The notes beneath the pieces were generated by a model. That model was not told the DNA's origin. It searched no databases and worked only from the letters and a program-made list of their open reading frames with translations. DNA of 64,000 bases, from the NCBI GenBank assembly GCA_027451865.1, contig DAIDHW010000002.1, positions 1 to 64,000 of the forward strand. Direction: 5' to 3'. Numbering within the stretch: the first letter of the stretch is position 1; each line of letters opens with the position of its first letter. The DNA is from Leptolyngbyaceae cyanobacterium clean351. GTDB lineage: Bacteria; Cyanobacteriota; Cyanobacteriia; DAIDHW01. Below, in pieces: positions 1 through 64,000 of this stretch. The position numbers and the translations under genes were made by a program.

Positions 1-32
1 GTTGGGGTGGGTGTTGGGGTGGGTGTTGGGGT
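1..32 (-). repeat. Short tandem repeat coding a Pro-Thr linker
   Basis: A 12-base unit (gttggggtgggt) repeats about 2.7 times at the left edge. Read on the minus strand in the frame of the surrounding gene it encodes alternating Pro and Thr. Such linkers usually join an extracellular repeat domain to a further C-terminal domain, which would lie outside the window. The repeat number may vary between strains because units are perfect copies. Confidence 0.8.
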
Positions 33-3000
33 AGAGGAACTAGTCTGGAAAGCACCAATATCCAGACTCCCATTAACTACCCGCGGGAAGCCGGGGCCCC
101 GTTGGTCATTAGTAATCCCGGTGGGAATCAAGCCCACGCTGCCAGTACTTAGGGCGGGGCTGCCGGGATCGAGGGCCAGGGTTTCTGTCGGACCACCATT
201 GTTAGCCAAAACTCCCAGTTGAGGGTTGATGTTGAGTAGGTCGCCGTTGGCGGTGCTAAACCCATTGCTGCCTACGGTATTACCAATCAGGTTGTGACCG
301 AGGTCGGTAAACGCAAGCCCACTGTACAAACCGGATACATCTGGGTTGGTGCCTTGATTGTCCGCAATGATTGTGTTGGCAATGGTGAAACTTCCAGGAA
401 TTATGTTGGCAACGATGGAAACCCCAAAATTATAAATTCCCCCACCCTTGGCCGCAGAGTTGCCGGCAATGGTGCTGTTGTAGAGCCTGGTTGAGTAGCC
501 GGAACCATTGAATATTCCCCCACCCTTAGCTCCTGCACTATTGCCATAGATAGTGTCATTTACTAGAGTCAAGATCTCACTAGCCACAATGCCGCTGTTA
601 TAGATACCACCCCCATTACCCGCGGCCTTGTTCCCATTGATGGTGCTGTAGGCCACCGTGGCACTGGCACCTAAACCGATAAAGTTTCCCACGCCTGCTC
701 CGGTCTGGGCAGTATTGTCGCTGATCGTAGAGAACTTGATGGTAAAGTTACCGCTGTTGTAGAGTCCACCACCTGCACTGGCAGAGTTATTACTAATCAG
801 ACTATGGTCGATGGTGAGGTAAAGGGAGTTGTTGTCAATACCTCCACCATTAATACTAGCTGTGTTGGCACTAATGGTACTAATGCTAACCGTAAGGGTC
901 CCTTTGTTGTAAATCCCGCCCCCATTGGTGGCTGAGTTACTGTTAACAGTGCTGTCATAGGTACCTAATTTACCAGAGTTAAAAATGCCGCCCCCGCCAC
1001 CAGCCGCGGTGTTACTGCTGATAGTACTACCACTGAGGGTGAGAGAGCCACTGTTATATATACCGCCACTACTGCCAGCCGAGTTGCCGCTAACAGTGCT
1101 CCCAAGAATATTTGCGGCACTGTTATTAACAATACCACCCCCGACGCCTGCAGTGTTGCTGCTGATAGTACTACCACTGAGGGTGAGAGAGCCACTGTTA
1201 TATATGCCACCCCCTAAGCCAGTGAAGACAGTGTTTCTAAATACGTCACTAGTAGAGATAGTCAGCACACCCTTATTAAAAATACCACCCCCATTAACCC
1301 CAGCCAGGTTGCCACTGATAGTACTACCGATAATGCTCAAGCTGCCGGTATTATTAATCCCGCCGCCATCACCGCCAATTATTCCATCTACATTTCCACT
1401 GATGGTGCTGTCAGAGATAACCAAACTGCCAGCATTGTAGATGCCGCCGCCAGTGCCGGCACTATTCCCGGCAATAGTGTCATTAGCTAGGGTGATGCTG
1501 TAGCCAGAGAAAGCTCGGTTATAAAGGCCTCCCCCAGTGGTGGCGCTGTTGCCTTGGAGGATGCTGTTGACTAGGTTGAGCTTGAATTCACTAAAGACCC
1601 CCCCGCCCGTGGCTGCGGTGTTATCAGCAATTAGGCTGTCATTGATGACGGGGGTTTGGAGATTTTGCCGGGTGTAGATCCCGCCCCCCAAGGTACCGGC
1701 GGAGTTACCAATAATATCGCTGCTGCTGATGTTGAAGTAACCGAAGCTGGCCAGGCCACCCCCCACCTGAGCTGTATTGTTGCTGATGGTGCTGCCGCTG
1801 ACCGTCAGGGTGCCGCCGTTATTAAAAATCCCACCCCCAACACGGGCTGTGTTGCTGCCGATTGTGCTACTGCTGACGGTGAGGATACCGAAGTTATAAA
1901 TCCCGCCGCCGCCCAGCGCTGTATTCCCGCTGATGGTGCTACTGCTGACCGTCAGGGTGCTGCCTTTATTAAAAATTCCACCCCCATTACCTGTGGCGGT
2001 ATTCCCGCTAATAGTGCTGCCGCTGACCGTCAGGGCGTTGTTGCTGAAGATGCCGCCCCCACTACTGGCCGTGTTACTGCTGATAGTACTAATGCTCACT
2101 GTCAGGGTGCCAGAGTTATAAATCCCCCCACCATTACTGCCAGAGGAGTTACTACTGATAGTACTGGCGCTAACCGTCAGGGCGCCAACGTTGTCAATCC
2201 CACCCCCATTACCTGTGGCGATATTCCCGCTAATGGTGATGCTACTGACCGTCAGGGCATTGCTGTTGTAGATAGCACCCCCATTGGTTCCCGAGGAGTT
2301 ACCACTGACTGAGGTGCTGTAAATGAAGGTATTACTGTTGTTAGCAATCCCACCCCCATCAGAAGCAGTCGAATTACCACTAATCGTACTGCTGCTGACC
2401 GTTAGGTTACCTTTATTGTAGATGCCACCCCCACTACTGCCAGAGGAGTTACTACTGACCGAAGTACCGAAGATATAGGCGTCACCATTGTTAGCCAGCC
2501 CCCCACCATTGCTTGTGACGGTATTCCCACTAATGGTGCTGCTACTGACAGTGAGCCGGCCGCCGTTATAAATCCCACCCCCACTACTGCCAGAGGAGTT
2601 ACTACTGACCGAAGTGCTGAAGATATAGGCGTCACCATTGTTAGCCAGCCCCCCGCCATTGCCTGTGGCGGTATTCCCGCTGATGGTGCTGGTGCTAACC
2701 GTAAGAGTAGCATTGTTAAAAAACCCGCCCCCGCTGACCGCTGTGTTGCCGCTGAGGATACTGCTGCTAACCGTCAGGATATTGCTATTGAAGACGCCAC
2801 CACCGTACTTGCCGGCCGTATTTCCACTCAGGGTGGAGTTGTTAACTAGAGCTATCCCCCCGGCTTTATTGTAGAGCCCCCCTCCACTCTTATAGGCCAG
2901 ATTGCTGATAATGCTAGTGCCACTCACCAGTAGAGGTCCGGTGTTGGCAATGCCACCCCCCGAACCAGTTTGAGCCGTGTTAGCGCTGATCAGGCTGCTG

Positions 3001-5327
3001 CTGACCGTTAGGGTGCCAAAGTTATCAATCCCGCCGCCGCCCGCCGCCACGTTTCCGCTAACGGTGCTACCGCTGACCGTCAGGGTGCCAACGTTGTCAA
3101 TTCCCCCTCCCGCCTGAGCAGAGTTATTACTAACGGTACTATTGAGTAGGACTAGGGAGACCTTGTTGTAGACACCGCCCCCAGACCCAGACTGAGCAAG
3201 ATTCCCACTGATGGTACTGCCGGTGACAATAAGGGTGCCGAAGTTATCTACCCCGCTCCCCACCTGAGCGGTATTGCCGCTGATAGCACTGCTGCTGACG
3301 GTGAGGGTACCCAGGTTGTCAATTCCCCCCCCAGCCTGAGCTGAATTGCTGCTGATAGTGCTGTTGCTAATCGTCAGACTACCGACATTGAAGACCCCGC
3401 CCCCCCCCACTGCTGTATTGCTCCTGAGGGTGCTATTCTCCAGGGTGACGCTTGAGCCAGTGGTCACCTGTAAAGCGCCACCATTTCCTGTCGTCGAGCC
3501 CCCTGTAATCACCAAGCTATTAAGGGTGACCGGAGTAGCCGCCGGTTCATTGACGAAGAAGACCTGGTTAGTACCACCGCCAGTCACGGTTGTTCCCGCC
3601 ACCCCCTGAATGGTGACAGCTGCAGCACTAAGGCCGGTAATGTTGCCCACGGGGGAACTATTTTCAGTGAACGTCCCTGCACCCAAATTCAGGACGACGC
3701 TGCCGCCAGTGATGTTACCCACGACCCCTAGGGCCTTGTTGATATACCCCAAGTGGGTCCCGCCTGTCGCCTGGTAGGCCACATCTAGGGCCAGGTCATC
3801 TCCCGCCAAAGTAATCGTGTTCCCCGCCCCGGTACTGGAAATATAGGTACCGGCCTGCAGAGTCAAAGTCTTGCCCGTGCCCCCCGTCACACCCACGGAG
3901 TGGGCGACTTCAATATAGCCTGTTGCCTTGAGAGTAACATTGTTACTGGCTAGGGCGCTTTCTACCTGCCCATAGCTAATTCGACTGGCGGCGGCTGTGG
4001 CCAGATAGTTGGTGGTGCCCACTGGTCCGGTGTAGGTGCTCAGGCCAGAGCTGGCAAGGTCAATGATCAAGTTATTCGGGTCTAATAACCAGGTGCCCAC
4101 TTGCCCGAGGGGGGCATTGGTGCTGACGCTGGCGGAGGTGAGGATTCGCAGCTGACCCTGACTAGAGGTCTCCACTAACCCCCCATTACCTCCCAAGGGT
4201 CCCCCCTGGGCCAGGACTGTACCCCCAAATTCCGTTATCCCCTGGGACCAGATGGCCACACTGCCACCGTTGCCCACTCTAGTGGCGTCGGCATCAATCT
4301 GCACTCCCGGCGCGACAGTAGTGGCCTGGGCCGAGGGGAGAGGCCCTGCCCCATGGAAGTTTCCCCCTACTAACACTGTTCCTCCCCTCAGGGAACCGGA
4401 GGCAGACACCTGACCGGCTGCCAAGTCTACCTGTTGGCCGAGGACCTGGACGGTACCTCCTGCCGGCCCCTGGTTAGCTTGGAGAGTACCGGTGTTGGTA
4501 ACGGCCCCCCCCTGGCTATTGATTGACAGGCCTGACCCAGTCAGGATCACTGCACCATCGGGATTCACCTGGAGCCCGGTAGCATTTTGGATCTGGGGGT
4601 TACCGGTTAGTAGTTGGGCTAGGGAGGTAGGGGTGGAACCGGGATGAGGAATTACCAGACTCAGCACCATCCCCGCCTGACTCAACTGCACCATCCCAGT
4701 ACCTGGTACCGCCGCTATGGTCACTTGGCCCGCCTTCAGGGTGCCGGTATTTACCACTGTCCCCCCTACTAAACTGAGGCTCCGGCCGGCTTGGAGGTGG
4801 CCGCTGTTGATGATGGCCCCGAGGTTGGTGGTGAAGTTGAGGCTATTGGGGATACCTCCGAGGACCGCATAATTATTCGGTCCGGTGGCCTTGAACCAAG
4901 CATTACCGACCCCAATCTGGTTGGCGGTAGTGGCCACGAAGGACCCAGGAATATTTAGTCTGGCCCCGGCCCCAAACAGAATCCCCGCCGGATTCAGCAG
5001 AAACAAGTTAGCCGGAGCTCCCTGGACCTGGAGCAGCCCATTAATCAGGGATGGGGACCCCCCCGTCACCCGGGCTAGGATGTTGGCAATGCTGGGGTTA
5101 ACCTGGAAGGTGGCCACCTGGTTGGCCGGCAGATTAAACTGGGCGAAGCTCTGGAATAGGTTAGCGCCAGCCTGGGTGCCGCCATTGATGGTGTAGTGGT
5201 TGCCCCTGAGATTGACCCGGGTGCCGGTGCCATCGGGAGCAGCGGTAATTGACTGGGCGAAAATGGGGCTAGCCGGCCAGCAGATTCCCAATCCCACCGC
5301 CATCAAACCAACAATGGTCTTTCTCAT
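1..5327 (-). CDS. Filamentous-haemagglutinin-like (TpsA-type) secreted protein, 3' end outside the window
   Basis: One reading frame runs from an ATG at 5327 to the left edge, at least 1775 codons. I read the N-terminal part, the stretch from 1 to about 1020 and scattered lines elsewhere, and found no in-frame stop. The protein begins with a signal peptide (MRKTIVGLMAVGLGICW, cleavage near IFAQ), then a haemagglutination-activity (TPS secretion) domain with the hallmark LFLLNPAGILFGAGA around residue 110. This domain is known to be recognised by an outer-membrane TpsB partner. From about residue 600 onward come many beta-helix repeats of the form GGGIFN..LTVSSSTISGNTA, and at the edge a Pro-Thr linker. 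It is probably exported to the cell surface and may serve in adhesion or as a cell-contact factor. No TpsB gene lies in the window. No clear Shine-Dalgarno is seen, so the start rests on the signal peptide. Confidence 0.85.
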   Translation of the reverse strand, partial: MRKTIVGLMAVGLGICWPASPIFAQSITAAPDGTGTRVNLRGNHYTINGGTQAGANLFQSFAQFNLPANQVATFQVNPSIANILARVTGGSPSLINGLLQVQGAPANLFLLNPAGILFGAGARLNIPGSFVATTANQIGVGNAWFKATGPNNYAVLGGIPNSLNFTTNLGAIINSGHLQAGRSLSLVGGTVVNTGTLKAGQVTIAAVPGTGMVQLSQAGMVLSLVIPHPGSTPTSLAQLLTGNPQIQNATGLQVNPDGAVILTGSGLSINSQGGAVTNTGTLQANQGPAGGTVQVLGQQVDLAAGQVSASGSLRGGTVLVGGNFHGAGPLPSAQATTVAPGVQIDADATRVGNGGSVAIWSQGITEFGGTVLAQGGPLGGNGGLVETSSQGQLRILTSASVSTNAPLGQVGTWLLDPNNLIIDLASSGLSTYTGPVGTTNYLATAAASRISYGQVESALASNNVTLKATGYIEVAHSVGVTGGTGKTLTLQAGTYISSTGAGNTITLAGDDLALDVAYQATGGTHLGYINKALGVVGNITGGSVVLNLGAGTFTENSSPVGNITGLSAAAVTIQGVAGTTVTGGGTNQVFFVNEPAATPVTLNSLVITGGSTTGNGGALQVTTGSSVTLENSTLRSNTAVGGGGVFNVGSLTISNSTISSNSAQAGGGIDNLGTLTVSSSAISGNTAQVGSGVDNFGTLIVTGSTISGNLAQSGSGGGVYNKVSLVLLNSTVSNNSAQAGGGIDNVGTLTVSGSTVSGNVAAGGGGIDNFGTLTVSSSLISANTAQTGSGGGIANTGPLLVSGTSIISNLAYKSGGGLYNKAGGIALVNNSTLSGNTAGKYGGGVFNSNILTVSSSILSGNTAVSGGGFFNNATLTVSTSTISGNTATGNGGGLANNGDAYIFSTSVSSNSSGSSGGGIYNGGRLTVSSSTISGNTVTSNGGGLANNGDAYIFGTSVSSNSSGSSGGGIYNKGNLTVSSSTISGNSTASDGGGIANNSNTFIYSTSVSGNSSGTNGGAIYNSNALTVSSITISGNIATGNGGGIDNVGALTVSASTISSNSSGSNGGGIYNSGTLTVSISTISSNTASSGGGIFSNNALTVSGSTISGNTATGNGGGIFNKGSTLTVSSSTISGNTALGGGGIYNFGILTVSSSTIGSNTARVGGGIFNNGGTLTVSGSTISNNTAQVGGGLASFGYFNISSSDIIGNSAGTLGGGIYTRQNLQTPVINDSLIADNTAATGGGVFSEFKLNLVNSILQGNSATTGGGLYNRAFSGYSITLANDTIAGNSAGTGGGIYNAGSLVISDSTISGNVDGIIGGDGGGINNTGSLSIIGSTISGNLAGVNGGGIFNKGVLTISTSDVFRNTVFTGLGGGIYNSGSLTLSGSTISSNTAGVGGGIVNNSAANILGSTVSGNSAGSSGGIYNSGSLTLSGSTISSNTAAGGGGGIFNSGKLGTYDSTVNSNSATNGGGIYNKGTLTVSISTISANTASINGGGIDNNSLYLTIDHSLISNNSASAGGGLYNSGNFTIKFSTISDNTAQTGAGVGNFIGLGASATVAYSTINGNKAAGNGGGIYNSGIVASEILTLVNDTIYGNSAGAKGGGIFNGSGYSTRLYNSTIAGNSAAKGGGIYNFGVSIVANIIPGSFTIANTIIADNQGTNPDVSGLYSGLAFTDLGHNLIGNTVGSNGFSTANGDLLNINPQLGVLANNGGPTETLALDPGSPALSTGSVGLIPTGITNDQRGPGFPRVVNGSLDIGAFQTSSSTPTPTPTPTP
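480..3440 (-). repeat. Degenerate beta-helix repeat array inside the secreted protein
   Basis: About 3 kb is built from a degenerate unit of roughly 60 to 80 bases whose minus-strand translation reads GGGI(F/Y)N-x-G-x-LTVS-x-STISGN-(S/T). This is the pattern of right-handed beta-helix or chlamydial Pmp-like repeats, in which each turn forms one helix rung. Some neighbouring units are almost identical in DNA (for example around 2430-2490 and 2580-2640), indicating recent duplication or gene conversion. Repeats are in frame throughout the parts I checked. Confidence 0.8.
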
Positions 5328-5411
5328 CTTGGGGACCCGGTGAACACCTGAGTGTTAGTTTAATTCATGTCATTACCGATTCAGACCCCCTCAAGTCTAG
5401 GTTTCATAGGT

Positions 5412-5774
5412 TCACTGGGGCGATTTACCGCTAGAGAAGTACTCGTTAGCCACCCAGCCCACTAGCTCCGTAATGGTGGCAGCGGTGGCAGCGTTAATAG
5501 CGTTACCCAAACCGGGCATCCAACCGAGGAGAACCTGACTGGCAAACCGCCCCGCCATGGTAGCACTGAAGGTGGACAGGAGACTAACAGCAGCTGCTTG
5601 GTTCAAGGATACCCCATACTCGGCGGCAACAGAGATGATCATGGCTGTCTGGAGAGGGACGATGGCCGCTGCGTCTGCCCCAGGTACCTGGGCTAGACCT
5701 GCCCCAACCCCTCCACAGGCTGAGGCGGCCGTGTGGATAATTATACTCACCCTTATGGGTGTTGATTTATCCAC
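5412..5774 (-). CDS. DUF697-like small hydrophobic protein
   Basis: A 120-residue protein rich in Ala and Gly. It has a core IIIHTAASACGGVGAGLAQ, then ADAAAIVPLQTAMIISVA, LLSTFSATMAGR and LGWMPGLGNAINAATAA, ending EYFSSGKSPQ. This pattern recalls the small stand-alone DUF697 proteins, which lack the GTPase part found in larger relatives; their function is unknown. I chose the GTG at 5774 because an AGGAGAGG motif sits eight bases upstream and because the frame beyond it overlaps pstB. It lies 61 bases after pstB on the same strand, so it may be cotranscribed with the pst operon, though no functional link is established. Confidence 0.7.
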   Translation of the reverse strand: MDKSTPIRVSIIIHTAASACGGVGAGLAQVPGADAAAIVPLQTAMIISVAAEYGVSLNQAAAVSLLSTFSATMAGRFASQVLLGWMPGLGNAINAATAATITELVGWVANEYFSSGKSPQ

Positions 5775-5782
5775 CCTAAACA

Positions 5783-5790
5783 CCTCTCCT
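5783..5790 (-). promoter_or_regulatory. Ribosome binding site fixing the GTG start at 5774
   Basis: AGGAGAGG on the minus strand lies eight bases before the GTG. It supports that start over an ATG far upstream at 5912 that would overlap the pstB coding region. Confidence 0.6.
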
Positions 5791-5835
5791 AGAAAACAGC
5801 TGAGCGTCTGGAGGACCCAACAGCCTACCTGGCGA

Positions 5836-6708
5836 TCAACCGAACCGCCCCTCGATGTATTCCCGGGTGCGGGGGTGCTTAGCCTGAAGGAAGATTTGGG
5901 AAGTAGGCCCAAACTCTACCAGGTGCCCAACTCGGCTTTCATCGGTACTGAAGAAGGCCGTATAGGAAGAGACCCGGGAGGCCTGCTGCATGTTGTGGGT
6001 GACGATGGCAATGGTGAACTCATGGCGCAGGCTCTCGATCAGCTCCTCCACCTTCATGGTCGCAATGGGGTCAAGGGCTGAGCAGGGCTCGTCCATGAGC
6101 AACACCTTAGGCTTCACCGCCAGAGCCCGGGCAATACATAGCCGTTGCTGTTGACCCCCAGAGAGTCCGAGAGCCGACTTGTTGAGTTTGTCTTTAACTT
6201 CTCCCCACAGGGCAGCGGACTTGAGGGCAGTTTCAACTATCTCATCCATCTCCACCTTGGGTTTGCGGCCGAAGAGGCGGATACCGTAGGCCACGTTGTC
6301 GTAGATGCTGATGGGAAAGGGGTTGGGTTTTTGGAACACCATCCCGATCTGCCGCCTTAAGCGGTTCAGGTTAACCTTGGGGTCATAAATATTCTGGCCG
6401 AAGAACTCAACAGTACCCTCAACCTTCACCTGCCCTTCCAGCTCGCTAATACGGTTAAGGACCTTGATGAAGGTGGACTTACCGCAGCCGGAGGGGCCGA
6501 TCATGGCCGTTACTTGACCTTCGTAGATGTCGATGTTGATGCCTTCGATAGCCTTGAAGGTGCCGTAGTAGAAGGAGAGGTCCCGCACCTTCATCGCTGT
6601 CACCAGCTCGTTGGGTTCAGGGGCAGGTTCCAGCCGGCCAGACTTGGTTTGTGAGAGGGTCAACTCTTCTGTTTCGGAGGGAGTAGTTTCCAGTTGGGGG
6701 TCGTTCAT
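5836..6708 (-). CDS. pstB: Phosphate ABC transporter ATP-binding protein PstB
   Basis: The 290-residue protein is the ATPase of the high-affinity phosphate importer PstSCAB and acts on the cytoplasmic face of the inner membrane. It has Walker [10 protein letters not shown] (about residues 71-79), ABC signature LSGGQQQRL, Walker [14 protein letters not shown], and the PstB-typical N-terminal core [17 protein letters not shown] polar extension of about 38 residues precedes this core; typical PstB proteins are near 250-270 residues, so a start nearer the core is possible. It follows pstA by 19 bases in the same operon and should be under the Pho box at 9858-9887. Confidence 0.97.
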
Positions 6709-6727
6709 GGGGAGACGGGGGTAGTGG

Positions 6728-7642
6728 TTAGCGGAAACTCTTACGCACTGCCAAGCGTGAAACTAGGCTGGCCAAGAGTACTAGAGCAACTAGGACCATG
6801 GCAGCTGTCCAAGCCATCTCGTTTTGAGAGGTGTAGGCAGACTGGGAGAAGTTGTAGATCAATACCGGTAGAGTGGGCGTGGGATGGTCAAATCCGGTAG
6901 GCCAGTTCTGGGTGAAGAAGGCGGTAAACAGGAGCGGAGCGGTCTCCCCAGCTGCCCGGGACAAGGCCAGCAGCACCCCAGTAGTAATACCCGCCATGGA
7001 CTGGGGGATGACAACCTTAAAAGTGGTTTGGAAACGGCTCCCCCCCAAGGCCATCGACCCCAGGCGCTGGGCATTGGCCACCAGTTTAAGAGACTCTTCA
7101 GCCGTCAAGGCAATGATGGGAACCATTAGAACTGCCAAGGCCACCCCGGCAGCAACCGCCGAGAAGCCCTTGGGCTTAAGCAAAACCCCCCCAATCTCGA
7201 TAGCCGGGGTGAAGACGATGACCCCGTAGGCGAAAACCCCCACTACCACGGAGGGAACCGCACTGAGCACCTGGGTGACGAACCTGATCACATGGGCTGT
7301 CTTGCTGTTGCGGCCAAATTCAGCCATGTATATCGCCGCTAGCAATCCCACGGGAATAGAAATGATACAGGCGACAGCCAAGACCATCAAGCTGCCCTGG
7401 ATGGCGTTACCGAACCCGTCGATCAACCCAGCCTCCCCGATAGGAGCTGGGATATGAAAGAACACATTCCAAGAAAACCGCGGCAACCCCTGGGACACAA
7501 TCGTATATAGCAGAGATCCTAGGGGGATAATGGCAACCAGGAACAAGAGGTAGGTCAAGCCCATCATGAGGGCGCTCAGGGCCCGCCGCTGCAGAGACAG
7601 GGGCTCGGAGAGAATTTCGGCCGTAGCGTGGTGGTTTGTCAT
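6728..7642 (-). CDS. pstA: Phosphate ABC transporter permease PstA
   Basis: The 304-residue integral membrane protein has a TM segment near residues 25-55, a block of hydrophobic helices from about 75, and the permease EAA-type loop around [20 protein letters not shown], with [19 protein letters not shown] following. PstA and PstC form the transmembrane channel for phosphate. The order pstS-pstC-pstA-pstB and the short gap to pstC (41 bases) mark one operon. Length and motifs are normal for the family. Confidence 0.96.
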
Positions 7643-7683
7643 CAGTTTTTAACTTCCTTGAACTTAACCCTAAACTTCAGGCC

Positions 7684-8646
7684 CTAAACCTTGACACCAA
7701 ACACCCGCACCAGCAGTACCGCGGCCACGTTCACCATCAGGGTGAGCACAAATAGAATAAGAGCCAGGTACATTAAAGACCCGATGTGCAAGGGGCTTTC
7801 GGCTTCGGCAAACTGACTCGCCAAGAGGGAGGGAATAGTGTTGCCCAAATCCAACAAGGAGGCAGTAATTTGACCAGAATTGCCAATTACCATGCTCACG
7901 GCCATGGTTTCCCCCAAGGCCCGACCTAGACCAAGCATGCTAGCTCCGACCACCCCCGGGGCAGCGGCCGGCAGCATTACCGCCAGAATAGTTTCCCATT
8001 GGGTCGCCCCCAGGGCCATGGAAGCACTGCGCAGCTCCTTGGGCACTACAGTCAGCACATCTCGGCTGACAGAAGCAATGGTAGGGATAATCATCACCGC
8101 CAAAATCACCCCGGCGGGCAGCAGACCCGGGCCGGCTGGGGGGGTGCTGAAAAGGGGAAACCAACCAAAATTGTTGTTCAACCAGGTGCCGATGGGAAGT
8201 AGGAAGGGGATAAGAACATATATACCCCACAAGCCAATTACCACGCTGGGAATTGCAGCTAACAGTTGCACCAAAAAGGCTAAGGGTTCGCGCACAAAAG
8301 CCGGCAGGAAGTTCTCACTAGTCAGAATTGCCACGGCCATGGAGATAGGTAAGGCCAGGATCAAGCCCACTGAAGAGGTGACCAGGGTGCCGAAGATGTA
8401 GGGCAGGGCCCCAAACTGAAGGCTCGGTACATCCCAAGCTGTACTCCAGAGGAAGGCAAGGCCAAAATGAGCAATGGCTGGCTGAGCATAGGCAAGTACT
8501 ACTGCGGTAATACCAAGGAGTATGGCGATGACCAGCAGTGCCACCCCCTGGACCAGGACAGTGAAGCCACGGTCCAGGAGGTTAGACCTGGGGTTCTCGC
8601 TGACGGTGAGCAGGTGGTCTTCTGGATGGGTTGCTGAATGGGCCAT
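7684..8646 (-). CDS. pstC: Phosphate ABC transporter permease PstC
   Basis: The 320-residue permease has a hydrophobic segment at about residues 30-55, further TM helices, and a conserved cytoplasmic loop SVSRDVLTVVPKELRSASM followed by LGATQWETI. That loop is the site that docks PstB in known ABC importers. A second motif ALGRALGETMAVSMVIGN is typical of PstC. It lies 90 bases behind pstS, and the intervening DNA contains a strong hairpin (8690-8718) likely to lower expression of pstCAB relative to pstS. Confidence 0.96.
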   Translation of the reverse strand: MAHSATHPEDHLLTVSENPRSNLLDRGFTVLVQGVALLVIAILLGITAVVLAYAQPAIAHFGLAFLWSTAWDVPSLQFGALPYIFGTLVTSSVGLILALPISMAVAILTSENFLPAFVREPLAFLVQLLAAIPSVVIGLWGIYVLIPFLLPIGTWLNNNFGWFPLFSTPPAGPGLLPAGVILAVMIIPTIASVSRDVLTVVPKELRSASMALGATQWETILAVMLPAAAPGVVGASMLGLGRALGETMAVSMVIGNSGQITASLLDLGNTIPSLLASQFAEAESPLHIGSLMYLALILFVLTLMVNVAAVLLVRVFGVKV

Positions 8647-8689
8647 GGGGGTAAAAATGGGGTCTCAGGGGAGTGAGTTTAACGAGAGA

Positions 8690-8718
8690 AAGGTCCGGGA
8701 GTTACCCCCCGAGACCTT
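8690..8718 (-). terminator. Intercistronic hairpin between pstS and pstC
   Basis: On the minus strand AAGGTC-T-CGGG pairs with CCCG-GACCTT, a ten-pair stem with one bulged base and a loop of about eight bases. It is followed by TCTCTCG rather than a T-run. The position just after the pstS stop suits partial termination or protection of the pstS mRNA 3' end, a common way to make binding protein in excess of permease. The structure is seen; the role is inferred. Confidence 0.6.
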
Positions 8719-8736
8719 GTTTGCATTGCTTAGCGA

Positions 8737-9777
8737 CTACTTGACTTCGGTGTCTACAACCTTGATCACCCGGGCACCAACGGCGGGGGGAATCCTGACG
8801 TAGAGGAGCTGAGCATTGATCGCCTGACCCTTGGTCATCATCCAAGTCACCAGTTTCTTGATGGCTTGGGCTTTTTGGGGGGTGTAGCCAGTTTTATTGA
8901 TCATCATCCAGGTCAGACCCGCGATGGGGTAGCCAGCCGCAGGGTCGGACACAAAGACCCGGAAGTTAGCCGGAAACTTGACGGCGGCTAGGGCTTCGTT
9001 GGTGCCTTGGAGGGTGGGGGGCACAAAATTACCCTGACGAGTTTGCAGTTCGGCAGTTTTCAGGTGGTTTTGGATAGCGTAGGCCAGTTCCACGTAGCCG
9101 ATGGTGCCGGCAACCCGCTTCACCGAGGCGGTTACCCCGTTGCTACCGGGGGCACTGATGGGATTGGTAACCCAGTGGGGGGCAGTGGTGGCCGGGCCGA
9201 CTTTAGAAACAAAAGTGGGACTGACACCAGCTAGATAGTTGGTGAAGATGAAGCTGGTGCCACTGGCATCTGACCGGACAACGGTCCGGATCGGCAGGTT
9301 AGGTAGTTTCACTCCGGGGTTGTCGTGCTGAATCCGGGGGTCATTCCAGCGGGTGATCTGACCGTCGAAGATGGCGGGGAGGGTGACCCGGGAGAGCTTG
9401 AGGTTGCTTACACCCGGGAGGTTATAGGTGACGCTAACCCCACCACCGGCCACGGGCACTAGGATCACACCCTTGCTAACCTTGGCGATTTGGGCATCGG
9501 TCATGGCCGCGTCACTGTCACCGAAGTCCAGGGTGCCAGCGGTGAACTGGGCGATACCGGCGCCGCTACCAATGGCTTGGTAGTTGATTTGGATATTGGG
9601 ATTCTGCTTGTGGAATTCTGAAAACCAGCGCTCATACAGGGGGGCAATGAAGGTAGACCCGCCTCCGGTTAGGGTCACGGTTTGGGCTGAAGCCGCCAAG
9701 GTGGGGGCAACCGCCACGGCAGCCGCCACAAAGGAAGTAGCAGCAACACGACGTAAAACACCAGTCATCAGGGCCAT
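8737..9777 (-). CDS. pstS: Phosphate-binding periplasmic protein PstS
   Basis: The 346-residue protein captures phosphate in the periplasm and hands it to PstCA. It starts with a signal peptide (cleavage near LAASAQT), followed by TLTGGGSTFIAPLYERWF, the segment GSGAGIAQFTAGTLDFGDSDA, and SDASGTSFIFTNYL. The Ser/Asp/Gly-rich loops are those that bind phosphate in the family. GAGG lies five bases before the ATG at 9777, supporting this start. It is the first gene of the operon, with a Pho box about 80 bases upstream. Confidence 0.96.
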   Translation of the reverse strand: MALMTGVLRRVAATSFVAAAVAVAPTLAASAQTVTLTGGGSTFIAPLYERWFSEFHKQNPNIQINYQAIGSGAGIAQFTAGTLDFGDSDAAMTDAQIAKVSKGVILVPVAGGGVSVTYNLPGVSNLKLSRVTLPAIFDGQITRWNDPRIQHDNPGVKLPNLPIRTVVRSDASGTSFIFTNYLAGVSPTFVSKVGPATTAPHWVTNPISAPGSNGVTASVKRVAGTIGYVELAYAIQNHLKTAELQTRQGNFVPPTLQGTNEALAAVKFPANFRVFVSDPAAGYPIAGLTWMMINKTGYTPQKAQAIKKLVTWMMTKGQAINAQLLYVRIPPAVGARVIKVVDTEVK

Positions 9778-10140
9778 ACCATCCTCACATTTGGTTTAGT
9801 TACAGGTCCAACCAGTAGAAACTTTACCCCCTGATGAGTTCACAACAGGAAAACATTTGGATAATATATGGTTAAATTATGGTTAAGAAAGTATCAAGAA
9901 TCCCTAGGATCAAGGCCCAGAGAGGAGTCTAACTAACTCAAAAGAGAGGTAACAGCCCTGTCATTGGAGATTCATACCTTATTCACACCGAGTACACATG
10001 GAATTTCCCGAGGGGTTTTTAATCGGGTTTGACGGGGTCATAGGAAGAATTTAGTTTGGCAATTTACCCAGATAAGCATCAGATTTCCGGGGCTAGGTGA
10101 CTGGAAGAGACTTCGGTCTTAGTTATCCCCCGCCGGTTCT
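9778..10140. other. Intergenic region with the pst promoter and Pho box
   Basis: These 363 bases lie between pstS (minus) and the 3' end of the ABC permease gene (minus). The part near pstS holds the Pho box described separately. In the rest I see no convincing ORF or RNA gene. A small UUCG-loop hairpin (AGAC-TTCG-GTCT, near 10108-10119) sits just after the permease stop and could help end that transcript. Confidence 0.5.
9858..9887 (-). promoter_or_regulatory. Pho box, three direct repeats upstream of pstS
   Basis: Read on the minus strand, three octamers spaced by three bases appear: CTTAACCA (9887-9880), TTTAACCA (9876-9869) and ATTATCCA (9865-9858). This matches the cyanobacterial PhoB/SphR-binding consensus of 8-bp PyTTAAPyPy(T/A) repeats at 11-bp periodicity. 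Two repeats are near-perfect and the third is weaker. It predicts induction of pstSCAB on phosphate starvation by the SphS-SphR two-component system, which is not encoded here. Confidence 0.85.
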
Positions 10141-10914
10141 CTAGAACTCCCGCTGACTAAAAATAATTACGGCTAATCCCAGGAGCACCACAGTGTAGAG
10201 CAATCCGTAGAGGATATCCCCCCCCAGGGCAGTCCAGGAGGGCAGGAGCCCATAAACCGCCTCGTTATTTAGATTCAGGCGTTCTAGATCTGGCAGCACT
10301 AAAAACAAACCATCACTGACCTGTTGCAGGAAGGGATCGTGAGCAATTTTACCCAGGGCAACCAGCTCACGGCTGAGGTGCCCGAGGACATAAATGGCCA
10401 GGGTGAGGAGAATTGCCAGTACCGAACTGGTGGCCACCCCGAAGAGGATAGATACTGCCGTGATCAGGGACAATTGGAGCAGGATAAACCCAATGGCTAC
10501 TAGAAGCGGGACCAGGGGGTAAGTAATATGGCCTACATTCAGGCCCAGAATGTACAGCAGCGCCATTGCCCCCACCAGCACAGCTAAGACCGCTGTTAAG
10601 CCCAGGTGTTTACCGAAAATAAATTCGCTGCGCTGCATAGGTTTGGCGATCAACACAAACACGGTCCGCTTATCAATTTCCCGGTTAACTAGGCCAGTGC
10701 CCACAAACACAGCCACGATCAACCCAATCAAGTTGATTCCGGCTAAACCCAGATCGAGGACGATTTTGTCACCGGCACCCAACGCCAGATCGGGAATCAA
10801 GAGAATCGCCAGACCCAGTAAGACACCAAATATGGCAATCATGTAGAGGATCCGGTCCCGAATCACTTCCTGAAATACGTTGGCAGCTACTACCCAAGTC
10901 CGCCGCAGATTCAC
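10141..10914 (-). CDS. ABC-2 type transporter permease
   Basis: The 257-residue membrane protein has about six hydrophobic segments. After an amphipathic N-terminus (RRTWVVAANVFQEVIRDRIL) come TM segments at roughly 22-42 and 52-75, a short loop VNREIDKRTVFVLIAKPMQRSEFIFGKHLG typical of ABC-2/NatB-type permeases, then four more TM segments. Such proteins move unknown substrates with a separate ATPase. No ATPase gene is adjacent, so the partner must be elsewhere. Substrate cannot be inferred. Confidence 0.8.
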   Translation of the reverse strand: MNLRRTWVVAANVFQEVIRDRILYMIAIFGVLLGLAILLIPDLALGAGDKIVLDLGLAGINLIGLIVAVFVGTGLVNREIDKRTVFVLIAKPMQRSEFIFGKHLGLTAVLAVLVGAMALLYILGLNVGHITYPLVPLLVAIGFILLQLSLITAVSILFGVATSSVLAILLTLAIYVLGHLSRELVALGKIAHDPFLQQVSDGLFLVLPDLERLNLNNEAVYGLLPSWTALGGDILYGLLYTVVLLGLAVIIFSQREF

Positions 10915-10997
10915 CTCTTAACCTCCAAGGTGCTTGACAGCCCCTAAGGGCTGCGCTTTAAGACAGACCCCCCCACCGGGAAGGACCAGGATCGATT

Positions 10998-11942
10998 TTA
11001 ATCCAAATAATCAGTACTTCTAGTTCCAAGCCGACCAGGGTTAGGCAGACCACTCTGGCTCCAGCGGCGCTTCCAGCTAGCTGTAGATTCGCCCCGATGG
11101 AACTGCTGCTCCTTAAGCCGACGGGCTTGGATCCGGTCGGCACTATCCTGGAGGGTCGGGTCACGGTAGGGGACTGCCCCCCGGGTTTGCAGGTGCTCCC
11201 GTTCTTGATCCGATAGGGGAGCCACTAGGGCAGGGTCAAAGGCGGCCAAGGTCCCCGGAGCACGCCGGCCGACGGCGGGGGTCGGGCCGAAGGCAAGGCC
11301 AGCTAGGCCTAGGGCAGTACGCACTGCGGCGGCACAGGAGTAGGTTACCAGTTGCCCCCCTCTAGGTTCCAGGCTTTGGGCGAGCAGGCCCAGAAATTCC
11401 ACAGTCCAAAGGGCCGGGCAGCGGGGAGGGGAAAAGGGGTCAAGGAAAACCACGTCGGTTTGAAACCCAGCCTCGAGGAGGGAGGGGAGGGTTTGGCGAG
11501 CATCGCCCAGGTAAAGCTGTCCTTGAAAGCGGTGATTGGTCACCCTTTGATGGTAAGCCAACTCCTGTAATAACTCAGCTTCAGCCCAAGAGGTCAGCAG
11601 ACCCAGGTGGAGGGTTACCTGGATAATTCGCTCGTCTAGCTCTAGGCCAACCCACTCCACCTGGCACTGGGGGTTTGCTGCCCAAATCTCCCCTAGGGCT
11701 GCAGCGGTGTTATACCCCAAGCCATAGCACACATCTAGAATCCTCACCCGCCCAGCCTGGGACCGCTTACCTAGCTGGGTGGGAAGGACAAACTTCTGCC
11801 GGGCTTCCTGATGAGCTCCCTGAATGCTGTGGAAGGCTTCCCGGAATTGGGCCGAATAAAAGGTCCAAGAACCATCTGCTGTCTGCAGCGGCCTGAAAGG
11901 CTTGTCCTGAGATTGATAGTCAACTTCGACTTGGTCAGACAT
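10998..11942 (-). CDS. mnmC: MnmC-type tRNA U34 methyltransferase (stand-alone)
   Basis: The 314-residue protein matches the SAM-dependent methyltransferase part of MnmC, which completes mnm5(s2)U at the wobble base of some tRNAs. Visible features are the N-terminal YSAQFREAFHSIQGAHQEA, the SAM-binding VRILDVCYGLGYNTAAAL (about residues 66-83), LGDARQTLPSL and FLDPFSPPRCPALWT. The FAD-dependent oxidase half of the bifunctional enterobacterial MnmC is absent, as usual in cyanobacteria. A 19-base hairpin sits just upstream of the start. Confidence 0.85.
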   Translation of the reverse strand: MSDQVEVDYQSQDKPFRPLQTADGSWTFYSAQFREAFHSIQGAHQEARQKFVLPTQLGKRSQAGRVRILDVCYGLGYNTAAALGEIWAANPQCQVEWVGLELDERIIQVTLHLGLLTSWAEAELLQELAYHQRVTNHRFQGQLYLGDARQTLPSLLEAGFQTDVVFLDPFSPPRCPALWTVEFLGLLAQSLEPRGGQLVTYSCAAAVRTALGLAGLAFGPTPAVGRRAPGTLAAFDPALVAPLSDQEREHLQTRGAVPYRDPTLQDSADRIQARRLKEQQFHRGESTASWKRRWSQSGLPNPGRLGTRSTDYLD

Positions 11943-11950
11943 CCTAGGTC

Positions 11951-11969
11951 AGTAGCTATGTGAGCTACT
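11951..11969 (-). promoter_or_regulatory. Perfect hairpin just upstream of mnmC
   Basis: AGTAGCT and AGCTACT form a seven-pair stem around a five-base loop, nine bases before the mnmC ATG. In the mRNA this would place a stem over the usual ribosome-binding area, so it could influence translation. It lacks a T-run and is unlikely to be a terminator. The role is inference. Confidence 0.4.
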
Positions 11970-12188
11970 TCATAGCCTAACAGCTTGCCAGGCCTGAGAC
12001 TTAACCCTTAGCCGTCAGGGAACGCCCCCCAAGTAATAGCATCAAATGCGATTGAGAGGGGTATGGAGTAGGTATTGTCCCATGGTTAGGTATTTGTGGA
12101 ACAGGGCTAGTTGAAGTCTCCGGGACTGGGTTATCCATTATTACGGGCAAAATTAAACTGCGGAGAACCCCCAAGGAAGAGTGTATCC

Positions 12189-12518
12189 CTAAGGACTCAA
12201 AGCAAAATGTGACGGGGAATCGTGTTGGAGTCGGCTACCGCTGCCCTGAGCATTATGATGCTCGTACACAATCCATTGGGGCATCCTCAGCTTCACCAAA
12301 TTTAACTCAGGATTATTCAGGATCATCATTACACCACCCACTGCTAAACTACCGATCCTACTCACCCTGTCCAGCGTGTCCATCATGACATTGACTATAA
12401 CCCCACTAGGAATCGATGGCCAGCCGCCATGACCATAACGGTGGTAGATAAGGTTTCTCCCTAATACTCTATAAACCGGTACCCGCACAGCAGAGAATAG
12501 GACCAGAAATGCTCTCAT
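12189..12518 (-). CDS. Doubtful hypothetical ORF
   Basis: A 109-codon frame from an ATG at 12518 with a hydrophobic start (MRAFLVLFSAVRVPVYRVLG) and a second hydrophobic stretch (SRIGSLAVGGVMMIL). No Shine-Dalgarno is seen and I recognise no family. It lies in an AT-richer stretch between oppositely oriented transcripts. It may be chance or a decayed gene; treat as unproven. Confidence 0.3.
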   Translation of the reverse strand: MRAFLVLFSAVRVPVYRVLGRNLIYHRYGHGGWPSIPSGVIVNVMMDTLDRVSRIGSLAVGGVMMILNNPELNLVKLRMPQWIVYEHHNAQGSGSRLQHDSPSHFALSP

Positions 12519-12622
12519 AACAGAAGTTTCTTGGTTAATTAAAACGAATAAACCGACCCATTATCTTGCAGGTTACCACTGTTTATTCCTTAAGTTAATT
12601 CTAATTTAACTCTTGGTCCAAT

Positions 12623-12689
12623 TGACACAAATGACACAGATATGACAATGCTGACATGTAAATTAAGCCAACCTATTGCGGAATTGACA
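12623..12689 (+). promoter_or_regulatory. Phased TGACA repeats upstream of the secreted-protein gene
   Basis: TGACA occurs at 12623, 12632, 12643, 12652 and 12685, spaced 9, 11, 9 and 33 bases, close to whole helical turns. Two of the copies read TTGACA, the usual -35 sequence. The arrangement suggests a cooperative regulator site or alternative promoters for the gene at 12732. No regulator is identified. Confidence 0.4.
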
Positions 12690-12731
12690 AGTTAGATCTG
12701 TATCCGTCAGTAGTCAAATCTCCAATTAACC

Positions 12732-13262
12732 ATGCTTAAGCAAATCATTCCCGCCGCTGGTCTCGCCCTACTGATAATTGCCCCCCGGCCAGCCAGTGCC
12801 CAAACCTATTACGGGCAACCCAACTACTACAATCAGGGTTATCAAGTTAATAGCAATAGGGGCTATCTTAATCAGAGCTATCAGGCTGATAACAATGGGA
12901 ATTATCACCCCGTTAATTGGGGTCGTCTAGAGAGTTTGCTGCAGAGCATCAATAACCAAGCTGGACAAATAAGTGATGGTTTGTTTCATCTAAGTCATAA
13001 TGACCAATACCACTTCGACCAGGTCCATAGGTTGCAGAACCTGATCCAGAACCTGCAAGATGCCACCAGGAGACTAGAGTATAAGATCCACACCCAAAAC
13101 GGGAGAGTCAGAGCAGACGACGTCCAGGGAGTAGTCGATGATGGCAACCGCTTTGTCTCGGCGGCAGGGCAGTCTCGACTCCCATACCACCTGCAGTACC
13201 AGGTCCACATTCTCCAGCAGGACCTATCCCAGCTGCGCCGGGACAGTGGCAGACTATGGTAG
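12732..13262 (+). CDS. Small secreted protein, unknown function
   Basis: A 176-residue protein with a signal peptide (MLKQIIPAAGLALLIIAP, cleavage near ASAQT). A Tyr/Asn/Gln-rich segment follows (residues about 24-60), with YYGQPNYYNQGYQ and a near-repeat NQGYQVNSN / NQSYQADNN. The C-terminal half is helical and amphipathic (LESLLQSINNQAGQISDGL, VHRLQNLIQNLQDATRRLEY). It ends with a segment similar in layout to the protein encoded at 13399, so the two look like tandem paralogues. The likely location is periplasmic or extracellular. No family is recognised. Confidence 0.7.
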   Translation: MLKQIIPAAGLALLIIAPRPASAQTYYGQPNYYNQGYQVNSNRGYLNQSYQADNNGNYHPVNWGRLESLLQSINNQAGQISDGLFHLSHNDQYHFDQVHRLQNLIQNLQDATRRLEYKIHTQNGRVRADDVQGVVDDGNRFVSAAGQSRLPYHLQYQVHILQQDLSQLRRDSGRLW

Positions 13263-13313
13263 AGGTTTTAGCAAAAGGCCGACGGCCGCAAACTTGTTGA
13301 CTACCCACCGAAG

Positions 13314-13334
13314 CTGAGGAGGCCAACTCCTCAG
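13314..13334 (+). terminator. Perfect hairpin between the two secreted-protein genes
   Basis: CTGAGGAG and CTCCTCAG form an eight-pair stem with a GCCAA loop, 51 bases after the first gene's stop. There is no following T-run, so it may be a weak terminator or an mRNA-stabilising stem. Confidence 0.45.
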
Positions 13335-13398
13335 ATTGGATCTGGCATTAAACCAATTCCCCCTCCCTCTCGTCTATCTTGGAAACCTCTCTAAAGAG

Positions 13399-13923
13399 AT
13401 GAAATCAATGGTCAAACTGAGAACGTCCGTAGCTATAGCTTTCTTTCTAACTACAGCCATTGCCCCCATCGCCCTTGCCGACCCCTATCCCTACAACAAC
13501 CCCAATGACTTAAACGACTTCGGGCAGCCAATTTATCTCAATGACTATCCCAGTGATTTCGGTGGCGACCGCCACCAACGGATCGCTGCTATGCTCGACC
13601 GCCTGCACGACCGGGCTGGCGACCTCCAGGATGCTATAAACAATGCCCTGAACCGGGGTGACCGGGATGATAGCCCCTGGGGCAACCGTCTTGAGGACTT
13701 TGTCAGCAAATTTAAGGACGCCACAGGCCACCTCAAGGATGACTTTGGCGACCACCACCCCAGACAGGTAGCTGCAGACCTCCAGCAGGTTTTAGACCAG
13801 GGACACCGCCTGGGGGAAGTTATAGAACGACGCCGCTTTGGCCCCCGAGTCCAGGAAAGCTGGGTAGCCGTGCGGCAAATCCTCGACCACTTGCAACAGG
13901 TGCGGGGAGTGGGAGAGTTTTAG
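13399..13923 (+). CDS. Small secreted protein, paralogue of its upstream neighbour
   Basis: A protein of 174 residues from the ATG at 13399 (a second ATG at 13408 is equally possible). It has a signal peptide (VAIAFFLTTAIAPIALADP), an Asp/Asn/Pro-rich stretch, then predicted helices RIAAMLDRLHDRAGDLQDAI, LEDFVSKFKDATGHLKDDF and VAADLQQVLDQGHRLGEVI. The helix spacing and the pattern LQ-x-V-(L/V)-D-x-G-(H/N)-R match the C-terminal half of the protein encoded at 12732. Both probably act outside the cytoplasm. A longer upstream frame to 13336 would hide the signal peptide and is less likely. No function is recognised. Confidence 0.7.
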   Translation: MKSMVKLRTSVAIAFFLTTAIAPIALADPYPYNNPNDLNDFGQPIYLNDYPSDFGGDRHQRIAAMLDRLHDRAGDLQDAINNALNRGDRDDSPWGNRLEDFVSKFKDATGHLKDDFGDHHPRQVAADLQQVLDQGHRLGEVIERRRFGPRVQESWVAVRQILDHLQQVRGVGEF

Positions 13924-14002
13924 AATTAATTAGCTCCTACATCTTCCCCAAAATCCGAAAATTCCTGTAGAATCAGGGGTTTATACGCCAACCTCAGAAC
14001 CC

Positions 14003-14923
14003 ATGAACTCTCTGCAGGGTCGGGATTTTCTCAGCCTCACTGACTTAAGTTCCTCGGAATTATTCCATCTCCTAGACCAGGCCGCCGAGTTGAAGGCAGG
14101 CACTCTGCGGCCCCAATGCCGCCAAGTTTTAGGCCTGCTTTTCTCCAAAGCCTCGACCCGGACCAGGGTCAGCTTCTCCGTGGCCATGTACCAGATAGGA
14201 GGGCAGGTCCTCGACCTCAATCCCCTGGTCAGCCAAGTGAGTCGGGGCGAGCCCTGGGCTGACACGGCCCGGGTGCTAGACCGATATCTGGATGTAATTG
14301 CCATTCGCACCTTCAAGCAAGAGGACCTGACCGAGTTTGCCCACTACGCTCGGATCCCAGTCATCAACGCCTTAACGGATCTGGGTCACCCCTGTCAGAT
14401 CTTGGCGGACCTGCTGACAATCCGCGAGCACCTAGGCTTTCTAGCGGGAAAAACTCTTGCTTACCTAGGGGACGGCAACAATGTAGCCAATTCACTGCTA
14501 CTCGGTTGTGCCATGGCTGGCATGCATATCCGGGTAGCTACCCCGAGGGGATACGAGCCTAACCCCCAAGTAGTCACCCAAGCTCAACACCTAGCCCTGG
14601 CTGGTAATGGAGTTCTGCTGACTACCGACCCCCAGGAGGCCATCGAGGGGGCGCAGGTGGTTTACACGGATGTCTGGGCCAGCATGGGCCAAGAGGCACA
14701 AGCCCAAGACCGGGCCCCCCTATTTGAACCCTACCAGGTTAACTCCGCTCTGATGAAACAGGCTGACCCCCGGGCTATCGTCCTGCATTGTCTGCCAGCC
14801 CATCGCGGCGAAGAGATCACCACCGAGGTCCTTGAAGGCCCCCAGTCTCGGGTATGGGACCAAGCCGAGAACCGCCTGCACGCCCAAAAATCACTCCTAG
14901 TCAGCCTGTTGGGGGCCAGCTAA
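14003..14923 (+). CDS. argF: Ornithine carbamoyltransferase
   Basis: The 306-residue enzyme transfers carbamoyl from carbamoyl phosphate to ornithine, giving citrulline in cytoplasmic arginine synthesis. Visible motifs are SKASTRTRVSF (the STRTR phosphate loop, about residues 50-60), HPCQILADLLT (carbamoyl phosphate contacts), DVWASMGQE (ornithine loop) and HCLPAHRGEEI near the C-terminus. Length is normal. It is a single gene, convergent with the VWA gene 12 bases away. No other arg genes are nearby. Confidence 0.96.
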   Translation: MNSLQGRDFLSLTDLSSSELFHLLDQAAELKAGTLRPQCRQVLGLLFSKASTRTRVSFSVAMYQIGGQVLDLNPLVSQVSRGEPWADTARVLDRYLDVIAIRTFKQEDLTEFAHYARIPVINALTDLGHPCQILADLLTIREHLGFLAGKTLAYLGDGNNVANSLLLGCAMAGMHIRVATPRGYEPNPQVVTQAQHLALAGNGVLLTTDPQEAIEGAQVVYTDVWASMGQEAQAQDRAPLFEPYQVNSALMKQADPRAIVLHCLPAHRGEEITTEVLEGPQSRVWDQAENRLHAQKSLLVSLLGAS

Positions 14924-14935
14924 CTGAATCCCTTG

Positions 14936-16171
14936 CTATTGAAGCACCGTCTTCGAGACGATCCGGGTCTTTTTGGCGGACTCATCGTCTAGGTCTTCCC
15001 CGGCCTGGAGGCGGGTAGCACTCTCCTGAAGGACCGTGGCTGCCTGGTGGTCACCCATCTGCAGGGCAGTGTGGGCGGCGGTTTGGAGCATAGTCGCCGC
15101 GCCGGCCCGGTCTCCCTCCCGAATTCTGGTCTCGGCAAGCTGAGTTTGACGATATTTGCGCAGGGCGAAGATGTGCTGGTCTACCGAGGGGTTGGGGGTA
15201 GGGGTGTAGGTGGCGGTTACGTTGATGGTTAGGGGTTGGGAGGGAGACAAAAGGCCACTGCCTAGGCTTGGATCGTCGTAGCGGACCCGGGCCTGACCAA
15301 TTACCTGGGTCCCCAAGGGCAGATTACCCAGGTAAAGATTCACCAAGACTACCCGGGGGATATCAACGGACAGGTCCCCAATCCTCACGGTAGGTCCCTC
15401 CGGCTCCTGGATCACCGGCAGTTCAATGGTGTCTGGAGATACCTGGGCAATAGGTTTTAACTCTGCCAAGCGTGCCTGGGGGCACAAGGACAGCTGGAGG
15501 TAAGCATTAGTTAACCCTACTGCCTGGACTCGCTGGAAAATGCGGTTGAAAGCGGTATTAGCCTGGGAGGGGTCTTGGATATAGGTCAATGACCCTCCCC
15601 CAGCGTCTGCCATGGCCTCTAAGATGTCTTGATTCCAGTTATGGCCAAATCCTAGGGTGTGCACCGTCAGCCCATGATCCGTCGCTAAACGAGCCATTTT
15701 CAGACAGCGATTGTTATCCCCGTGCTCATTCTCCCCATCCGTGAGCAACAGCAGATGAGTGACTGTGCCAGCCTTGCCCTTGACTGCCTCCTCGATCCCC
15801 AGCTGTAGTCCCTTATCAATGGCAGTGCCGCCTTTCTCCTGGAGTTGGGCAATTTGATTGCTGATCTCCTGGCGATTGTCGATGACCTGATTAGGGACTA
15901 GCACCGCCGCCTCGTGATCAAACACTACCAGGGAAATCCGGTCTCCAGGGGAAAGCTGCTCCAGCAGCATTTGGGCGGCTTGCTTGACAGTTTCTAGGGG
16001 TTTGCCACGCATAGAACCACTGTGGTCTAGTACCAAGCACAAATTCAGGGGGGCGGGTTTTCCTGATACCTCTGGCAGCGCCGCCAAGGCCAAGGCAAGC
16101 TGACGTTGGCTACTAGTAGCCTTGACATCCAAACTGGAATCACTGAAGCTGGTCTGTAAATCGACTTTCAT
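14936..16171 (-). CDS. VWA-domain protein
   Basis: The 411-residue protein has a von Willebrand A domain at about residues 40-220, with an intact metal-ion-dependent adhesion site: DHSGSM, the conserved Thr in GGTAIDKG and Asp in LLLLTDGENEHGD. A beta-rich middle part and a helical C-terminal region (HIFALRKYRQTQLAETRIREG) follow. There is no signal peptide, so it is probably cytoplasmic. VWA proteins of this type usually mediate metal-dependent protein contacts; the partner is unknown. The nearest upstream gene is beyond a 370-base gap. Confidence 0.85.
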   Translation of the reverse strand: MKVDLQTSFSDSSLDVKATSSQRQLALALAALPEVSGKPAPLNLCLVLDHSGSMRGKPLETVKQAAQMLLEQLSPGDRISLVVFDHEAAVLVPNQVIDNRQEISNQIAQLQEKGGTAIDKGLQLGIEEAVKGKAGTVTHLLLLTDGENEHGDNNRCLKMARLATDHGLTVHTLGFGHNWNQDILEAMADAGGGSLTYIQDPSQANTAFNRIFQRVQAVGLTNAYLQLSLCPQARLAELKPIAQVSPDTIELPVIQEPEGPTVRIGDLSVDIPRVVLVNLYLGNLPLGTQVIGQARVRYDDPSLGSGLLSPSQPLTINVTATYTPTPNPSVDQHIFALRKYRQTQLAETRIREGDRAGAATMLQTAAHTALQMGDHQAATVLQESATRLQAGEDLDDESAKKTRIVSKTVLQ

Positions 16172-16389
16172 AGAGCCAAGGTTTTTTTGGGGTAATTGGT
16201 ATGACCCCTCTAGGGTCTGTCGGGGGGGATAGGTTCGAGCTTAAGCAGCGGCTAGAAGTTTTGCCGTCTCAGGGATGGGGTCTAGGCGGGGCGAGACTGA
16301 CCCCCCACTCCCCCAGTGTAGAGCACGTATCCCACTTCCGGTCTCATTCCCCTGGCTGCCCCCTATGCCAATAGCTCAAGTTAGTGACC

Positions 16390-16512
16390 GTGGAAGAACA
16401 AGAACCACTACCGGATATGCCGGAGGCTCTGGGAGATGGGCCCCCTGCTTTGCAGAAACGTTTGACTTGGCCTATTGGGGGGATAATCCTGGGGGCGTTA
16501 GCCTTCCTTTGA
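16390..16512 (+). CDS. Possible 40-residue tail-anchored peptide
   Basis: A GTG-initiated frame encodes an acidic, Pro-rich start (VEEQEPLPDMPEALGDG) followed by a basic/hydrophobic end (KRLTWPIGGIILGALAFL). This layout suits a small single-span membrane protein, common in cyanobacterial photosynthetic and respiratory complexes, but I cannot match it to a named subunit. There is no clear ribosome site, and the stop lies inside an inverted repeat. It may be chance or the start of a decayed gene. Confidence 0.3.
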   Translation: MEEQEPLPDMPEALGDGPPALQKRLTWPIGGIILGALAFL

Positions 16513-16519
16513 GGCTAGC
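16497..16519 (-). terminator. Hairpin downstream of the efflux operon
   Basis: GTTAGCCT and AGGCTAGC form an eight-pair stem (with one G-T pair) around a seven-base loop, 21 bases after the stop of the RND gene at 16541. Position fits a terminator for the minus-strand efflux operon, but no strong T-run follows. Confidence 0.45.
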
Positions 16520-16540
16520 TTTCCTCTACCTATGGTCCCC

Positions 16541-19500
16541 TCAAGCTCCCCCACCCTTGGACAGCCCAGCTGAAACTAAGTCCTCCTTAGCTTTTTGGCC
16601 TAGGCCCTTGCCCCAGCGACCCTCAGCAGTTTTGACCACAATGTAGATTACAGGCACAATCAACAGGCTTAAGAAGGTAGCCACCAACATCCCACCAATC
16701 ACCGTGGTACCCAGGGAAATTCGGGCATTAGCCCCAGCGCCCGTAGACAAAGCCAGGGGAAAAATCCCCACAATAAAGGCAATGGCGGTCATTAAAATGG
16801 GCCGCAGGCGCTCCTGGGAGGCCTGCACCACCGCTTGAACAATAGACAGGCCTTGGTCGCGCAGTTGATTGGCAAACTCAACAATCAGGATCGCGTTTTT
16901 ACTGGCTAGGCCGATCAGCATCACTAGACCAATTTGGCCGAACACATCGTCGGGCAAGCCCCGTAACAACTGGGATGCCAGGGCCCCCAGGATAGCTAGG
17001 GGCACCGATAGGATAATAATCAAGGGGTCTAGATAGCTTTCGTACTGGGCGGCTAAGACCAGAAACACAATCACAATCCCCAAGGCGAAGATGTAGACTG
17101 CTTGATTGCCAGCGCTCACCTGCTCAAGGGATAAACCCGTCCAGGCAGTACTAATCCCCCGGGGTAGGGCCTTGGCCAACTGGTCCATCAGATTCAGGGC
17201 TTGACCAGAGCTGACTCCCGGGGCCGCTGAGCCCGTCACCTCCGCCGAGCGGAAGAGATTGTAGTGGGTGATAATTTGGGGAGCGGTAGTACTGGTAACC
17301 TCGACAAGGTCACTCAGGGGGATCATCTGGCCGGTTTGCGAGCGCACGTAGAGCCTAGTAATATCCTGGGGCTGGGAGCGGAAGTTTTGGTCTGCCTGGA
17401 CGATTACCTTGTAGGTACGTTGGAACATATCAAAGTTGTTAACGTACTCCGACCCCAGCATGATCTGCATGGTGTTGAAAATATCGCCTAAGTTTACCCC
17501 CAGAGCCAGGGCTTTATTACGGTCGACGTTGACAACAAGCTGGGGGGAGTTGATGGCAAAGGGACTAGTAACCCGGGATAGCTTCCCGGACCCATTGGCC
17601 TGCTGCAGCAGTTGACCGACGGCTTGGGCCAAGGCGCTTAATCCTAGGTTTTGCTGGTCTAGGACCTGTAGGTCAAACCCCCCCAAGCTACTGCCTACCT
17701 GAATGGTCGGGGGATTAGCAGCAAAGATTAAGGCGCCCGGGATAGTACTCACCTCCCCCATCACTTGGCCGATAATCGCCTGGGCCGACCGGCCTGGTCG
17801 CTCATCCCAGGGCTTAAGGGTAGTGAAGATAATTGCCTTATCTGGTCCGGTCCCAAAGAAGCTAAAACCGCCGACCGCAAAGGTCCCTACGGTTTCGGGG
17901 ATAGCCAGGAGTTTTTTCTCTACTTGGCGCAGAATCTTGTTGGTGTAGTCAATGGAAACCCCCTGGGGAGACTGGATGATGGTGATGAAGTAGCCCTGGT
18001 CTTCATCGGGCACAAACCCACTCGGCACAATGGTAAACATCCAGTAGGTGAGCACCAGAAAACCCACAAACACCAACAATACCAATCCCCGCAACCTCAC
18101 CAGAACCTGCAAAGCTCGCCGATGGAGTCGCCTAATCAGGTTAATTACCCAATTAATCGGCCGGAAAAACCAGTTAACTTCAGCCCCGGCAGGACGCAGC
18201 AGCAGCGCTGACAGAGCAGGGGTAAGGGTCAGGGCATTAAAGACGGACAGACCGATAGAGAAAACAATTGTCAGGGCGAACTGCTGGTACAGTTTACCAG
18301 TAACTCCCGGAAAAAAGGAAACCGGGATAAACACCGCCATCAGCACCAGGGAGGTAGCAATCACCGCCCCAGTTACTTCCCGCATGGACTCCATGGCCGC
18401 TTCCCGAGGATTAAGGTGGCGCTCCTCCATCACCCGGGTCACATTCTCCACTACCACAATGGCGTCATCTACTACTAGACCCGTAGCCAATACCAAACCG
18501 AAGAGGGTAAGGCTATTAATCGAGAAACCAAAGAGCTTGATGAAGGCAAAGGTCCCCACCAGGGAAACCGGGATCGTGATGGCCGGGATAAGGGTAGTGC
18601 GCCAGTCCTGCAGGAACAGGAAGATTACTAGCACCACCAGGCCAATCGCCTCCACCAGGGTGGTGATCACCTCCACCACAGAGGCTTTGACCGCCAGGGT
18701 GGTGTCAAAGGCCACCTCGTACTTCAGGCCAGGAGGAAAGTTTTTGCTCAATTCCCCTAAGGCCCGGCGGGCTTCCTCAGCTACCTGCAGAGCGTTGCTG
18801 TTGGTGAGCTGGGAAACCCCCAGACCGACCCCATCCTGACCCCGGAAGCGCAAACTAGTAGTGTAGTCCTGGGCGCCCAACTCCGCTCTCCCTACGTCCT
18901 GGAGACGAATCAAGGTGCCATCAGGGGCAGCCTTGACCACCATGTCGTCAAACTGCTGCACATCCTGCAATTGAGTGACTGCCTGGACATTTATTTGGTA
19001 CTGTTGACCGGGAGGAGCCGGAGGAGCCCCAATCTGGCCTGCCCCCACCTGGAGGTTCTGGTCCTCGAGGGCGTTGACTACATCCTGGGCAGTCAGGCCG
19101 CGGGCCGCCAGGAGAGACGGGTCCAGCCAGATCCGCATTGCGAATAGGCGCTCCCCAAACACCTGCACCGTAGCTACACCCGGGAGACGCTTCAGGGGGT
19201 CAACCAGGTAGCGGTCGGCGTAGTTACTGATGAACTCGGAACTGTAGAGATTATTGTCCGAGTAGAGGCCAATGGCCAGAACAAAACTGCCCCCAGCGGC
19301 CGCCTTGGCGACCGTTAACCCATTTTGGTTGACCTGGGCAGGGAGCTGGGATGTAACCTCAGAGACCAGATTCTGGACATCAACGGCGGCGATGTCTGGG
19401 TCCCGGGACTGATCAAAGGTGATGGTGATCTGACTGGTACCACTACTGGAACTACTAGAGGCAATGTACTTCATCCCCTCCACCCCGTTAATCTGCCGCT

Positions 19501-19699
19501 CTAGGATCGAAGTAACGGCGGTCTCCACCACCTCGGAGCTAGCCCCAGGGTAATTAGCAGTAACACTAACGGTCGGGGGAGTTACGTTGGGGTAGTACTC
19601 CGTAGCCAAGGTAGGAATACTTACAGCCCCCACCAGGATAAGTAGCAGGGAGCAGACAGTGGAGAAGACGGGGCGGTTGATGAAGAAGTTGACAAACAT
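16541..19699 (-). CDS. RND efflux pump inner-membrane transporter (AcrB/HAE1 type)
   Basis: The 1052-residue protein is a proton-driven RND pump. It has the usual two halves, each with a TM1 helix, a large periplasmic domain and a block of TM helices. The N-terminus is FFINRPVFSTVCSLLLILVG. The TM4 proton-relay motif GLVVDDAIVVVEN (near residue 405) is present, as is the porter-domain start YPNVTPPTVSVTANYPGAS. The C-terminal half has PSGFVPDEDQGYF and GLASKNAILIVEFA with the relay Lys. Length is typical of AcrB relatives. The adaptor gene lies 15 bases upstream. No outer-membrane TolC gene is nearby. Exported substrates are unknown. Confidence 0.95.
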   Translation of the reverse strand: MFVNFFINRPVFSTVCSLLLILVGAVSIPTLATEYYPNVTPPTVSVTANYPGASSEVVETAVTSILERQINGVEGMKYIASSSSSSGTSQITITFDQSRDPDIAAVDVQNLVSEVTSQLPAQVNQNGLTVAKAAAGGSFVLAIGLYSDNNLYSSEFISNYADRYLVDPLKRLPGVATVQVFGERLFAMRIWLDPSLLAARGLTAQDVVNALEDQNLQVGAGQIGAPPAPPGQQYQINVQAVTQLQDVQQFDDMVVKAAPDGTLIRLQDVGRAELGAQDYTTSLRFRGQDGVGLGVSQLTNSNALQVAEEARRALGELSKNFPPGLKYEVAFDTTLAVKASVVEVITTLVEAIGLVVLVIFLFLQDWRTTLIPAITIPVSLVGTFAFIKLFGFSINSLTLFGLVLATGLVVDDAIVVVENVTRVMEERHLNPREAAMESMREVTGAVIATSLVLMAVFIPVSFFPGVTGKLYQQFALTIVFSIGLSVFNALTLTPALSALLLRPAGAEVNWFFRPINWVINLIRRLHRRALQVLVRLRGLVLLVFVGFLVLTYWMFTIVPSGFVPDEDQGYFITIIQSPQGVSIDYTNKILRQVEKKLLAIPETVGTFAVGGFSFFGTGPDKAIIFTTLKPWDERPGRSAQAIIGQVMGEVSTIPGALIFAANPPTIQVGSSLGGFDLQVLDQQNLGLSALAQAVGQLLQQANGSGKLSRVTSPFAINSPQLVVNVDRNKALALGVNLGDIFNTMQIMLGSEYVNNFDMFQRTYKVIVQADQNFRSQPQDITRLYVRSQTGQMIPLSDLVEVTSTTAPQIITHYNLFRSAEVTGSAAPGVSSGQALNLMDQLAKALPRGISTAWTGLSLEQVSAGNQAVYIFALGIVIVFLVLAAQYESYLDPLIIILSVPLAILGALASQLLRGLPDDVFGQIGLVMLIGLASKNAILIVEFANQLRDQGLSIVQAVVQASQERLRPILMTAIAFIVGIFPLALSTGAGANARISLGTTVIGGMLVATFLSLLIVPVIYIVVKTAEGRWGKGLGQKAKEDLVSAGLSKGGGA

Positions 19700-19714
19700 C
19701 TCAGACCTGGGGAG

Positions 19715-20926
19715 TTAGGACTGCGGAGCCAAAGGCGCACCATTAACTAGTTTTTGAATACCGGCGGTGACAATTTCTTGGCCTGGCTTGAGACCCTCGA
19801 GGACCTGGTAGTCGTTGCCCTGGATAGGCCCTAACTGGACTGGCTGTTGGCGAGCGACAAATTGCTTTGGTCCCTTGGGCTCAGCCACAAAGACAAAGTT
19901 TTGACCGACAATGTTGGAGACAGCTGAGGTGGGTACTAGCACCCCGGGGTGTTGGCTCCAGACTACCCGGGCCACCACAAACTCAGAGGTCCGCAAAGCT
20001 CCCGAGGCGTTGTCGAGGATCCCCTTGACCAGAACCGTTTGGGTGGTGGGGTCTACTGTCGGGGAGATGAAGGAAATAGTAGTGGCCCCAAGGATCTTAC
20101 CCTGGGTATCTAAGACCTGCAGGGGGAGTCCTAGATGCAGTCGAGGAGCCTGCTGGGCGGGGATGTAGACGTAGACCTCCAGGAACCGATTCTGGGTAAG
20201 GGTGGTCAGTTGACTAGAGGTGGTAACGTAGTCCCCCAACCTTACCGGAATATCTCCCACCGTGCCCGCAAAGGGGGCTGTGACCGTAAAGTAGCCCAAC
20301 TGAGCCTGCTGACCCCGGAGGTTAGCCAGGTCTTGGTGGTACTGTTTGGTGTCCTGAGCCACCTTGTAGACTTGGGCTTGAATTTGAGCTTGTAGGGAGT
20401 GCAATTGCGCCTGGGCAGTGCTGAGGGAATCAGCGTACTGGTCTACCTGCTCCAGGGTAACTGCCCCCTGGGTATACAGGGAGTGGTACCGCTGGTATTG
20501 CGTCTGGTTGTACTTGAGGTTCGCTAGGTCTTCTTGGATCTGGGCTTGGAGGGATTGGAGGGTTCCCTGGGCGTTCCGGACCTGCGCTAGGGCAGAGGCC
20601 ACGGCCGCCTGGTCACTCTGGACTGTTGCCTGCTGGACCTGGGGATCAATTTCCATCAAGGGTGCCCCCGCAGCTACGGCATCACCGGAGTGGACGAAGA
20701 TTCGGGTGATGTGCCCCTGAACTTGGGGAGAAAGGGTGACAGAATGGCGAGACTGGAGAGAGGAAATAAACTGAGAGTAGTCCGTCACTGTGCTCGCCAG
20801 CACGGGGGCGATGGTGACGGGTACCCCCTTGCCGGCGGCCACGGGTGGTCCACCCCGTTGACAGGCAGTCAGGGCTGGTGCGAGGACTAGGGCTAACAGG
20901 AGGGGATAACGCAAACGGCTCAACAT
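19715..20926 (-). CDS. RND periplasmic adaptor lipoprotein (AcrA/MexA family)
   Basis: The 403-residue protein begins with a lipoprotein signal (lipobox LTAC near residue 22). It has a lipoyl half-motif [21 protein letters not shown], a long coiled-coil hairpin (about residues 95-200, Gln-rich), the second lipoyl half with [20 protein letters not shown], and a beta-barrel region. It would bridge the RND transporter encoded next in the operon to a TolC-type channel. The divergent gene mtnP starts 136 bases away, leaving room for promoters in both directions. Confidence 0.93.
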
Positions 20927-21062
20927 GGTACGCCCCTTACTGAACTTGAGCGGCTTGCTTAACGCAGACAGTGTAGCCCATGATCAGGAAAATACCCAAT
21001 CCCCCATCGGGGTGATTATGGGGTTAGACTGCAAAAGGCAACTCTATTTCTCTGCATACCCT

Positions 21063-21935
21063 ATGGTTCAGGTATTAGTCGGCGTAATTGGTGGCAGCGG
21101 TCTTTATCAGATGGCTGCCCTCCAGGATGTCCGGGAGTTAAAAGTTGATACCCCCTTTGGCAAGCCCTCGGACGATCTGGTGGTGGGCACCCTGGAGGGA
21201 GTACCAGTAGCCTTTTTAGCCCGGCATGGCCGCCATCATCACCTGCTACCGACGGAAATCCCCTTCCGGGCCAACATCTACGCCCTGAAATCCCTGGGGG
21301 TACAGTACATTTTCTCCGCCTCGGCGGTCGGCTCCCTCCAAGGGTCCGTTCGACCACTAGACCTGGTGATCCCTGACCAGTTTATTGACCGGACTCGCCA
21401 GCGCTGCTCTACCTTCTTTGGGGAGGGCATCGTTGCCCACGTGGGCTTTGCTGAACCCTTTTGCCCCCGCCTGGGAGGAGTCTTAGCCGAGGCAGTCCTG
21501 GATCTGCGTTTACCTGATATTCGCCTACACCGGGGGGGAACCTATGTCTGCATGGAGGGACCAGCTTTCTCTACCCTAGCCGAGTCCCACCTGTACCGTC
21601 AGTGGGGTGGCACGGTGATCGGCATGACTAACCTACCAGAGGCCAAATTGGCCCGGGAGGCAGAGATCGCCTACGCCACCTTAGCTCTGGTCACCGACTA
21701 CGACTGCTGGCATCCGGAGCACGACCAGGTCAGTGTGGAGATGATCCTCGCCAATTTGCACCAGAACGCAGCTAATGCCCAAAAGGTGATCCAGGCCGCC
21801 GTGGGCCGACTAGGGAAAAATCCCCCCGAGTCTGCCGCCCACAGGGCCCTCAAGAACGCCATCATTACTCCCCTAGAACGGGTGCCCCCCGCCACAAAGG
21901 AGAAACTGCACCTGCTCTTGGCTAAGTATTTCTAG
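21063..21935 (+). CDS. mtnP: S-methyl-5'-thioadenosine phosphorylase
   Basis: The 290-residue enzyme cleaves methylthioadenosine with phosphate to adenine and methylthioribose 1-phosphate, feeding methionine and adenine salvage. Motifs: [11 protein letters not shown] (phosphate/nucleoside loop), [29 protein letters not shown] and [16 protein letters not shown], all characteristic. I start at the ATG at 21063 because family members begin a few residues before [10 protein letters not shown] frame open back to 20925 would add 46 unrelated residues and overlap the divergent efflux gene. No strong ribosome site is seen. Confidence 0.93.
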
Positions 21936-21950
21936 GGATTGGCCTAATCT

Positions 21951-22493
21951 CTACAGGTGCCATAGCACTGGCCACAACCCCCGGCCCAGGGTCAGCCAGT
22001 ATAGGCCCCAACCCGCCGTCAGCCCAATCAGGGAAACCACAAAGAGGATACAGACGTCTAGGAAAAGGGGAAGATTATTTTCCTGCATTTCTAGGCGGGC
22101 CAGAATCACCACCGACATTAGGATCAGCAGGTGCATTGAGGTATCAAACTCAAACAGCACCACTGAGGCCAGAGCTGAGAATAGCAGCATGCTCAAAAAA
22201 GTCCCCACCTGGGTCCGGCAAACGGAGACTAGCAAGCGTTTGATGTACTCCAAGGGAGCCGTGAGCAAAACCGCCAAGGCCAAGGTCAAGGCAATAGCAA
22301 TGCCCCAAGCTAACCAGGGTAGGGCACCAGTGGGGATGATCCAACCGAATATTGCCGGCCCCTCCGCCTCGGGGGCCGGTTGGGAGAGAACCGTAATCCA
22401 ACTACCCAAGAACCAGCCAAAAAAGCCAAAGGTGACAGCTAAGAGCGCAAAGGTAATGAGGGAACTGATGCGGTTGAAGGTCATCATAGCCAA
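21951..22493 (-). CDS. Conserved-looking membrane protein, unknown function
   Basis: A 180-residue protein with about five hydrophobic segments: SLITFALLAVTFGFFGWFLG, LPWLAWGIAIALTLALAVLL, FLSMLLFSALASVVLF, LLILMSVVILA and LDVCILFVVSLIGLTAGWGL. A short conserved-looking loop LEMQENNLPLFLD precedes the last one. It lies 6 bases after the DUF2079 gene on the same strand, so it is probably translated from one transcript with petM and DUF2079. I do not recognise a function. Confidence 0.75.
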   Translation of the reverse strand: MAMMTFNRISSLITFALLAVTFGFFGWFLGSWITVLSQPAPEAEGPAIFGWIIPTGALPWLAWGIAIALTLALAVLLTAPLEYIKRLLVSVCRTQVGTFLSMLLFSALASVVLFEFDTSMHLLILMSVVILARLEMQENNLPLFLDVCILFVVSLIGLTAGWGLYWLTLGRGLWPVLWHL

Positions 22494-22499
22494 GGGATA

Positions 22500-24134
22500 T
22501 CAGGATGCTGACAATCTCGCTGGCACAGCCGGTAAGCCTGGGACCAGGGGTTGGATCTGACGGCGCACGGCTAGCCAAGCTTGCACAGCTGCCGGGTCGG
22601 AAGTGACTCCCCGCTGCAGGAGAACTACACCATCTCCCACTGCGGTCACGCCGTACTGTCGAGAATTATATAGGCTATCGATTAACCTGGCGCTCACCTG
22701 CAGTACCTGACGTTCGTCGAGAAAGGCCGCCTGGTACTGCCATGCATGCCACAGGTCACAAATAACGTACTCCACAGTCACTACCTGCCCCCCGGGGCCG
22801 CGTAGGGACAATTCCGGCAGGCGCAACACCTCCTGGCGACTAGAAAGGGGGGGGATCAGGTCGTCTGTAGCAGACACGCTGGCTGCCGGCGGGATCATAG
22901 CCAACAGAGGCCGCACCTGGAAGACATGCTGCCACTGGCGGGGCAGGGAAACGTAAACCCAAGGCTGCACCGAATCGGGAATCAGAAAGTAAAGGGTCCG
23001 ATTGGGGTTAGAAACCACCGTAAAGGCCAAGGATAAGCCCAGACAAAATACCCAAAACCTCCGCCAGGCTGGGCCGAAACTTTCTGGCCGCCGCGACCAC
23101 CACAGGAGCGCCCCGTAGTAGACCCCTGGCACTACCAGTAAGGCATAGCGTAGGTTGATGGCAAGGACCGATGCCCCTTGACTGAGAAACAGCTCAAGCA
23201 AGGGAAATCCCGCCACTAACCAAGCTGGCCAGCTCAAGGCCGGAATCAGGCCCAAGGGTAACCACAGTCCCAGGAGATACAGGAGCTTTTGGGGAAACCG
23301 AGCAAACAATTGGCCAAGGAGCAGTCCGGGTTGGCTGACCATGTGCTGAATTATGCCGAGGGTCGATGCAGGCTGACCGTGGCTATACTGGCCGAATTTT
23401 TCCACCATGAAGCGGTCCGCCTCATCTGGGGAAAATAGAGGCATCAAGACGTTAGTAACGATCAGCAGGTAGGAAATGCTTAAGCCGCATACCACCAGAC
23501 CGGCTGGGCGCAGGCGCCGGTCAGTGAGCATGTAGGCACCGACCCCCAAAACCACAATACTCACGTCCTCTCGGACCAACAGGGTAATACCCACCAGGAG
23601 CCAAAATAGTCGCCAGGCCCGGTACTCTAGGGCTAACAGGAGACTAAACAAATACAAAGGAACTTGACTCAGGTCATCAATGTTTGTCAGGGTGGGACCG
23701 ATTACCCCATGACCAGCGTAGTAACTAGCGGTAATCAGGGCAGCTAAGGGGAGCGGTAGATGACGGCGGGCGAGGGCGAAAAGCAGCAGACCCGCCCCGC
23801 TGATCCAGACTACCTGTAGTACACTGAGGGTGAAAGGGAAGGGGAAAAGGGCGTAAATCGGTAGCCACAAAAGCAAGCCAGGAGTGAAGTGCTGGCCAAG
23901 GCGGTAGTAGTTAACCTCGGGTAGGTGACCGGCATGGACAACACTAGCCGAGAGGGAAGAAGAAAGGGAGCTCTGGAAAAATCGACCATGGAGGCTATTC
24001 CAGAACACCTGATTAAATATCCCCTGGTCAAAGGTAGAGTAGAAGCTGAAATACCGATTCAGCATCAACAGCAGAGTTAAGCTAAAAAAAAGGCCGGCAG
24101 CTGCCGGCACCAGACGGGGGACTGCTGGCCTCAA
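22500..24134 (-). CDS. DUF2079 family membrane protein
   Basis: The 544-residue polytopic protein has the DUF2079 N-terminal signature NRYFSFYSTFDQGIFNQVFW (about residues 26-45), followed by PEVNYYRLGQHFTP and about ten hydrophobic segments. A C-terminal soluble domain (from about residue 400) contains RPLLAMIPPAASVSATDDL. The architecture resembles GT-C glycosyltransferases, but no activity is proven for DUF2079. The start codon overlaps the petM stop in ATGA, suggesting translational coupling. Confidence 0.85.
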   Translation of the reverse strand: MRPAVPRLVPAAAGLFFSLTLLLMLNRYFSFYSTFDQGIFNQVFWNSLHGRFFQSSLSSSLSASVVHAGHLPEVNYYRLGQHFTPGLLLWLPIYALFPFPFTLSVLQVVWISGAGLLLFALARRHLPLPLAALITASYYAGHGVIGPTLTNIDDLSQVPLYLFSLLLALEYRAWRLFWLLVGITLLVREDVSIVVLGVGAYMLTDRRLRPAGLVVCGLSISYLLIVTNVLMPLFSPDEADRFMVEKFGQYSHGQPASTLGIIQHMVSQPGLLLGQLFARFPQKLLYLLGLWLPLGLIPALSWPAWLVAGFPLLELFLSQGASVLAINLRYALLVVPGVYYGALLWWSRRPESFGPAWRRFWVFCLGLSLAFTVVSNPNRTLYFLIPDSVQPWVYVSLPRQWQHVFQVRPLLAMIPPAASVSATDDLIPPLSSRQEVLRLPELSLRGPGGQVVTVEYVICDLWHAWQYQAAFLDERQVLQVSARLIDSLYNSRQYGVTAVGDGVVLLQRGVTSDPAAVQAWLAVRRQIQPLVPGLPAVPARLSAS

Positions 24135-24235
24135 TCTGCACTGCCTTGGATTTTCAGCAATAAGAAGCCCGCCCCTAGGCCCACCATGACTAACACAAAC
24201 GCCAAAATACTCGCATCCAAAATTTCGCCGCCCAT
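24131..24235 (-). CDS. petM: Cytochrome b6f complex subunit PetM
   Basis: A 34-residue single-span protein: MGGEILDASILAFVL leading to the helix and the family's C-terminal GAGFLLLKIQGSAD. The LLLKIQG ending and size match PetM (subunit VII), a small stabilising subunit of the cytochrome b6f complex in the photosynthetic membrane. A GGGGTGA ribosome site lies eight bases upstream of the ATG. Its stop overlaps the start of the DUF2079 gene by four bases, so the two are probably coupled. Confidence 0.88.
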   Translation of the reverse strand: MGGEILDASILAFVLVMVGLGAGFLLLKIQGSAD

Positions 24236-24243
24236 AAAACTAT

Positions 24244-24432
24244 TCACCCCGATGATGGCACTGGGAAAGATTGTAGCAAAGTCTTAGGGGCCGATGGGGC
24301 AGTCCAAGCATCCCACTCCCTACCCTCAGCAGCCAAGGACCCCGATACCCCCTGATGATGGGGAGAAGAGTGGTCAAGAACCAAGGTTAAAGCTAGGGTG
24401 GCCAGAGCTGCTAGAAATAATTTTTCGAGCAT
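24244..24432 (-). CDS. Possible small secreted or membrane peptide upstream of petM
   Basis: A 62-codon frame starts with a hydrophobic segment MLEKLFLAALATLALTLVL, followed by a His/Ser/Gly-rich tail. A GAGGGGG motif five bases before the ATG is a good ribosome site. The stop TGA lies within the ribosome site of petM, eight bases before the petM start, hinting at coupling. I recognise no family; it could be a leader ORF or a real small protein. Confidence 0.42.
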   Translation of the reverse strand: MLEKLFLAALATLALTLVLDHSSPHHQGVSGSLAAEGREWDAWTAPSAPKTLLQSFPVPSSG

Positions 24433-24502
24433 ATATCCCCCTCGATTGGCCTGACTCTGGGGAGATTCAGACCTGGCCGAGGGGATTCCGGAAAGCTAAA
24501 AG

Positions 24503-25180
24503 TCAAGTTGGGGCCCGGCGGACTGGTTTGGGGACCACCCGGCTGGGGGGGCCCGGCGGTAGGGCAGCCTTTTTCTTGGGGGGGAGTACTCCTATGGGCT
24601 TACTGGACTTGATCACCAACTGTTCTCCCCGACGGTGGGCTTCTATGTCCCAAAAACATCCTGGCACCGAGGCATCAAGGTTTCCCTGTAGAGTTAACTT
24701 AAAGCTTTTCCCCTGGCCAGAATTGTTGCGGGCCGCCTGCTGAATCTTGATCGTGGCCCGACCCCGACCAGCAGGGGACACGGTTTCACCCCGGATGGAA
24801 AAGTAACCGTCCGCCAAGGACCCTGGGGGGGATGTAGCCCCAGGCTGTAGGTTTTCCGGCTCCCAAACTCCGCACATTTGGAGGTTCAAAGTCAGGTGGG
24901 GCGCTCTGCCTGTCATTCGGGGATACACCACCCACAGGTGAGGCTCGCTCAATTGGAGGTGATTCTTAGCCAGGCTAATCAGCCGCCCGAGCATCACCGC
25001 CTTCAGCTGGGTACCCTCGCGAGTGGTGAGTACCCCCCGATACAAACAGTCCTCCGAGGGAGTATACCTCCCCCAAACTAGCCCAATGGCCCGGTACTGC
25101 AGGCGCTGACTCGGGGGGCGAATGGGGGTGGCAGGAGGGGAAAGGGGGGCAGAGTCGGGCCGCTGGGGAAAGGCACCCAT
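24503..25180 (-). CDS. Conserved cyanobacterial-type hypothetical protein
   Basis: A 225-residue soluble protein. A Pro-rich N-terminus is followed by GLVWGRYTPSEDCLYRGVL, LKAVMLGRLISLAKNHLQL and HLWVVYPRM. The second half has YFSIRGETVS, ATIKIQQAARNNSG and SFKLTLQGNL, and the tail is Lys/Pro/Arg-rich (PKKKAALPPGPPSRVVPKP). Alternating beta strands suggest a small beta-barrel, possibly nucleic-acid binding given the basic tail. I recall similar unnamed proteins in cyanobacteria but know no function. No ribosome site decides the start. Confidence 0.7.
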   Translation of the reverse strand: MGAFPQRPDSAPLSPPATPIRPPSQRLQYRAIGLVWGRYTPSEDCLYRGVLTTREGTQLKAVMLGRLISLAKNHLQLSEPHLWVVYPRMTGRAPHLTLNLQMCGVWEPENLQPGATSPPGSLADGYFSIRGETVSPAGRGRATIKIQQAARNNSGQGKSFKLTLQGNLDASVPGCFWDIEAHRRGEQLVIKSSKPIGVLPPKKKAALPPGPPSRVVPKPVRRAPT

Positions 25181-25582
25181 GGCTGTTCACTATATTCAGA
25201 CGACTTTTTTATAGTGACACCTCAGGTTGGTCTGCGGCCAGGGGCAAGGGATTTACCTTCCCTAGGCAGACCATAAGGAATCATTGGTCGGATCAAAGCA
25301 CCTCAACCATGGTTAGACTAGTGGATCAGGTAAGCAGCCCCCGGGGGAGGACTGAGGACCCATGGCAGGTAATCTTACTCAACCAAGGGGAAGTTTGTAA
25401 CCCCCCTTGAGGGGCTCAGGGAGTAGTACTTAGACCCGGATTGCTTATTCGACGGCTTGCATAGACCCTCTAGTTTGTCCCAACCCATCCCGTAGCTAAC
25501 CGCCCGGTAACAGCTAGGGCTTAGTCTTGCTAACTCCTCCTCGGGGTCGTCTCTTCCTTAACAGCTGTGCAGATTTGTGTCT
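25181..25582. other. Intergenic region between divergent genes, no gene recognised
   Basis: About 400 bases lie between a minus-strand gene and cdsA on the plus strand, so promoters for both are expected here. I see only one small plus-strand frame (25309-25410, 33 codons, MVRLVDQVSSPRG...), not persuasive. No tRNA or known RNA motif was found. Confidence 0.5.
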
Positions 25583-26425
25583 ATGCCCTGGTCCCGAGTT
25601 TCCAGCGGAATTATTGCCATTTGCTTGGCCTTACTTGTGACCACCCTAGGAGGCTGGTACTTCACCATTTTTTTCAGTGTGATTATTTACCTGGGGCAGT
25701 TGGAGTATTTTCAGTTGGCCCGGGCTAAGGGGGCAGCCCCCGCCACCAAGACCACCCTGTTTGTCAGCCAACTCCTGCTGTTTGTGACCACATTGAGTCC
25801 CAGCCTAGCAGATGCAATCCTGCCGGTAGCGGGCAGCTTAATTTGCTTATATCTACTGTTTGAGCCCAAAATGGCCACCATCGGTGACATTTCTACCTCC
25901 ATCCTGGGGCTATTTTACGGGGGATATCTGCCTAGCTACTGGGTACGGTTGCGGGCCCTAAGCCCTGATTCATCCTTGGCTCTGGGCCACCTAGGGCCCC
26001 TATCCCCCGGTCTAACCTACACTCTGCTGACCTTCGCCTGCATTTGGGCGGCCGATATTGGCTCCTATACCGTCGGCAAGATCTTTGGCCGGACTCGCCT
26101 GTCCCAGATTAGCCCCAAAAAGACCGTTGAAGGGGCAGTCTTTGGTCTTTCAGGCAGTGTTGCAGTCGCCCTAGGGGGGGCCCTAGTTCTGGGCTGGCCC
26201 TTCTGGCCCCTGACTGGGACCGCCCTGGGCCTGCTGATCGGGGTAGCAAGCCTCCTGGGAGACCTGACGGAGTCCATGATGAAGCGGGACGCCGGCGTGA
26301 AGGATTCGGGGCAGTTAATCCCGGGGCACGGGGGGGTTTTGGACCGGGGGGATAGCTACGTGTTCACAGCTCCCCTGGTTTATTACTTTGTTACCCTGTT
26401 ACTGCCCCTGTTAAGCCACCTTTAG
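25583..26425 (+). CDS. cdsA: Phosphatidate cytidylyltransferase
   Basis: The 280-residue membrane enzyme makes CDP-diacylglycerol from phosphatidate and CTP, the precursor of phosphatidylglycerol. Several TM segments precede the signature region KRDAGVKDSGQLIPGHGG then VLDRGDS near residues 230-256. WAADIGSYTVGKIFGRTRLSQISPKKTVEG is the cytoplasmic conserved loop. I prefer the ATG at 25583 (MPWSRVSSG) over a GTG two codons earlier because relatives begin similarly. It is the first gene of a run of plus-strand genes. Confidence 0.94.
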   Translation: MPWSRVSSGIIAICLALLVTTLGGWYFTIFFSVIIYLGQLEYFQLARAKGAAPATKTTLFVSQLLLFVTTLSPSLADAILPVAGSLICLYLLFEPKMATIGDISTSILGLFYGGYLPSYWVRLRALSPDSSLALGHLGPLSPGLTYTLLTFACIWAADIGSYTVGKIFGRTRLSQISPKKTVEGAVFGLSGSVAVALGGALVLGWPFWPLTGTALGLLIGVASLLGDLTESMMKRDAGVKDSGQLIPGHGGVLDRGDSYVFTAPLVYYFVTLLLPLLSHL

Positions 26426-26467
26426 AGGAGTTTTGTTAAGATAGTCCGAAGCGGCAGGAAGGTAACA

Positions 26468-27016
26468 ATGGTTAAGATTATCGGTATCGGCGGCAGCCTC
26501 AAGCCCACATCTTCGAACCGTAAAGCTCTAGTGGTAGCCCTAGAACGGGTGGCGGCCCTCGGGGCCGAGACCAGGCTACTAGACCTACATACCCTCAGCC
26601 TGCCTTTTTGCAATGGTGACCGGGACTACCCCGATTACCCAGATGTGGAGCAGCTGCGGTACCTAGTGGCCGGGGCCGACGGGCTGATCCTCGCTAGCCC
26701 CGAGTACCACGGCAGCCTGAGTGGGGTGCTCAAAAACGCCCTGGACTTGATGAGCACCCAGGAGTTAGAGGGTAAGGTAGTAGGCCTAGTGAGCACCCTA
26801 GGGGGGCCCGCCAACAGCAACGCCCTTAACGACATGCGGATTATCCTGCGCTGGGTGCACAGTTGGGTTATCCCCGAGCAGATAGCCATTGGCCAATCCT
26901 GGCAAGCCTTTGGTGAAGATGGTCAACTGCTAGACCCGCGCTTATCGGAGCGCTTCGACAAGTTTGCCCAAAGCCTAGTTACCCACACCCGAAAGCTGCG
27001 GGGAGAGAGTCCCTAG
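26468..27016 (+). CDS. NADPH-dependent FMN reductase family protein
   Basis: The 182-residue flavodoxin-fold protein has the FMN phosphate loop IGGSLKPTSSNRKAL at its N-terminus and the isoalloxazine-binding motif SPEYHGSLSGVLKNALD (about residues 78-94). Such enzymes reduce FMN, quinones or azo compounds with NAD(P)H in the cytoplasm. The substrate is not evident. It begins 42 bases after cdsA and may be cotranscribed with it. Confidence 0.88.
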   Translation: MVKIIGIGGSLKPTSSNRKALVVALERVAALGAETRLLDLHTLSLPFCNGDRDYPDYPDVEQLRYLVAGADGLILASPEYHGSLSGVLKNALDLMSTQELEGKVVGLVSTLGGPANSNALNDMRIILRWVHSWVIPEQIAIGQSWQAFGEDGQLLDPRLSERFDKFAQSLVTHTRKLRGESP

Positions 27017-27050
27017 TCCTCCGACTGTCCTACTTGAGGAATCCGCCCCC

Positions 27051-27845
27051 GTGCCTGAACTTGCTCAGCCCTCATCTCTGGTTCAGTGGAGCCGCCGCTC
27101 CCTGACTGCCTTCCTGTTAGGGGGCCAGGTTTTTCTACGGCTTTTGCAGGGAAAATTCAACAGTCGTAACATCCTCAGTCAAATGGTAGTAGTGGGCCCC
27201 GCCTCCCTGCTAGTAGTCCTGATCACCGCTACCTTTGTCGGCATGGTGTTCACAATCCAAGTCGCCCGGGAATTTCTCACCCTGGGAGCTGGCACCGCCG
27301 TGGGAGGGGTCCTGGCCATTTCCCTGACCCGAGAATTGGCCCCGGTGCTAACAGCGGTAATTGTAGCCGGGCGAGTGGGTTCCGCCTTTGCGGCGGAGAT
27401 TGGCACCATGGCGGTGACGGAACAAATTGATGCTCTGTACATGCTCAAAACTGACCCCATCAGCTACCTAGTCCTGCCCCGGGTGCTAGCCTGTGCGCTG
27501 ATGCTACCCTTGTTAACTATTCTTTCCCTGGTGACTGGTATGGGGGGCGGGATGGTGGTGGCGCGGTCTTTGTACGAGATCCCCCACCAAGTGTTCCTCG
27601 ATTCAGCTCGCAGTTTCCTAGTCCCCTGGGATGTAATCAGCGCTCCCCTTAAGGGAATAGTATTTGGGGTGTTAATTGCTGTGATCGGTTCTAGCTGGGG
27701 GTTAACCACTACGGGGGGCGCCAAGGGGGTAGGTGAGTCCACCACCACGGCAGTGGTAACAGCGCTGCTGGCAATTTTTGTTGCCGATTTTTTTCTCTCC
27801 TGGTTGATGTTCCAGGGAGTGGGGAGCTTAACCACCCGGGTCTAG
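27051..27845 (+). CDS. MlaE-type lipid ABC transporter permease
   Basis: The 264-residue protein fits the MlaE/YrbE permease family, which moves phospholipids or related lipids between membranes (TGD1 in chloroplasts). Visible features: an amphipathic N-terminus, PASLLVVLITATFVGMVFTIQVAREF, LTRELAPVLTAVIVAGRVGSAFAAEIG-type core (about residues 100-125) with TEQIDAL following, and a final TM segment. It starts with GTG. The ATPase and MCE partners are not adjacent. In cyanobacteria this is probably involved in outer-membrane lipid traffic. Confidence 0.88.
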   Translation: MPELAQPSSLVQWSRRSLTAFLLGGQVFLRLLQGKFNSRNILSQMVVVGPASLLVVLITATFVGMVFTIQVAREFLTLGAGTAVGGVLAISLTRELAPVLTAVIVAGRVGSAFAAEIGTMAVTEQIDALYMLKTDPISYLVLPRVLACALMLPLLTILSLVTGMGGGMVVARSLYEIPHQVFLDSARSFLVPWDVISAPLKGIVFGVLIAVIGSSWGLTTTGGAKGVGESTTTAVVTALLAIFVADFFLSWLMFQGVGSLTTRV

Positions 27846-27870
27846 GGCGAGGTGTTAGAATATTCTGCAA

Positions 27871-27942
27871 AGCTAGGGGTGCCTGCCAAGGCTGAGAAAC
27901 ACCCTAAGAACCTGAACCGGTTAGTACCAGCGTAGGGAAGCA
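27871..27942 (+). ncRNA. TPP riboswitch (THI box)
   Basis: The leader contains AGGGGTGCC, GGCTGAGAAACACCC, AACCTGAACCGGTTAGTACC and CGTAGGGAAGCA in the order of the TPP aptamer: pyrimidine-sensor helix with CUGAGA, and the pyrophosphate-sensor helix ending before GUAGGGAAGC. It sits 21 bases before the thiC start codon, so thiamine pyrophosphate probably blocks translation of thiC by hiding its ribosome site. Confidence 0.95.
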
Positions 27943-27950
27943 GTTACTGA

Positions 27951-29324
<1,374 letters not shown>

Positions 29325-29347
29325 CCCCTCCAGGAAACCCTTTAGCC

Positions 29348-30178
29348 GTGGTGTCAGACGGGATGGGTCACTCACCCACCCACCAAGCAACTCCCCACCT
29401 GTCCTATCCCCCCGCCCTCCAACGGTTCCTGCGCAACCCCTCCCCCGGGTCTGGCTCCTTACCTAAACCCCCCGCCGCTGAGGTGCCCCTGGTGAATTAC
29501 CGGACCTTGGGCCTGCAAACCCTGGGAACTACAGTCTTCGGGGTATTCTTGGCCCAGGTGAGTGGTACTCTGGGTGCCTTCGTGTTAGTGACGGGGTTAG
29601 CGGGGCTAGTGGTGCAGGTACGCTGGCAGACCCAAACCTATCAGCAGCGCCAAAAGGTCCAAGAGCGGGCTTGGGCCGCCTACTACGAAGCCTTGACCGT
29701 CTTCTCCCTGGGAGAAGCGGCCCGCCAACGCCCTGACCTGCACCACGACCACTACCGCCAGCGCCTCGAGCAGGCTCTGCGCCCTACCCTAGAGGTAGAT
29801 GGACGAAGCCTTCCCCCGCCTCCCCCCACCGCCCTAGGCCGGCACCTGGAGCACCGCTTTCCTGGGCGCATCCACACGGGTCTGTACTTTCGCCGCGGTG
29901 GCCAATACTACCTGGTGGAGCTGGCCTACCAGGATCCGGATTTGCACCTCTACATTGCCATTCAAACCCAGCCGCTCCCCCTTTCCCAGCCCCCCTGGCT
30001 CGACTTTCTCCTCTCCCAGGGTTGGTTAGTAGTCCAGTTTCCTCCCGCCCAGACCACCGATGCCCCGGAAAGCTGTGGTGAGTTTCTTGCCCAAGCCCTA
30101 TCTGAGATCACCCGCTCTCCTGTCTCCTATATCAGTTCAGATCAACTAAGCTCAGAATCCCCCCGGGAAACAGGTTAA
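29348..30178 (+). CDS. Membrane-anchored protein with nuclease-like C-terminus, unknown
   Basis: A 276-residue protein. After a Pro-rich, unstructured N-terminus, two TM segments occur at about residues 54-90 ([25 protein letters not shown]...). The rest is soluble, including [41 protein letters not shown] and [19 protein letters not shown]. The alternation of a possible acidic residue, then E-L and a final W-x-V-x-F-x-x-x-Q strand recalls PD-(D/E)XK nuclease folds, but a complete active site is not evident. The GTG at 29348 is taken as start; GTG 29351 and ATG 29363 are alternatives. It lies directly before ftsH. Confidence 0.6.
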
Positions 30179-30188
30179 ACTCAGTATC

Positions 30189-32060
30189 ATGTACAATTTC
30201 CTTCCCAGGATGGTCCAGTCTTCCCTTGCTTCCCAGGCCACCCGTGGCTTGCTGACTCTGATGGGTGCCCTGACCCTCGCCCTGCCACCGGTCCTCAAGG
30301 CAGCCCCAGCAGCGGCAGCCCCCACCACCCTTTCCTACAGTCAGCTGCTCTCAGACGTCAACCAAGGGCAGGTGAGGGCCGTAGTAATTGACCCGGAGGA
30401 GGATATGGCCAAGGTGTGGCTGACCAGTCAGCCCGCCAATTCAGCCCCCCTCCGAATACCCCTGTTTGATAAAAACACGGAGTTAATTCAGGCCCTCAAC
30501 AACCACCAGGTGGAGTTGAGCATCCAACCAGAGAATGACAGGGGAGCCTACGTAGGCTCTCTGATCCAAATTTTCTTCATTCTGCTCTTGTTGGGTGGTC
30601 TAGTGCTGATCCTGCGGCGCTCTAGTGGCAACGCCGGCCAAGCGATGGGGTTTGGCAAGTCCCGGGCCCGGTTCCAAATGGAGGCCAAAACCGGGATTAG
30701 GTTTGAGGACGTAGCCGGCATTGAGGACGCCAAGGAGGAGCTGCAGGAAGTAGTAACCTTCTTGAAGAAACCCGAGCGCTTCACCGCCCTGGGGGCCAAG
30801 ATTCCTAAGGGAGTGTTGCTAATTGGTCCCCCCGGCACCGGTAAAACCCTCCTAGCTAAGGCCATTGCCGGGGAAGCCGGGGCACCTTTTTTTAGTATCT
30901 CCGGCTCGGAATTCGTTGAGATGTTCGTGGGGGTCGGGGCCTCGCGGGTGCGGGACCTGTTTAAAAAAGCGAAGGAAACTTCCCCTTGCTTGATATTCAT
31001 CGATGAAATTGACGCTGTTGGTCGTCAGCGGGGGGTAGGCATTGGTGGGGGTAACGACGAGCGGGAGCAGACCCTAAACCAACTGCTGACGGAGATGGAC
31101 GGCTTTGAGGGAAACACCGGCATTATCGTCATTGCTGCCACTAACCGTCCCGATGTTCTAGATGCCGCTCTGTTACGTCCGGGTCGCTTTGACCGGCAGA
31201 TCACCGTCGACCTGCCCAGTTATTCGGGTCGCTTAGGGATTTTGCAGGTGCATGGGCGAAACAAAAGACTAGCTGATAGTGTGTCCCTCGAGGCGATTGC
31301 CCAGCGGACTCCAGGGTTTTCCGGGGCGGATCTGGCTAACCTGCTCAACGAGGCGGCGATTCTGGCGGCCCGCCGGCGCAAAGAGAGCATCACGGAGCTG
31401 GAACTAGGCGACGCCATCGACCGGATCACCATCGGCTTGACCCTAGCGCCGCTGCTAGATGGGCGGAAGAAACGCCTAATCGCCTACCACGAGGTCGGGC
31501 ATGCCCTGATGATGACGCTGCTTAAGCACTCTGACCCCCTGGAGAAGGTGACTATCCTCCCCCGCTCAGGGGGAATAGGAGGTTTCAGCAAGCCCATCCC
31601 CCAGGATGAAGACGGCTTGGTCACCCGGGCCTACATGCTAGACCTGGTGACCATTTACCTCGGGGGCCGGGCCGCCGAGATTGAGGTGTTTGGCCCCGAC
31701 GAGGTGACCCTAGGAGCCTCCCAGGATATCCGCACTGTGGCGGCCCTTGCCCGCCAGATGGTGGTCAATTTTGGCATGACTGACCTGGGCTTTCTAGGGG
31801 TAGAGGAAACCGACGAGGGAATGTGGCCCAAAAACCGCCCGGAGTACTCGGAAGAACTAGCCGTCCAGATCGACCGGCAGATCCGCCAGATTGTCCAGGA
31901 TTGCTACGCCCAGGCGCGGCAGCTGGTGCGGGACTGCCGCCCCCTAGTTGATCGGCTAGTGGACTTACTGCTGGAAAACGAGACCCTAGATGGGGACACT
32001 TTCCGGCAAATTGTCACCGACTACCAGCAGCAAGCGGCCCTGGTTTCCACCCCCGTTTAG
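30189..32060 (+). CDS. ftsH: ATP-dependent zinc metalloprotease FtsH
   Basis: The 623-residue membrane protease degrades damaged membrane proteins such as photosystem II subunits. It has an N-terminal hydrophobic segment, a periplasmic part, a second TM ([19 protein letters not shown], near residue 120-138), then the AAA+ domain with Walker A GPPGTGKT, Walker [10 protein letters not shown] and the second region of homology [20 protein letters not shown]. The zinc site [10 protein letters not shown] follows. Architecture and length are typical; cyanobacteria have several FtsH paralogues, so the exact paralogue is not assigned. It begins 10 bases after the preceding gene. Confidence 0.96.
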
Positions 32061-32063
32061 GGT

Positions 32064-32924
32064 ATGGGGGCCCGGCCAAACCTCTACTTCCTCACCGTTA
32101 ATTTCCACTGTGCTGAGCTGATCCGTACGCTGTTGGGGTCCCTGCCCCCGGGGTTACCCCTAGTGGTGGTGAATAACTCCCCCACGGACCGGGCGGTACA
32201 AGCCCTAGAGGTGATACTCCTAGAGAGCGGGGCAAACCTGGGCTTTGGGCGAGCTTGTAACCTGGGCTTAGACTGGATATGGGCCCGGGACCCCGGGGCT
32301 CTAGTGTGGCTGGTTAATCCCGACACCACCTTTAGGGGGGGGGACTGGGAGCAGGTCTGGACTTTGTTCGCGGCTAACCCCCAGTTGGCAGTCCTCGGAA
32401 CGGTGATCTATGACTCCCGGGGGCGGGTGTGGTTTGGGGGGGGCAAGTTTGACCGGGCCCGGGGGGCGATCAGCGTGGGCTCCCAGGTGCCGGGGGAACT
32501 AGCGGCGGCCGACTGGGTCTGTGGCGGCAGCCTGATCCTCCACCTGGGCCGGTTCAGCGCTTGCCCCCACTTTGACGAGCGCTATTTTTTGTACTATGAG
32601 GACGTGGAGCTGTGCTGCCGCTACCGGGAGCAGGGGCACGGGGTAGGAATAACCGGGGTCCTAGGGATAGTGCACCATCCCTCCTCCGTCACCAGTCGCT
32701 ACCCCTACAGCAAAACTAAGTACAGCACCCTGGGCTACCTGCTCACCCTAAAGCAGTACAGCCCTCCCCTAGTCCTAGCCTGGCGCCTTGCCCGATTGCT
32801 AGGGTGGGCCCTGGTACTGCTGCCCTGGCGGCCGCGCGTGGCTCTGGGGAAGCTGGGGGGGGTGGGGTTGTTTATGATGGACTGCCAGACCAGAACTAGG
32901 GCAGTTAACCGTCAACAAATGTAA
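32064..32924 (+). CDS. Family 2 glycosyltransferase (rhamnosyltransferase-like)
   Basis: The 286-residue protein has a GT-A fold: N-terminal LYFLTVNFHCAELI, VVNNSPTDRAV, the nucleotide-sugar contact VNPDTTF (about residues 85-91) and ERYFLYYEDVELCCRYREQG, a typical acceptor-site region of GT2 enzymes of the RfbF/WbbL group. The C-terminus is hydrophobic. It probably adds sugar to a cell-surface polysaccharide. It starts 3 bases after ftsH and ends just before the AT-richer defence-like operon. Confidence 0.9.
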   Translation: MGARPNLYFLTVNFHCAELIRTLLGSLPPGLPLVVVNNSPTDRAVQALEVILLESGANLGFGRACNLGLDWIWARDPGALVWLVNPDTTFRGGDWEQVWTLFAANPQLAVLGTVIYDSRGRVWFGGGKFDRARGAISVGSQVPGELAAADWVCGGSLILHLGRFSACPHFDERYFLYYEDVELCCRYREQGHGVGITGVLGIVHHPSSVTSRYPYSKTKYSTLGYLLTLKQYSPPLVLAWRLARLLGWALVLLPWRPRVALGKLGGVGLFMMDCQTRTRAVNRQQM

Positions 32925-32998
32925 ACATTTTAACCAAGGTTGACCCCGGATAGTTTTCTAGGGCTATAGTATTAGTCAACCATAAGGGTGACGACTTG

Positions 32999-35800
32999 AT
33001 GGTGCTGGAAAATAGGCAGCTAGTTAAGCAACGTTGGGAAGAGCGCATCCTACCGAACTGGCCCCATAAAGACCGGCCAGAGGGGGAAAGGTTTCTTGGG
33101 AGTATCCGGTGTAAGCGTGAATCGGTAGATAAGCTGCTTGACTGCATTGGTGAAGACTTCTCTCGGCTAGAGAAGTTCACCTTCGACAGGATGAATAGGA
33201 GCTTCAGCAGCCTTGACCAGTACTGGATTAACCTGGTCACCTTCGCCATTTCAGAGTACGCCTACTACGACGCTACTGAAGGGGGTTTTTGGGAGGGTCT
33301 CCTGAAAAGACTCAGGCAACCTAATACCGATGCCAGTAAAGATGCCATTAAGGCGGTCCTAGACAAGGGATTCAAGCAGTTAGGTTTAATCCAGGCTCAA
33401 GGGGGCTACAAGTACGTTTCGACCCTCTGGCTACAAAGTGGTATACCGGCAAGGAGCAGCGAGCATTTTGCCCAGTTAGTAGAGGAGTTGGCCCGGGAAT
33501 ACGGCTGGTGGGATTTAGCCCACTACGATGATCCGGGCGACTTGAGCAAGCTGATGTTGGATGTTAGTAACGATAAACATCCAAGCTGGAAAACTCTTAA
33601 TCGCTTCCTCGGGCAAGAAGGGGAAGATGCTAGCCAACCAGGGAGGGTGCTACAGGGGATTGCTGCGGTTGCCTTGGAACTAGAGCGCCTTGACCTATCA
33701 GCAGAGGTATTTAAAGATGAGAGTAAGCGGGAAGAAAGACTGCGTCTGTACCGCATCCCTAACAATTTTTTCCTGCGAGACTGGAATGACCTCCTGAAGG
33801 TGTTGAGCTATAGACCTAAAAGTAGCACTAGCTCAAAACCCAAGTTACGTCAGAGGCCAAAGCCTTTATCTGTATGCTTGGACCTAGGGGACCTGGAAAC
33901 TATCCTTTTAATCCTACCAACCCAGAGGTTATGGGAGCCAGACTGGAAGGACTATCGCCAGGAATATTGCCATATTGATGTCGGTACAGAGCAACTCTGG
34001 GATGAACGCTTTCCGCAGGAGGGACCATTAGAAATCCCGGAGCTGAGCCAGAAAATTACATCACTCCCGGTTACCATGCCCTGGGAGTTGAAAAATAAAT
34101 CTGGAAAACAGCTCAAATCCTGGTCTTCACCTTCCCAGAATATCAGTAATTACTTAATCTTTGATGCCTGGACTGGACAGCAAATAACCCCAGAGAACCA
34201 TCGCATATGTAATGTTTCTGAGCTGGTTTACTTTTGTCCTGGGGACACAGAGGTTGATTTATCCGGGGAGATTACAGTTGTTAGCCGTCATCTAGGGTGT
34301 AGCATTGCCGAGTGGCGTGGGCAACATGTTACCCTCCAAGGAGCCAGAGGACAACTAAAGTTCAGATTTCCCGAGATAGTGAGTATTAACTGGCAGGCAG
34401 AGGAATTGCCTAAACCCAGACTACAGGGGCTAAGGTTAAAAGGAAAAGAACCTATATATCTTGAAGTACCGAGATTATGGTATCCCGGCAAAGAACGGAC
34501 TGAAATTAGCATTGTGATTGAAAACCTAGACCTAAAAGAAAGACTCCCAGAGCAAAAGAGACCGATTCCTCTAGTAGATGCTTGGGAGGAGATTGATTTC
34601 ACTGAGTCGATTAAGAGTGACGGTCAGTATAGCCTGAAAGTGTACGACAACCAGAACAGACCTATCTATGAGGTTCCAAGATTTTCCGTCCGCACAAGCT
34701 ATCCTGAGCCTCAGCCTACATCCTTCCACGTGAGAGTTAAAAAGGAGGGGGAAGAAATAAAAATCACCGATCTACCACTTAAACCTGAAAGTTTAGGGGA
34801 ATTGCGGTCACTAACATTAAACCTAGAGGGGTTATGGCCACTCGAGCTAGTGACGTTTGAATTGAAGGGTGAGGCGGGTGAAGCAACTCAAGATTGTACT
34901 GAGGTTAGACAGGCGGAATCCGATGGATCCCTTAGGGTGCGCCTAACTAATTTGTTGGCAAAACTATCTAGTGGCTACGACACTTGTCAGTTAACCTGCG
35001 ACATTTCAGAAATTAGGGATCTAGTATATTTCCAGAAAGACCCCATTAGTTGTACTTGGTCTACGGAAGGTATCCATTGTTCTAACTTAGTGCCCGGAAG
35101 AATATATAATCTCTACTGCTGGAACCTGCTGCACCCAGACCAGGATCCCCAGCCCCAGAAGCTTGAAGTACCTCTAGTTAAGGAAACTGGGTCTGCTGTT
35201 TTCATACCTCTCAGGGATCTTGGTCTAGGGGTCTACCACCTGGATCTGAGACTAGGTCAGGTAAGTAACCGACTGGGATGGTGGAGCAATCTTGCTCAGA
35301 TTAATCTTCCGGATGATGATGGACAAATCCCGCAAGGATTGGATCCCAACTGGCTACAGAAACTGGTGGAAGATTTACGGAATAACCCAGAAAAAATGGC
35401 CCCCGAGTTGCGGGATAAGCTGCTGCCCGAGATTTTGATATCTAAGTTAAAGAGGTTAATAGAAAATATAGAAAGGCTAACTAAAGACGCGGCTCCTGTT
35501 CCTACCCATCCCGATTCTCCAAACAAAATCAGATCTGGATTCTGCGTTATTAAAATCGATTCCAGAAGAAAGAAGGAATTCCAAAAAATCTTTAAGAAGA
35601 AACTTGAGAGTGGTCTAGGTCTTGAAAAATATAACGAGGATCCCTTGGGTGCAATTATATCCTGCGAGGGAGATTTAGAAGTAGTCAAACGGATTTTAGA
35701 GGAGATAAAGAAAGAGAGATCTATTGATTACACAACTAATTACAAAATCGAGAACCATGAACGCAGAAATCACCGCAGAAATCATCAAGGTTCTAAGTAG
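32999..35800 (+). CDS. Large protein of unknown family, first gene of the helicase operon
   Basis: A 933-residue protein I do not recognise. The start is the ATG at 32999 with AAGGGTG upstream. The N-terminal third (to about 290) is helical, with KQRWEERILPNWPHKDRP, SSLDQYWINLVTFAISEYAYYD and a wHTH-like ALDKGFKQLGLIQ region. The middle (about 300-760) is beta-rich with repeated strand patterns resembling Ig-like modules. The C-terminus (about 770-933) is helical and charged, with SKLKRLIENIERL and KKEFQKIFKKKLE. No nuclease, methylase or ATPase motif is visible. The next gene starts 44 bases inside its end. It may serve as a recognition or scaffold partner of the helicase at 36689; this role is inferred from operon position only. 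Confidence 0.85.
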   Translation: MVLENRQLVKQRWEERILPNWPHKDRPEGERFLGSIRCKRESVDKLLDCIGEDFSRLEKFTFDRMNRSFSSLDQYWINLVTFAISEYAYYDATEGGFWEGLLKRLRQPNTDASKDAIKAVLDKGFKQLGLIQAQGGYKYVSTLWLQSGIPARSSEHFAQLVEELAREYGWWDLAHYDDPGDLSKLMLDVSNDKHPSWKTLNRFLGQEGEDASQPGRVLQGIAAVALELERLDLSAEVFKDESKREERLRLYRIPNNFFLRDWNDLLKVLSYRPKSSTSSKPKLRQRPKPLSVCLDLGDLETILLILPTQRLWEPDWKDYRQEYCHIDVGTEQLWDERFPQEGPLEIPELSQKITSLPVTMPWELKNKSGKQLKSWSSPSQNISNYLIFDAWTGQQITPENHRICNVSELVYFCPGDTEVDLSGEITVVSRHLGCSIAEWRGQHVTLQGARGQLKFRFPEIVSINWQAEELPKPRLQGLRLKGKEPIYLEVPRLWYPGKERTEISIVIENLDLKERLPEQKRPIPLVDAWEEIDFTESIKSDGQYSLKVYDNQNRPIYEVPRFSVRTSYPEPQPTSFHVRVKKEGEEIKITDLPLKPESLGELRSLTLNLEGLWPLELVTFELKGEAGEATQDCTEVRQAESDGSLRVRLTNLLAKLSSGYDTCQLTCDISEIRDLVYFQKDPISCTWSTEGIHCSNLVPGRIYNLYCWNLLHPDQDPQPQKLEVPLVKETGSAVFIPLRDLGLGVYHLDLRLGQVSNRLGWWSNLAQINLPDDDGQIPQGLDPNWLQKLVEDLRNNPEKMAPELRDKLLPEILISKLKRLIENIERLTKDAAPVPTHPDSPNKIRSGFCVIKIDSRRKKEFQKIFKKKLESGLGLEKYNEDPLGAIISCEGDLEVVKRILEEIKKERSIDYTTNYKIENHERRNHRRNHQGSK

Positions 35801-36692
35801 CCACAGGCAATCTCACAACTCAGCCCTACCTCAACCCCTGCGCCGGCAGGACATAGTCAAGCTTGTCCAGGGTGCCTGTTCTCCCAGCCAAGATCACACG
35901 GAAGAAATTAAGCGAAGCCTGGATGAACTAGAAGCCCGGGGAGAAGTCCTAAGGGGCCCTCGTAACCTATACTGCGTAGCCCCACCAACCCTGATAGCCA
36001 GAACTGAGAAGCAGCTCAACCCCCTGCAGTTCTGTGGTGACCGGAGCTATTTAGGATTAGCCCATAAGTTATTAAAATCGGGTCAACCCTCAGACTCGCT
36101 GGAGGTAGCCCCCAGCTCCCAAGAGGCCGCTAAGGGGTTTTTCCATATACACCATCGCCTGAAGGAAAAGGGCATTAGGCTGCGGACAGTTGAGGAAATG
36201 TTACAGGTCTTGCCTAACCCTTCTCTTCCAAAACGTAACTCTGAGGTAGACAATAAATACCCCAATCCCTTCCGGGAGAAAAACTGGCCTGACCAGGAAA
36301 CGGTCACCCGTTATTCACCCCAACTAGGAGAGCAGAAGGACCGCTGGCGGGAACCGATGGAGCAGAGTTTACATGATGGTGGTGAGCTCTTGCGCCTGCC
36401 TACCGGTGAGTATCTCTGGTATAAACAAGGTAGCTGCTACGAATTAACCCCAGATCAAGCAACCTTAGCGATGTTTAAACTTGATCAAGATATGAAGTCC
36501 CCAGTAAAGGTGGTGTGGGATAAGGATAAGGGCGAGCTAAATTTAGACCAGGTGACCCTCCCCGGTAGTTACGCCCGGTTCCTATGGCGCTTATCTGAGC
36601 CTACCGATGCCTATCGAGTCCGGAGGTTTGGACGGGGTGACTACGATCGCTTGGAACAAGCTATGAAGAAACTGGGATGCAAACTAGTATGA
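35757..36692 (+). CDS. Unknown protein with winged-helix-like N-terminus, second gene of the helicase operon
   Basis: A 311-residue protein starting at ATG 35757, inside the end of the upstream gene. Residues about 1-80 look like a winged helix (TAEIIKVLSSH, RRQDIVKLVQG, IKRSLDELEARGEVLRGP), the kind of domain used for DNA binding. The middle is Pro/Lys-rich and probably flexible. The C-terminal part (about 210-311) has LRLPTGEYLWYKQGSCYELT and AYRVRRFGRGDYDRLEQAMK. No catalytic motif is seen. Its stop overlaps the helicase start in ATGA. It may deliver the helicase to DNA, a guess from context. Confidence 0.82.
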   Translation: MNAEITAEIIKVLSSHRQSHNSALPQPLRRQDIVKLVQGACSPSQDHTEEIKRSLDELEARGEVLRGPRNLYCVAPPTLIARTEKQLNPLQFCGDRSYLGLAHKLLKSGQPSDSLEVAPSSQEAAKGFFHIHHRLKEKGIRLRTVEEMLQVLPNPSLPKRNSEVDNKYPNPFREKNWPDQETVTRYSPQLGEQKDRWREPMEQSLHDGGELLRLPTGEYLWYKQGSCYELTPDQATLAMFKLDQDMKSPVKVVWDKDKGELNLDQVTLPGSYARFLWRLSEPTDAYRVRRFGRGDYDRLEQAMKKLGCKLV

Positions 36693-39600
36693 GCGACTAT
36701 CTCGACCCCATCAAGGTAATTGAGGATATTAAAGGGGATTTTATCCGCTACCTGTTGACCGCGTACCCCCTGCGAGACCCTCACCTTAGGTATGCACTTA
36801 AGACAGAACTAGAAAAACCAGGCTCGGTATGGCAAGAGCCTTACCTAGAAGGGTCTCAGCCCTACCAACCGGGCGCAACCCTGGCAAGCCTGTGCTCAGA
36901 TAACCTACTCCTACTACACCCCCAAATTTCCCAGCTGTTTCAACCAGCGGACCGCCCCCTCTACCAGCATCAAGAGCAGGCTATCCGGGCAGTCGTTGCC
37001 GATCAACAAAACCTAATTGTGGCCAGCGGCACCGGTTCAGGTAAAACCGAATGCTTCCTGATTCCCATGCTGGATATGCTCCTGAAGGAGGGCTCCCAGA
37101 AGCCTGGCGTAAGAGCATTAATCCTCTACCCCATGAATGCCCTAGTGAACGACCAGGTAAAACGGCTCCGCCAACTCCTAAGTCGGCAGCAAGGTAACGG
37201 CCCCGTAATCAAGTTTGGCTTCTATACCAGCCGCACTAAGAAGACTGAAAAGGATGCAATGAGGCAGCTAGAAGAAGAACTAGGTGCCTGGGAAGAGGAA
37301 GAACTGAGGAATTTTCTTACCGAGGATGAGCTGGGGCAGATCAATAGTAGGCGCAGACGTGAAAGCCTAGAAGCTAAGGTCAAGCAGAAAATATTAAAGG
37401 TGCAAGTAATCTCCAGGGAGAAGATTCAGGAAAGCCCGCCCCACATCCTGATAACTAACTACTCCATGCTGGAGCATATGCTGATTCGGCCAGTGGAGCG
37501 GGCGAGAATTTTTGATGCCTCTAAAGACACCTTTAAGATGTTGGTGGTAGACGAAGCCCACACCTACAACGGCTCCACCGGCACTGAAGTTTCTATGCTG
37601 ATCCGCCGCTTCAAACGAGCCCTAGGAAAAGAAGCACAGCAGATCCGAGCTATTGCCACCAGCGCTAGTCTGGGAAATCAGGAAGCAGATCATCAGGTAC
37701 TAGATTTTGCCAAGGATCTGTTTGGCGAGTCCTTCACACAGGTCATCCGTGGGGAGCGTCACCCGGCCCAGGAGAGACTCGGGTCACCCTACTCTCATCC
37801 CGCTACCCTAAGAGATTTTGCCCGGGATTTATCGGTACCCAATGACTCCCTGGAAGCTTGGGTCACCAAACTCAAGGATCTAGTCCCTGAGGAAGAACTT
37901 AACCAAGCCTACGAGGCAGCCAAAAATGAGCCTGACCAAAAGGTGCCCAAGCTGCTGTGGTTAGCCCTTAAAGGTCATCCCCTAGTCCATCGGCTCATTA
38001 AGATTCTAGAGGAACCTAAACCCTGGAAAACAGTTGTGCAGGAACTCTGGGAAATATCGGCAGAAACTCCAGGGCAAACTGAAGCTGAAATAGCATTAGC
38101 TCATCTTGCTCAGCTAGGCACGATGGCCCGTAAAGATTCAGAAGCACTCCCGTTATTGCCAGTTAGACTGCACCTGTTATTCCGCGGCCTCCAAGGCCTA
38201 TATGCTTGCATTAATCCTGAGTGTCCTGGAAAAATCCTAGACCCTCGCCATGGGCATGAGATAGCCAACCGCTACGGCAGGATTTATCTTGAAGAGCACA
38301 TCAAGTGTACTGACTGCGGTGCCCCAGTACTTGAAATAGCCAGCTGTAAAAAGTGTGCCCAAGCCTACGGCCTCCTGCCAAAAGATTTAGGGGCTACTGG
38401 CTCTGATGAGGCTAAGAGTAAAACTGGCTCTGACAATCCTAAGAGAGAAATTTACACTGTCACCCTGGGACCTTTGGATAGTCAGACCGAGGACGAGGAA
38501 GTTGATGAAACCCAGGAGAGCAAATTTGAGACCAGAGAGCTGAGCATCATCAAGGGTAATAATGGTTGGCAAATCACCAACACAATCCAAAATAATCAGA
38601 CCGGATTCAAAGTCCTAAGTCATACTTATGACGAGGAGAAAAAGGAAGAAGAGGGCATACTTTACAAGTGCCCAGGATGTCAGGGTGGCGAAAAAGACTA
38701 TCCAGCTATCAAGGGATTCTTTTCGTCTACCGATGCACCCCTATCGGTGATGATTGATAGCTTATTTGAGCTTCTACCCGAGGAAAAAGCTGAGTCAGAA
38801 GACTCCATACACACCCGCCGCAAGTTACTGGTCTTCTCCGACAACCGACAAGATGCCTCCTTCTTTGCCTCAGACTTCCAGCGCACCCACACAGAAACTC
38901 TCTACCGGCAACTAGTGTGGTGGGGATTTGTAGAGAAACTCGAACAAAAAAACCTAGAAAGATCTGAACAGGAAACCTCAAATGAACTGGCTATAGACCA
39001 ACTAGAGGATAAGTTGGTTGAGTACTTCGGTAAGTATTCTATTCCCCATCCTGACCGTGATCCTGAATTTCATCATCGCAGCTACATTAAAAATGATGAA
39101 TACGAAAATAGCTCATCTGAAAATAGCAATGAAGCGCTCCAAGGAAAACGTAAGGAGCGAGCAAGGGAACTGTTGCTAAGAGAATTTGGCCTCCCTTCAG
39201 CTCGTCGCTTCTCCCTCGAGGCTCTCGGGCTACTAGCCTGCCATGTGGGGGATTTTGATCCGCGGCTGGTGGAGATTACAAGCGCATGCCTGAGCATCAC
39301 ACCACCGGAGGCTGAAATATTCCTGCGCGGACTGACTGATGTTATACGTTTAGAGGGGATCCTGAAACTAGGTCCATCCTCACAATACTTTCGTGAAACT
39401 GAATTCCGTACAGATAATAAGGGTCACTTAAAGTACTATCTTACCTATGATAAGTACAAAAATGCCAAAGCAGACCGTGATGCTCGCTCAATGTTGCCCC
39501 GGTATAAGGAAGATGGTCAGCCCTACAAAATACAAGGGCCGATAGTCGCTTACTACAGCAAGTTTCTGACAACACTTCCTGAGCGTGAGGATCTGGAGGG

Positions 39601-41797
39601 AAAACTTTGGGATTTATACGAGAATCTGAAGGTTTTATTTATCGAGAAAGGCAGCGACAAATATCAGTTGTCCTGGGGCAATCTAAAGCTGTATCGGACC
39701 TCCGCCGACTGGTACCAATGCGGCTCTTGTCAGCAACTCTTTCACATTCCCGGTCTGGGTGAGGTGGATTCTCAGTTACCCTTCCTAAAGGAGCGTCGGT
39801 GTCCTGCTAAGTCGTGTCAAGGGAAGCTTGAGGCGTGGCATAGGCCTGAGCCTGATGATAACCACTACCGTCACCTGATTCAGCATCGGGAGGTAATTCC
39901 CCTCCGGGCTCAAGAACATACCGCCCAGATTGGGGTCACAGAATTAGAAACAAGGGAAGGCAAATTTCGGCGGGGTAAAATCAACCTCCTCAGCTGCACC
40001 ACAACCCTGGAGATGGGGATAGACATCGGGGGGCTCCAGGGGGTGGTGTTGCGCAACTTCCCCCCCTACGTCAGCAACTATCAGCAAAGGGCCGGGCGAG
40101 CAGGCCGCCGCACGGATGGGGTGGCAGTTAACCTGATGTACGGACAGCGGCGGGCCCATGACCGCTATTACTTTGACCGCCCCGCAGAGTTAATTAACGG
40201 TCAAAACCGGGTCCCGGTGATCGACCCCACTAATGAGCAAATCCAAGCCAGACACATTAGGGCTGAACTGCTGGCGGAATTTTTGCGGCCGCAGTCCAAG
40301 GGGCCGGAAGATGTCAAGATGGGAGAATTCCTAGGACTACCTGAATATCCCTACAATGGAGAGCCCAGTAACGGGATTCTAGTAAAATTTGAGGCTTGGT
40401 TGAGGACATCAGAAGCTAAAAAGTCCGTGGGTCAATGGATATCCAGCTTCAATGAGGAGCATACTAACGTAAAGATAACCGAAAGTATCACCGATAAATT
40501 CATTAACGAGTTTATTGATGAACTAGAGAGTTTCAAAAATGAACAGCTGAAGGACTGGGATGGCCTAAGAGATATGAAAGGGGAAATGGAAGGTAGTAAA
40601 CCTAAAAATTCAAATGAAGAAGATAGAATCAATTTCCGAAAAAAATCCATCAACAGAGAACTAGAGAAAGTCTTTGACCGAAAAATCCATGAAGAACTAG
40701 CCAGGGCTAGTATATTGCCCATCTATGGCTTCCCAGTGGATGTGGTACGTCTCATAACCCGAGATAGTGGAGATTACCAACGGGGGATCGAGGGTAAACA
40801 CCGCCTAGAGCGAGACCGCCGCGTTGCCCTAGCGGAGTATGCCCCAGGGCAAGATATTATTGTGGATGATCGGGTTCATCAGAGCGTGGGGATTTTGAAT
40901 CCCGCAAATCTCGAAAAAAGCTACTACGGAATATGTAAGAAATGCAATTATTTTGTCCATTCAAAAACTAATGCAAGTGTCCTCTGTAAATTTTGCGAAG
41001 ACACTATCGTTTTAAAGCCCTACATAGTTCCCAAGACCTTCACTACTGACACAGGAGAAAGCCCCAAGGTTACCCCAGATGAGAAGCCCAACCGGCAGCC
41101 TACGTCTGCTGTATTTCTGATTCCTGAGGGTGAGGTTAATGAGGGTGAGGCCGGGCAAACTGAGCAACCCAAACAACCCAACGACGATACACCATGGGAA
41201 CTAGAATGCCACCAGAGTGGTTTATTTTTCTTGGCTAATCAAGGGCCACTGGCTAACCGCGGCTTCGCTATTTGCAATCTATGCGGTCGAGACTTTAGCG
41301 ATAAGTTAGCAGATCAAAATACCAGGAAACGATCCTCTAGCAATACCCACACACACCCCCTGACGGGAAACTCCTGCGGCGGAAAATGCACTTATACCCA
41401 CCTAGGTCATATCTTTACAAGTGACTACCTCAAAATCAGGTTTGCCGCTCAGAATACATCTTCCGAAGGCTACCTTTCCCTGGTCTACGCCCTGCTAGAG
41501 GGCGCCGCCCGCGTCATCCAAGTGCCCCGCGCCGAGCTAGACGGACTATACCGCCCCTATGCCCAAGGTGACTACGAGATAGTTATCTACGACAACGTTC
41601 CGGGGGGGGCAGGCTATAACCAGCAGATCTGGGATAATTTCCCCGAGGTCCTCCAGACTGCCTACGAGATCTTAGATGGATGTAAATGCGGCAAAAGTTG
41701 TTACGATTGCCTGCGCACCTACTCCAATCAGCGGTTCCATGAGCAGTTAGACCGGCACCTGGCTAAGGGTTTCCTCAAACCTCTGGTCGAAACCTAA
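36689..41797 (+). CDS. Large DEAH helicase with zinc motifs and DUF1998-type C-terminus (DruE-like)
   Basis: A 1702-residue superfamily 2 helicase. The start is the ATG at 36689, overlapping the upstream stop as ATGA. A Q-motif region RPLYQHQEQAI precedes Walker A SGTGSGKTE (about 114-120). VVDEAHTYNGST is the DEAH box (about 287) and ATSASLG is motif III. A zinc-ribbon-like region follows (CINPECPG, CTDCG). More Cys pairs occur near 660, at 1010-1046 (CGSCQQ, CPAKSCQG) and 1416-1437 (CKKCNY, CKFCE). The helicase C half has TLEMGIDIGG and QQRAGRAGRR (about 1132). The C-terminus (1630-1702) has VPGGAGYN and CKCGKSCYDCLRTYSNQ, the DUF1998-type signature. Such large DUF1998 helicases are known as DruE in Druantia anti-phage systems; the short MrfA repair helicases are related. 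Domain calls are firm; the system assignment is inferred. Confidence 0.93.
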   Translation: MSDYLDPIKVIEDIKGDFIRYLLTAYPLRDPHLRYALKTELEKPGSVWQEPYLEGSQPYQPGATLASLCSDNLLLLHPQISQLFQPADRPLYQHQEQAIRAVVADQQNLIVASGTGSGKTECFLIPMLDMLLKEGSQKPGVRALILYPMNALVNDQVKRLRQLLSRQQGNGPVIKFGFYTSRTKKTEKDAMRQLEEELGAWEEEELRNFLTEDELGQINSRRRRESLEAKVKQKILKVQVISREKIQESPPHILITNYSMLEHMLIRPVERARIFDASKDTFKMLVVDEAHTYNGSTGTEVSMLIRRFKRALGKEAQQIRAIATSASLGNQEADHQVLDFAKDLFGESFTQVIRGERHPAQERLGSPYSHPATLRDFARDLSVPNDSLEAWVTKLKDLVPEEELNQAYEAAKNEPDQKVPKLLWLALKGHPLVHRLIKILEEPKPWKTVVQELWEISAETPGQTEAEIALAHLAQLGTMARKDSEALPLLPVRLHLLFRGLQGLYACINPECPGKILDPRHGHEIANRYGRIYLEEHIKCTDCGAPVLEIASCKKCAQAYGLLPKDLGATGSDEAKSKTGSDNPKREIYTVTLGPLDSQTEDEEVDETQESKFETRELSIIKGNNGWQITNTIQNNQTGFKVLSHTYDEEKKEEEGILYKCPGCQGGEKDYPAIKGFFSSTDAPLSVMIDSLFELLPEEKAESEDSIHTRRKLLVFSDNRQDASFFASDFQRTHTETLYRQLVWWGFVEKLEQKNLERSEQETSNELAIDQLEDKLVEYFGKYSIPHPDRDPEFHHRSYIKNDEYENSSSENSNEALQGKRKERARELLLREFGLPSARRFSLEALGLLACHVGDFDPRLVEITSACLSITPPEAEIFLRGLTDVIRLEGILKLGPSSQYFRETEFRTDNKGHLKYYLTYDKYKNAKADRDARSMLPRYKEDGQPYKIQGPIVAYYSKFLTTLPEREDLEGKLWDLYENLKVLFIEKGSDKYQLSWGNLKLYRTSADWYQCGSCQQLFHIPGLGEVDSQLPFLKERRCPAKSCQGKLEAWHRPEPDDNHYRHLIQHREVIPLRAQEHTAQIGVTELETREGKFRRGKINLLSCTTTLEMGIDIGGLQGVVLRNFPPYVSNYQQRAGRAGRRTDGVAVNLMYGQRRAHDRYYFDRPAELINGQNRVPVIDPTNEQIQARHIRAELLAEFLRPQSKGPEDVKMGEFLGLPEYPYNGEPSNGILVKFEAWLRTSEAKKSVGQWISSFNEEHTNVKITESITDKFINEFIDELESFKNEQLKDWDGLRDMKGEMEGSKPKNSNEEDRINFRKKSINRELEKVFDRKIHEELARASILPIYGFPVDVVRLITRDSGDYQRGIEGKHRLERDRRVALAEYAPGQDIIVDDRVHQSVGILNPANLEKSYYGICKKCNYFVHSKTNASVLCKFCEDTIVLKPYIVPKTFTTDTGESPKVTPDEKPNRQPTSAVFLIPEGEVNEGEAGQTEQPKQPNDDTPWELECHQSGLFFLANQGPLANRGFAICNLCGRDFSDKLADQNTRKRSSSNTHTHPLTGNSCGGKCTYTHLGHIFTSDYLKIRFAAQNTSSEGYLSLVYALLEGAARVIQVPRAELDGLYRPYAQGDYEIVIYDNVPGGAGYNQQIWDNFPEVLQTAYEILDGCKCGKSCYDCLRTYSNQRFHEQLDRHLAKGFLKPLVET

Positions 41798-42471
41798 GCC
41801 TCCAGTAAACTATAGCGGCCGTAGTAAGCTTGGGGTTCCCCCTGCACCCAAGCCCACAACTGGTCACCCCAAGAAAAGTGCCACCACTCCCCAGGATGAC
41901 GGGCAAACCCCTGGGCAGTCATCACCTGGTTGAGTAGCTGTCGGTGCCCGTGGGCAACCGGGTCAGATTCAGCGTAGTAATCGGGGGCCGAGCGCTCCGA
42001 TAGCTCATCGATGGGGGAACCCATGAAGACCGGCTGCCCCTGGGCATCCACTAGGGTCAAGTCTACCGCCGCCCCGGTGCTGTGGGGGGGTGGGGCCGCC
42101 GGGTCTAGGTTAGGGGGAGACCAGATCCGGTAAACCTCAGACAGCAGTTTTTCCCTGCCGGTCTCCGGGTCAACCCCCCGCTCCCGGGCTAGGCTCCCCA
42201 GGGTGTGCTGCACCATGAAAGCCTGCACCTCCACAGGCCGGTAGGCATCGAAAATCTGCAACCGCCACCCAGGGGCCAGCTGGCTCAGGGTAGCCTGGGC
42301 CTCCAGTAGTCGCTTGAGGACCCCGGAGCGCAGCCAGTCAGGGTCTCGATCCCCATAGGGGGCCCCCAGGCTGGCGTAGGGGTGGGGCTCTACCCAGGCA
42401 AGGGACCCCCGGGGAATGGGCTGGAGGGGCTCCCGGCATTCTCGGATCGGCAGCCGGTGGTAGGGCCTCAC
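41794..42471 (-). CDS. D-alanyl-D-alanine dipeptidase (VanX/DdpX family)
   Basis: The 225-residue zinc peptidase has the metal and active-site motifs [10 protein letters not shown] (S-x-G-x-A-x-D, about residues 110-119) and [10 protein letters not shown] (E-x-x-H). The Arg region IFDAYRP is also present. Family members cleave D-Ala-D-Ala, recycling or remodelling peptidoglycan precursors; in cyanobacteria the physiological role is unclear. There is no signal peptide. It ends interlocked with the helicase stop (four shared bases) and overlaps accD by four bases at its start. Confidence 0.9.
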
Positions 42472-43328
42472 TTGCCTTGGTGCAGCTTGATCATTTGGGC
42501 CAGGGTTTTAGTCAGCTGGGTGCGGGGAATAATGATATCCACAAAGCCGTGGTGCAGCATATACTCCGCGGTCTGAAAATCATCGGGTAACTTTTCCCTG
42601 AGGGTCTGTTCCACCACCCGACGGCCGGCAAACCCGATCGTCGCCTTAGGCTCGGCGACAATGATATCCCCAAGCATGGCAAAGCTGGCGGTCACCCCGC
42701 CAGTGGTGGGATGGGTGAGGATAGGGATGTACAGCAGCCGGGCCTCCCGGTGGAGCTCTAGGGCTCCGGAGATCTTGGCCATCTGCATCAGACTGAGAAT
42801 TCCTTCCTGCATCCGGGCTCCCCCGGAAGTACACACAATTAACACCGGCCGGCGTTCGGCAGTAGCCCGTTCAATCAGGCGGGTGAGCTTCTCCCCCACC
42901 ACCGAACCCATGCTGCCGCCGATAAAGCGAAAATCCATCACCCCTAAGGCCACTGGGATCCCTTGCAGCTCCCCTAAACCAGTTTGGACAGCATCCTGCA
43001 TGCCAGTTTTAGCTTGGGCCTCCCGCAGCCTTTCACTGTAGGGCTTGCGGTCCTTGAACTTCAGGGGGTCAACGGGGACTACGTTGGTATCTAAGGGGGT
43101 CCAGGTGCCCTGGTCAATCAGTTGGTTAATCCTGTCATTACTATCTACCCGCAGGTGGTGGCCACACTCGAGGCAGACCATTTGGTTAGCCTGTAAGTCC
43201 TTGGTGTAGGTCAACACGTCACACATCTCACACTTGGTCCAGAGACCATCGGGTATCTCCCGCACCCGTCTTTCCGCACTGATGGAGCCGGTTTTGCGCC
43301 GATTGGCAAACCAATCTAGGAGGCTCAT
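42468..43328 (-). CDS. accD: Acetyl-CoA carboxylase carboxyltransferase subunit beta
   Basis: The 286-residue subunit forms malonyl-CoA together with AccA in fatty-acid synthesis. The N-terminal zinc finger has CEMC (residues about 33-36) and CLEC (about 52-55). The crotonase-fold core shows [28 protein letters not shown] and [15 protein letters not shown], and the C-terminus has [17 protein letters not shown]. Length and motifs are normal. Its stop overlaps the dipeptidase start in a four-base ATGA. Confidence 0.97.
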
Positions 43329-43331
43329 GGA

Positions 43332-43646
43332 CTAGACCCCCCTTTTCTCGGCTAGGGCTTGCCGGAACCCCCAAACCACCAGGGTGTTAGTCACCATCAG
43401 GAAAAACTCCGCCCCGCCGTGCAACCAATCCACGTTTGCTAGAGATTCCCCGTAGACCACTTGGGCATAAATCCCCGCCGGGATGGTAATCGCCACAAAC
43501 ACCAGGGTGCCGTAGAACCCCCACAAGGCCAGGCGGGGGGCTTGGCCACTGCGAGTCAAAAACCATAAAAATCCCAGGTAGGGAAACAAAGAAAGGGCGA
43601 AAAGCAGATTTTGAGTATTTTTTGCCGTAAAAACCGCCAGATCCAT
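43332..43646 (-). CDS. DUF3593 family membrane protein
   Basis: The 104-residue protein has three hydrophobic segments (LLFALSLFPYLGFLWFL, WGFYGTLVFVAITIPAGIYA, FLMVTNTLVVWGF) and the DUF3593-typical loop YGESLANVDWLHGGAEFF. It is known only from cyanobacteria and plastid-bearing eukaryotes; the function is unknown. It sits 3 bases before accD and next to DUF2499, a pairing that recurs in cyanobacteria. A role in the photosynthetic membrane is plausible but unproven. Confidence 0.85.
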   Translation of the reverse strand: MDLAVFTAKNTQNLLFALSLFPYLGFLWFLTRSGQAPRLALWGFYGTLVFVAITIPAGIYAQVVYGESLANVDWLHGGAEFFLMVTNTLVVWGFRQALAEKRGV

Positions 43647-43751
43647 AAAAAAGTCAATTGATCAAAAGTATCGGCCAAGGGTCACGGGCCCACGGCAGAT
43701 TCCCCCCAATGATACCGGAATCCAGAGGCTTTTATGGTTACCCTATCTGCC

Positions 43752-44108
43752 TCACCCTGGTCTGGGGCTCTCCTCGACCCCCTCTGATGGGGACCGTTGG
43801 GGACGCTCGGCCCGCTGAGGACTGGTGGAGTATAGCCAATAGGCTGCCCCCATCAAGGTGGTGTTACCCAGGAGCGTGAGGGTAGCTTGAAGGGAAACTA
43901 ACCACTCTAACCGGGGAGAATTATCAAAAAAATGCCAGGTGCAGGCGCAAAGAGCCCCCCCCAAAACCGGGGCCATCGCCACAGCAAAGGCCTGCCAAGC
44001 CCGGCTACCCAGGGTGCGGCCGTAGGTCCATACTAGAACCATGGAGACTACCCATTCCACAACACTGGAAATGTGGATTACCCAGGTATGCAAGGACAGA
44101 GCATGCAT
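43752..44108 (-). CDS. DUF2499 family membrane protein
   Basis: The 118-residue protein has three hydrophobic segments and the DUF2499 signature MHALSLHTWVIHISSVVEW at the N-terminus, with CACTWHFFDNSPRLEWLVSLQ in the middle. The His/Asp-rich residues are typical of the family. It is known from cyanobacteria and chloroplast-bearing eukaryotes; function unknown. The neighbouring DUF3593 gene on the same strand suggests joint expression. Confidence 0.87.
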   Translation of the reverse strand: MHALSLHTWVIHISSVVEWVVSMVLVWTYGRTLGSRAWQAFAVAMAPVLGGALCACTWHFFDNSPRLEWLVSLQATLTLLGNTTLMGAAYWLYSTSPQRAERPQRSPSEGVEESPRPG

Positions 44109-44191
44109 CGCTTAATCTCGCCGAAAGGGCCTTCCCAGCATAGCAGAGGCTCTGGTAGATTTAGGCAGACCTGGCACAAGAAGGGACTAGG

Positions 44192-45229
44192 ATGCGGGTA
44201 ATTTTGTCTGGCTACTACGGGGCGGGCAATGGGGGAGATGAGGCTCTCCTAGCTAGTCTGTTGCAGATGCTCCCTCCCCAGGTAGCTCCCATTGTGTTGT
44301 CCCGCGCCCCCGCCCACACCCGCAAACAATATCAAGTTGAAGCCGTCGATAGTCGTTCCCCGGCCCAGGTCCTCGAGGCTTTCCGGGAAGCGGCGGGGTT
44401 TATCTGGGGGGGAGGTAGCCTGATCCAAGACGTCACAAGTGCCCTCAGCCCCCTCTACTACTGCACCCTCATGGCCTTGGCCCAGAGCCGGGGCCTCAAG
44501 ACCCTAGCCTGGGCCCAGGGGGTAGGTCCCCTCCAGCGCCCCTTCACCCGCTGGCTAGCCCGGCAAACCTTCCGGGGCTGCAGTGGCATCAGCGTCCGAG
44601 ATGCCCAGTCAGCCCGGCTCCTGCAGACCTGGGGCCTCGACCCTGTGGTGGGGGCTGACCCGGTTTGGGCCCTTGCCCCCCAGCCCTTTAGGGGTGAATT
44701 GCCCCCGGCCCCCCGGCTCGCCCTGGCCCTGCGCCCCCATGTTGGGTTGACCCCGGAGCGCCTCAGGCACCTAGTGATTGCCCTAGGCCAGTTCCAGCAG
44801 CACACTAGGGTGAGTGTCGTGCTGGTGCCCTTTCAACCCAGCCGGGATGAACCGTTAGCTCGGCAAATTCAGACCGCCCTCCCTGGCCCCAGTCAAGTAG
44901 TCACCTGCCCAGACCCCCGGGAGCTCAAGGGGTTATTTAGGGAAATGACCATGGTGATCGCTATGCGGTTTCATGCCCTGGTAATGGCGGCGGCGGCGGG
45001 CTGCCGTTGTTTTGCCCTCAGCTACGACCCCAAGGTGAGTCAGTTGATGGCGCAGCTGGCCCTACCGGGGTGGGACCTGAACCAAATTCCCGACCCAGAT
45101 GCCCTCACCCCCCATTGGTTAGACTGCTACCACCAGGGCCGCGTGCTGACTCCCCAAGCGATTCAGGTCCAGACAGCCGAAGCCCTTAACCACCAGCAGC
45201 TACTGCAGGTACTGTTGCCGAGCGCCTAG
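44192..45229 (+). CDS. csaB: Polysaccharide pyruvyl transferase CsaB
   Basis: The 345-residue enzyme adds pyruvyl groups to cell-wall sugars, creating attachment points for S-layer or surface proteins in known cases. N-terminal SGYYGAGNGGDEALL (about residues 5-19) and the later IWGGGSLIQDVTS and GISVRDAQSA match the CsaB type, and the C-terminal GT-B-like part has AMRFHALVMAAAAG. Length is typical. It reads divergently from DUF2499, with an 83-base promoter gap. Confidence 0.92.
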   Translation: MRVILSGYYGAGNGGDEALLASLLQMLPPQVAPIVLSRAPAHTRKQYQVEAVDSRSPAQVLEAFREAAGFIWGGGSLIQDVTSALSPLYYCTLMALAQSRGLKTLAWAQGVGPLQRPFTRWLARQTFRGCSGISVRDAQSARLLQTWGLDPVVGADPVWALAPQPFRGELPPAPRLALALRPHVGLTPERLRHLVIALGQFQQHTRVSVVLVPFQPSRDEPLARQIQTALPGPSQVVTCPDPRELKGLFREMTMVIAMRFHALVMAAAAGCRCFALSYDPKVSQLMAQLALPGWDLNQIPDPDALTPHWLDCYHQGRVLTPQAIQVQTAEALNHQQLLQVLLPSA

Positions 45230-45287
45230 CAATTAGGTAGCGTGGATTCTAGCCCTGCTCGCCTGAGACTGTCACTGGAGGACATCC

Positions 45288-45764
45288 ATGTACCCTGATT
45301 TCCCCTCAGCCGCGTCAACCGGACCGCTTAGCTGTCTCCCACAACAGTTAGGGGTAGCCCAGCGGCTGATCATCGCCTACCAACGGCAAATCCAATCCCT
45401 GGCCCTGGCCCTAGAGGCTAGTCAGGCCCAGGTGGCGACCCTAGAGCGCGAGTGTGCCCTTCATCAGCAGCGCTACATCGACCAGGGCCACGCCCTCAGC
45501 GAGAGTGCTGAGCGCTGCCGGGACCTGCGCTCTCGCCTGTGGCGGCAGCAACAGTATAACCTCCAGTTAAAGTCTGCCCTGGAAAAGAGCTTCCCTGACC
45601 ACCACATCGGTCAGTCCCTGCTCGCGAGCCTCAGTCAAACCCCCCTGACCAGCAGTACTACGGTTCCTATTCCCCCCTGGTCGGAGGTACAGCCTCCCCC
45701 TCCTACTGCCGCCCTACCTGCTGGGGCTGCCAAGCCTCGCCTTGACCTGCCGGTGTTTGAATAA
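45288..45764 (+). CDS. Coiled-coil hypothetical protein
   Basis: A 158-residue protein with a long helix (about residues 18-105) rich in Gln, Ala and Leu (LIIAYQRQIQSLALALEASQ, VATLERECALHQQRYIDQ), likely a coiled coil. A Pro-rich tail follows (PIPPWSEVQPPPPTAALP). GGAGGA sits five bases before the ATG. It starts 58 bases after csaB, so cotranscription is possible. Its last 62 bases overlap the end of the convergent lycopene-cyclase gene. I recognise no family. Confidence 0.68.
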   Translation: MYPDFPSAASTGPLSCLPQQLGVAQRLIIAYQRQIQSLALALEASQAQVATLERECALHQQRYIDQGHALSESAERCRDLRSRLWRQQQYNLQLKSALEKSFPDHHIGQSLLASLSQTPLTSSTTVPIPPWSEVQPPPPTAALPAGAAKPRLDLPVFE

Positions 45765-47802
45765 GGCCAGAACGGGGCCCAGGAGTGGGGGGATCCTGGG
45801 GATTTCCCAAGCCATTGGTGAGCTCATAACGCCAAGCCAACAGCTGCAACCACAGCCGCGGGGCTCCCTTCTCCAACCAGGGCTGACTCCAGCTAAGGAG
45901 CCGCCCCAGCCAACCCCGAGTGATCAACCCCAGGCAGGCCATGAGGGTAAAGTTAAGGTAACTGCCTACCCACCGCCCCATGTCCCGTGGCCCCGCCAGT
46001 TGCCAAATCCACCTGAGCAGGACCGGATGGGTGAAGGCCGCAGTTAGGGCGATGCGATTAAAAGTTAACCAGTCACAGCGGTCTTTGATAAAAGCAGCGG
46101 CCACCTCAGGAGGCTGGGTGCCTAGGATACCGAAGAACACGTTCAGCATGCTATTGATCCGTTGGGGCGGAATTTGCTTACCCGGAGGCACCATCATCCC
46201 CTTGGAGAATAACCAGGTGACGGAGACGTTACTTTGGTAAGCACGAATTAGGTTCAGGTCCTGAGCGCGGAGGAGATCATGGCGCAGGGCCGTGTCCAGC
46301 AGGTGGGTGAGGCGCCCCAGGTTGCGGATCAGGGAACCAAAGCCGGTAAATACTAAGGGGGACTGCAGGGAGGCCGCATCTCCGATCGCCATCAATCGGT
46401 CCCAGGCCACACGGCGCTCCCCGGCGTGTAGACTAAAGTGGCCCGGAATATACCCAAAAGTGGGCTTTTTCCACACTAGCTTTTGCGGGTCACAGCGGCG
46501 GTACTCCGGCAGAATAGTGAAGAAGTCCTCATACATTTCCAGCAGGGAACCGGGATTGTCCCGCTGCACCTGGTGGTAGTGGAACAGGTAAAAGGTCAAC
46601 TCGTCCCCAGCCCCCGGGAACAGCTCCCAGATCAATTGGCGACCCCGCGAGATGTCCCCATGACTGTAGAGCACATCCCCGTACCGACAATCCCACACCC
46701 CCAACTCAAAGCCCCCGCTGACCACGGCCCCCACCGTTGGGCAAACACTGTCGAAGGCACGGCCCCCGTTGAGTTGCCAGGCGATGGGGGAGGCAGTGCC
46801 CATGGCATCGATGAGCAAGCGGCCCCGGGCTTGGCGTTGTTTGCCGTCGGCAACTCCGACTGTGCTCACTAATATTCCCTCGGCAAAAATGTCACCCCGC
46901 TGAAACTCCGTTTGGTCCCAAATTTCTCCCCCCCCTTGGCGGAGCTTCTCACCACACAGTGCCAAAAACTTCTCAGCGTCTAAGCCAACATTCAAGACCG
47001 TCGGAGTGTGGAGGACTGGGGCACGGGCCGAGGGGGGATTGTTAGCGGCAAAGAACTGATGAAACCCATCGAGGTACTCGCGGGCGATCACCGACTCAAA
47101 CTCAGCAGCAGTAAACAAGCCCAAGTCGATTAGGGTTTGAAATTCCTGGCGAGAAATATTCCACTCCCGGTTCATCCGTCCAAAGGGGAGGCGTTCAATT
47201 AGCAACACCCGATACCCTAAACTGGCCATTACCGCAGCGTGCACTACCCCCAAGGCTCCCCCCACGTAGACCAGGTCGTAACTTGATTCACCGGCGGGGA
47301 TGGGACCCTCCGCCCGGAAAACCACCGGTCGGGGCTGATGATAATCCAGGACACTGGCACGCCAGCGCTGCTCCCACCAGTACAGACGAGTTAGATGAGC
47401 TTCCCCCTGGGGCATCTGGGCAAAGGCGGCAACGGTGCGGGGATAGAAGGGGGCCAAGGCTGCCGCCACGGACAGACCGACCGGCACTGGCGGTAGCTGC
47501 GGGGGTTTGTAGGGAAACCTAGCATTCAGGGCCGCCTGTAGACCTCTAATCAGTTGGGCCTGGCGGGGAATTGGTCCCTTTCCCCAGCGAAAAACCTTGA
47601 GGTAGGTGGTATTCTGCACGGACCAGACAAAAATTGATAATTCCGAGGGCGGGGCACCCGGAGGGAAAAACTTCCACCTCACTCCGGCCGCCGTGGGGAC
47701 TTTTTCTCCCCCCCCCAAGGGCGGGCTCTGGTGTAACCAGTCCCGGACCTGCTGGGTGTTAGGAGTAGGAACCTCAGTGTAGAAAATTTCCTGCATCAGC
47801 AC
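45703..47802 (-). CDS. cruA: Lycopene cyclase, CruA/CruP family
   Basis: The 699-residue FAD protein matches the CruA/CruP lycopene cyclases used by many cyanobacteria and green sulfur bacteria to make beta-carotene. After an N-terminal domain of about 190 residues comes a dinucleotide fold LVYVGGALGVVHAAVMASLG (near residue 195), then REWNISRQEFQTLIDLGLF and LIDAMGTASPIAWQLNGGRA. The flavin-binding C-terminal GDAASLQSPLVFTGFGSLI follows. Known plant CruP relatives share these motifs; I favour CruA but cannot exclude CruP from memory. Its end overlaps the convergent gene by 62 bases. Confidence 0.85.
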   Translation of the reverse strand: MLMQEIFYTEVPTPNTQQVRDWLHQSPPLGGGEKVPTAAGVRWKFFPPGAPPSELSIFVWSVQNTTYLKVFRWGKGPIPRQAQLIRGLQAALNARFPYKPPQLPPVPVGLSVAAALAPFYPRTVAAFAQMPQGEAHLTRLYWWEQRWRASVLDYHQPRPVVFRAEGPIPAGESSYDLVYVGGALGVVHAAVMASLGYRVLLIERLPFGRMNREWNISRQEFQTLIDLGLFTAAEFESVIAREYLDGFHQFFAANNPPSARAPVLHTPTVLNVGLDAEKFLALCGEKLRQGGGEIWDQTEFQRGDIFAEGILVSTVGVADGKQRQARGRLLIDAMGTASPIAWQLNGGRAFDSVCPTVGAVVSGGFELGVWDCRYGDVLYSHGDISRGRQLIWELFPGAGDELTFYLFHYHQVQRDNPGSLLEMYEDFFTILPEYRRCDPQKLVWKKPTFGYIPGHFSLHAGERRVAWDRLMAIGDAASLQSPLVFTGFGSLIRNLGRLTHLLDTALRHDLLRAQDLNLIRAYQSNVSVTWLFSKGMMVPPGKQIPPQRINSMLNVFFGILGTQPPEVAAAFIKDRCDWLTFNRIALTAAFTHPVLLRWIWQLAGPRDMGRWVGSYLNFTLMACLGLITRGWLGRLLSWSQPWLEKGAPRLWLQLLAWRYELTNGLGNPQDPPTPGPRSGLIQTPAGQGEAWQPQQVGRQ

Positions 47803-47880
47803 ATTGCAAGATGTAACATCTCGTCCAACTCAACTTTTTCATCTTGAGATACACTAGACTAACAAAAATAAGTTTGCTTA

Positions 47881-48153
47881 ATGAAAGTTTACAACTCGAA
47901 ACTTAACTTGGCGATGAAACACCGAATTCCCACTACCACAGAGGAGGTTCTGAGTCTGAGACAGGCTGAGAACGTGGATGCGGAGTTGATGGCAGCCGCC
48001 ATTTTTGGGGTAGTGAGACTGGCCCGTTCTCAAGGTCATTCTCTGGAGGAGTTGACTGCCGAGGTCCTGCGGGAGGACGGGTGCCTTGACGCCGTAGAGC
48101 GCTCTTGGCTGAGCACGGTGATGGCCAAGACTTGGCAGGACCTGGAGGATTAG
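47881..48153 (+). CDS. Small conserved-looking hypothetical protein
   Basis: A 90-residue helical protein: TTEEVLSLRQAENVDAELM, AAIFGVVRLARSQGHSLEEL, EVLREDGCLDAVERSWLSTV. The pattern fits a compact helical bundle; I recall similar unnamed cyanobacterial proteins but no function. A shorter start at the second Met (MKHRIPTT) is possible. It is divergent from the lycopene-cyclase gene. Its stop interlocks with that of the HxlR gene (four shared bases). Confidence 0.6.
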   Translation: MKVYNSKLNLAMKHRIPTTTEEVLSLRQAENVDAELMAAAIFGVVRLARSQGHSLEELTAEVLREDGCLDAVERSWLSTVMAKTWQDLED

Positions 48154-48449
48154 GGAATAGCTTTAAGCTGCTGGTAGTAGGCTCCCCAGGCGGCCATCTC
48201 CTCAAGAACAGGTTTAAGACTATCCCCAAGGGGAGTGAGAGAGTACTCGACCTTGGGGGGGACTTGCTGATAGACCCGCCGCCCCACTAAGCCTGCCTCC
48301 TCCAGTTCCCGCAGTTTTTGGGTGAGCATTTTCTGGGTGACCCCAGGAAGGGCCCGGTGAAGTTCCCCAAACCGTCTCACACCGCCGAATAGTTCGCGCA
48401 GGATCAACAGTTTCCAGCGCCCACCAATAAGTTTCACGGTTATCTCCAC
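48150..48449 (-). CDS. HxlR-family transcriptional regulator
   Basis: The 99-residue winged-helix protein has the HxlR hallmark pattern: IGGRWKLLILRELFGGVRRFGELHRALPGVTQKMLTQ, with RRVYQQVPPKVEYSLTPLG forming the wing. HxlR regulators often sense redox or aldehyde stress and control an adjacent divergent gene. Here that gene is the CDGSH iron-sulfur protein, 134 bases away, so it may be the target. The usual N-terminal Cys of HxlR/HypR sensors is not seen. Confidence 0.85.
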   Translation of the reverse strand: MEITVKLIGGRWKLLILRELFGGVRRFGELHRALPGVTQKMLTQKLRELEEAGLVGRRVYQQVPPKVEYSLTPLGDSLKPVLEEMAAWGAYYQQLKAIP

Positions 48450-48543
48450 TGGGCAGGGGGGGGAGTTGCCAGCGGGAGCATGATGGTTAGTATGGTTTTG
48501 GGAAGTATGTTCCTTCGTAGTGCCTACTTTCCTTCTCTAGGAT

Positions 48544-48561
48544 CCTAGCTTATAGTCTAGG
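48544..48561 (+). promoter_or_regulatory. Possible HxlR operator, CCTAG-n8-CTAGG
   Basis: An inverted repeat (CCTAG, eight-base spacer, CTAGG) overlaps a TATAGT -10-like sequence 22 bases before the CDGSH gene. Its palindromic form suits a dimeric HxlR regulator from the divergent gene. The repeat is short and CTAG is common in this DNA, so chance is possible. Confidence 0.3.
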
Positions 48562-48583
48562 CTGTTGAGTTCACAAATTCGTC

Positions 48584-48820
48584 ATGGATAAACCTGTAGT
48601 TGCGGACACCAAACCGATAGTACTAGATTTGCAAGCCGGTTCCTACTGGTGGTGTAGTTGCGGCAAATCTGCTGGCCAACCCTACTGTGACGGCAGCCAC
48701 AAGGGGAGCGGCTTCGCTCCGCAGCAGTTTACCCTGGAGAAGGAACAAAAGGCCGCCCTGTGTCTGTGCAAACAGACCGGCAACCCGCCCTACTGCGACG
48801 GCAGCCACGCGAAGCTCTAG
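48584..48820 (+). CDS. CDGSH iron-sulfur domain protein (tandem)
   Basis: The 78-residue protein carries two CDGSH motifs: CSCGKSAGQPYCDGSH (about residues 22-37) and CLCKQTGNPPYCDGSH (about 59-74). Each C-x-C...C-x-G-S-H set binds a 2Fe-2S cluster with three Cys and one His. Two-cluster CDGSH proteins occur in bacteria and resemble mitochondrial Miner2; they act in redox or iron-sulfur handling. The divergent HxlR gene may regulate it. Confidence 0.93.
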   Translation: MDKPVVADTKPIVLDLQAGSYWWCSCGKSAGQPYCDGSHKGSGFAPQQFTLEKEQKAALCLCKQTGNPPYCDGSHAKL

Positions 48821-48832
48821 GACCGAGGACCG

Positions 48833-48849
48833 GGGCGGTAGTCCCGCCC
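48833..48849. terminator. GC-rich hairpin between convergent CDGSH and rpoD genes
   Basis: GGGCGG and CCGCCC form a six-pair GC stem with a five-base loop between the stops of two convergent genes. It may end both transcripts, although no clear T-run follows on either side. Confidence 0.5.
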
Positions 48850-48857
48850 TGGTGGAT

Positions 48858-50009
48858 TTAGCGAATGTATTCCTTGAGAATACTGTTGCGGTTAGGATGA
48901 CGCAACTTCCGCAAAGCCTTAGCCTCGATCTGGCGAATCCGTTCCCGGGTGACATTAAAGATCTGGCCTATCTCCTCCAGGGTCTTCATGCGCCCATCAT
49001 CTAGGCCGTAGCGTAGGCGCAGCACGTCTCGCTCCCGGGGACTGAGGGTATCGAGGACGCTCTCCAGGTCTTCCTTGAGGAGGCTTTTGGAGACCTGGTC
49101 ATCGGGGGTGTCGCCATCAGACTCGATAAAATCCCCGAGGCGCGAGTCCTCTTCCTTGCCGATGGGAGTTTCCAGGGAGATGGGCAACTGGGCAGACTTG
49201 GCGATGAACCGGAGCTTTTCGATAGTCATCTCCATACAGGTGGCAATCTCCTCCTCCGTCGGCTTGCGACCCATCTCCTGGGACAACAGCTTAGTAGTCT
49301 TTTTGATGCGGGAGATTGTCTCGTAGAGATGAACAGGTAATCGGATCGTACGAGACTGGTCGGCAATTGCCCGGGTGATCGCCTGGCGAATCCACCAAGT
49401 GGCGTAGGTGGAGAATTTGTAACCCTTCTCGTGGTCAAACTTCTCCGCCGCCCGGATCAGGCCCAAGCTGCCCTCCTGAATCAGGTCTTGGAAGGAAAGG
49501 CCTCGATTCATATACTTTTTGGCGATTGAAACCACTAGGCGCAGGTTGGATTGAACCATCTTCTCCTTAGCCCGGCGGCCTAGGTGGAGTCTGGCGCGGA
49601 AGGCCTGATAGCTCATGGAAACTTCCTGAGCCCACTCGTGGTCCTTGGGCTCCCGCTCTAGCTCTGCCTGGAGGCGCTCCCGAATTCGCTCTAACTCCAA
49701 TAAGTCAGCGATCTTGCGGGCCAACTCGATTTCCTCATCAGCCCTCAGCAGACGAATCCGGCCAATTTCCTGCAGGTAAAGACGAATCGAGTCTTCCGTG
49801 TAGTGTTTTTTCTTAGTTTGGGCCCGGCGGCGGCCTGAACGGGGCTTATCGGCCTTGATATCCTCTTCCTCTTGAATATCTAGGACATCAGACTGCTCAG
49901 GCAGGTCTAGGGCGAAGTCTACCTCGTAGGGCTCTAGCTTTTGGTCAAGGGAAAAGGGAGAGTCTAATTGGTAGGGTGAAGTGTCAAGTAGGTCATTGAC
50001 CTGGATCAT
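48858..50009 (-). CDS. rpoD: Primary RNA polymerase sigma factor (RpoD/SigA)
   Basis: A 383-residue group 1 sigma factor. I start at the ATG at 50009 because GAGGAG sits six bases upstream; an earlier frame to 50297 adds 96 unrelated residues. Domains in order: region 1.2 ([16 protein letters not shown]), region 2 with [16 protein letters not shown] and the core-binding and -10 recognition helices, region 3, and region 4.2 with [16 protein letters not shown]. This order matches cyanobacterial SigA, which drives vegetative transcription. Confidence 0.95.
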
Positions 50010-50322
50010 GCCGCGCTCCTCATACTCCATAACACTAGGGTGACAGGGGGAAACAGGCGGAGTATGGGTATCCGCCAATCCGACTCGTTGGGGGGTAGAA
50101 AATTTCCAGGACCCTAGCTCTCGGCACGTTGCCCAGAGCTTGAGGGGCCCCTGAGATTGTAGCCTCTTGATTTGATATTCATGGGGACTGCCAACCCCCG
50201 GCTGCGGGCGAAGGCCTAAGGCCAGGGTGATCCCAGCTACTTCTAGTCTGCCAGAGAGTAAATGTTGATCTATTCTGTAAACAGGTACAATTCGCATAAC
50301 TTAACAATTGAGTCTTCCCTCC
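50010..50322. other. Divergent promoter region between rpoD and queD-like gene
   Basis: About 310 bases separate the two divergent genes, so promoters for both are expected. The rpoD-proximal part happens to be open in the rpoD frame (to 50297), but its translation looks like no domain. No regulatory motif was recognised. Confidence 0.5.
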
Positions 50323-51192
50323 ATGGCCGACCATTGTCTGATCCAGCGCCGTAGTCATTTCAGCGCCAGTCATCGCTACTGGTTGCCGGAACTGAGCCCC
50401 GAGGAAAATCAGCAGCGCTTTGGCCTTGCCAGTCATCCCCTCGGCCATGGCCACAACTATGAGCTATTTGTATCTATGGCAGGGGTGGTAAACCTCTACG
50501 GTATGGTCTTAAACCTTTCGGATGTAAAGCAAGTTATCCATGACCAGGTGACAGGGCCCCTGGAGTCTGCCCACTTGAACTCAGTCTGGCCAGAGTTTAG
50601 CGAGACCCTGCCCACCACCGAGAACATTGCCCGGGTAATCTGGCACCGCCTGGCTCCCCACCTGCCCCTTGTCAAGATTCAACTGTTTGAACACCCCCAG
50701 CTTTGGGCTGAATACTACGGAAATTCTATGGAAGCCTACTTGACCACCGCTACCCACTTTAGTGCTGCCCATCGGTTGGCCCTGCCCACCTTGAGCGAGG
50801 CTGAAAATTATCAGGTCTACGGCAAATGTGCCCGGCCTAACGGTCACGGCCACAACTACCACCTAGAGGTAACGGTACGGGGGACTATTGACAGCCGGAC
50901 CGGGATGGTAGTCGAGTTGGGAGCTCTGCACCGGGTAATAGATAATCTGGTGATAGAACCCTTAGACCACACCTTCCTGAACAAGGACATTCCCTACTTT
51001 GACCAGGTAGTTCCTACTGCTGAGAATATTGCCCTGCATATCCGGGACTTGCTACAGGGACCGCTGCAGGATTTGGGGGTGAGCCTGTATAAGGTGCGCC
51101 TCGTGGAGAGCCCCAACAACTCCTGCGAGGTTTTCGCCCCGGTACCGGCTGGCCTGATGCCCCTCCCGACCTTCAACCTGGCTACAGTTTAG
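50323..51192 (+). CDS. queD: 6-carboxytetrahydropterin synthase-like protein, two domains
   Basis: A 289-residue protein starting at ATG 50323; an in-frame TTG five codons earlier is less likely. It contains two tandem QueD/PTPS-like domains (about 1-130 and 140-280). Domain 2 has [16 protein letters not shown] with the catalytic Cys and zinc His residues, and [11 protein letters not shown]. Domain 1 has [16 protein letters not shown], where the Cys position is Ala, so it may be catalytically inactive. QueD makes the queuosine/7-deazaguanine precursor. No other queuosine genes are adjacent. Confidence 0.85.
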
Positions 51193-51262
51193 GGTTAATC
51201 TCCCCAGCCGGGGGCCCAAAGCCATCTATGATCAGATTCGAGGTCCTGGCTGGGTATTAAAG

Positions 51263-52645
51263 ATGACACGGATTCTGTTCGCGGCCGCGGAGGCCGCCCC
51301 CGTCGCTAAGGTAGGGGGGATGGGAGATGTGGTAGGAGCACTCCCCCAAGTGCTGCGCGACCTTGGGCACGATGTGCGGATTTTCCTCCCTTACTACGGT
51401 TTTTTGGTCAACAAGCTAGATATCCCCAAAGAGCCCGTCTGGCACGGCTCGGCGATGTTTCAGAATTTTGCCGTCTACGAAACCCGCCTACCCGGCACCG
51501 ACATTCCCCTCTACCTGTTTGGCCATCCTGTCTTTTCCCCCCGCCACATCTACGGAGGAGAAGATGAGGGGTGGCGCTTCACCCTGTTTGCCAACGGGGC
51601 AGCGGAGTTTTGCTGGAATTACTGGAAGCCACAGATCATTCACTGTCACGACTGGCATACTGGCATGATTCCGGTGTGGATGCACCAGTCCCCGGACATC
51701 TCCACGGTTTATACCATTCACAACTTGGCCTACCAGGGGCCCTGGCGCTGGTACCTAGAGAAAATCACCTGGTGTCCCTGGTACATGCAAGGACATAATA
51801 CCATGGCTGCTGCCGTCCAGTACGCTGACCGTACTAACACCGTTTCCCCCACCTACGCCCAGCAAATCCGCACTCCCGCCTACGGAGAGACCCTAGAGGG
51901 GTTGCTGTCCTTCCTGGGACCCAAGCTGACCGGGATCCTCAATGGGATCGATACCCGGGCCTACGATCCCGCCACTGATAAGGCCCTAGTTTGCAACTAC
52001 ACCGGAGATACTCTGGAGCTGCGACTGAAAAATAAAACTGCCCTTCAAGAGGAGATGGGTCTAGAGGTAAATTCCCAAGCCTTCCTAGTGGGTATGGTCA
52101 GCCGCCTGGTGGAGCAAAAGGGCATCGATCTGGTCCTGCAGATCATCGACCGGTTCCTCGCCTACACAGACTCTCAACTGGTAGTCCTAGGGACTGGAGA
52201 CCGCTACTACGAGACCCAATTCTGGCAGATTGCCACTCGCTATCCTGGCCGGGTCGCCGTCTACCTCCTGTACAACGACAACCTGGCGCGGCGCATCTAC
52301 GGCAGCACCGATGCCTTTTTGATGCCTTCGCGCTTTGAGCCCTGCGGAATTAGCCAGCTGCTGGCCCTACGCTACGGTTCGGTACCGATTGTCCGCCGTA
52401 CCGGTGGCCTAGTCGACACAGTGGCCCACCACGACCCGGAGCATGGGGCCGGAACAGGGTACTGTTTTGACCGCTATGAACCCCTGGACCTTTACACCTG
52501 TTTAGTCCGCGCCTGGGAAGGCTACCGGTACAAGTCCTTTTGGCGTCAACTTCAGCAGCGGGGCATGGCGGCCGACTTTAGTTGGGACCGCTCCGCCCAG
52601 GAGTATCTTAAGCTCTACAATCTGGTCCTAGGAATAGGAGCCTAG
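51263..52645 (+). CDS. glgA: Glycogen synthase GlgA
   Basis: The 460-residue GT5 enzyme extends alpha-1,4-glucan chains from ADP-glucose, the main carbon store of cyanobacteria. N-terminal [14 protein letters not shown] carries the K-x-G-G ADP-glucose contact, and the C-terminal half has [31 protein letters not shown] and [11 protein letters not shown], all family hallmarks. Length is slightly short of the usual 470-490 but complete. The next gene starts three bases after it. Confidence 0.96.
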
Positions 52646-52648
52646 GGA

Positions 52649-53566
52649 ATGGGGGGCTTGGGGCGCAGGCTAGCCCCCTGGGGTCGCTGGGTCATCTTTG
52701 GCAGTACAGTTTTTTTTCTTGTCCATGCCCTAGGGACCCACTGGCAAGAATTCCAAAATACCCACCTGCAACCCGCTAGCTGGCGTCAAGTGCTCCTGGC
52801 TTTGGGTTTTACCTTGGGGGCCCACAGCTGGGCGGGCTGGGTGTGGCAGCTTACCCTCCAGCAGCTGGGCTACCGGGTACCAGTCCTATGGGCAATTCGG
52901 GTCTACCTAAAAACCAACAGTGCTAAATACTTGCCTGGGAATATTTGGCACTTTTACGGCCGAGTCAGGGCGGTCCAGCGCACCGGCGCCAGCTTAGGCC
53001 TGGGGGTGGTGAGTGTGCTCCTTGAACCGCTGCTGATGGCATTAGCTGCCCTGGGTTGGGGTAGCTTAGGTTCCCCTAGCCCTTGGCAGCAATTGTCCTG
53101 GGCAGGTCTAGGGGTAGGCTTGATGCTGATTCATCCCCGATTTCTCAACCCCTTGTTGCTCTTTTGGAGTCGAGCTAAGGCCAAACTATTGGCCCAGGAG
53201 GCAGGTTTAGAGGTGGTGAAGCTGCAGCGCTACCCCTGGGCGCTGATCGCTGGGGAGGGGGTGTTTTTAACCCTGCGGGGTACAGCTTTCGCACTAGCAT
53301 TAGCTGTATTTACCCCTGTGGCCCTCTGGGATTTACCCTGGGCTTACAGCGGTTTTGCTTTGGCCTGGCTAGTGGGCCTAATTGTACCGGGTGCACCGGC
53401 AGGCCTAGGGGTATTTGAGCTGACAGCAGTAGTTTTACTTTCTGGTTTGTGCCCCTTCAATGACCTGCTGAGCGCCATTCTCTGCTACCGCTTTATCAGC
53501 ATTGTGGCGGAAGCCTTAGGGGCCAGCTGGGCCTGGATAACCGAACCTAAAACTGCAGTTAGGTAA
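52649..53566 (+). CDS. UPF0104/LPG-synthase-like membrane protein
   Basis: A 305-residue protein with about eight hydrophobic segments. Motifs RVYLKTNSAKYLPGNIWHFYGR (near 90-111) and GLIVPGAPAGLGVFELTAVVLLSG (near 245-270) match the lysylphosphatidylglycerol synthase TM region (UPF0104). The catalytic aminoacyl-transfer domain is absent, so flippase or lipid-related transport is only a possibility. The gene lies just before the predicted origin and is probably cotranscribed with glgA. Confidence 0.82.
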   Translation: MGGLGRRLAPWGRWVIFGSTVFFLVHALGTHWQEFQNTHLQPASWRQVLLALGFTLGAHSWAGWVWQLTLQQLGYRVPVLWAIRVYLKTNSAKYLPGNIWHFYGRVRAVQRTGASLGLGVVSVLLEPLLMALAALGWGSLGSPSPWQQLSWAGLGVGLMLIHPRFLNPLLLFWSRAKAKLLAQEAGLEVVKLQRYPWALIAGEGVFLTLRGTAFALALAVFTPVALWDLPWAYSGFALAWLVGLIVPGAPAGLGVFELTAVVLLSGLCPFNDLLSAILCYRFISIVAEALGASWAWITEPKTAVR

Positions 53567-53589
53567 CCTGAGTGGATACCCCCAGGATG

Positions 53590-53905
53590 GGCGGAAGACA
53601 TGTAAATTTTTATTAAATTTTTATATGTACTTTCTTAAAGTACATATGATCCCGTGGAAAAAATGGCTTTTTCTAGGGAAAACTTGGGGAAAACTCGGGG
53701 AAAACTCGGCAGAGATTGTGGATAAAAATTGGTGGTTTATTTGAACTGTGGAAAAAAAGGGGGGGTTTTCCCCAGATTTTCCACAAGCACTTTTAGGCTG
53801 TAAACTTTACCAATTAAGGGTCCGCCTTGAGTTTTCCCCAGTTTCCACAGACTCTACTACTACTAATTAAATTAATTTAAATCAGCAGGATTATTTAAAG
53901 CGCAA
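53590..53905. other. Predicted chromosomal replication origin (oriC)
   Basis: An AT-rich intergenic stretch upstream of dnaN contains a cluster of DnaA-box-like 9-mers. Exact TTTTCCACA forms: 53747-53755 (minus) and 53777-53785 (plus); TTATCCACA: 53717-53725 (minus). One-mismatch forms: 53653-53661, 53841-53849, and TTTTCCCCA at 53685-53693, 53766-53774 and 53832-53840. AT-rich runs at 53600-53647 and 53862-53900 are candidate unwinding elements. Cyanobacterial origins typically lie next to dnaN with these boxes. No dnaA gene is nearby. Confidence 0.82.
53623..53647. repeat. Perfect 11-bp inverted repeat in the AT-rich origin flank
   Basis: ATATGTACTTT, a three-base CTT loop and AAAGTACATAT form a perfect palindrome at the left side of the DnaA box cluster. 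It could aid duplex unwinding, bind an origin protein, or end the upstream glgA-operon transcript. Confidence 0.6.
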
Positions 53906-54006
53906 CTCCCTAAGGGTTTGAGCCAGCGGGAGTGTACGTTTTCCAGTGGGAGAAGTGTTAGAATGCCTCAGCCGGTCAAGCACTACCAAGCTTTAACCTC
54001 TGGTCA

Positions 54007-55134
54007 ATGAAATTCACCTGCCCTGTCCAAGAGTTCAAAACCCAACTTGCTGCCGCCGGGCGTGCCACAGCTCAACGGTCCCTTAATCCTGCCTGGGGTA
54101 AGGTTTTAATCAAGGCCGCAGAGTTGGACCAGCTAGTTACCCTGACGGGTTTTGACGGCCGGATGGGGATTCAGGCCAACTTAACTGCCGAGGTTACTAG
54201 GACCGGTTCCCTCGCTGTTTCACCCTCCTTAATACAAGAAATTGTCACCCAGGCGGCAGGAGAAACTTTAACCATGACCACCAAGGGGGAGCAGCTATTT
54301 CTGGCGAGTGGGCCTAGCCAGTACGAAATCTCAGGTAGTGATGGGGAGCTGTTCCCCGTAGTACCGGAAGTGGAAGCGCCTCTTATGTTGGAGGTTGGGC
54401 AAGAGGATTTAGCCGCTGCTCTCCAGGGGACGTTGTTTGCCGCTAGCACAGAGGAAGGCAAGCAGGTGTTGATGGGAGCTAGATTGACCTTCGATGAAAC
54501 AGGCCTAGAGGTCGCTGCTACCGACGGCCACCGCCTGGCTATTGCCCAGCTGTCCCAAGGGGGATTTAACTCCCTTGAGGTTACTATTCCCGCGCGGGCC
54601 CTCGGAGAAGTGGAGCGGGCCCTAAAGGCTGCCAGGGATAGAAAAACTGAGGGGGAGAAACTGAAGATGATGGTGGGCTCAACCCAGGCAGCCTTTTTTT
54701 TCCCCCACCAGACCATCACCACCCAGCTGATGGATGGCCAATACCCCAACTACCGCAAGCTACTCCCCCCCAGCTTCAAGTATCACGTGACCGTAGAGCG
54801 TCGGCTACTGCTTGCTGCCCTCAGCCGGGTTGCCGTTCTGGCGGATAAACACAATCCCGTGGTCAAGATGGACATCCAGGAGGCTGACCAGCAGCTGACC
54901 TTGACAGTCAACACCCCCGACGTGGGTAAGGGGGAAGAAAGCCTTCCTGCCCAAATTGCTGGGGGGGATTTGACAGTGGCCATGAACACTCGTTACCTGA
55001 CTCAAGGCCTGAAGGTGCTTTCCGGCAATGAGGTGCACCTGGAATTAAATGGTCCCTTGACTCCGGTGATTTTCCAGTCCCGCGGGGTAATACACGTCAC
55101 CTATCTGGTGATGCCGGTTCAACTGCGCTCCTAG
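54007..55134 (+). CDS. dnaN: DNA polymerase III sliding clamp (beta subunit)
   Basis: The 375-residue protein forms the ring that holds DNA polymerase on its template. It shows the three similar clamp domains. N-terminal MKFTCPVQEFKTQLAAAGRA, then QVLMGARLTFDETGLEVAATDGHRLA (domain 2) and MDGQYPNYRKLLPPSF (the clamp-typical loop) are followed by the C-terminal YLVMPVQL, which resembles the family's conserved end. It is immediately right of the predicted origin, the usual cyanobacterial arrangement. Confidence 0.96.
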   Translation: MKFTCPVQEFKTQLAAAGRATAQRSLNPAWGKVLIKAAELDQLVTLTGFDGRMGIQANLTAEVTRTGSLAVSPSLIQEIVTQAAGETLTMTTKGEQLFLASGPSQYEISGSDGELFPVVPEVEAPLMLEVGQEDLAAALQGTLFAASTEEGKQVLMGARLTFDETGLEVAATDGHRLAIAQLSQGGFNSLEVTIPARALGEVERALKAARDRKTEGEKLKMMVGSTQAAFFFPHQTITTQLMDGQYPNYRKLLPPSFKYHVTVERRLLLAALSRVAVLADKHNPVVKMDIQEADQQLTLTVNTPDVGKGEESLPAQIAGGDLTVAMNTRYLTQGLKVLSGNEVHLELNGPLTPVIFQSRGVIHVTYLVMPVQLRS

Positions 55135-55167
55135 GTAACGGATGATTCCACACGGGAGATTGCTCTA

Positions 55168-56682
55168 GTGCGTATATTCACAACCGTACTGGGTCTACGC
55201 ACCGCCTTGAGGGGGGATGGACAACTGGGTCTTGTCCCCACCATGGGGGCTCTGCACGCGGGTCACCGCAGTATCGTGGAGCGGGCCCGGCGGGAGAATG
55301 AGCGCCTCGTAGTGAGCTTATTTGTTAACCCGCTGCAGTTCGGCCCCGATGAAGACTTCCAGCAATATCCCCGGACTCCGGAAGCTGACCAGGCATTGTG
55401 TGCCAGCCTGGGAGTTGACTTTCTGTTTATGCCCTCCGCGGCCGAATTGGGGATTTGCAACCTAGGTACCCAGGTTGTCCCTCCCCCCGCGATGGCTGCG
55501 GTGCTCTGCGGTCCCGGGCGCCCTGGCCACTTTACTGGTGTGGCTACCATCGTCACCCAGCTGTTGCAGATTGTTCAACCCCAGCGGGCCTACTTTGGCC
55601 AGAAAGATGCCCAGCAGGTGGCGATCATCCGGCGGGTGGTGGCGGACCTGCGGATACCTACCCAAATCCTCACCTGTCCTACCTGGCGCGAGTCCAGCGG
55701 CTTGGCCTATAGCTCCCGGAACCAATACCTTAGCCCCCAAGCCAAGCAGCAGGCAGCTATCCTCTACCAGAGTTTAACTGCGGCGGCGGCGGTCTTTACA
55801 ACTGGCTGCCGGGAACGCCTAGAACTGCTAGAGGTAGTCCGCCGGGAGCTGGCCAAGGAGCCTGGGGTCAAACTGGAATACCTGGATCTGGTGCATCCTG
55901 TTACCCTGACCCCCTTAGAAGTCGTTGCTGGCCAGGGACTATTAGCTCTGGCTGCCTGGGTAGATTCAACTCGTCTGATTGACAACCTGCTGTTGAGCCA
56001 AAGGCGCCCGATTTTAGCCATCGATGGCCCTGCCGGGGCGGGAAAGTCGACCGTTGCCCAGCGGGTGGCCCAGATACTGGGGCTTTTATATCTTGATTCA
56101 GGCGCCATGTACCGGGCCGTGACCTGGTTAGTCCTAGATGCCAAGGTGCCGGTGACTGATGAGGCAGCGGTAGCTGAGCTAGTGGGCCAGGCGCAGTTGG
56201 AGATGCGGACTGGTCCTGAGGGAATGCAGGTTTGGGTCAACGGCACTGATGTGACCATGGCGATCCGTGACCCCCAAGTCACAGAGCAGGTGCCCGGTAT
56301 TGCTGCCCAGGCTGCGGTGCGGGAATATCTCCTAGGCCACCAGCAGGCCTACGGTGCCCAGGGGGGGATCGTGATGGACGGCCGCGATATCGGTACCCAG
56401 GTCTTTCCCGACGCCGAGGTGAAGGTTTTTTTAACGGCTTCTAATCAAGAGCGGGCGCGCCGGCGTTACCTGGACCTCCAGGCCCGGGGCTATACTAGTC
56501 CTTCCCGAGAGCAACTAGAGCAGGACATTCAGGAGCGCGACTTGTTTGATAGTACTAGAGCGCTATCTCCCCTCCGGCGGGCGGTGGATGCTGTAGAAAT
56601 ACAAACCGACAATCTAACCCTTGAGGCAGTAGTTGAGCGAGTGGTTGCACTTTACCGGGAGCGGGGGGGGGAACCCAGTTAA
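55168..56682 (+). CDS. panC/cmk: Pantoate-beta-alanine ligase / cytidylate kinase fusion
   Basis: A 504-residue two-domain enzyme, a fusion typical of cyanobacteria. Residues 1 to about 278 are PanC (LVPTMGALHAGHRSIVERA with the HxGH motif, FVNPLQFGPDEDF, YFGQKDAQQ), which makes pantothenate for CoA. Residues about 280-504 are CMP kinase (AIDGPAGAGKSTVAQ P-loop, LDSGAMYRAVTWL, DGRDIGTQVFPDA). GTG at 55168 is the start, with GGGAG about eight bases upstream. It begins 33 bases after dnaN. Confidence 0.96.
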   Translation: MRIFTTVLGLRTALRGDGQLGLVPTMGALHAGHRSIVERARRENERLVVSLFVNPLQFGPDEDFQQYPRTPEADQALCASLGVDFLFMPSAAELGICNLGTQVVPPPAMAAVLCGPGRPGHFTGVATIVTQLLQIVQPQRAYFGQKDAQQVAIIRRVVADLRIPTQILTCPTWRESSGLAYSSRNQYLSPQAKQQAAILYQSLTAAAAVFTTGCRERLELLEVVRRELAKEPGVKLEYLDLVHPVTLTPLEVVAGQGLLALAAWVDSTRLIDNLLLSQRRPILAIDGPAGAGKSTVAQRVAQILGLLYLDSGAMYRAVTWLVLDAKVPVTDEAAVAELVGQAQLEMRTGPEGMQVWVNGTDVTMAIRDPQVTEQVPGIAAQAAVREYLLGHQQAYGAQGGIVMDGRDIGTQVFPDAEVKVFLTASNQERARRRYLDLQARGYTSPSREQLEQDIQERDLFDSTRALSPLRRAVDAVEIQTDNLTLEAVVERVVALYRERGGEPS

Positions 56683-56737
56683 GCCTCTGGGGGTCTGCTA
56701 AGATCAGGGGCAGTCTTTGAGTTGAGGATACTTTTCC

Positions 56738-57157
56738 ATGGGCACCTTGTTTTCTTCTGTCACCCTGCTGGTGCTCGTCTTGGTTGGAGGGGGTGTATTG
56801 GCTGTCTCCCCCGTCGCCGCCCAAACTAACCAGTCACCTCCCCCTATTACCAGTATCTCGACCCCGGCCGCAGTATCCCTAGCCCAGTACCTCCAAAAGG
56901 TCGGCGCTAAGATGTATGGTGCCTACTGGTGTCCCCACTGCCACGATCAGGAGGAAATGTTCGGCAAACAGGCTTTTGCCTTCATCAATTACATTGAGTG
57001 CGACCCCCACGGAGTTAACGCCCACCCTGACCTGTGTCAGGCAGCGGATGTCCAAGGCTATCCCACTTGGGTGATCAAGGGAAAAACCTACCTGGGAGTC
57101 CAGTCCCTGCAAGACCTGGCCAAGGCCTCTGGCTATCACGGCAACCTTAACTTCTAA
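56738..57157 (+). CDS. Secreted thioredoxin-like protein
   Basis: A 139-residue protein with a signal peptide (LLVLVLVGGGVLAVSPVAAQ), a short linker, and a thioredoxin-like domain (about 45-139) with the active site YWCPHCHDQEEMF. GYPTWVI contains the cis-Pro loop. It closely resembles the C-terminal domain of the next gene's product (shared KVGAKMYGAYWCPHCHDQ / SIGAKMYGAYWCPHCHDQ), so it arose by duplication or fission. It probably acts in the periplasm or lumen on disulfides. Confidence 0.85.
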   Translation: MGTLFSSVTLLVLVLVGGGVLAVSPVAAQTNQSPPPITSISTPAAVSLAQYLQKVGAKMYGAYWCPHCHDQEEMFGKQAFAFINYIECDPHGVNAHPDLCQAADVQGYPTWVIKGKTYLGVQSLQDLAKASGYHGNLNF

Positions 57158-57166
57158 TTACCGCCC

Positions 57167-58084
57167 ATGACCCGCCGTCGTTCTACCCCCTGGATCTACC
57201 AATACTCCCGCCCCCTAATTGCTGCGGTAGCCGGTTTGGGGATGCTTAATACTGGTTACCTCACCCTCAGCAAGTTTCTGAATCAGGACGTTGTCTGTCC
57301 TACCTCCGGGTGTCACGAGGTCCTCTCAAGCACCTACGCTACCCTGTTTGGTTTACCCCTGGCTCTTTTTGGCCTAGGGGCCTACACGGCCATGGCGGCC
57401 ATGGCTTTAGGACCCTTAGTGCTCGGGCCACAGCGCGGTAAAGCCTGGGGGGGGCTTACCTGGAACCTCCTATTTGCGGGGGCCCTGGCCATGACGGTCT
57501 TCAGTGGCTATTTGATGTTTATCATGGTGACCAAGTTTGTCGCTCCCTACGGCTGGGGGGGACTGTGCGTGTTCTGCATTGCCTCGGCTGCCTCAGCCTT
57601 AACAATGCTGGTCCTGACTTTAGTGGGTCGGGAATGGGAGGACTGGGGGCACCTCCTGTTCGTGGGCACCTTGGTGGGGACCGTGGTGCTGGTGGGGAGT
57701 GTTGGGGTTTACGCGCCGCCAGCCCAGGTGTCTAGCACTACCCCCGGCTTTGTTATCACCACCAACTCCGGGCCCGCAGAAATGGGCCTTGCCCAGCACC
57801 TGCGATCGATTGGAGCTAAGATGTACGGCGCCTACTGGTGTCCCCACTGCCACGACCAAAAACAGCTCTTTGGTAAACAAGCTTTTGCTCTAATCCACTA
57901 CATTGAATGTGACCCGCAAGGCCCTCATCCCCAACCGGCCCTCTGCCAAGCTGCCCATATTACCGGTTACCCGACTTGGGAGATTCAGGGTAAGTTTGTG
58001 TCTGGGGTGCAAACCCTGGAAAGCCTAGCGCAAATGTCAGGTTATCGGGGCCCGCAAAACTTCCAGAATTCCCCTAGCCCTTAA
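57167..58084 (+). CDS. Vitamin K epoxide reductase-thioredoxin fusion (disulfide-bond formation)
   Basis: A 305-residue protein. The first ~190 residues are a VKOR membrane domain with four or more TM helices and the conserved Cys pairs VVCPTSGCHEV and GLCVFC. A C-terminal thioredoxin-like domain (about 210-300) carries YWCPHCHDQKQLF and GYPTWEI. In cyanobacteria such fusions are known to oxidise thiols and pass electrons to quinone, forming disulfides outside the cytoplasm. It starts 9 bases after the stand-alone thioredoxin gene, so both act together. Confidence 0.93.
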   Translation: MTRRRSTPWIYQYSRPLIAAVAGLGMLNTGYLTLSKFLNQDVVCPTSGCHEVLSSTYATLFGLPLALFGLGAYTAMAAMALGPLVLGPQRGKAWGGLTWNLLFAGALAMTVFSGYLMFIMVTKFVAPYGWGGLCVFCIASAASALTMLVLTLVGREWEDWGHLLFVGTLVGTVVLVGSVGVYAPPAQVSSTTPGFVITTNSGPAEMGLAQHLRSIGAKMYGAYWCPHCHDQKQLFGKQAFALIHYIECDPQGPHPQPALCQAAHITGYPTWEIQGKFVSGVQTLESLAQMSGYRGPQNFQNSPSP

Positions 58085-58195
58085 GTTAGGAAACTTCACT
58101 GAATTTGCCCGTGATTTTGTTGCCTATGCATCTGTTTCAGAGCTGAGAACCCCTTACTGTGAATTCTGTTAGCAATTCTAGTTCTGTGTGTGACT

Positions 58196-58504
58196 ATGCA
58201 GTTAACCAATAACGAGATACTAGATGGGGAGCTGTTGAGTGCCGAGGCCCTGTTTGTCCAAGGTCAGTCCAAGGCAGAGCGGGGGGACTACGTAGGGGCC
58301 CTGAAGGACTACACCCAAGCCATCCTTTTAGACCCAGACTACGCTCGGGCCTACGGCAACCGCGGCTTCCTGCGGGCAGACCAGGGAGATTTTTTTGGTG
58401 CTCGGGAGGACTACCAAAAGGCGGCTCAGCTATTCCTCAGTCAGGGAAAGACAGCTAACTACCAAATGGTCATGGACTACCTGCGCAAACTTAAGCACCT
58501 TTAG
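58196..58504 (+). CDS. TPR-repeat protein
   Basis: A protein of about 102 residues with two tetratricopeptide repeats: AEALFVQGQSKAERGDYVGAL/KDYTQAILLDPDYARAYG and then GFLRADQGDFFGAREDYQKAAQLF. TPRs mediate protein contacts; no partner is visible. ATG at 58196 is used; a GTG two codons earlier is possible. Its stop interlocks with that of the convergent GldG gene (four shared bases). Confidence 0.82.
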   Translation: MQLTNNEILDGELLSAEALFVQGQSKAERGDYVGALKDYTQAILLDPDYARAYGNRGFLRADQGDFFGAREDYQKAAQLFLSQGKTANYQMVMDYLRKLKHL

Positions 58505-60018
58505 CGCTGCCGCCACCACAACACTCCCGCCCCGCCTAATCCCAAGGCCGGAAACAAAATCAAACAGTTAAAGCCTAGCCACCAGCCTTGACTATTGCTG
58601 ATCAATAGGCGGCGGTCCTCTGGCCTTGAGGGACGTACTGACATTACCGGGGCGGCTGTTTGACTCAGCCAGGTAACACTATTCAAGAACACGTCCCCGT
58701 TCAGTTGCTCGCGGAACAGACCATTGGTGGCAAAGGTAGAATTGCCTATGACTACCAGTCTAGCTTCCTTAGGCTCCTCGGGGTCCCCGGGCAACTGCCG
58801 GCTGAGGGCGACCCCCAGGGTCAAAGGCCCCCCCTGGTCTTCCTTGGGGTCAAAGCTAAGGGGGGTTTGTTCTAGGTCACTTTCTGCCCAGCTACGGGGA
58901 CTAGTCAGTAACAAGGGGGTCGCCTCAATCCCCGGGGTAGCTTGTACCTGCAGGGATTGACTGAGGGGAAAGAAGGATACCCCCCGGTCAAAGTCTTGGG
59001 TAATCTGACTCGGGCCGTAGTCAGTCACCACTGGGGTGGTGGGATTGAGGCCTAGGAGTTGGCCGGTGCTATCGACTACTAACCGGGGGTCTAGGGTTAT
59101 ACCCCATTCCGTAAGTAGTTTGTCTAGGCCGGTCTCTGTGTCCGGGTCGAGGAGGAGGAAAAGGTTTCCCCCTTGGTCTAGATGGTTTTGGATTGTTGCT
59201 ATCTCCCCAGATAGCAGGGGCCGGCGGGGCCCCGCCACCACCAGAACCGATCTACCCAGAGAGGGGGGTTCCTCGGCCCCTAGGTTTAGAGTTTGAGCCT
59301 GAAAATTATGGTCCTTGAGGGTAGCTGCGGCCTGGGATAGACCAAACTGAGCCATGTTCAGGGGGTGTTCTCCGTGCCCCTGGAGGAAGTAGACCGGCTG
59401 AGGATCCCCCGAAGTGATCTGGTTGAGGGTGTTTACCAGTCCCCCCTCATCAAAGGGCCTGGCCGGTACTGGAAGCCGTCTCTCCCCGGACTCTAGGTAT
59501 ACTTCTCCCAACTGCCTAACCCCGAAGGCCTCTGCCAATCCTGGCCTGATCTGGGGGTCTACTAATTCAAAACTAAAGTTAGCAGGGTTCTGACGCCGGA
59601 AATTCTCTAGCAGTGCTTGGGAACGAGAGTCTAATTGAGGACTAAAAACCCAAGCCTTTACAGGTGAGGTGAGGTTATGTAATAACTGCTGCGACTCAGG
59701 GGCTAGGGTAAAAAGATGATTCTCCGTCAGGTCTAGGCGCAGGGGATAGCGCTGCAGAAGAGAATTGGCGGAGATTAAAATTGAGACCACAGCGAGGACT
59801 CTCACCACAGCGTTGGTCCTGGTGCGACTCAGGCGCTGGTGCCAAAAATTTGGGGAGAGGATCAGGCCGCCACTTGCCACTGCGCCGCCTGCCAAGCCTA
59901 AGCCCACCCAGCCATTCCAGTTTGCGGTGACTAGGCCTGCCCCCAGGGCTCCTGCCATGAGGACCAGACCAGACCAGATAAGGAGGGGGGGCAAGCGATG
60001 GGGGACAGGGAAAACCAT
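58501..60018 (-). CDS. GldG-family ABC auxiliary protein
   Basis: A 505-residue protein. Two N-terminal TM helices (about 12-52) and one near residue 77, then a large soluble domain: LRLDLTENHLFTLAPESQQLL, VYFLQGHGEHPLNMAQFG, LLLDPDTETGLDKLLTEWGI, RLVVIGNSTFATNGLF and a final TM. This is the Gldg/ABC_transp_aux pattern, proteins associated with ABC-2 exporters of unknown substrate. No matching ATPase or permease is adjacent here. It is followed (minus strand) by the glycosyltransferase gene 15 bases upstream. Confidence 0.82.
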   Translation of the reverse strand: MVFPVPHRLPPLLIWSGLVLMAGALGAGLVTANWNGWVGLGLAGGAVASGGLILSPNFWHQRLSRTRTNAVVRVLAVVSILISANSLLQRYPLRLDLTENHLFTLAPESQQLLHNLTSPVKAWVFSPQLDSRSQALLENFRRQNPANFSFELVDPQIRPGLAEAFGVRQLGEVYLESGERRLPVPARPFDEGGLVNTLNQITSGDPQPVYFLQGHGEHPLNMAQFGLSQAAATLKDHNFQAQTLNLGAEEPPSLGRSVLVVAGPRRPLLSGEIATIQNHLDQGGNLFLLLDPDTETGLDKLLTEWGITLDPRLVVDSTGQLLGLNPTTPVVTDYGPSQITQDFDRGVSFFPLSQSLQVQATPGIEATPLLLTSPRSWAESDLEQTPLSFDPKEDQGGPLTLGVALSRQLPGDPEEPKEARLVVIGNSTFATNGLFREQLNGDVFLNSVTWLSQTAAPVMSVRPSRPEDRRLLISNSQGWWLGFNCLILFPALGLGGAGVLWWRQR

Positions 60019-60033
60019 GGGGGGGGAGATAAT

Positions 60034-61224
60034 TCAGGTGCGCAGACGCGTGGAAGGACAGGTAACTAGCCACCCTAGCAGGACTACAAGGAGCAAGTTA
60101 CGGGCATTTAAGAGCAGCACCGCTCCTAGATCCTGGTCAATCAGCTGGCCGTAAAAGTATGGGTATACTAGGGTCGTGAGCAAGCCTATACCCCAGAATA
60201 AGGCTGCTTGGTAAGGTGGCAGGAGAGCTAGGCAAGGGATCAGCCAGATTAAGTACTGGGGCGAGAGCACCTTGTTCATCAATATAAATACCAAAATAGT
60301 CACGCTTAGAGCAACCACCAGGGAGCAAACGGTGATCCTCCGGTCCAAGGTAAATTCTCGGCTGAACTTTTGCCAACTCCAAACCCAGGCCCCGATCAGT
60401 GCTGCTGCCGCGAGCCATGGCAGCCAAGTCACCCAAGCTTGTGCCAGAGGTGATACCAGGTTTTGGGACCCGTAGCCCCCGACTACCCCCCCCCGGGTCC
60501 AGCCCAAATTTTCTCCTAGGGCCAAAAGTCCCGCCACCACTGTCTCCAGCTGTAGTCCCCGCTGGGTCTGGTAGGTCAGGAAGGTAAAAAACGAGGGACC
60601 TGCCAGGAATAGCCACGGCAGGCACACCCCTAAAATAGTCGTTAGAGCCACGACAACCAATTGACAGCTTTTCCGTCTGCTTCCTTGGCCTAAATAATAG
60701 GCTGCACAAACTGGCACAAGAACGATGGGGTAAAGCTTAGCGGTTACTCCCAAGCCGAACCATAACCCTGTCCACCCTGGTTTATCCCGCAAAACTGCCA
60801 CTACGCCAGCCGTGGTCAACAGAGCCACAAAACCATCGTAGCGCTCCAGGACCAGCAAGGAGTAGGGCAATACGGTGAGGGCATAGGTCCAGCGCCCCGA
60901 CCGGTTGACTTTACCTACAAGCCAACCGGTGACCAAGGCGACTAGGATGTTTTGAGTCATCAAAATGACTTCGTAGCCCAACCAAGAATTCCCCAGACCC
61001 AGGTTGAGCAGCTCCGGAACGACCATCGGCACCAGAGCTAAGGGGGGATATTCCAGCAAAAAGTCCCGGTAGGGTAGTTGGTTTTGAACAAGGAAACTGG
61101 TGGCAATATCGTAGTAGCGCGCCGGGTCAGGGCTTAGGTCTGGCCCGGGGTAGTTCCAGATCAGACTCCCCCAGGCTACTAAGCCCAGAAAGGTAGCTAA
61201 GAATAAAGCCGGGCGAGATGTCAT
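60034..61224 (-). CDS. GT87-like membrane glycosyltransferase (DUF2029)
   Basis: A 396-residue polytopic protein starting at ATG 61224. Earlier in-frame Met at 61302 lies inside the amt gene and is unlikely. GPDLSPDPARYYDIATSFL, NQLPYRDFLLEYPPLALV, LERYDGFVALLTTAGVVAVL and NKVLSPQYLIWLIPCLALL fit DUF2029/GT87 polyprenol-phosphate mannosyltransferase-like enzymes. About ten TM segments are seen. A glycosylation role in the envelope is likely, with unknown acceptor. Confidence 0.82.
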   Translation of the reverse strand: MTSRPALFLATFLGLVAWGSLIWNYPGPDLSPDPARYYDIATSFLVQNQLPYRDFLLEYPPLALVPMVVPELLNLGLGNSWLGYEVILMTQNILVALVTGWLVGKVNRSGRWTYALTVLPYSLLVLERYDGFVALLTTAGVVAVLRDKPGWTGLWFGLGVTAKLYPIVLVPVCAAYYLGQGSRRKSCQLVVVALTTILGVCLPWLFLAGPSFFTFLTYQTQRGLQLETVVAGLLALGENLGWTRGGVVGGYGSQNLVSPLAQAWVTWLPWLAAAALIGAWVWSWQKFSREFTLDRRITVCSLVVALSVTILVFILMNKVLSPQYLIWLIPCLALLPPYQAALFWGIGLLTTLVYPYFYGQLIDQDLGAVLLLNARNLLLVVLLGWLVTCPSTRLRT

Positions 61225-61276
61225 AGGCTGAGCACGTTTCCTCCTCCCCGCCGGCTTCCGTCTGTGCTGGTCAGGG

Positions 61277-63016
61277 TCAATCCTCCTCCGATGTCCTGGC
61301 AATCACCTCATGAAAACTAGGAGCAACCTGAATCAAATGAAAGTCTGGGTAGGCCAGAACTCCAGTTTCACTGACGTCTAGCCCCTCAATTTCATCCTCA
61401 GGACTGACCCGCATGGGAATGATGCTGTCCAGAAGGCGGAAAAACAGGTAAGAAAATCCACAAGCCCAGGTGATCAAAGTCAAACAACCAATGATCTGGG
61501 CCACTAGTTGGCCAGGGTCCCCGTACAGGATACCCCGCACACTGCCAGCCACGCCATTCCAGGACCCGGAATAGTTAGAAGAGCCATCGGCGAAGATCCC
61601 CACCGATAAAACTCCCCACAAACCACAGGTGCCATGGACTGATATGGCTCCCACGGGGTCATCGACCAGCCACTTGTCCATCACCTGGACTGAAATACAC
61701 ACCAATACCCCGGCCACGGCACCGATGATAAAGCCGGCGGTAGCTCCCACAAACCCAGAGGGGGCAGTAATCGCCACCAGGCCAGCCAGCATGCCGTTAG
61801 CGACCATGGTCGGGTCAGGCTTACCCACCTGGAATAGCATGTAGGTGGCGGCGGCTAAAGCCCCGCCGGCGCTGGCGATCATGGTTACCGTAGCGATAAT
61901 GCCCACTCGGTTCAGACCTCCTCCAGCTGCCCCCAGGGTACTACCGGGATTGAACCCAAACCACCCAAAGGCTAAGATAAATGTACCTAAAAGGCCCATG
62001 GGGATGTGGTGGCCGGGTATCGGATTGACACTGCCATCACGGTTGTACTTACCGATCCGCGGTCCCAGCACTGACGCCCCGGCAAAGGCGCACAGGCCCC
62101 CTACAGCGTGCACGACTCCGGAACCGGCAAAATCCACGTAGCCGTGGCCCAAGCCAAAATTGGTCCCCAGCTGGGAAAGCCAACCTCCCCCCCAGGCCCA
62201 GTTGCCGTACATGGGGTAGAGAATCATAGACATGAAAAAGCCGTAGATGTAGAAGGTTTTGAGATTCCAGCGCTCTGCCATGGCCCCGGTGGGGATAGTG
62301 GCGGCTGTGTCCATAAAAACCAACTCAAATAGAAAGATGGTGTAGGTGCCCACATCGTAGACGTTACCACCTAAAAACCAACCCTGGGTGGCAAACAGGC
62401 CAAAGGGTTTACCGAAAAGATTTATTACCACCTCGCTAGCAGGATTGAGGCCACCAGTTCCCCCCAATTGGGTCACGGGTTGGGCCCCGTACATGAAGGC
62501 AAAGCCCACCATCCAGAACCCCGTTACGCCAATGACGTAGATGAGAAAGTTCATCAGCATGGTGTGGGAGGCATTCTTTGCCCGTGTAAACCCGGTTTCC
62601 ACTAGGGCGAAACCCGCCTGCATGAACATGACCAGAAATCCGGTGACCAGGGTCCAGGCAATGTTGATGGATACTTGATTTTGGCCGACCACGTCCGCCA
62701 GCTTAGCTGCTAGAGGCTCGCGGGCAACTTGGTTGATATATGCTTGATAAGCCTGTATCTGATCCGCCGGGGCGCCCGGGGGAGGCATCGGGACGCCCAC
62801 TGATACCCCGGCTCCGTTGTGGGCATCAGTGGCCACGCCAGTCTGAGTCCCCCCCGGGTCTCCGGCCAGGGCCTGATGGGCAATCAGGACTAAACTGACG
62901 ATCAAGACAACTGTAGTGAGGGTCCGGAGTGTAAACCGTCCCCATGCAGACTTGAGCTTAAATCCGGGTGCCCGGCGTGAGGACTGAGTCGGAGTTTCTG
63001 GCACAAATTTGGGCAT
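61277..63016 (-). CDS. amt: Ammonium transporter Amt
   Basis: A 579-residue channel protein for ammonium. ATG 63016 is preferred, with GGAG about nine bases upstream; a Met nine codons earlier is possible. An N-terminal signal peptide (TLTTVVLIVSLVLIAHQALAG) precedes about eleven TM helices. Conserved parts include AGFALVETGFTRAKNASHTM, GSGVVHAVGGLCAFAGA and VHGTCGLWGV with the twin-His pore region. It is longer than the usual 400-500 residues because of a 100-residue N-terminal segment. I did not find an obvious NtcA site upstream. Confidence 0.93.
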   Translation of the reverse strand: MPKFVPETPTQSSRRAPGFKLKSAWGRFTLRTLTTVVLIVSLVLIAHQALAGDPGGTQTGVATDAHNGAGVSVGVPMPPPGAPADQIQAYQAYINQVAREPLAAKLADVVGQNQVSINIAWTLVTGFLVMFMQAGFALVETGFTRAKNASHTMLMNFLIYVIGVTGFWMVGFAFMYGAQPVTQLGGTGGLNPASEVVINLFGKPFGLFATQGWFLGGNVYDVGTYTIFLFELVFMDTAATIPTGAMAERWNLKTFYIYGFFMSMILYPMYGNWAWGGGWLSQLGTNFGLGHGYVDFAGSGVVHAVGGLCAFAGASVLGPRIGKYNRDGSVNPIPGHHIPMGLLGTFILAFGWFGFNPGSTLGAAGGGLNRVGIIATVTMIASAGGALAAATYMLFQVGKPDPTMVANGMLAGLVAITAPSGFVGATAGFIIGAVAGVLVCISVQVMDKWLVDDPVGAISVHGTCGLWGVLSVGIFADGSSNYSGSWNGVAGSVRGILYGDPGQLVAQIIGCLTLITWACGFSYLFFRLLDSIIPMRVSPEDEIEGLDVSETGVLAYPDFHLIQVAPSFHEVIARTSEED

Positions 63017-63198
63017 TGGAAGTAATCTCCAACAGGTATACAAGACACGTAAAAATCACCAAAGCCGCACCCCAAAGCAAATTCGGCTCTATCCAGGGCT
63101 ATCTTTTAACACCCATTAGGCACAACTATTTCCCGGTGGCAATTATTAAAGCAACTAGGCACTCAGCAGTTTTGTGTCTAAATACACTAATTCTTCCT

Positions 63199-63933
63199 TC
63201 ACAGTTCAATTATCCCAGCTACCAGTTTCCAGCATGACAGGGGTTCCGTAGGCCGGTCAGGGCGCTGCCAAGGCATGCTAAGGCTGATAGTTAGGAGATA
63301 GTTAGTGGCGGTAGGCGGTGGGCCCGCCTCTAGTCTGGCTATCCAGAAGGGGTCAGTTACATTAATGTCCGCGAGGGTTTGCCGGTAGGCCGTGGTGATA
63401 TCAGCCTTCCAGGAAGGCTTCTTGCTGGACTTTTGGTCGGAAGCTTCACCTCGTTCTAACCGCCAGGTGACGTTCTGGGCCCGGACTAACTGGAGTGTGG
63501 AGCGCTGAGGGTGAGATAAAGACTTCAGGTAGGCGTATTCAACGGAACGCCTGTGGTTATGCAGTACCAGCGGCTCGGTACAACAGTAGGGAATAAGACT
63601 AGCCGGGGTAGCCTTGCCAAGGCATCGCCACTCCCCAGACATAACTGATAAATTCTCACGCTCAAAGCCAAAGTTATTCCCCGTTGCTCCCAGGGGGATC
63701 TCCAGTATGTCTAGCAATTCCGGCTCCCGTTTAGTATCACCTACCTGCAGCCAACGAACGTGGGCTGGAATCCTGCCATCCTCCGGGTAGAGAATATCGC
63801 ACACCGGCCTCACCCAGGTACCTGTATCCACATCAATGCCGGCAATGCAGCGCTCCTCCAACTTCAAGGAGTTAGCCAAACAAATAATCCGCCGGTATCC
63901 TTCTAGAGGTGGCACAGGTTGATATTCCCCCAT
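63199..63933 (-). CDS. Dual OB-fold (DuOB-like) protein
   Basis: A 244-residue soluble protein. The N-terminus GYRRIICLANSLKLEERC, followed by IAGIDVDTGTWVRPVCD, matches the DuOB domain pattern recalled from conflict and RNA-processing contexts. PVCDILYPEDGRIP and EPLVLHNHRRSVEYAYL are further conserved-looking blocks. The second half is beta-rich with a final strand YLLTISLSMPWQ. It overlaps the end of the upstream DUF488 gene by 31 bases, suggesting coupling. The exact role is unknown. Confidence 0.65.
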   Translation of the reverse strand: MGEYQPVPPLEGYRRIICLANSLKLEERCIAGIDVDTGTWVRPVCDILYPEDGRIPAHVRWLQVGDTKREPELLDILEIPLGATGNNFGFERENLSVMSGEWRCLGKATPASLIPYCCTEPLVLHNHRRSVEYAYLKSLSHPQRSTLQLVRAQNVTWRLERGEASDQKSSKKPSWKADITTAYRQTLADINVTDPFWIARLEAGPPPTATNYLLTISLSMPWQRPDRPTEPLSCWKLVAGIIEL

Positions 63934-64000
63934 TTGACCTGTAGATATTCTGCCACCAGGCGGCGATGGCAGTGGTGGGGTTTATCTTCACTGCACAGTA
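63903..64000 (-). CDS. DUF488 domain protein, 5' part outside the window
   Basis: The minus-strand frame from the right edge reads LCSEDKPHHCHRRLVAEYLQ, then VKWGNINL, and stops at 63903. The HCHRRLVAEYL motif is the well-known C-terminal signature of DUF488. Only 31 residues are inside the window; the rest lies to the right. Its last 31 bases overlap the DuOB-like gene in another frame. Function is uncertain; DUF488 proteins often sit in conflict-related or modification operons. Confidence 0.78.
   Translation of the reverse strand, partial: LCSEDKPHHCHRRLVAEYLQVKWGNINLCHL

Follow-up and report, generated by a model that had tools for sequence, protein, structure and literature searches.

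Genes and DnaA boxes at the locus

The window (64,000 bp, the whole stretch that was analysed) corresponds to positions 1-64000 of contig C2 (226,901 bp), which belongs to a draft genome of 2.48 Mb in 48 contigs. The region described here is intergenic. It is located directly upstream of dnaN, which codes for the beta clamp of DNA polymerase III, and downstream of a gene for a membrane protein (Table 1). The first-pass annotation had placed the site between a UPF0104-like gene and dnaN, and both assignments are borne out by Pfam (PF03706, the former UPF0104, and all three beta-clamp domains, respectively). Just downstream of dnaN, at 55168-56682, pantoate ligase and cytidylate kinase are encoded as a single ORF (panC-cmk fusion). 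The dnaA gene is found on a different contig. Its product is full-length (455 aa), has the N-terminal, AAA+ and DNA-binding domains of DnaA and contains the DHTTV motif. Judged by these features, the gene is intact, and DnaA activity is predicted.

Table 1. Features of the dnaN-upstream region and its flanking genes. Offsets are relative to box F4 (template: approximate consensus of relatives; window: this genome).
Feature	Position	Strand	Template offset	Window offset	Evidence or remark
LPG_synthase_TM membrane protein (PF03706; former UPF0104)	52649..53566	+			Pfam E 1.1e-8
Left AT-rich flank with perfect inverted repeat	53602..53646				least stable duplex in 224 kb
DnaA box R1 TTTTCCACG	53653..53661	-	-186	-188
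DnaA box R2 TTTTCCCTA, degenerate, A7C; first of three with 11-bp spacing	53674..53682	-	-165	-167	position kept in relatives
DnaA box R3 TTTTCCCCA, A7C	53685..53693	-	-154	-156
DnaA box R4 TTTTCCCCG, degenerate, A7C	53696..53704	-	-143	-145	position kept in relatives
DnaA box R5 TTATCCACA, exact	53717..53725	-	-122	-124
DnaA box R6 TTTTCCACA, exact	53747..53755	-	-92	-94
DnaA box F1 TTTTCCCCA, A7C	53766..53774	+	-74	-75
DnaA box F2 TTTTCCACA, exact; 11 bp from F1	53777..53785	+	-63	-64
DnaA box F3 TTTTCCCCA, A7C; first box of unwinding module	53832..53840	+	-9	-9
DnaA box F4 GTTTCCACA, abuts F3	53841..53849	+	0	0
Spacer GACT (4 bp), F4 to trios	53850..53853	+
DnaA-trios CTACTACTACTA: four CTA repeats (3'-GAT-5' on other strand)	53854..53865	+
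AT-rich unwinding region after trios	53866..53898				duplex stability
dnaN, DNA polymerase III beta clamp	54007..55134	+			Pfam, all three beta-clamp domains

The interval 53653-53849 contains eight 9-mers that differ from TTTTCCACA or TTATCCACA (TTWTCCACA) by no more than one base (R1, R3, R5, R6 and F1 to F4 in Table 1). Three of these are exact (R5, R6 and F2), and another three have the sequence TTTTCCCCA. The count of eight, three of them exact, agrees with the first-pass annotation. The full array, however, has ten sites, since the window fills all positions of a template derived from relatives (see below), which revealed two more degenerate sites (R2 and R4). No other such cluster exists in the 1.42 Mb that were read: the maximum elsewhere is three boxes per 400 bp, as reached in contig C1 (1.2 Mb, half of the genome), and the rest of the window has at most two in any 400-bp stretch. 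From the box density of C2, about 0.1 boxes would be expected instead of eight, and the reversed-sequence control has none in the 1.1 kb upstream of dnaN. Exact TTWTCCACA occurs 32 times in the 2.48 Mb, with three copies here within 70 bp, and three of the four TTTTCCCCA copies in the window belong to the cluster.

The conserved template and the unwinding module

The regions upstream of dnaN were compared among the whole genomes of 51 relatives and 80 named cyanobacterial loci. Box F4 together with the trios served as the anchor, by which 70 non-redundant regions could be aligned. One template of six reverse and four forward boxes is common to these regions. Each template position is matched in 36-69 of about 70 regions, compared to 64 matches in 3500 at off-template offsets. 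The window has all ten positions filled in the same order and on the same strand, with one or two extra bases inserted in the spacers. The distance from the anchor to dnaN is 118-651 bp.

At least four boxes are present upstream of dnaN in 47 of the 51 relatives. Three of the remaining four (L014, L037 and L056) have the module elsewhere in the genome, while for the fourth (L033) the contig extends just 173 bp upstream of dnaN. In family f26 and in G017 (G017, G029, G043, G057, G068, G101, G111, G119, G139, G146 and G153), the module is found from about 14 kb to more than 1 Mb away from dnaN, so that oriC and dnaN are separated in these genomes. Among the 80 named loci, no anchor could be placed for several Nostocales and some picocyanobacteria, which is compatible with reports that some cyanobacteria no longer depend on DnaA (PMC7198777). 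DnaA boxes are absent from the 1.1 kb upstream of dnaN in L128, L149, L153, L160, L180, L187 and L189 (several Nostocales, Moorena), and many more loci have boxes upstream of dnaN but lack CTA trios. Such box-less or trio-less dnaN loci may mark a loss of dependence on DnaA and oriC. Whether a genome has the box-plus-trio module could be a sequence marker for cyanobacteria that still use both.

The sequence at 53832-53882, in which the first-pass annotation had not noted the trios, is TTTTCCCCA-GTTTCCACA-GACT-CTACTACTACTA-ATTAAATTAATTTAAAT. The lower strand of the repeat reads 3'-GATGATGATGAT-5', which is the DnaA-trio consensus described for the basal unwinding system (BUS; PMC8287927). A BUS was taken to be a DnaA box 0-16 bp from at least three trios having a central A; here, the spacer is 4 bp, and four CTA repeats follow. 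When the whole genome was searched for TTTCCACA-N4-CTACTACTA, allowing two mismatches, the pattern was found here with none and at one other place with two. Among 194 genomes from the class, 140 contain it with no more than one mismatch, and hardly any of these has a second copy; control matches were few.

AT-rich flanks had also been noted at the first pass, and both are among the least stable DNA in 224 kb. The 45 bp starting at 53854 (trios and AT run, to 53898) belong to the least stable 0.02% of 45-mers, and an AT peak directly after the trios is seen in the relatives as well as in the window. The left flank (53602-53646) is the least stable 45-mer of all. It overlaps an inverted repeat with perfect 11-bp arms (53623-53633/53637-53647, ATATGTACTTT-ctt-AAAGTACATAT), which folds far better than shuffled sequences (z -5.1). 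This flank is a possible auxiliary (second) unwinding region, terminator or protein site. Hairpins with arms of at least 8 bp were found in 6 of 68 left flanks (0.7 expected), so that the palindrome is not clearly a common feature and is at most an occasional one.

A position-specific box variant

By far the commonest departure from the box consensus is A to C at position 7 (A7C, as in TTTTCCCCA), which is found in 94 of 579 template sites (A to T: 7; A to G: 5). Its rate differs between sites: 39% for R3, 50% for R4, 35% for R5 and 21% for F1, none in 54 for R6, and 8-15% for the others. This unevenness was never reached when labels were shuffled within genomes, neither with all 70 regions (0 of 5000 trials) nor with the 51 regions that are less than 70% alike (also 0 of 5000). 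Because C is strongly favoured over G and T and R6 is spared, A7C is not attributed to drift at unimportant sites. That A7C recurs at particular positions in relatives supports the view that these boxes are a genuine class of variant sites. With five A7C boxes among its ten (R2, R3, R4, F1 and F3), the window is joint highest among the 70 regions. It has only three exact boxes, while L023 and L026, which we tentatively take to be S. elongatus and which share box pairs and trios with the window, have eight each.

A7C boxes presumably bind DnaA weakly. Their position specificity suggests graded low-affinity sites as in the oriC of E. coli, where two opposing halves each have arrays of weak sites, separated by 2 bp, among the strong ones (PMC6727663). 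The window likewise has presumably weak sites 2 bp apart (R2, R3 and R4 are spaced by 11 bp from start to start) between strong ones, and two opposing halves. It differs from E. coli in its boxes, which are of the TTTTCCMCA type, in having dnaN as the next gene and in the trios beyond the forward pair. We consider this a likeness of function, which does not imply common descent.

We tentatively propose, as a possibility with somewhat less than even odds, that the class-wide ten-site oriC contains an affinity code. Weak A7C boxes would be selected at R3 to R5 (less so at F1) and never at R6; DnaA would occupy the strong anchors before it fills the weak array with 11-bp spacing, which would set the timing of initiation as in E. 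coli. This species, having five A7C boxes, would represent the weak extreme. The position-specific A7C boxes may be the only part of this description that is new; a limited literature search returned nothing on low-affinity boxes in S. elongatus or on TTTTCCCCA in connection with DnaA. Through them, the question of whether cyanobacteria load DnaA in a set order becomes accessible to direct tests.

Assignment as chromosomal origin

We assign the region at about 53600-53900 as the chromosomal oriC of this cyanobacterium, with a probability of about 0.92. The box cluster, the ten-site geometry, the trios, the unstable AT-rich flank, the adjacency to dnaN and the full-length dnaA all support the cyanobacterial oriC that had been suggested at the first pass. 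By structure and descent, the site is an oriC of the usual cyanobacterial type, and its unwinding module is intact. This provides a firm oriC for a lineage whose closest compared relatives share only the class, and origins of cyanobacteria can now be described by a precise template of ten sites.

Several characterized systems are similar. The oriC of Synechococcus elongatus PCC 7942 is located in the intergenic region at dnaN and has 11 TTTTCCACA boxes; the window resembles it in having boxes of this type next to dnaN, with dnaA elsewhere (PMC3480399). DnaA from S. elongatus unwinds its own box-plus-trio substrate in vitro (PMC8287927), and domain IV of DnaA from Cyanothece footprints boxes beside dnaN (PMC4674748). 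The window shares a box pair, a short spacer, repeated 3'-GAT-5' trios and an AT-rich run with the BUS of Bacillus subtilis and other bacteria (PMC8287927). Differences from that BUS are the gapless junction of F3 and F4 and the A7C variant in F3; unwinding activity of the module in the window is predicted.

Based on work on relatives, DnaA binding, melting and use as an origin can be expected. DnaA would first occupy the high-affinity boxes R5, R6 and F2; the weaker boxes with 11-bp spacing (R2 to R4 and F1) would then be filled cooperatively, an order proposed purely by analogy with E. coli. From the F3/F4 pair, DnaA would extend along a single strand of the trios (CTA repeats), the duplex would melt from 53854 towards dnaN, and the helicase would be loaded there.

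A switch in GC skew was looked for in 224 kb around the site and none was found, with skew weak throughout the DNA read and contigs unordered. In the 30 kb on either side of the site, the skew is -0.005 and +0.013 (rank 94 of 328). Since the skew is weak in the DNA read, the assembly consists of 48 contigs and cyanobacteria often have irregular skew (PMC7198777), this result decides neither way. Contig C1 has a uniform weak negative skew (-0.012) without a clear switch, as if it were within one replication arm.

A conserved oriC does not prove its use, because some cyanobacteria retain dnaA but replicate without DnaA (PMC7198777). The site might thus be an origin by descent that is now a relic or in part-time use, with the polyploid cell using more than one initiation site or dispensing with DnaA, for which Synechocystis 6803 and Nostoc 7120 are precedents. 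The missing skew switch and weak skew would fit, as would the irregular skew of such lineages (PMC7198777) and the high A7C number. We nevertheless consider this unlikely, because the genome has a single, perfect trio module (CTA x4), all ten positions are retained, dnaA is full-length, and A7C is position-specific, unlike random decay.

It is considerably less likely still that the boxes form a region through which DnaA regulates dnaN, rather than an origin. They are directly upstream of this gene, and DnaA can also regulate transcription (PMC7198777), but a promoter would require neither ten boxes in fixed phase nor DnaA-trios, and the family f26 relatives have the same module away from dnaN. 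The AT-richness of the intergenic region might favour a cluster arising by chance, an explanation with negligible probability that we reject on the grounds of box density (including the empty reversed control) and conservation, the same geometry being found in dozens of distant genomes.

Elsewhere in the window, the stretch at 33000-42000 has a GC content of 45-51%, compared to about 56% around it, and is possibly acquired DNA.
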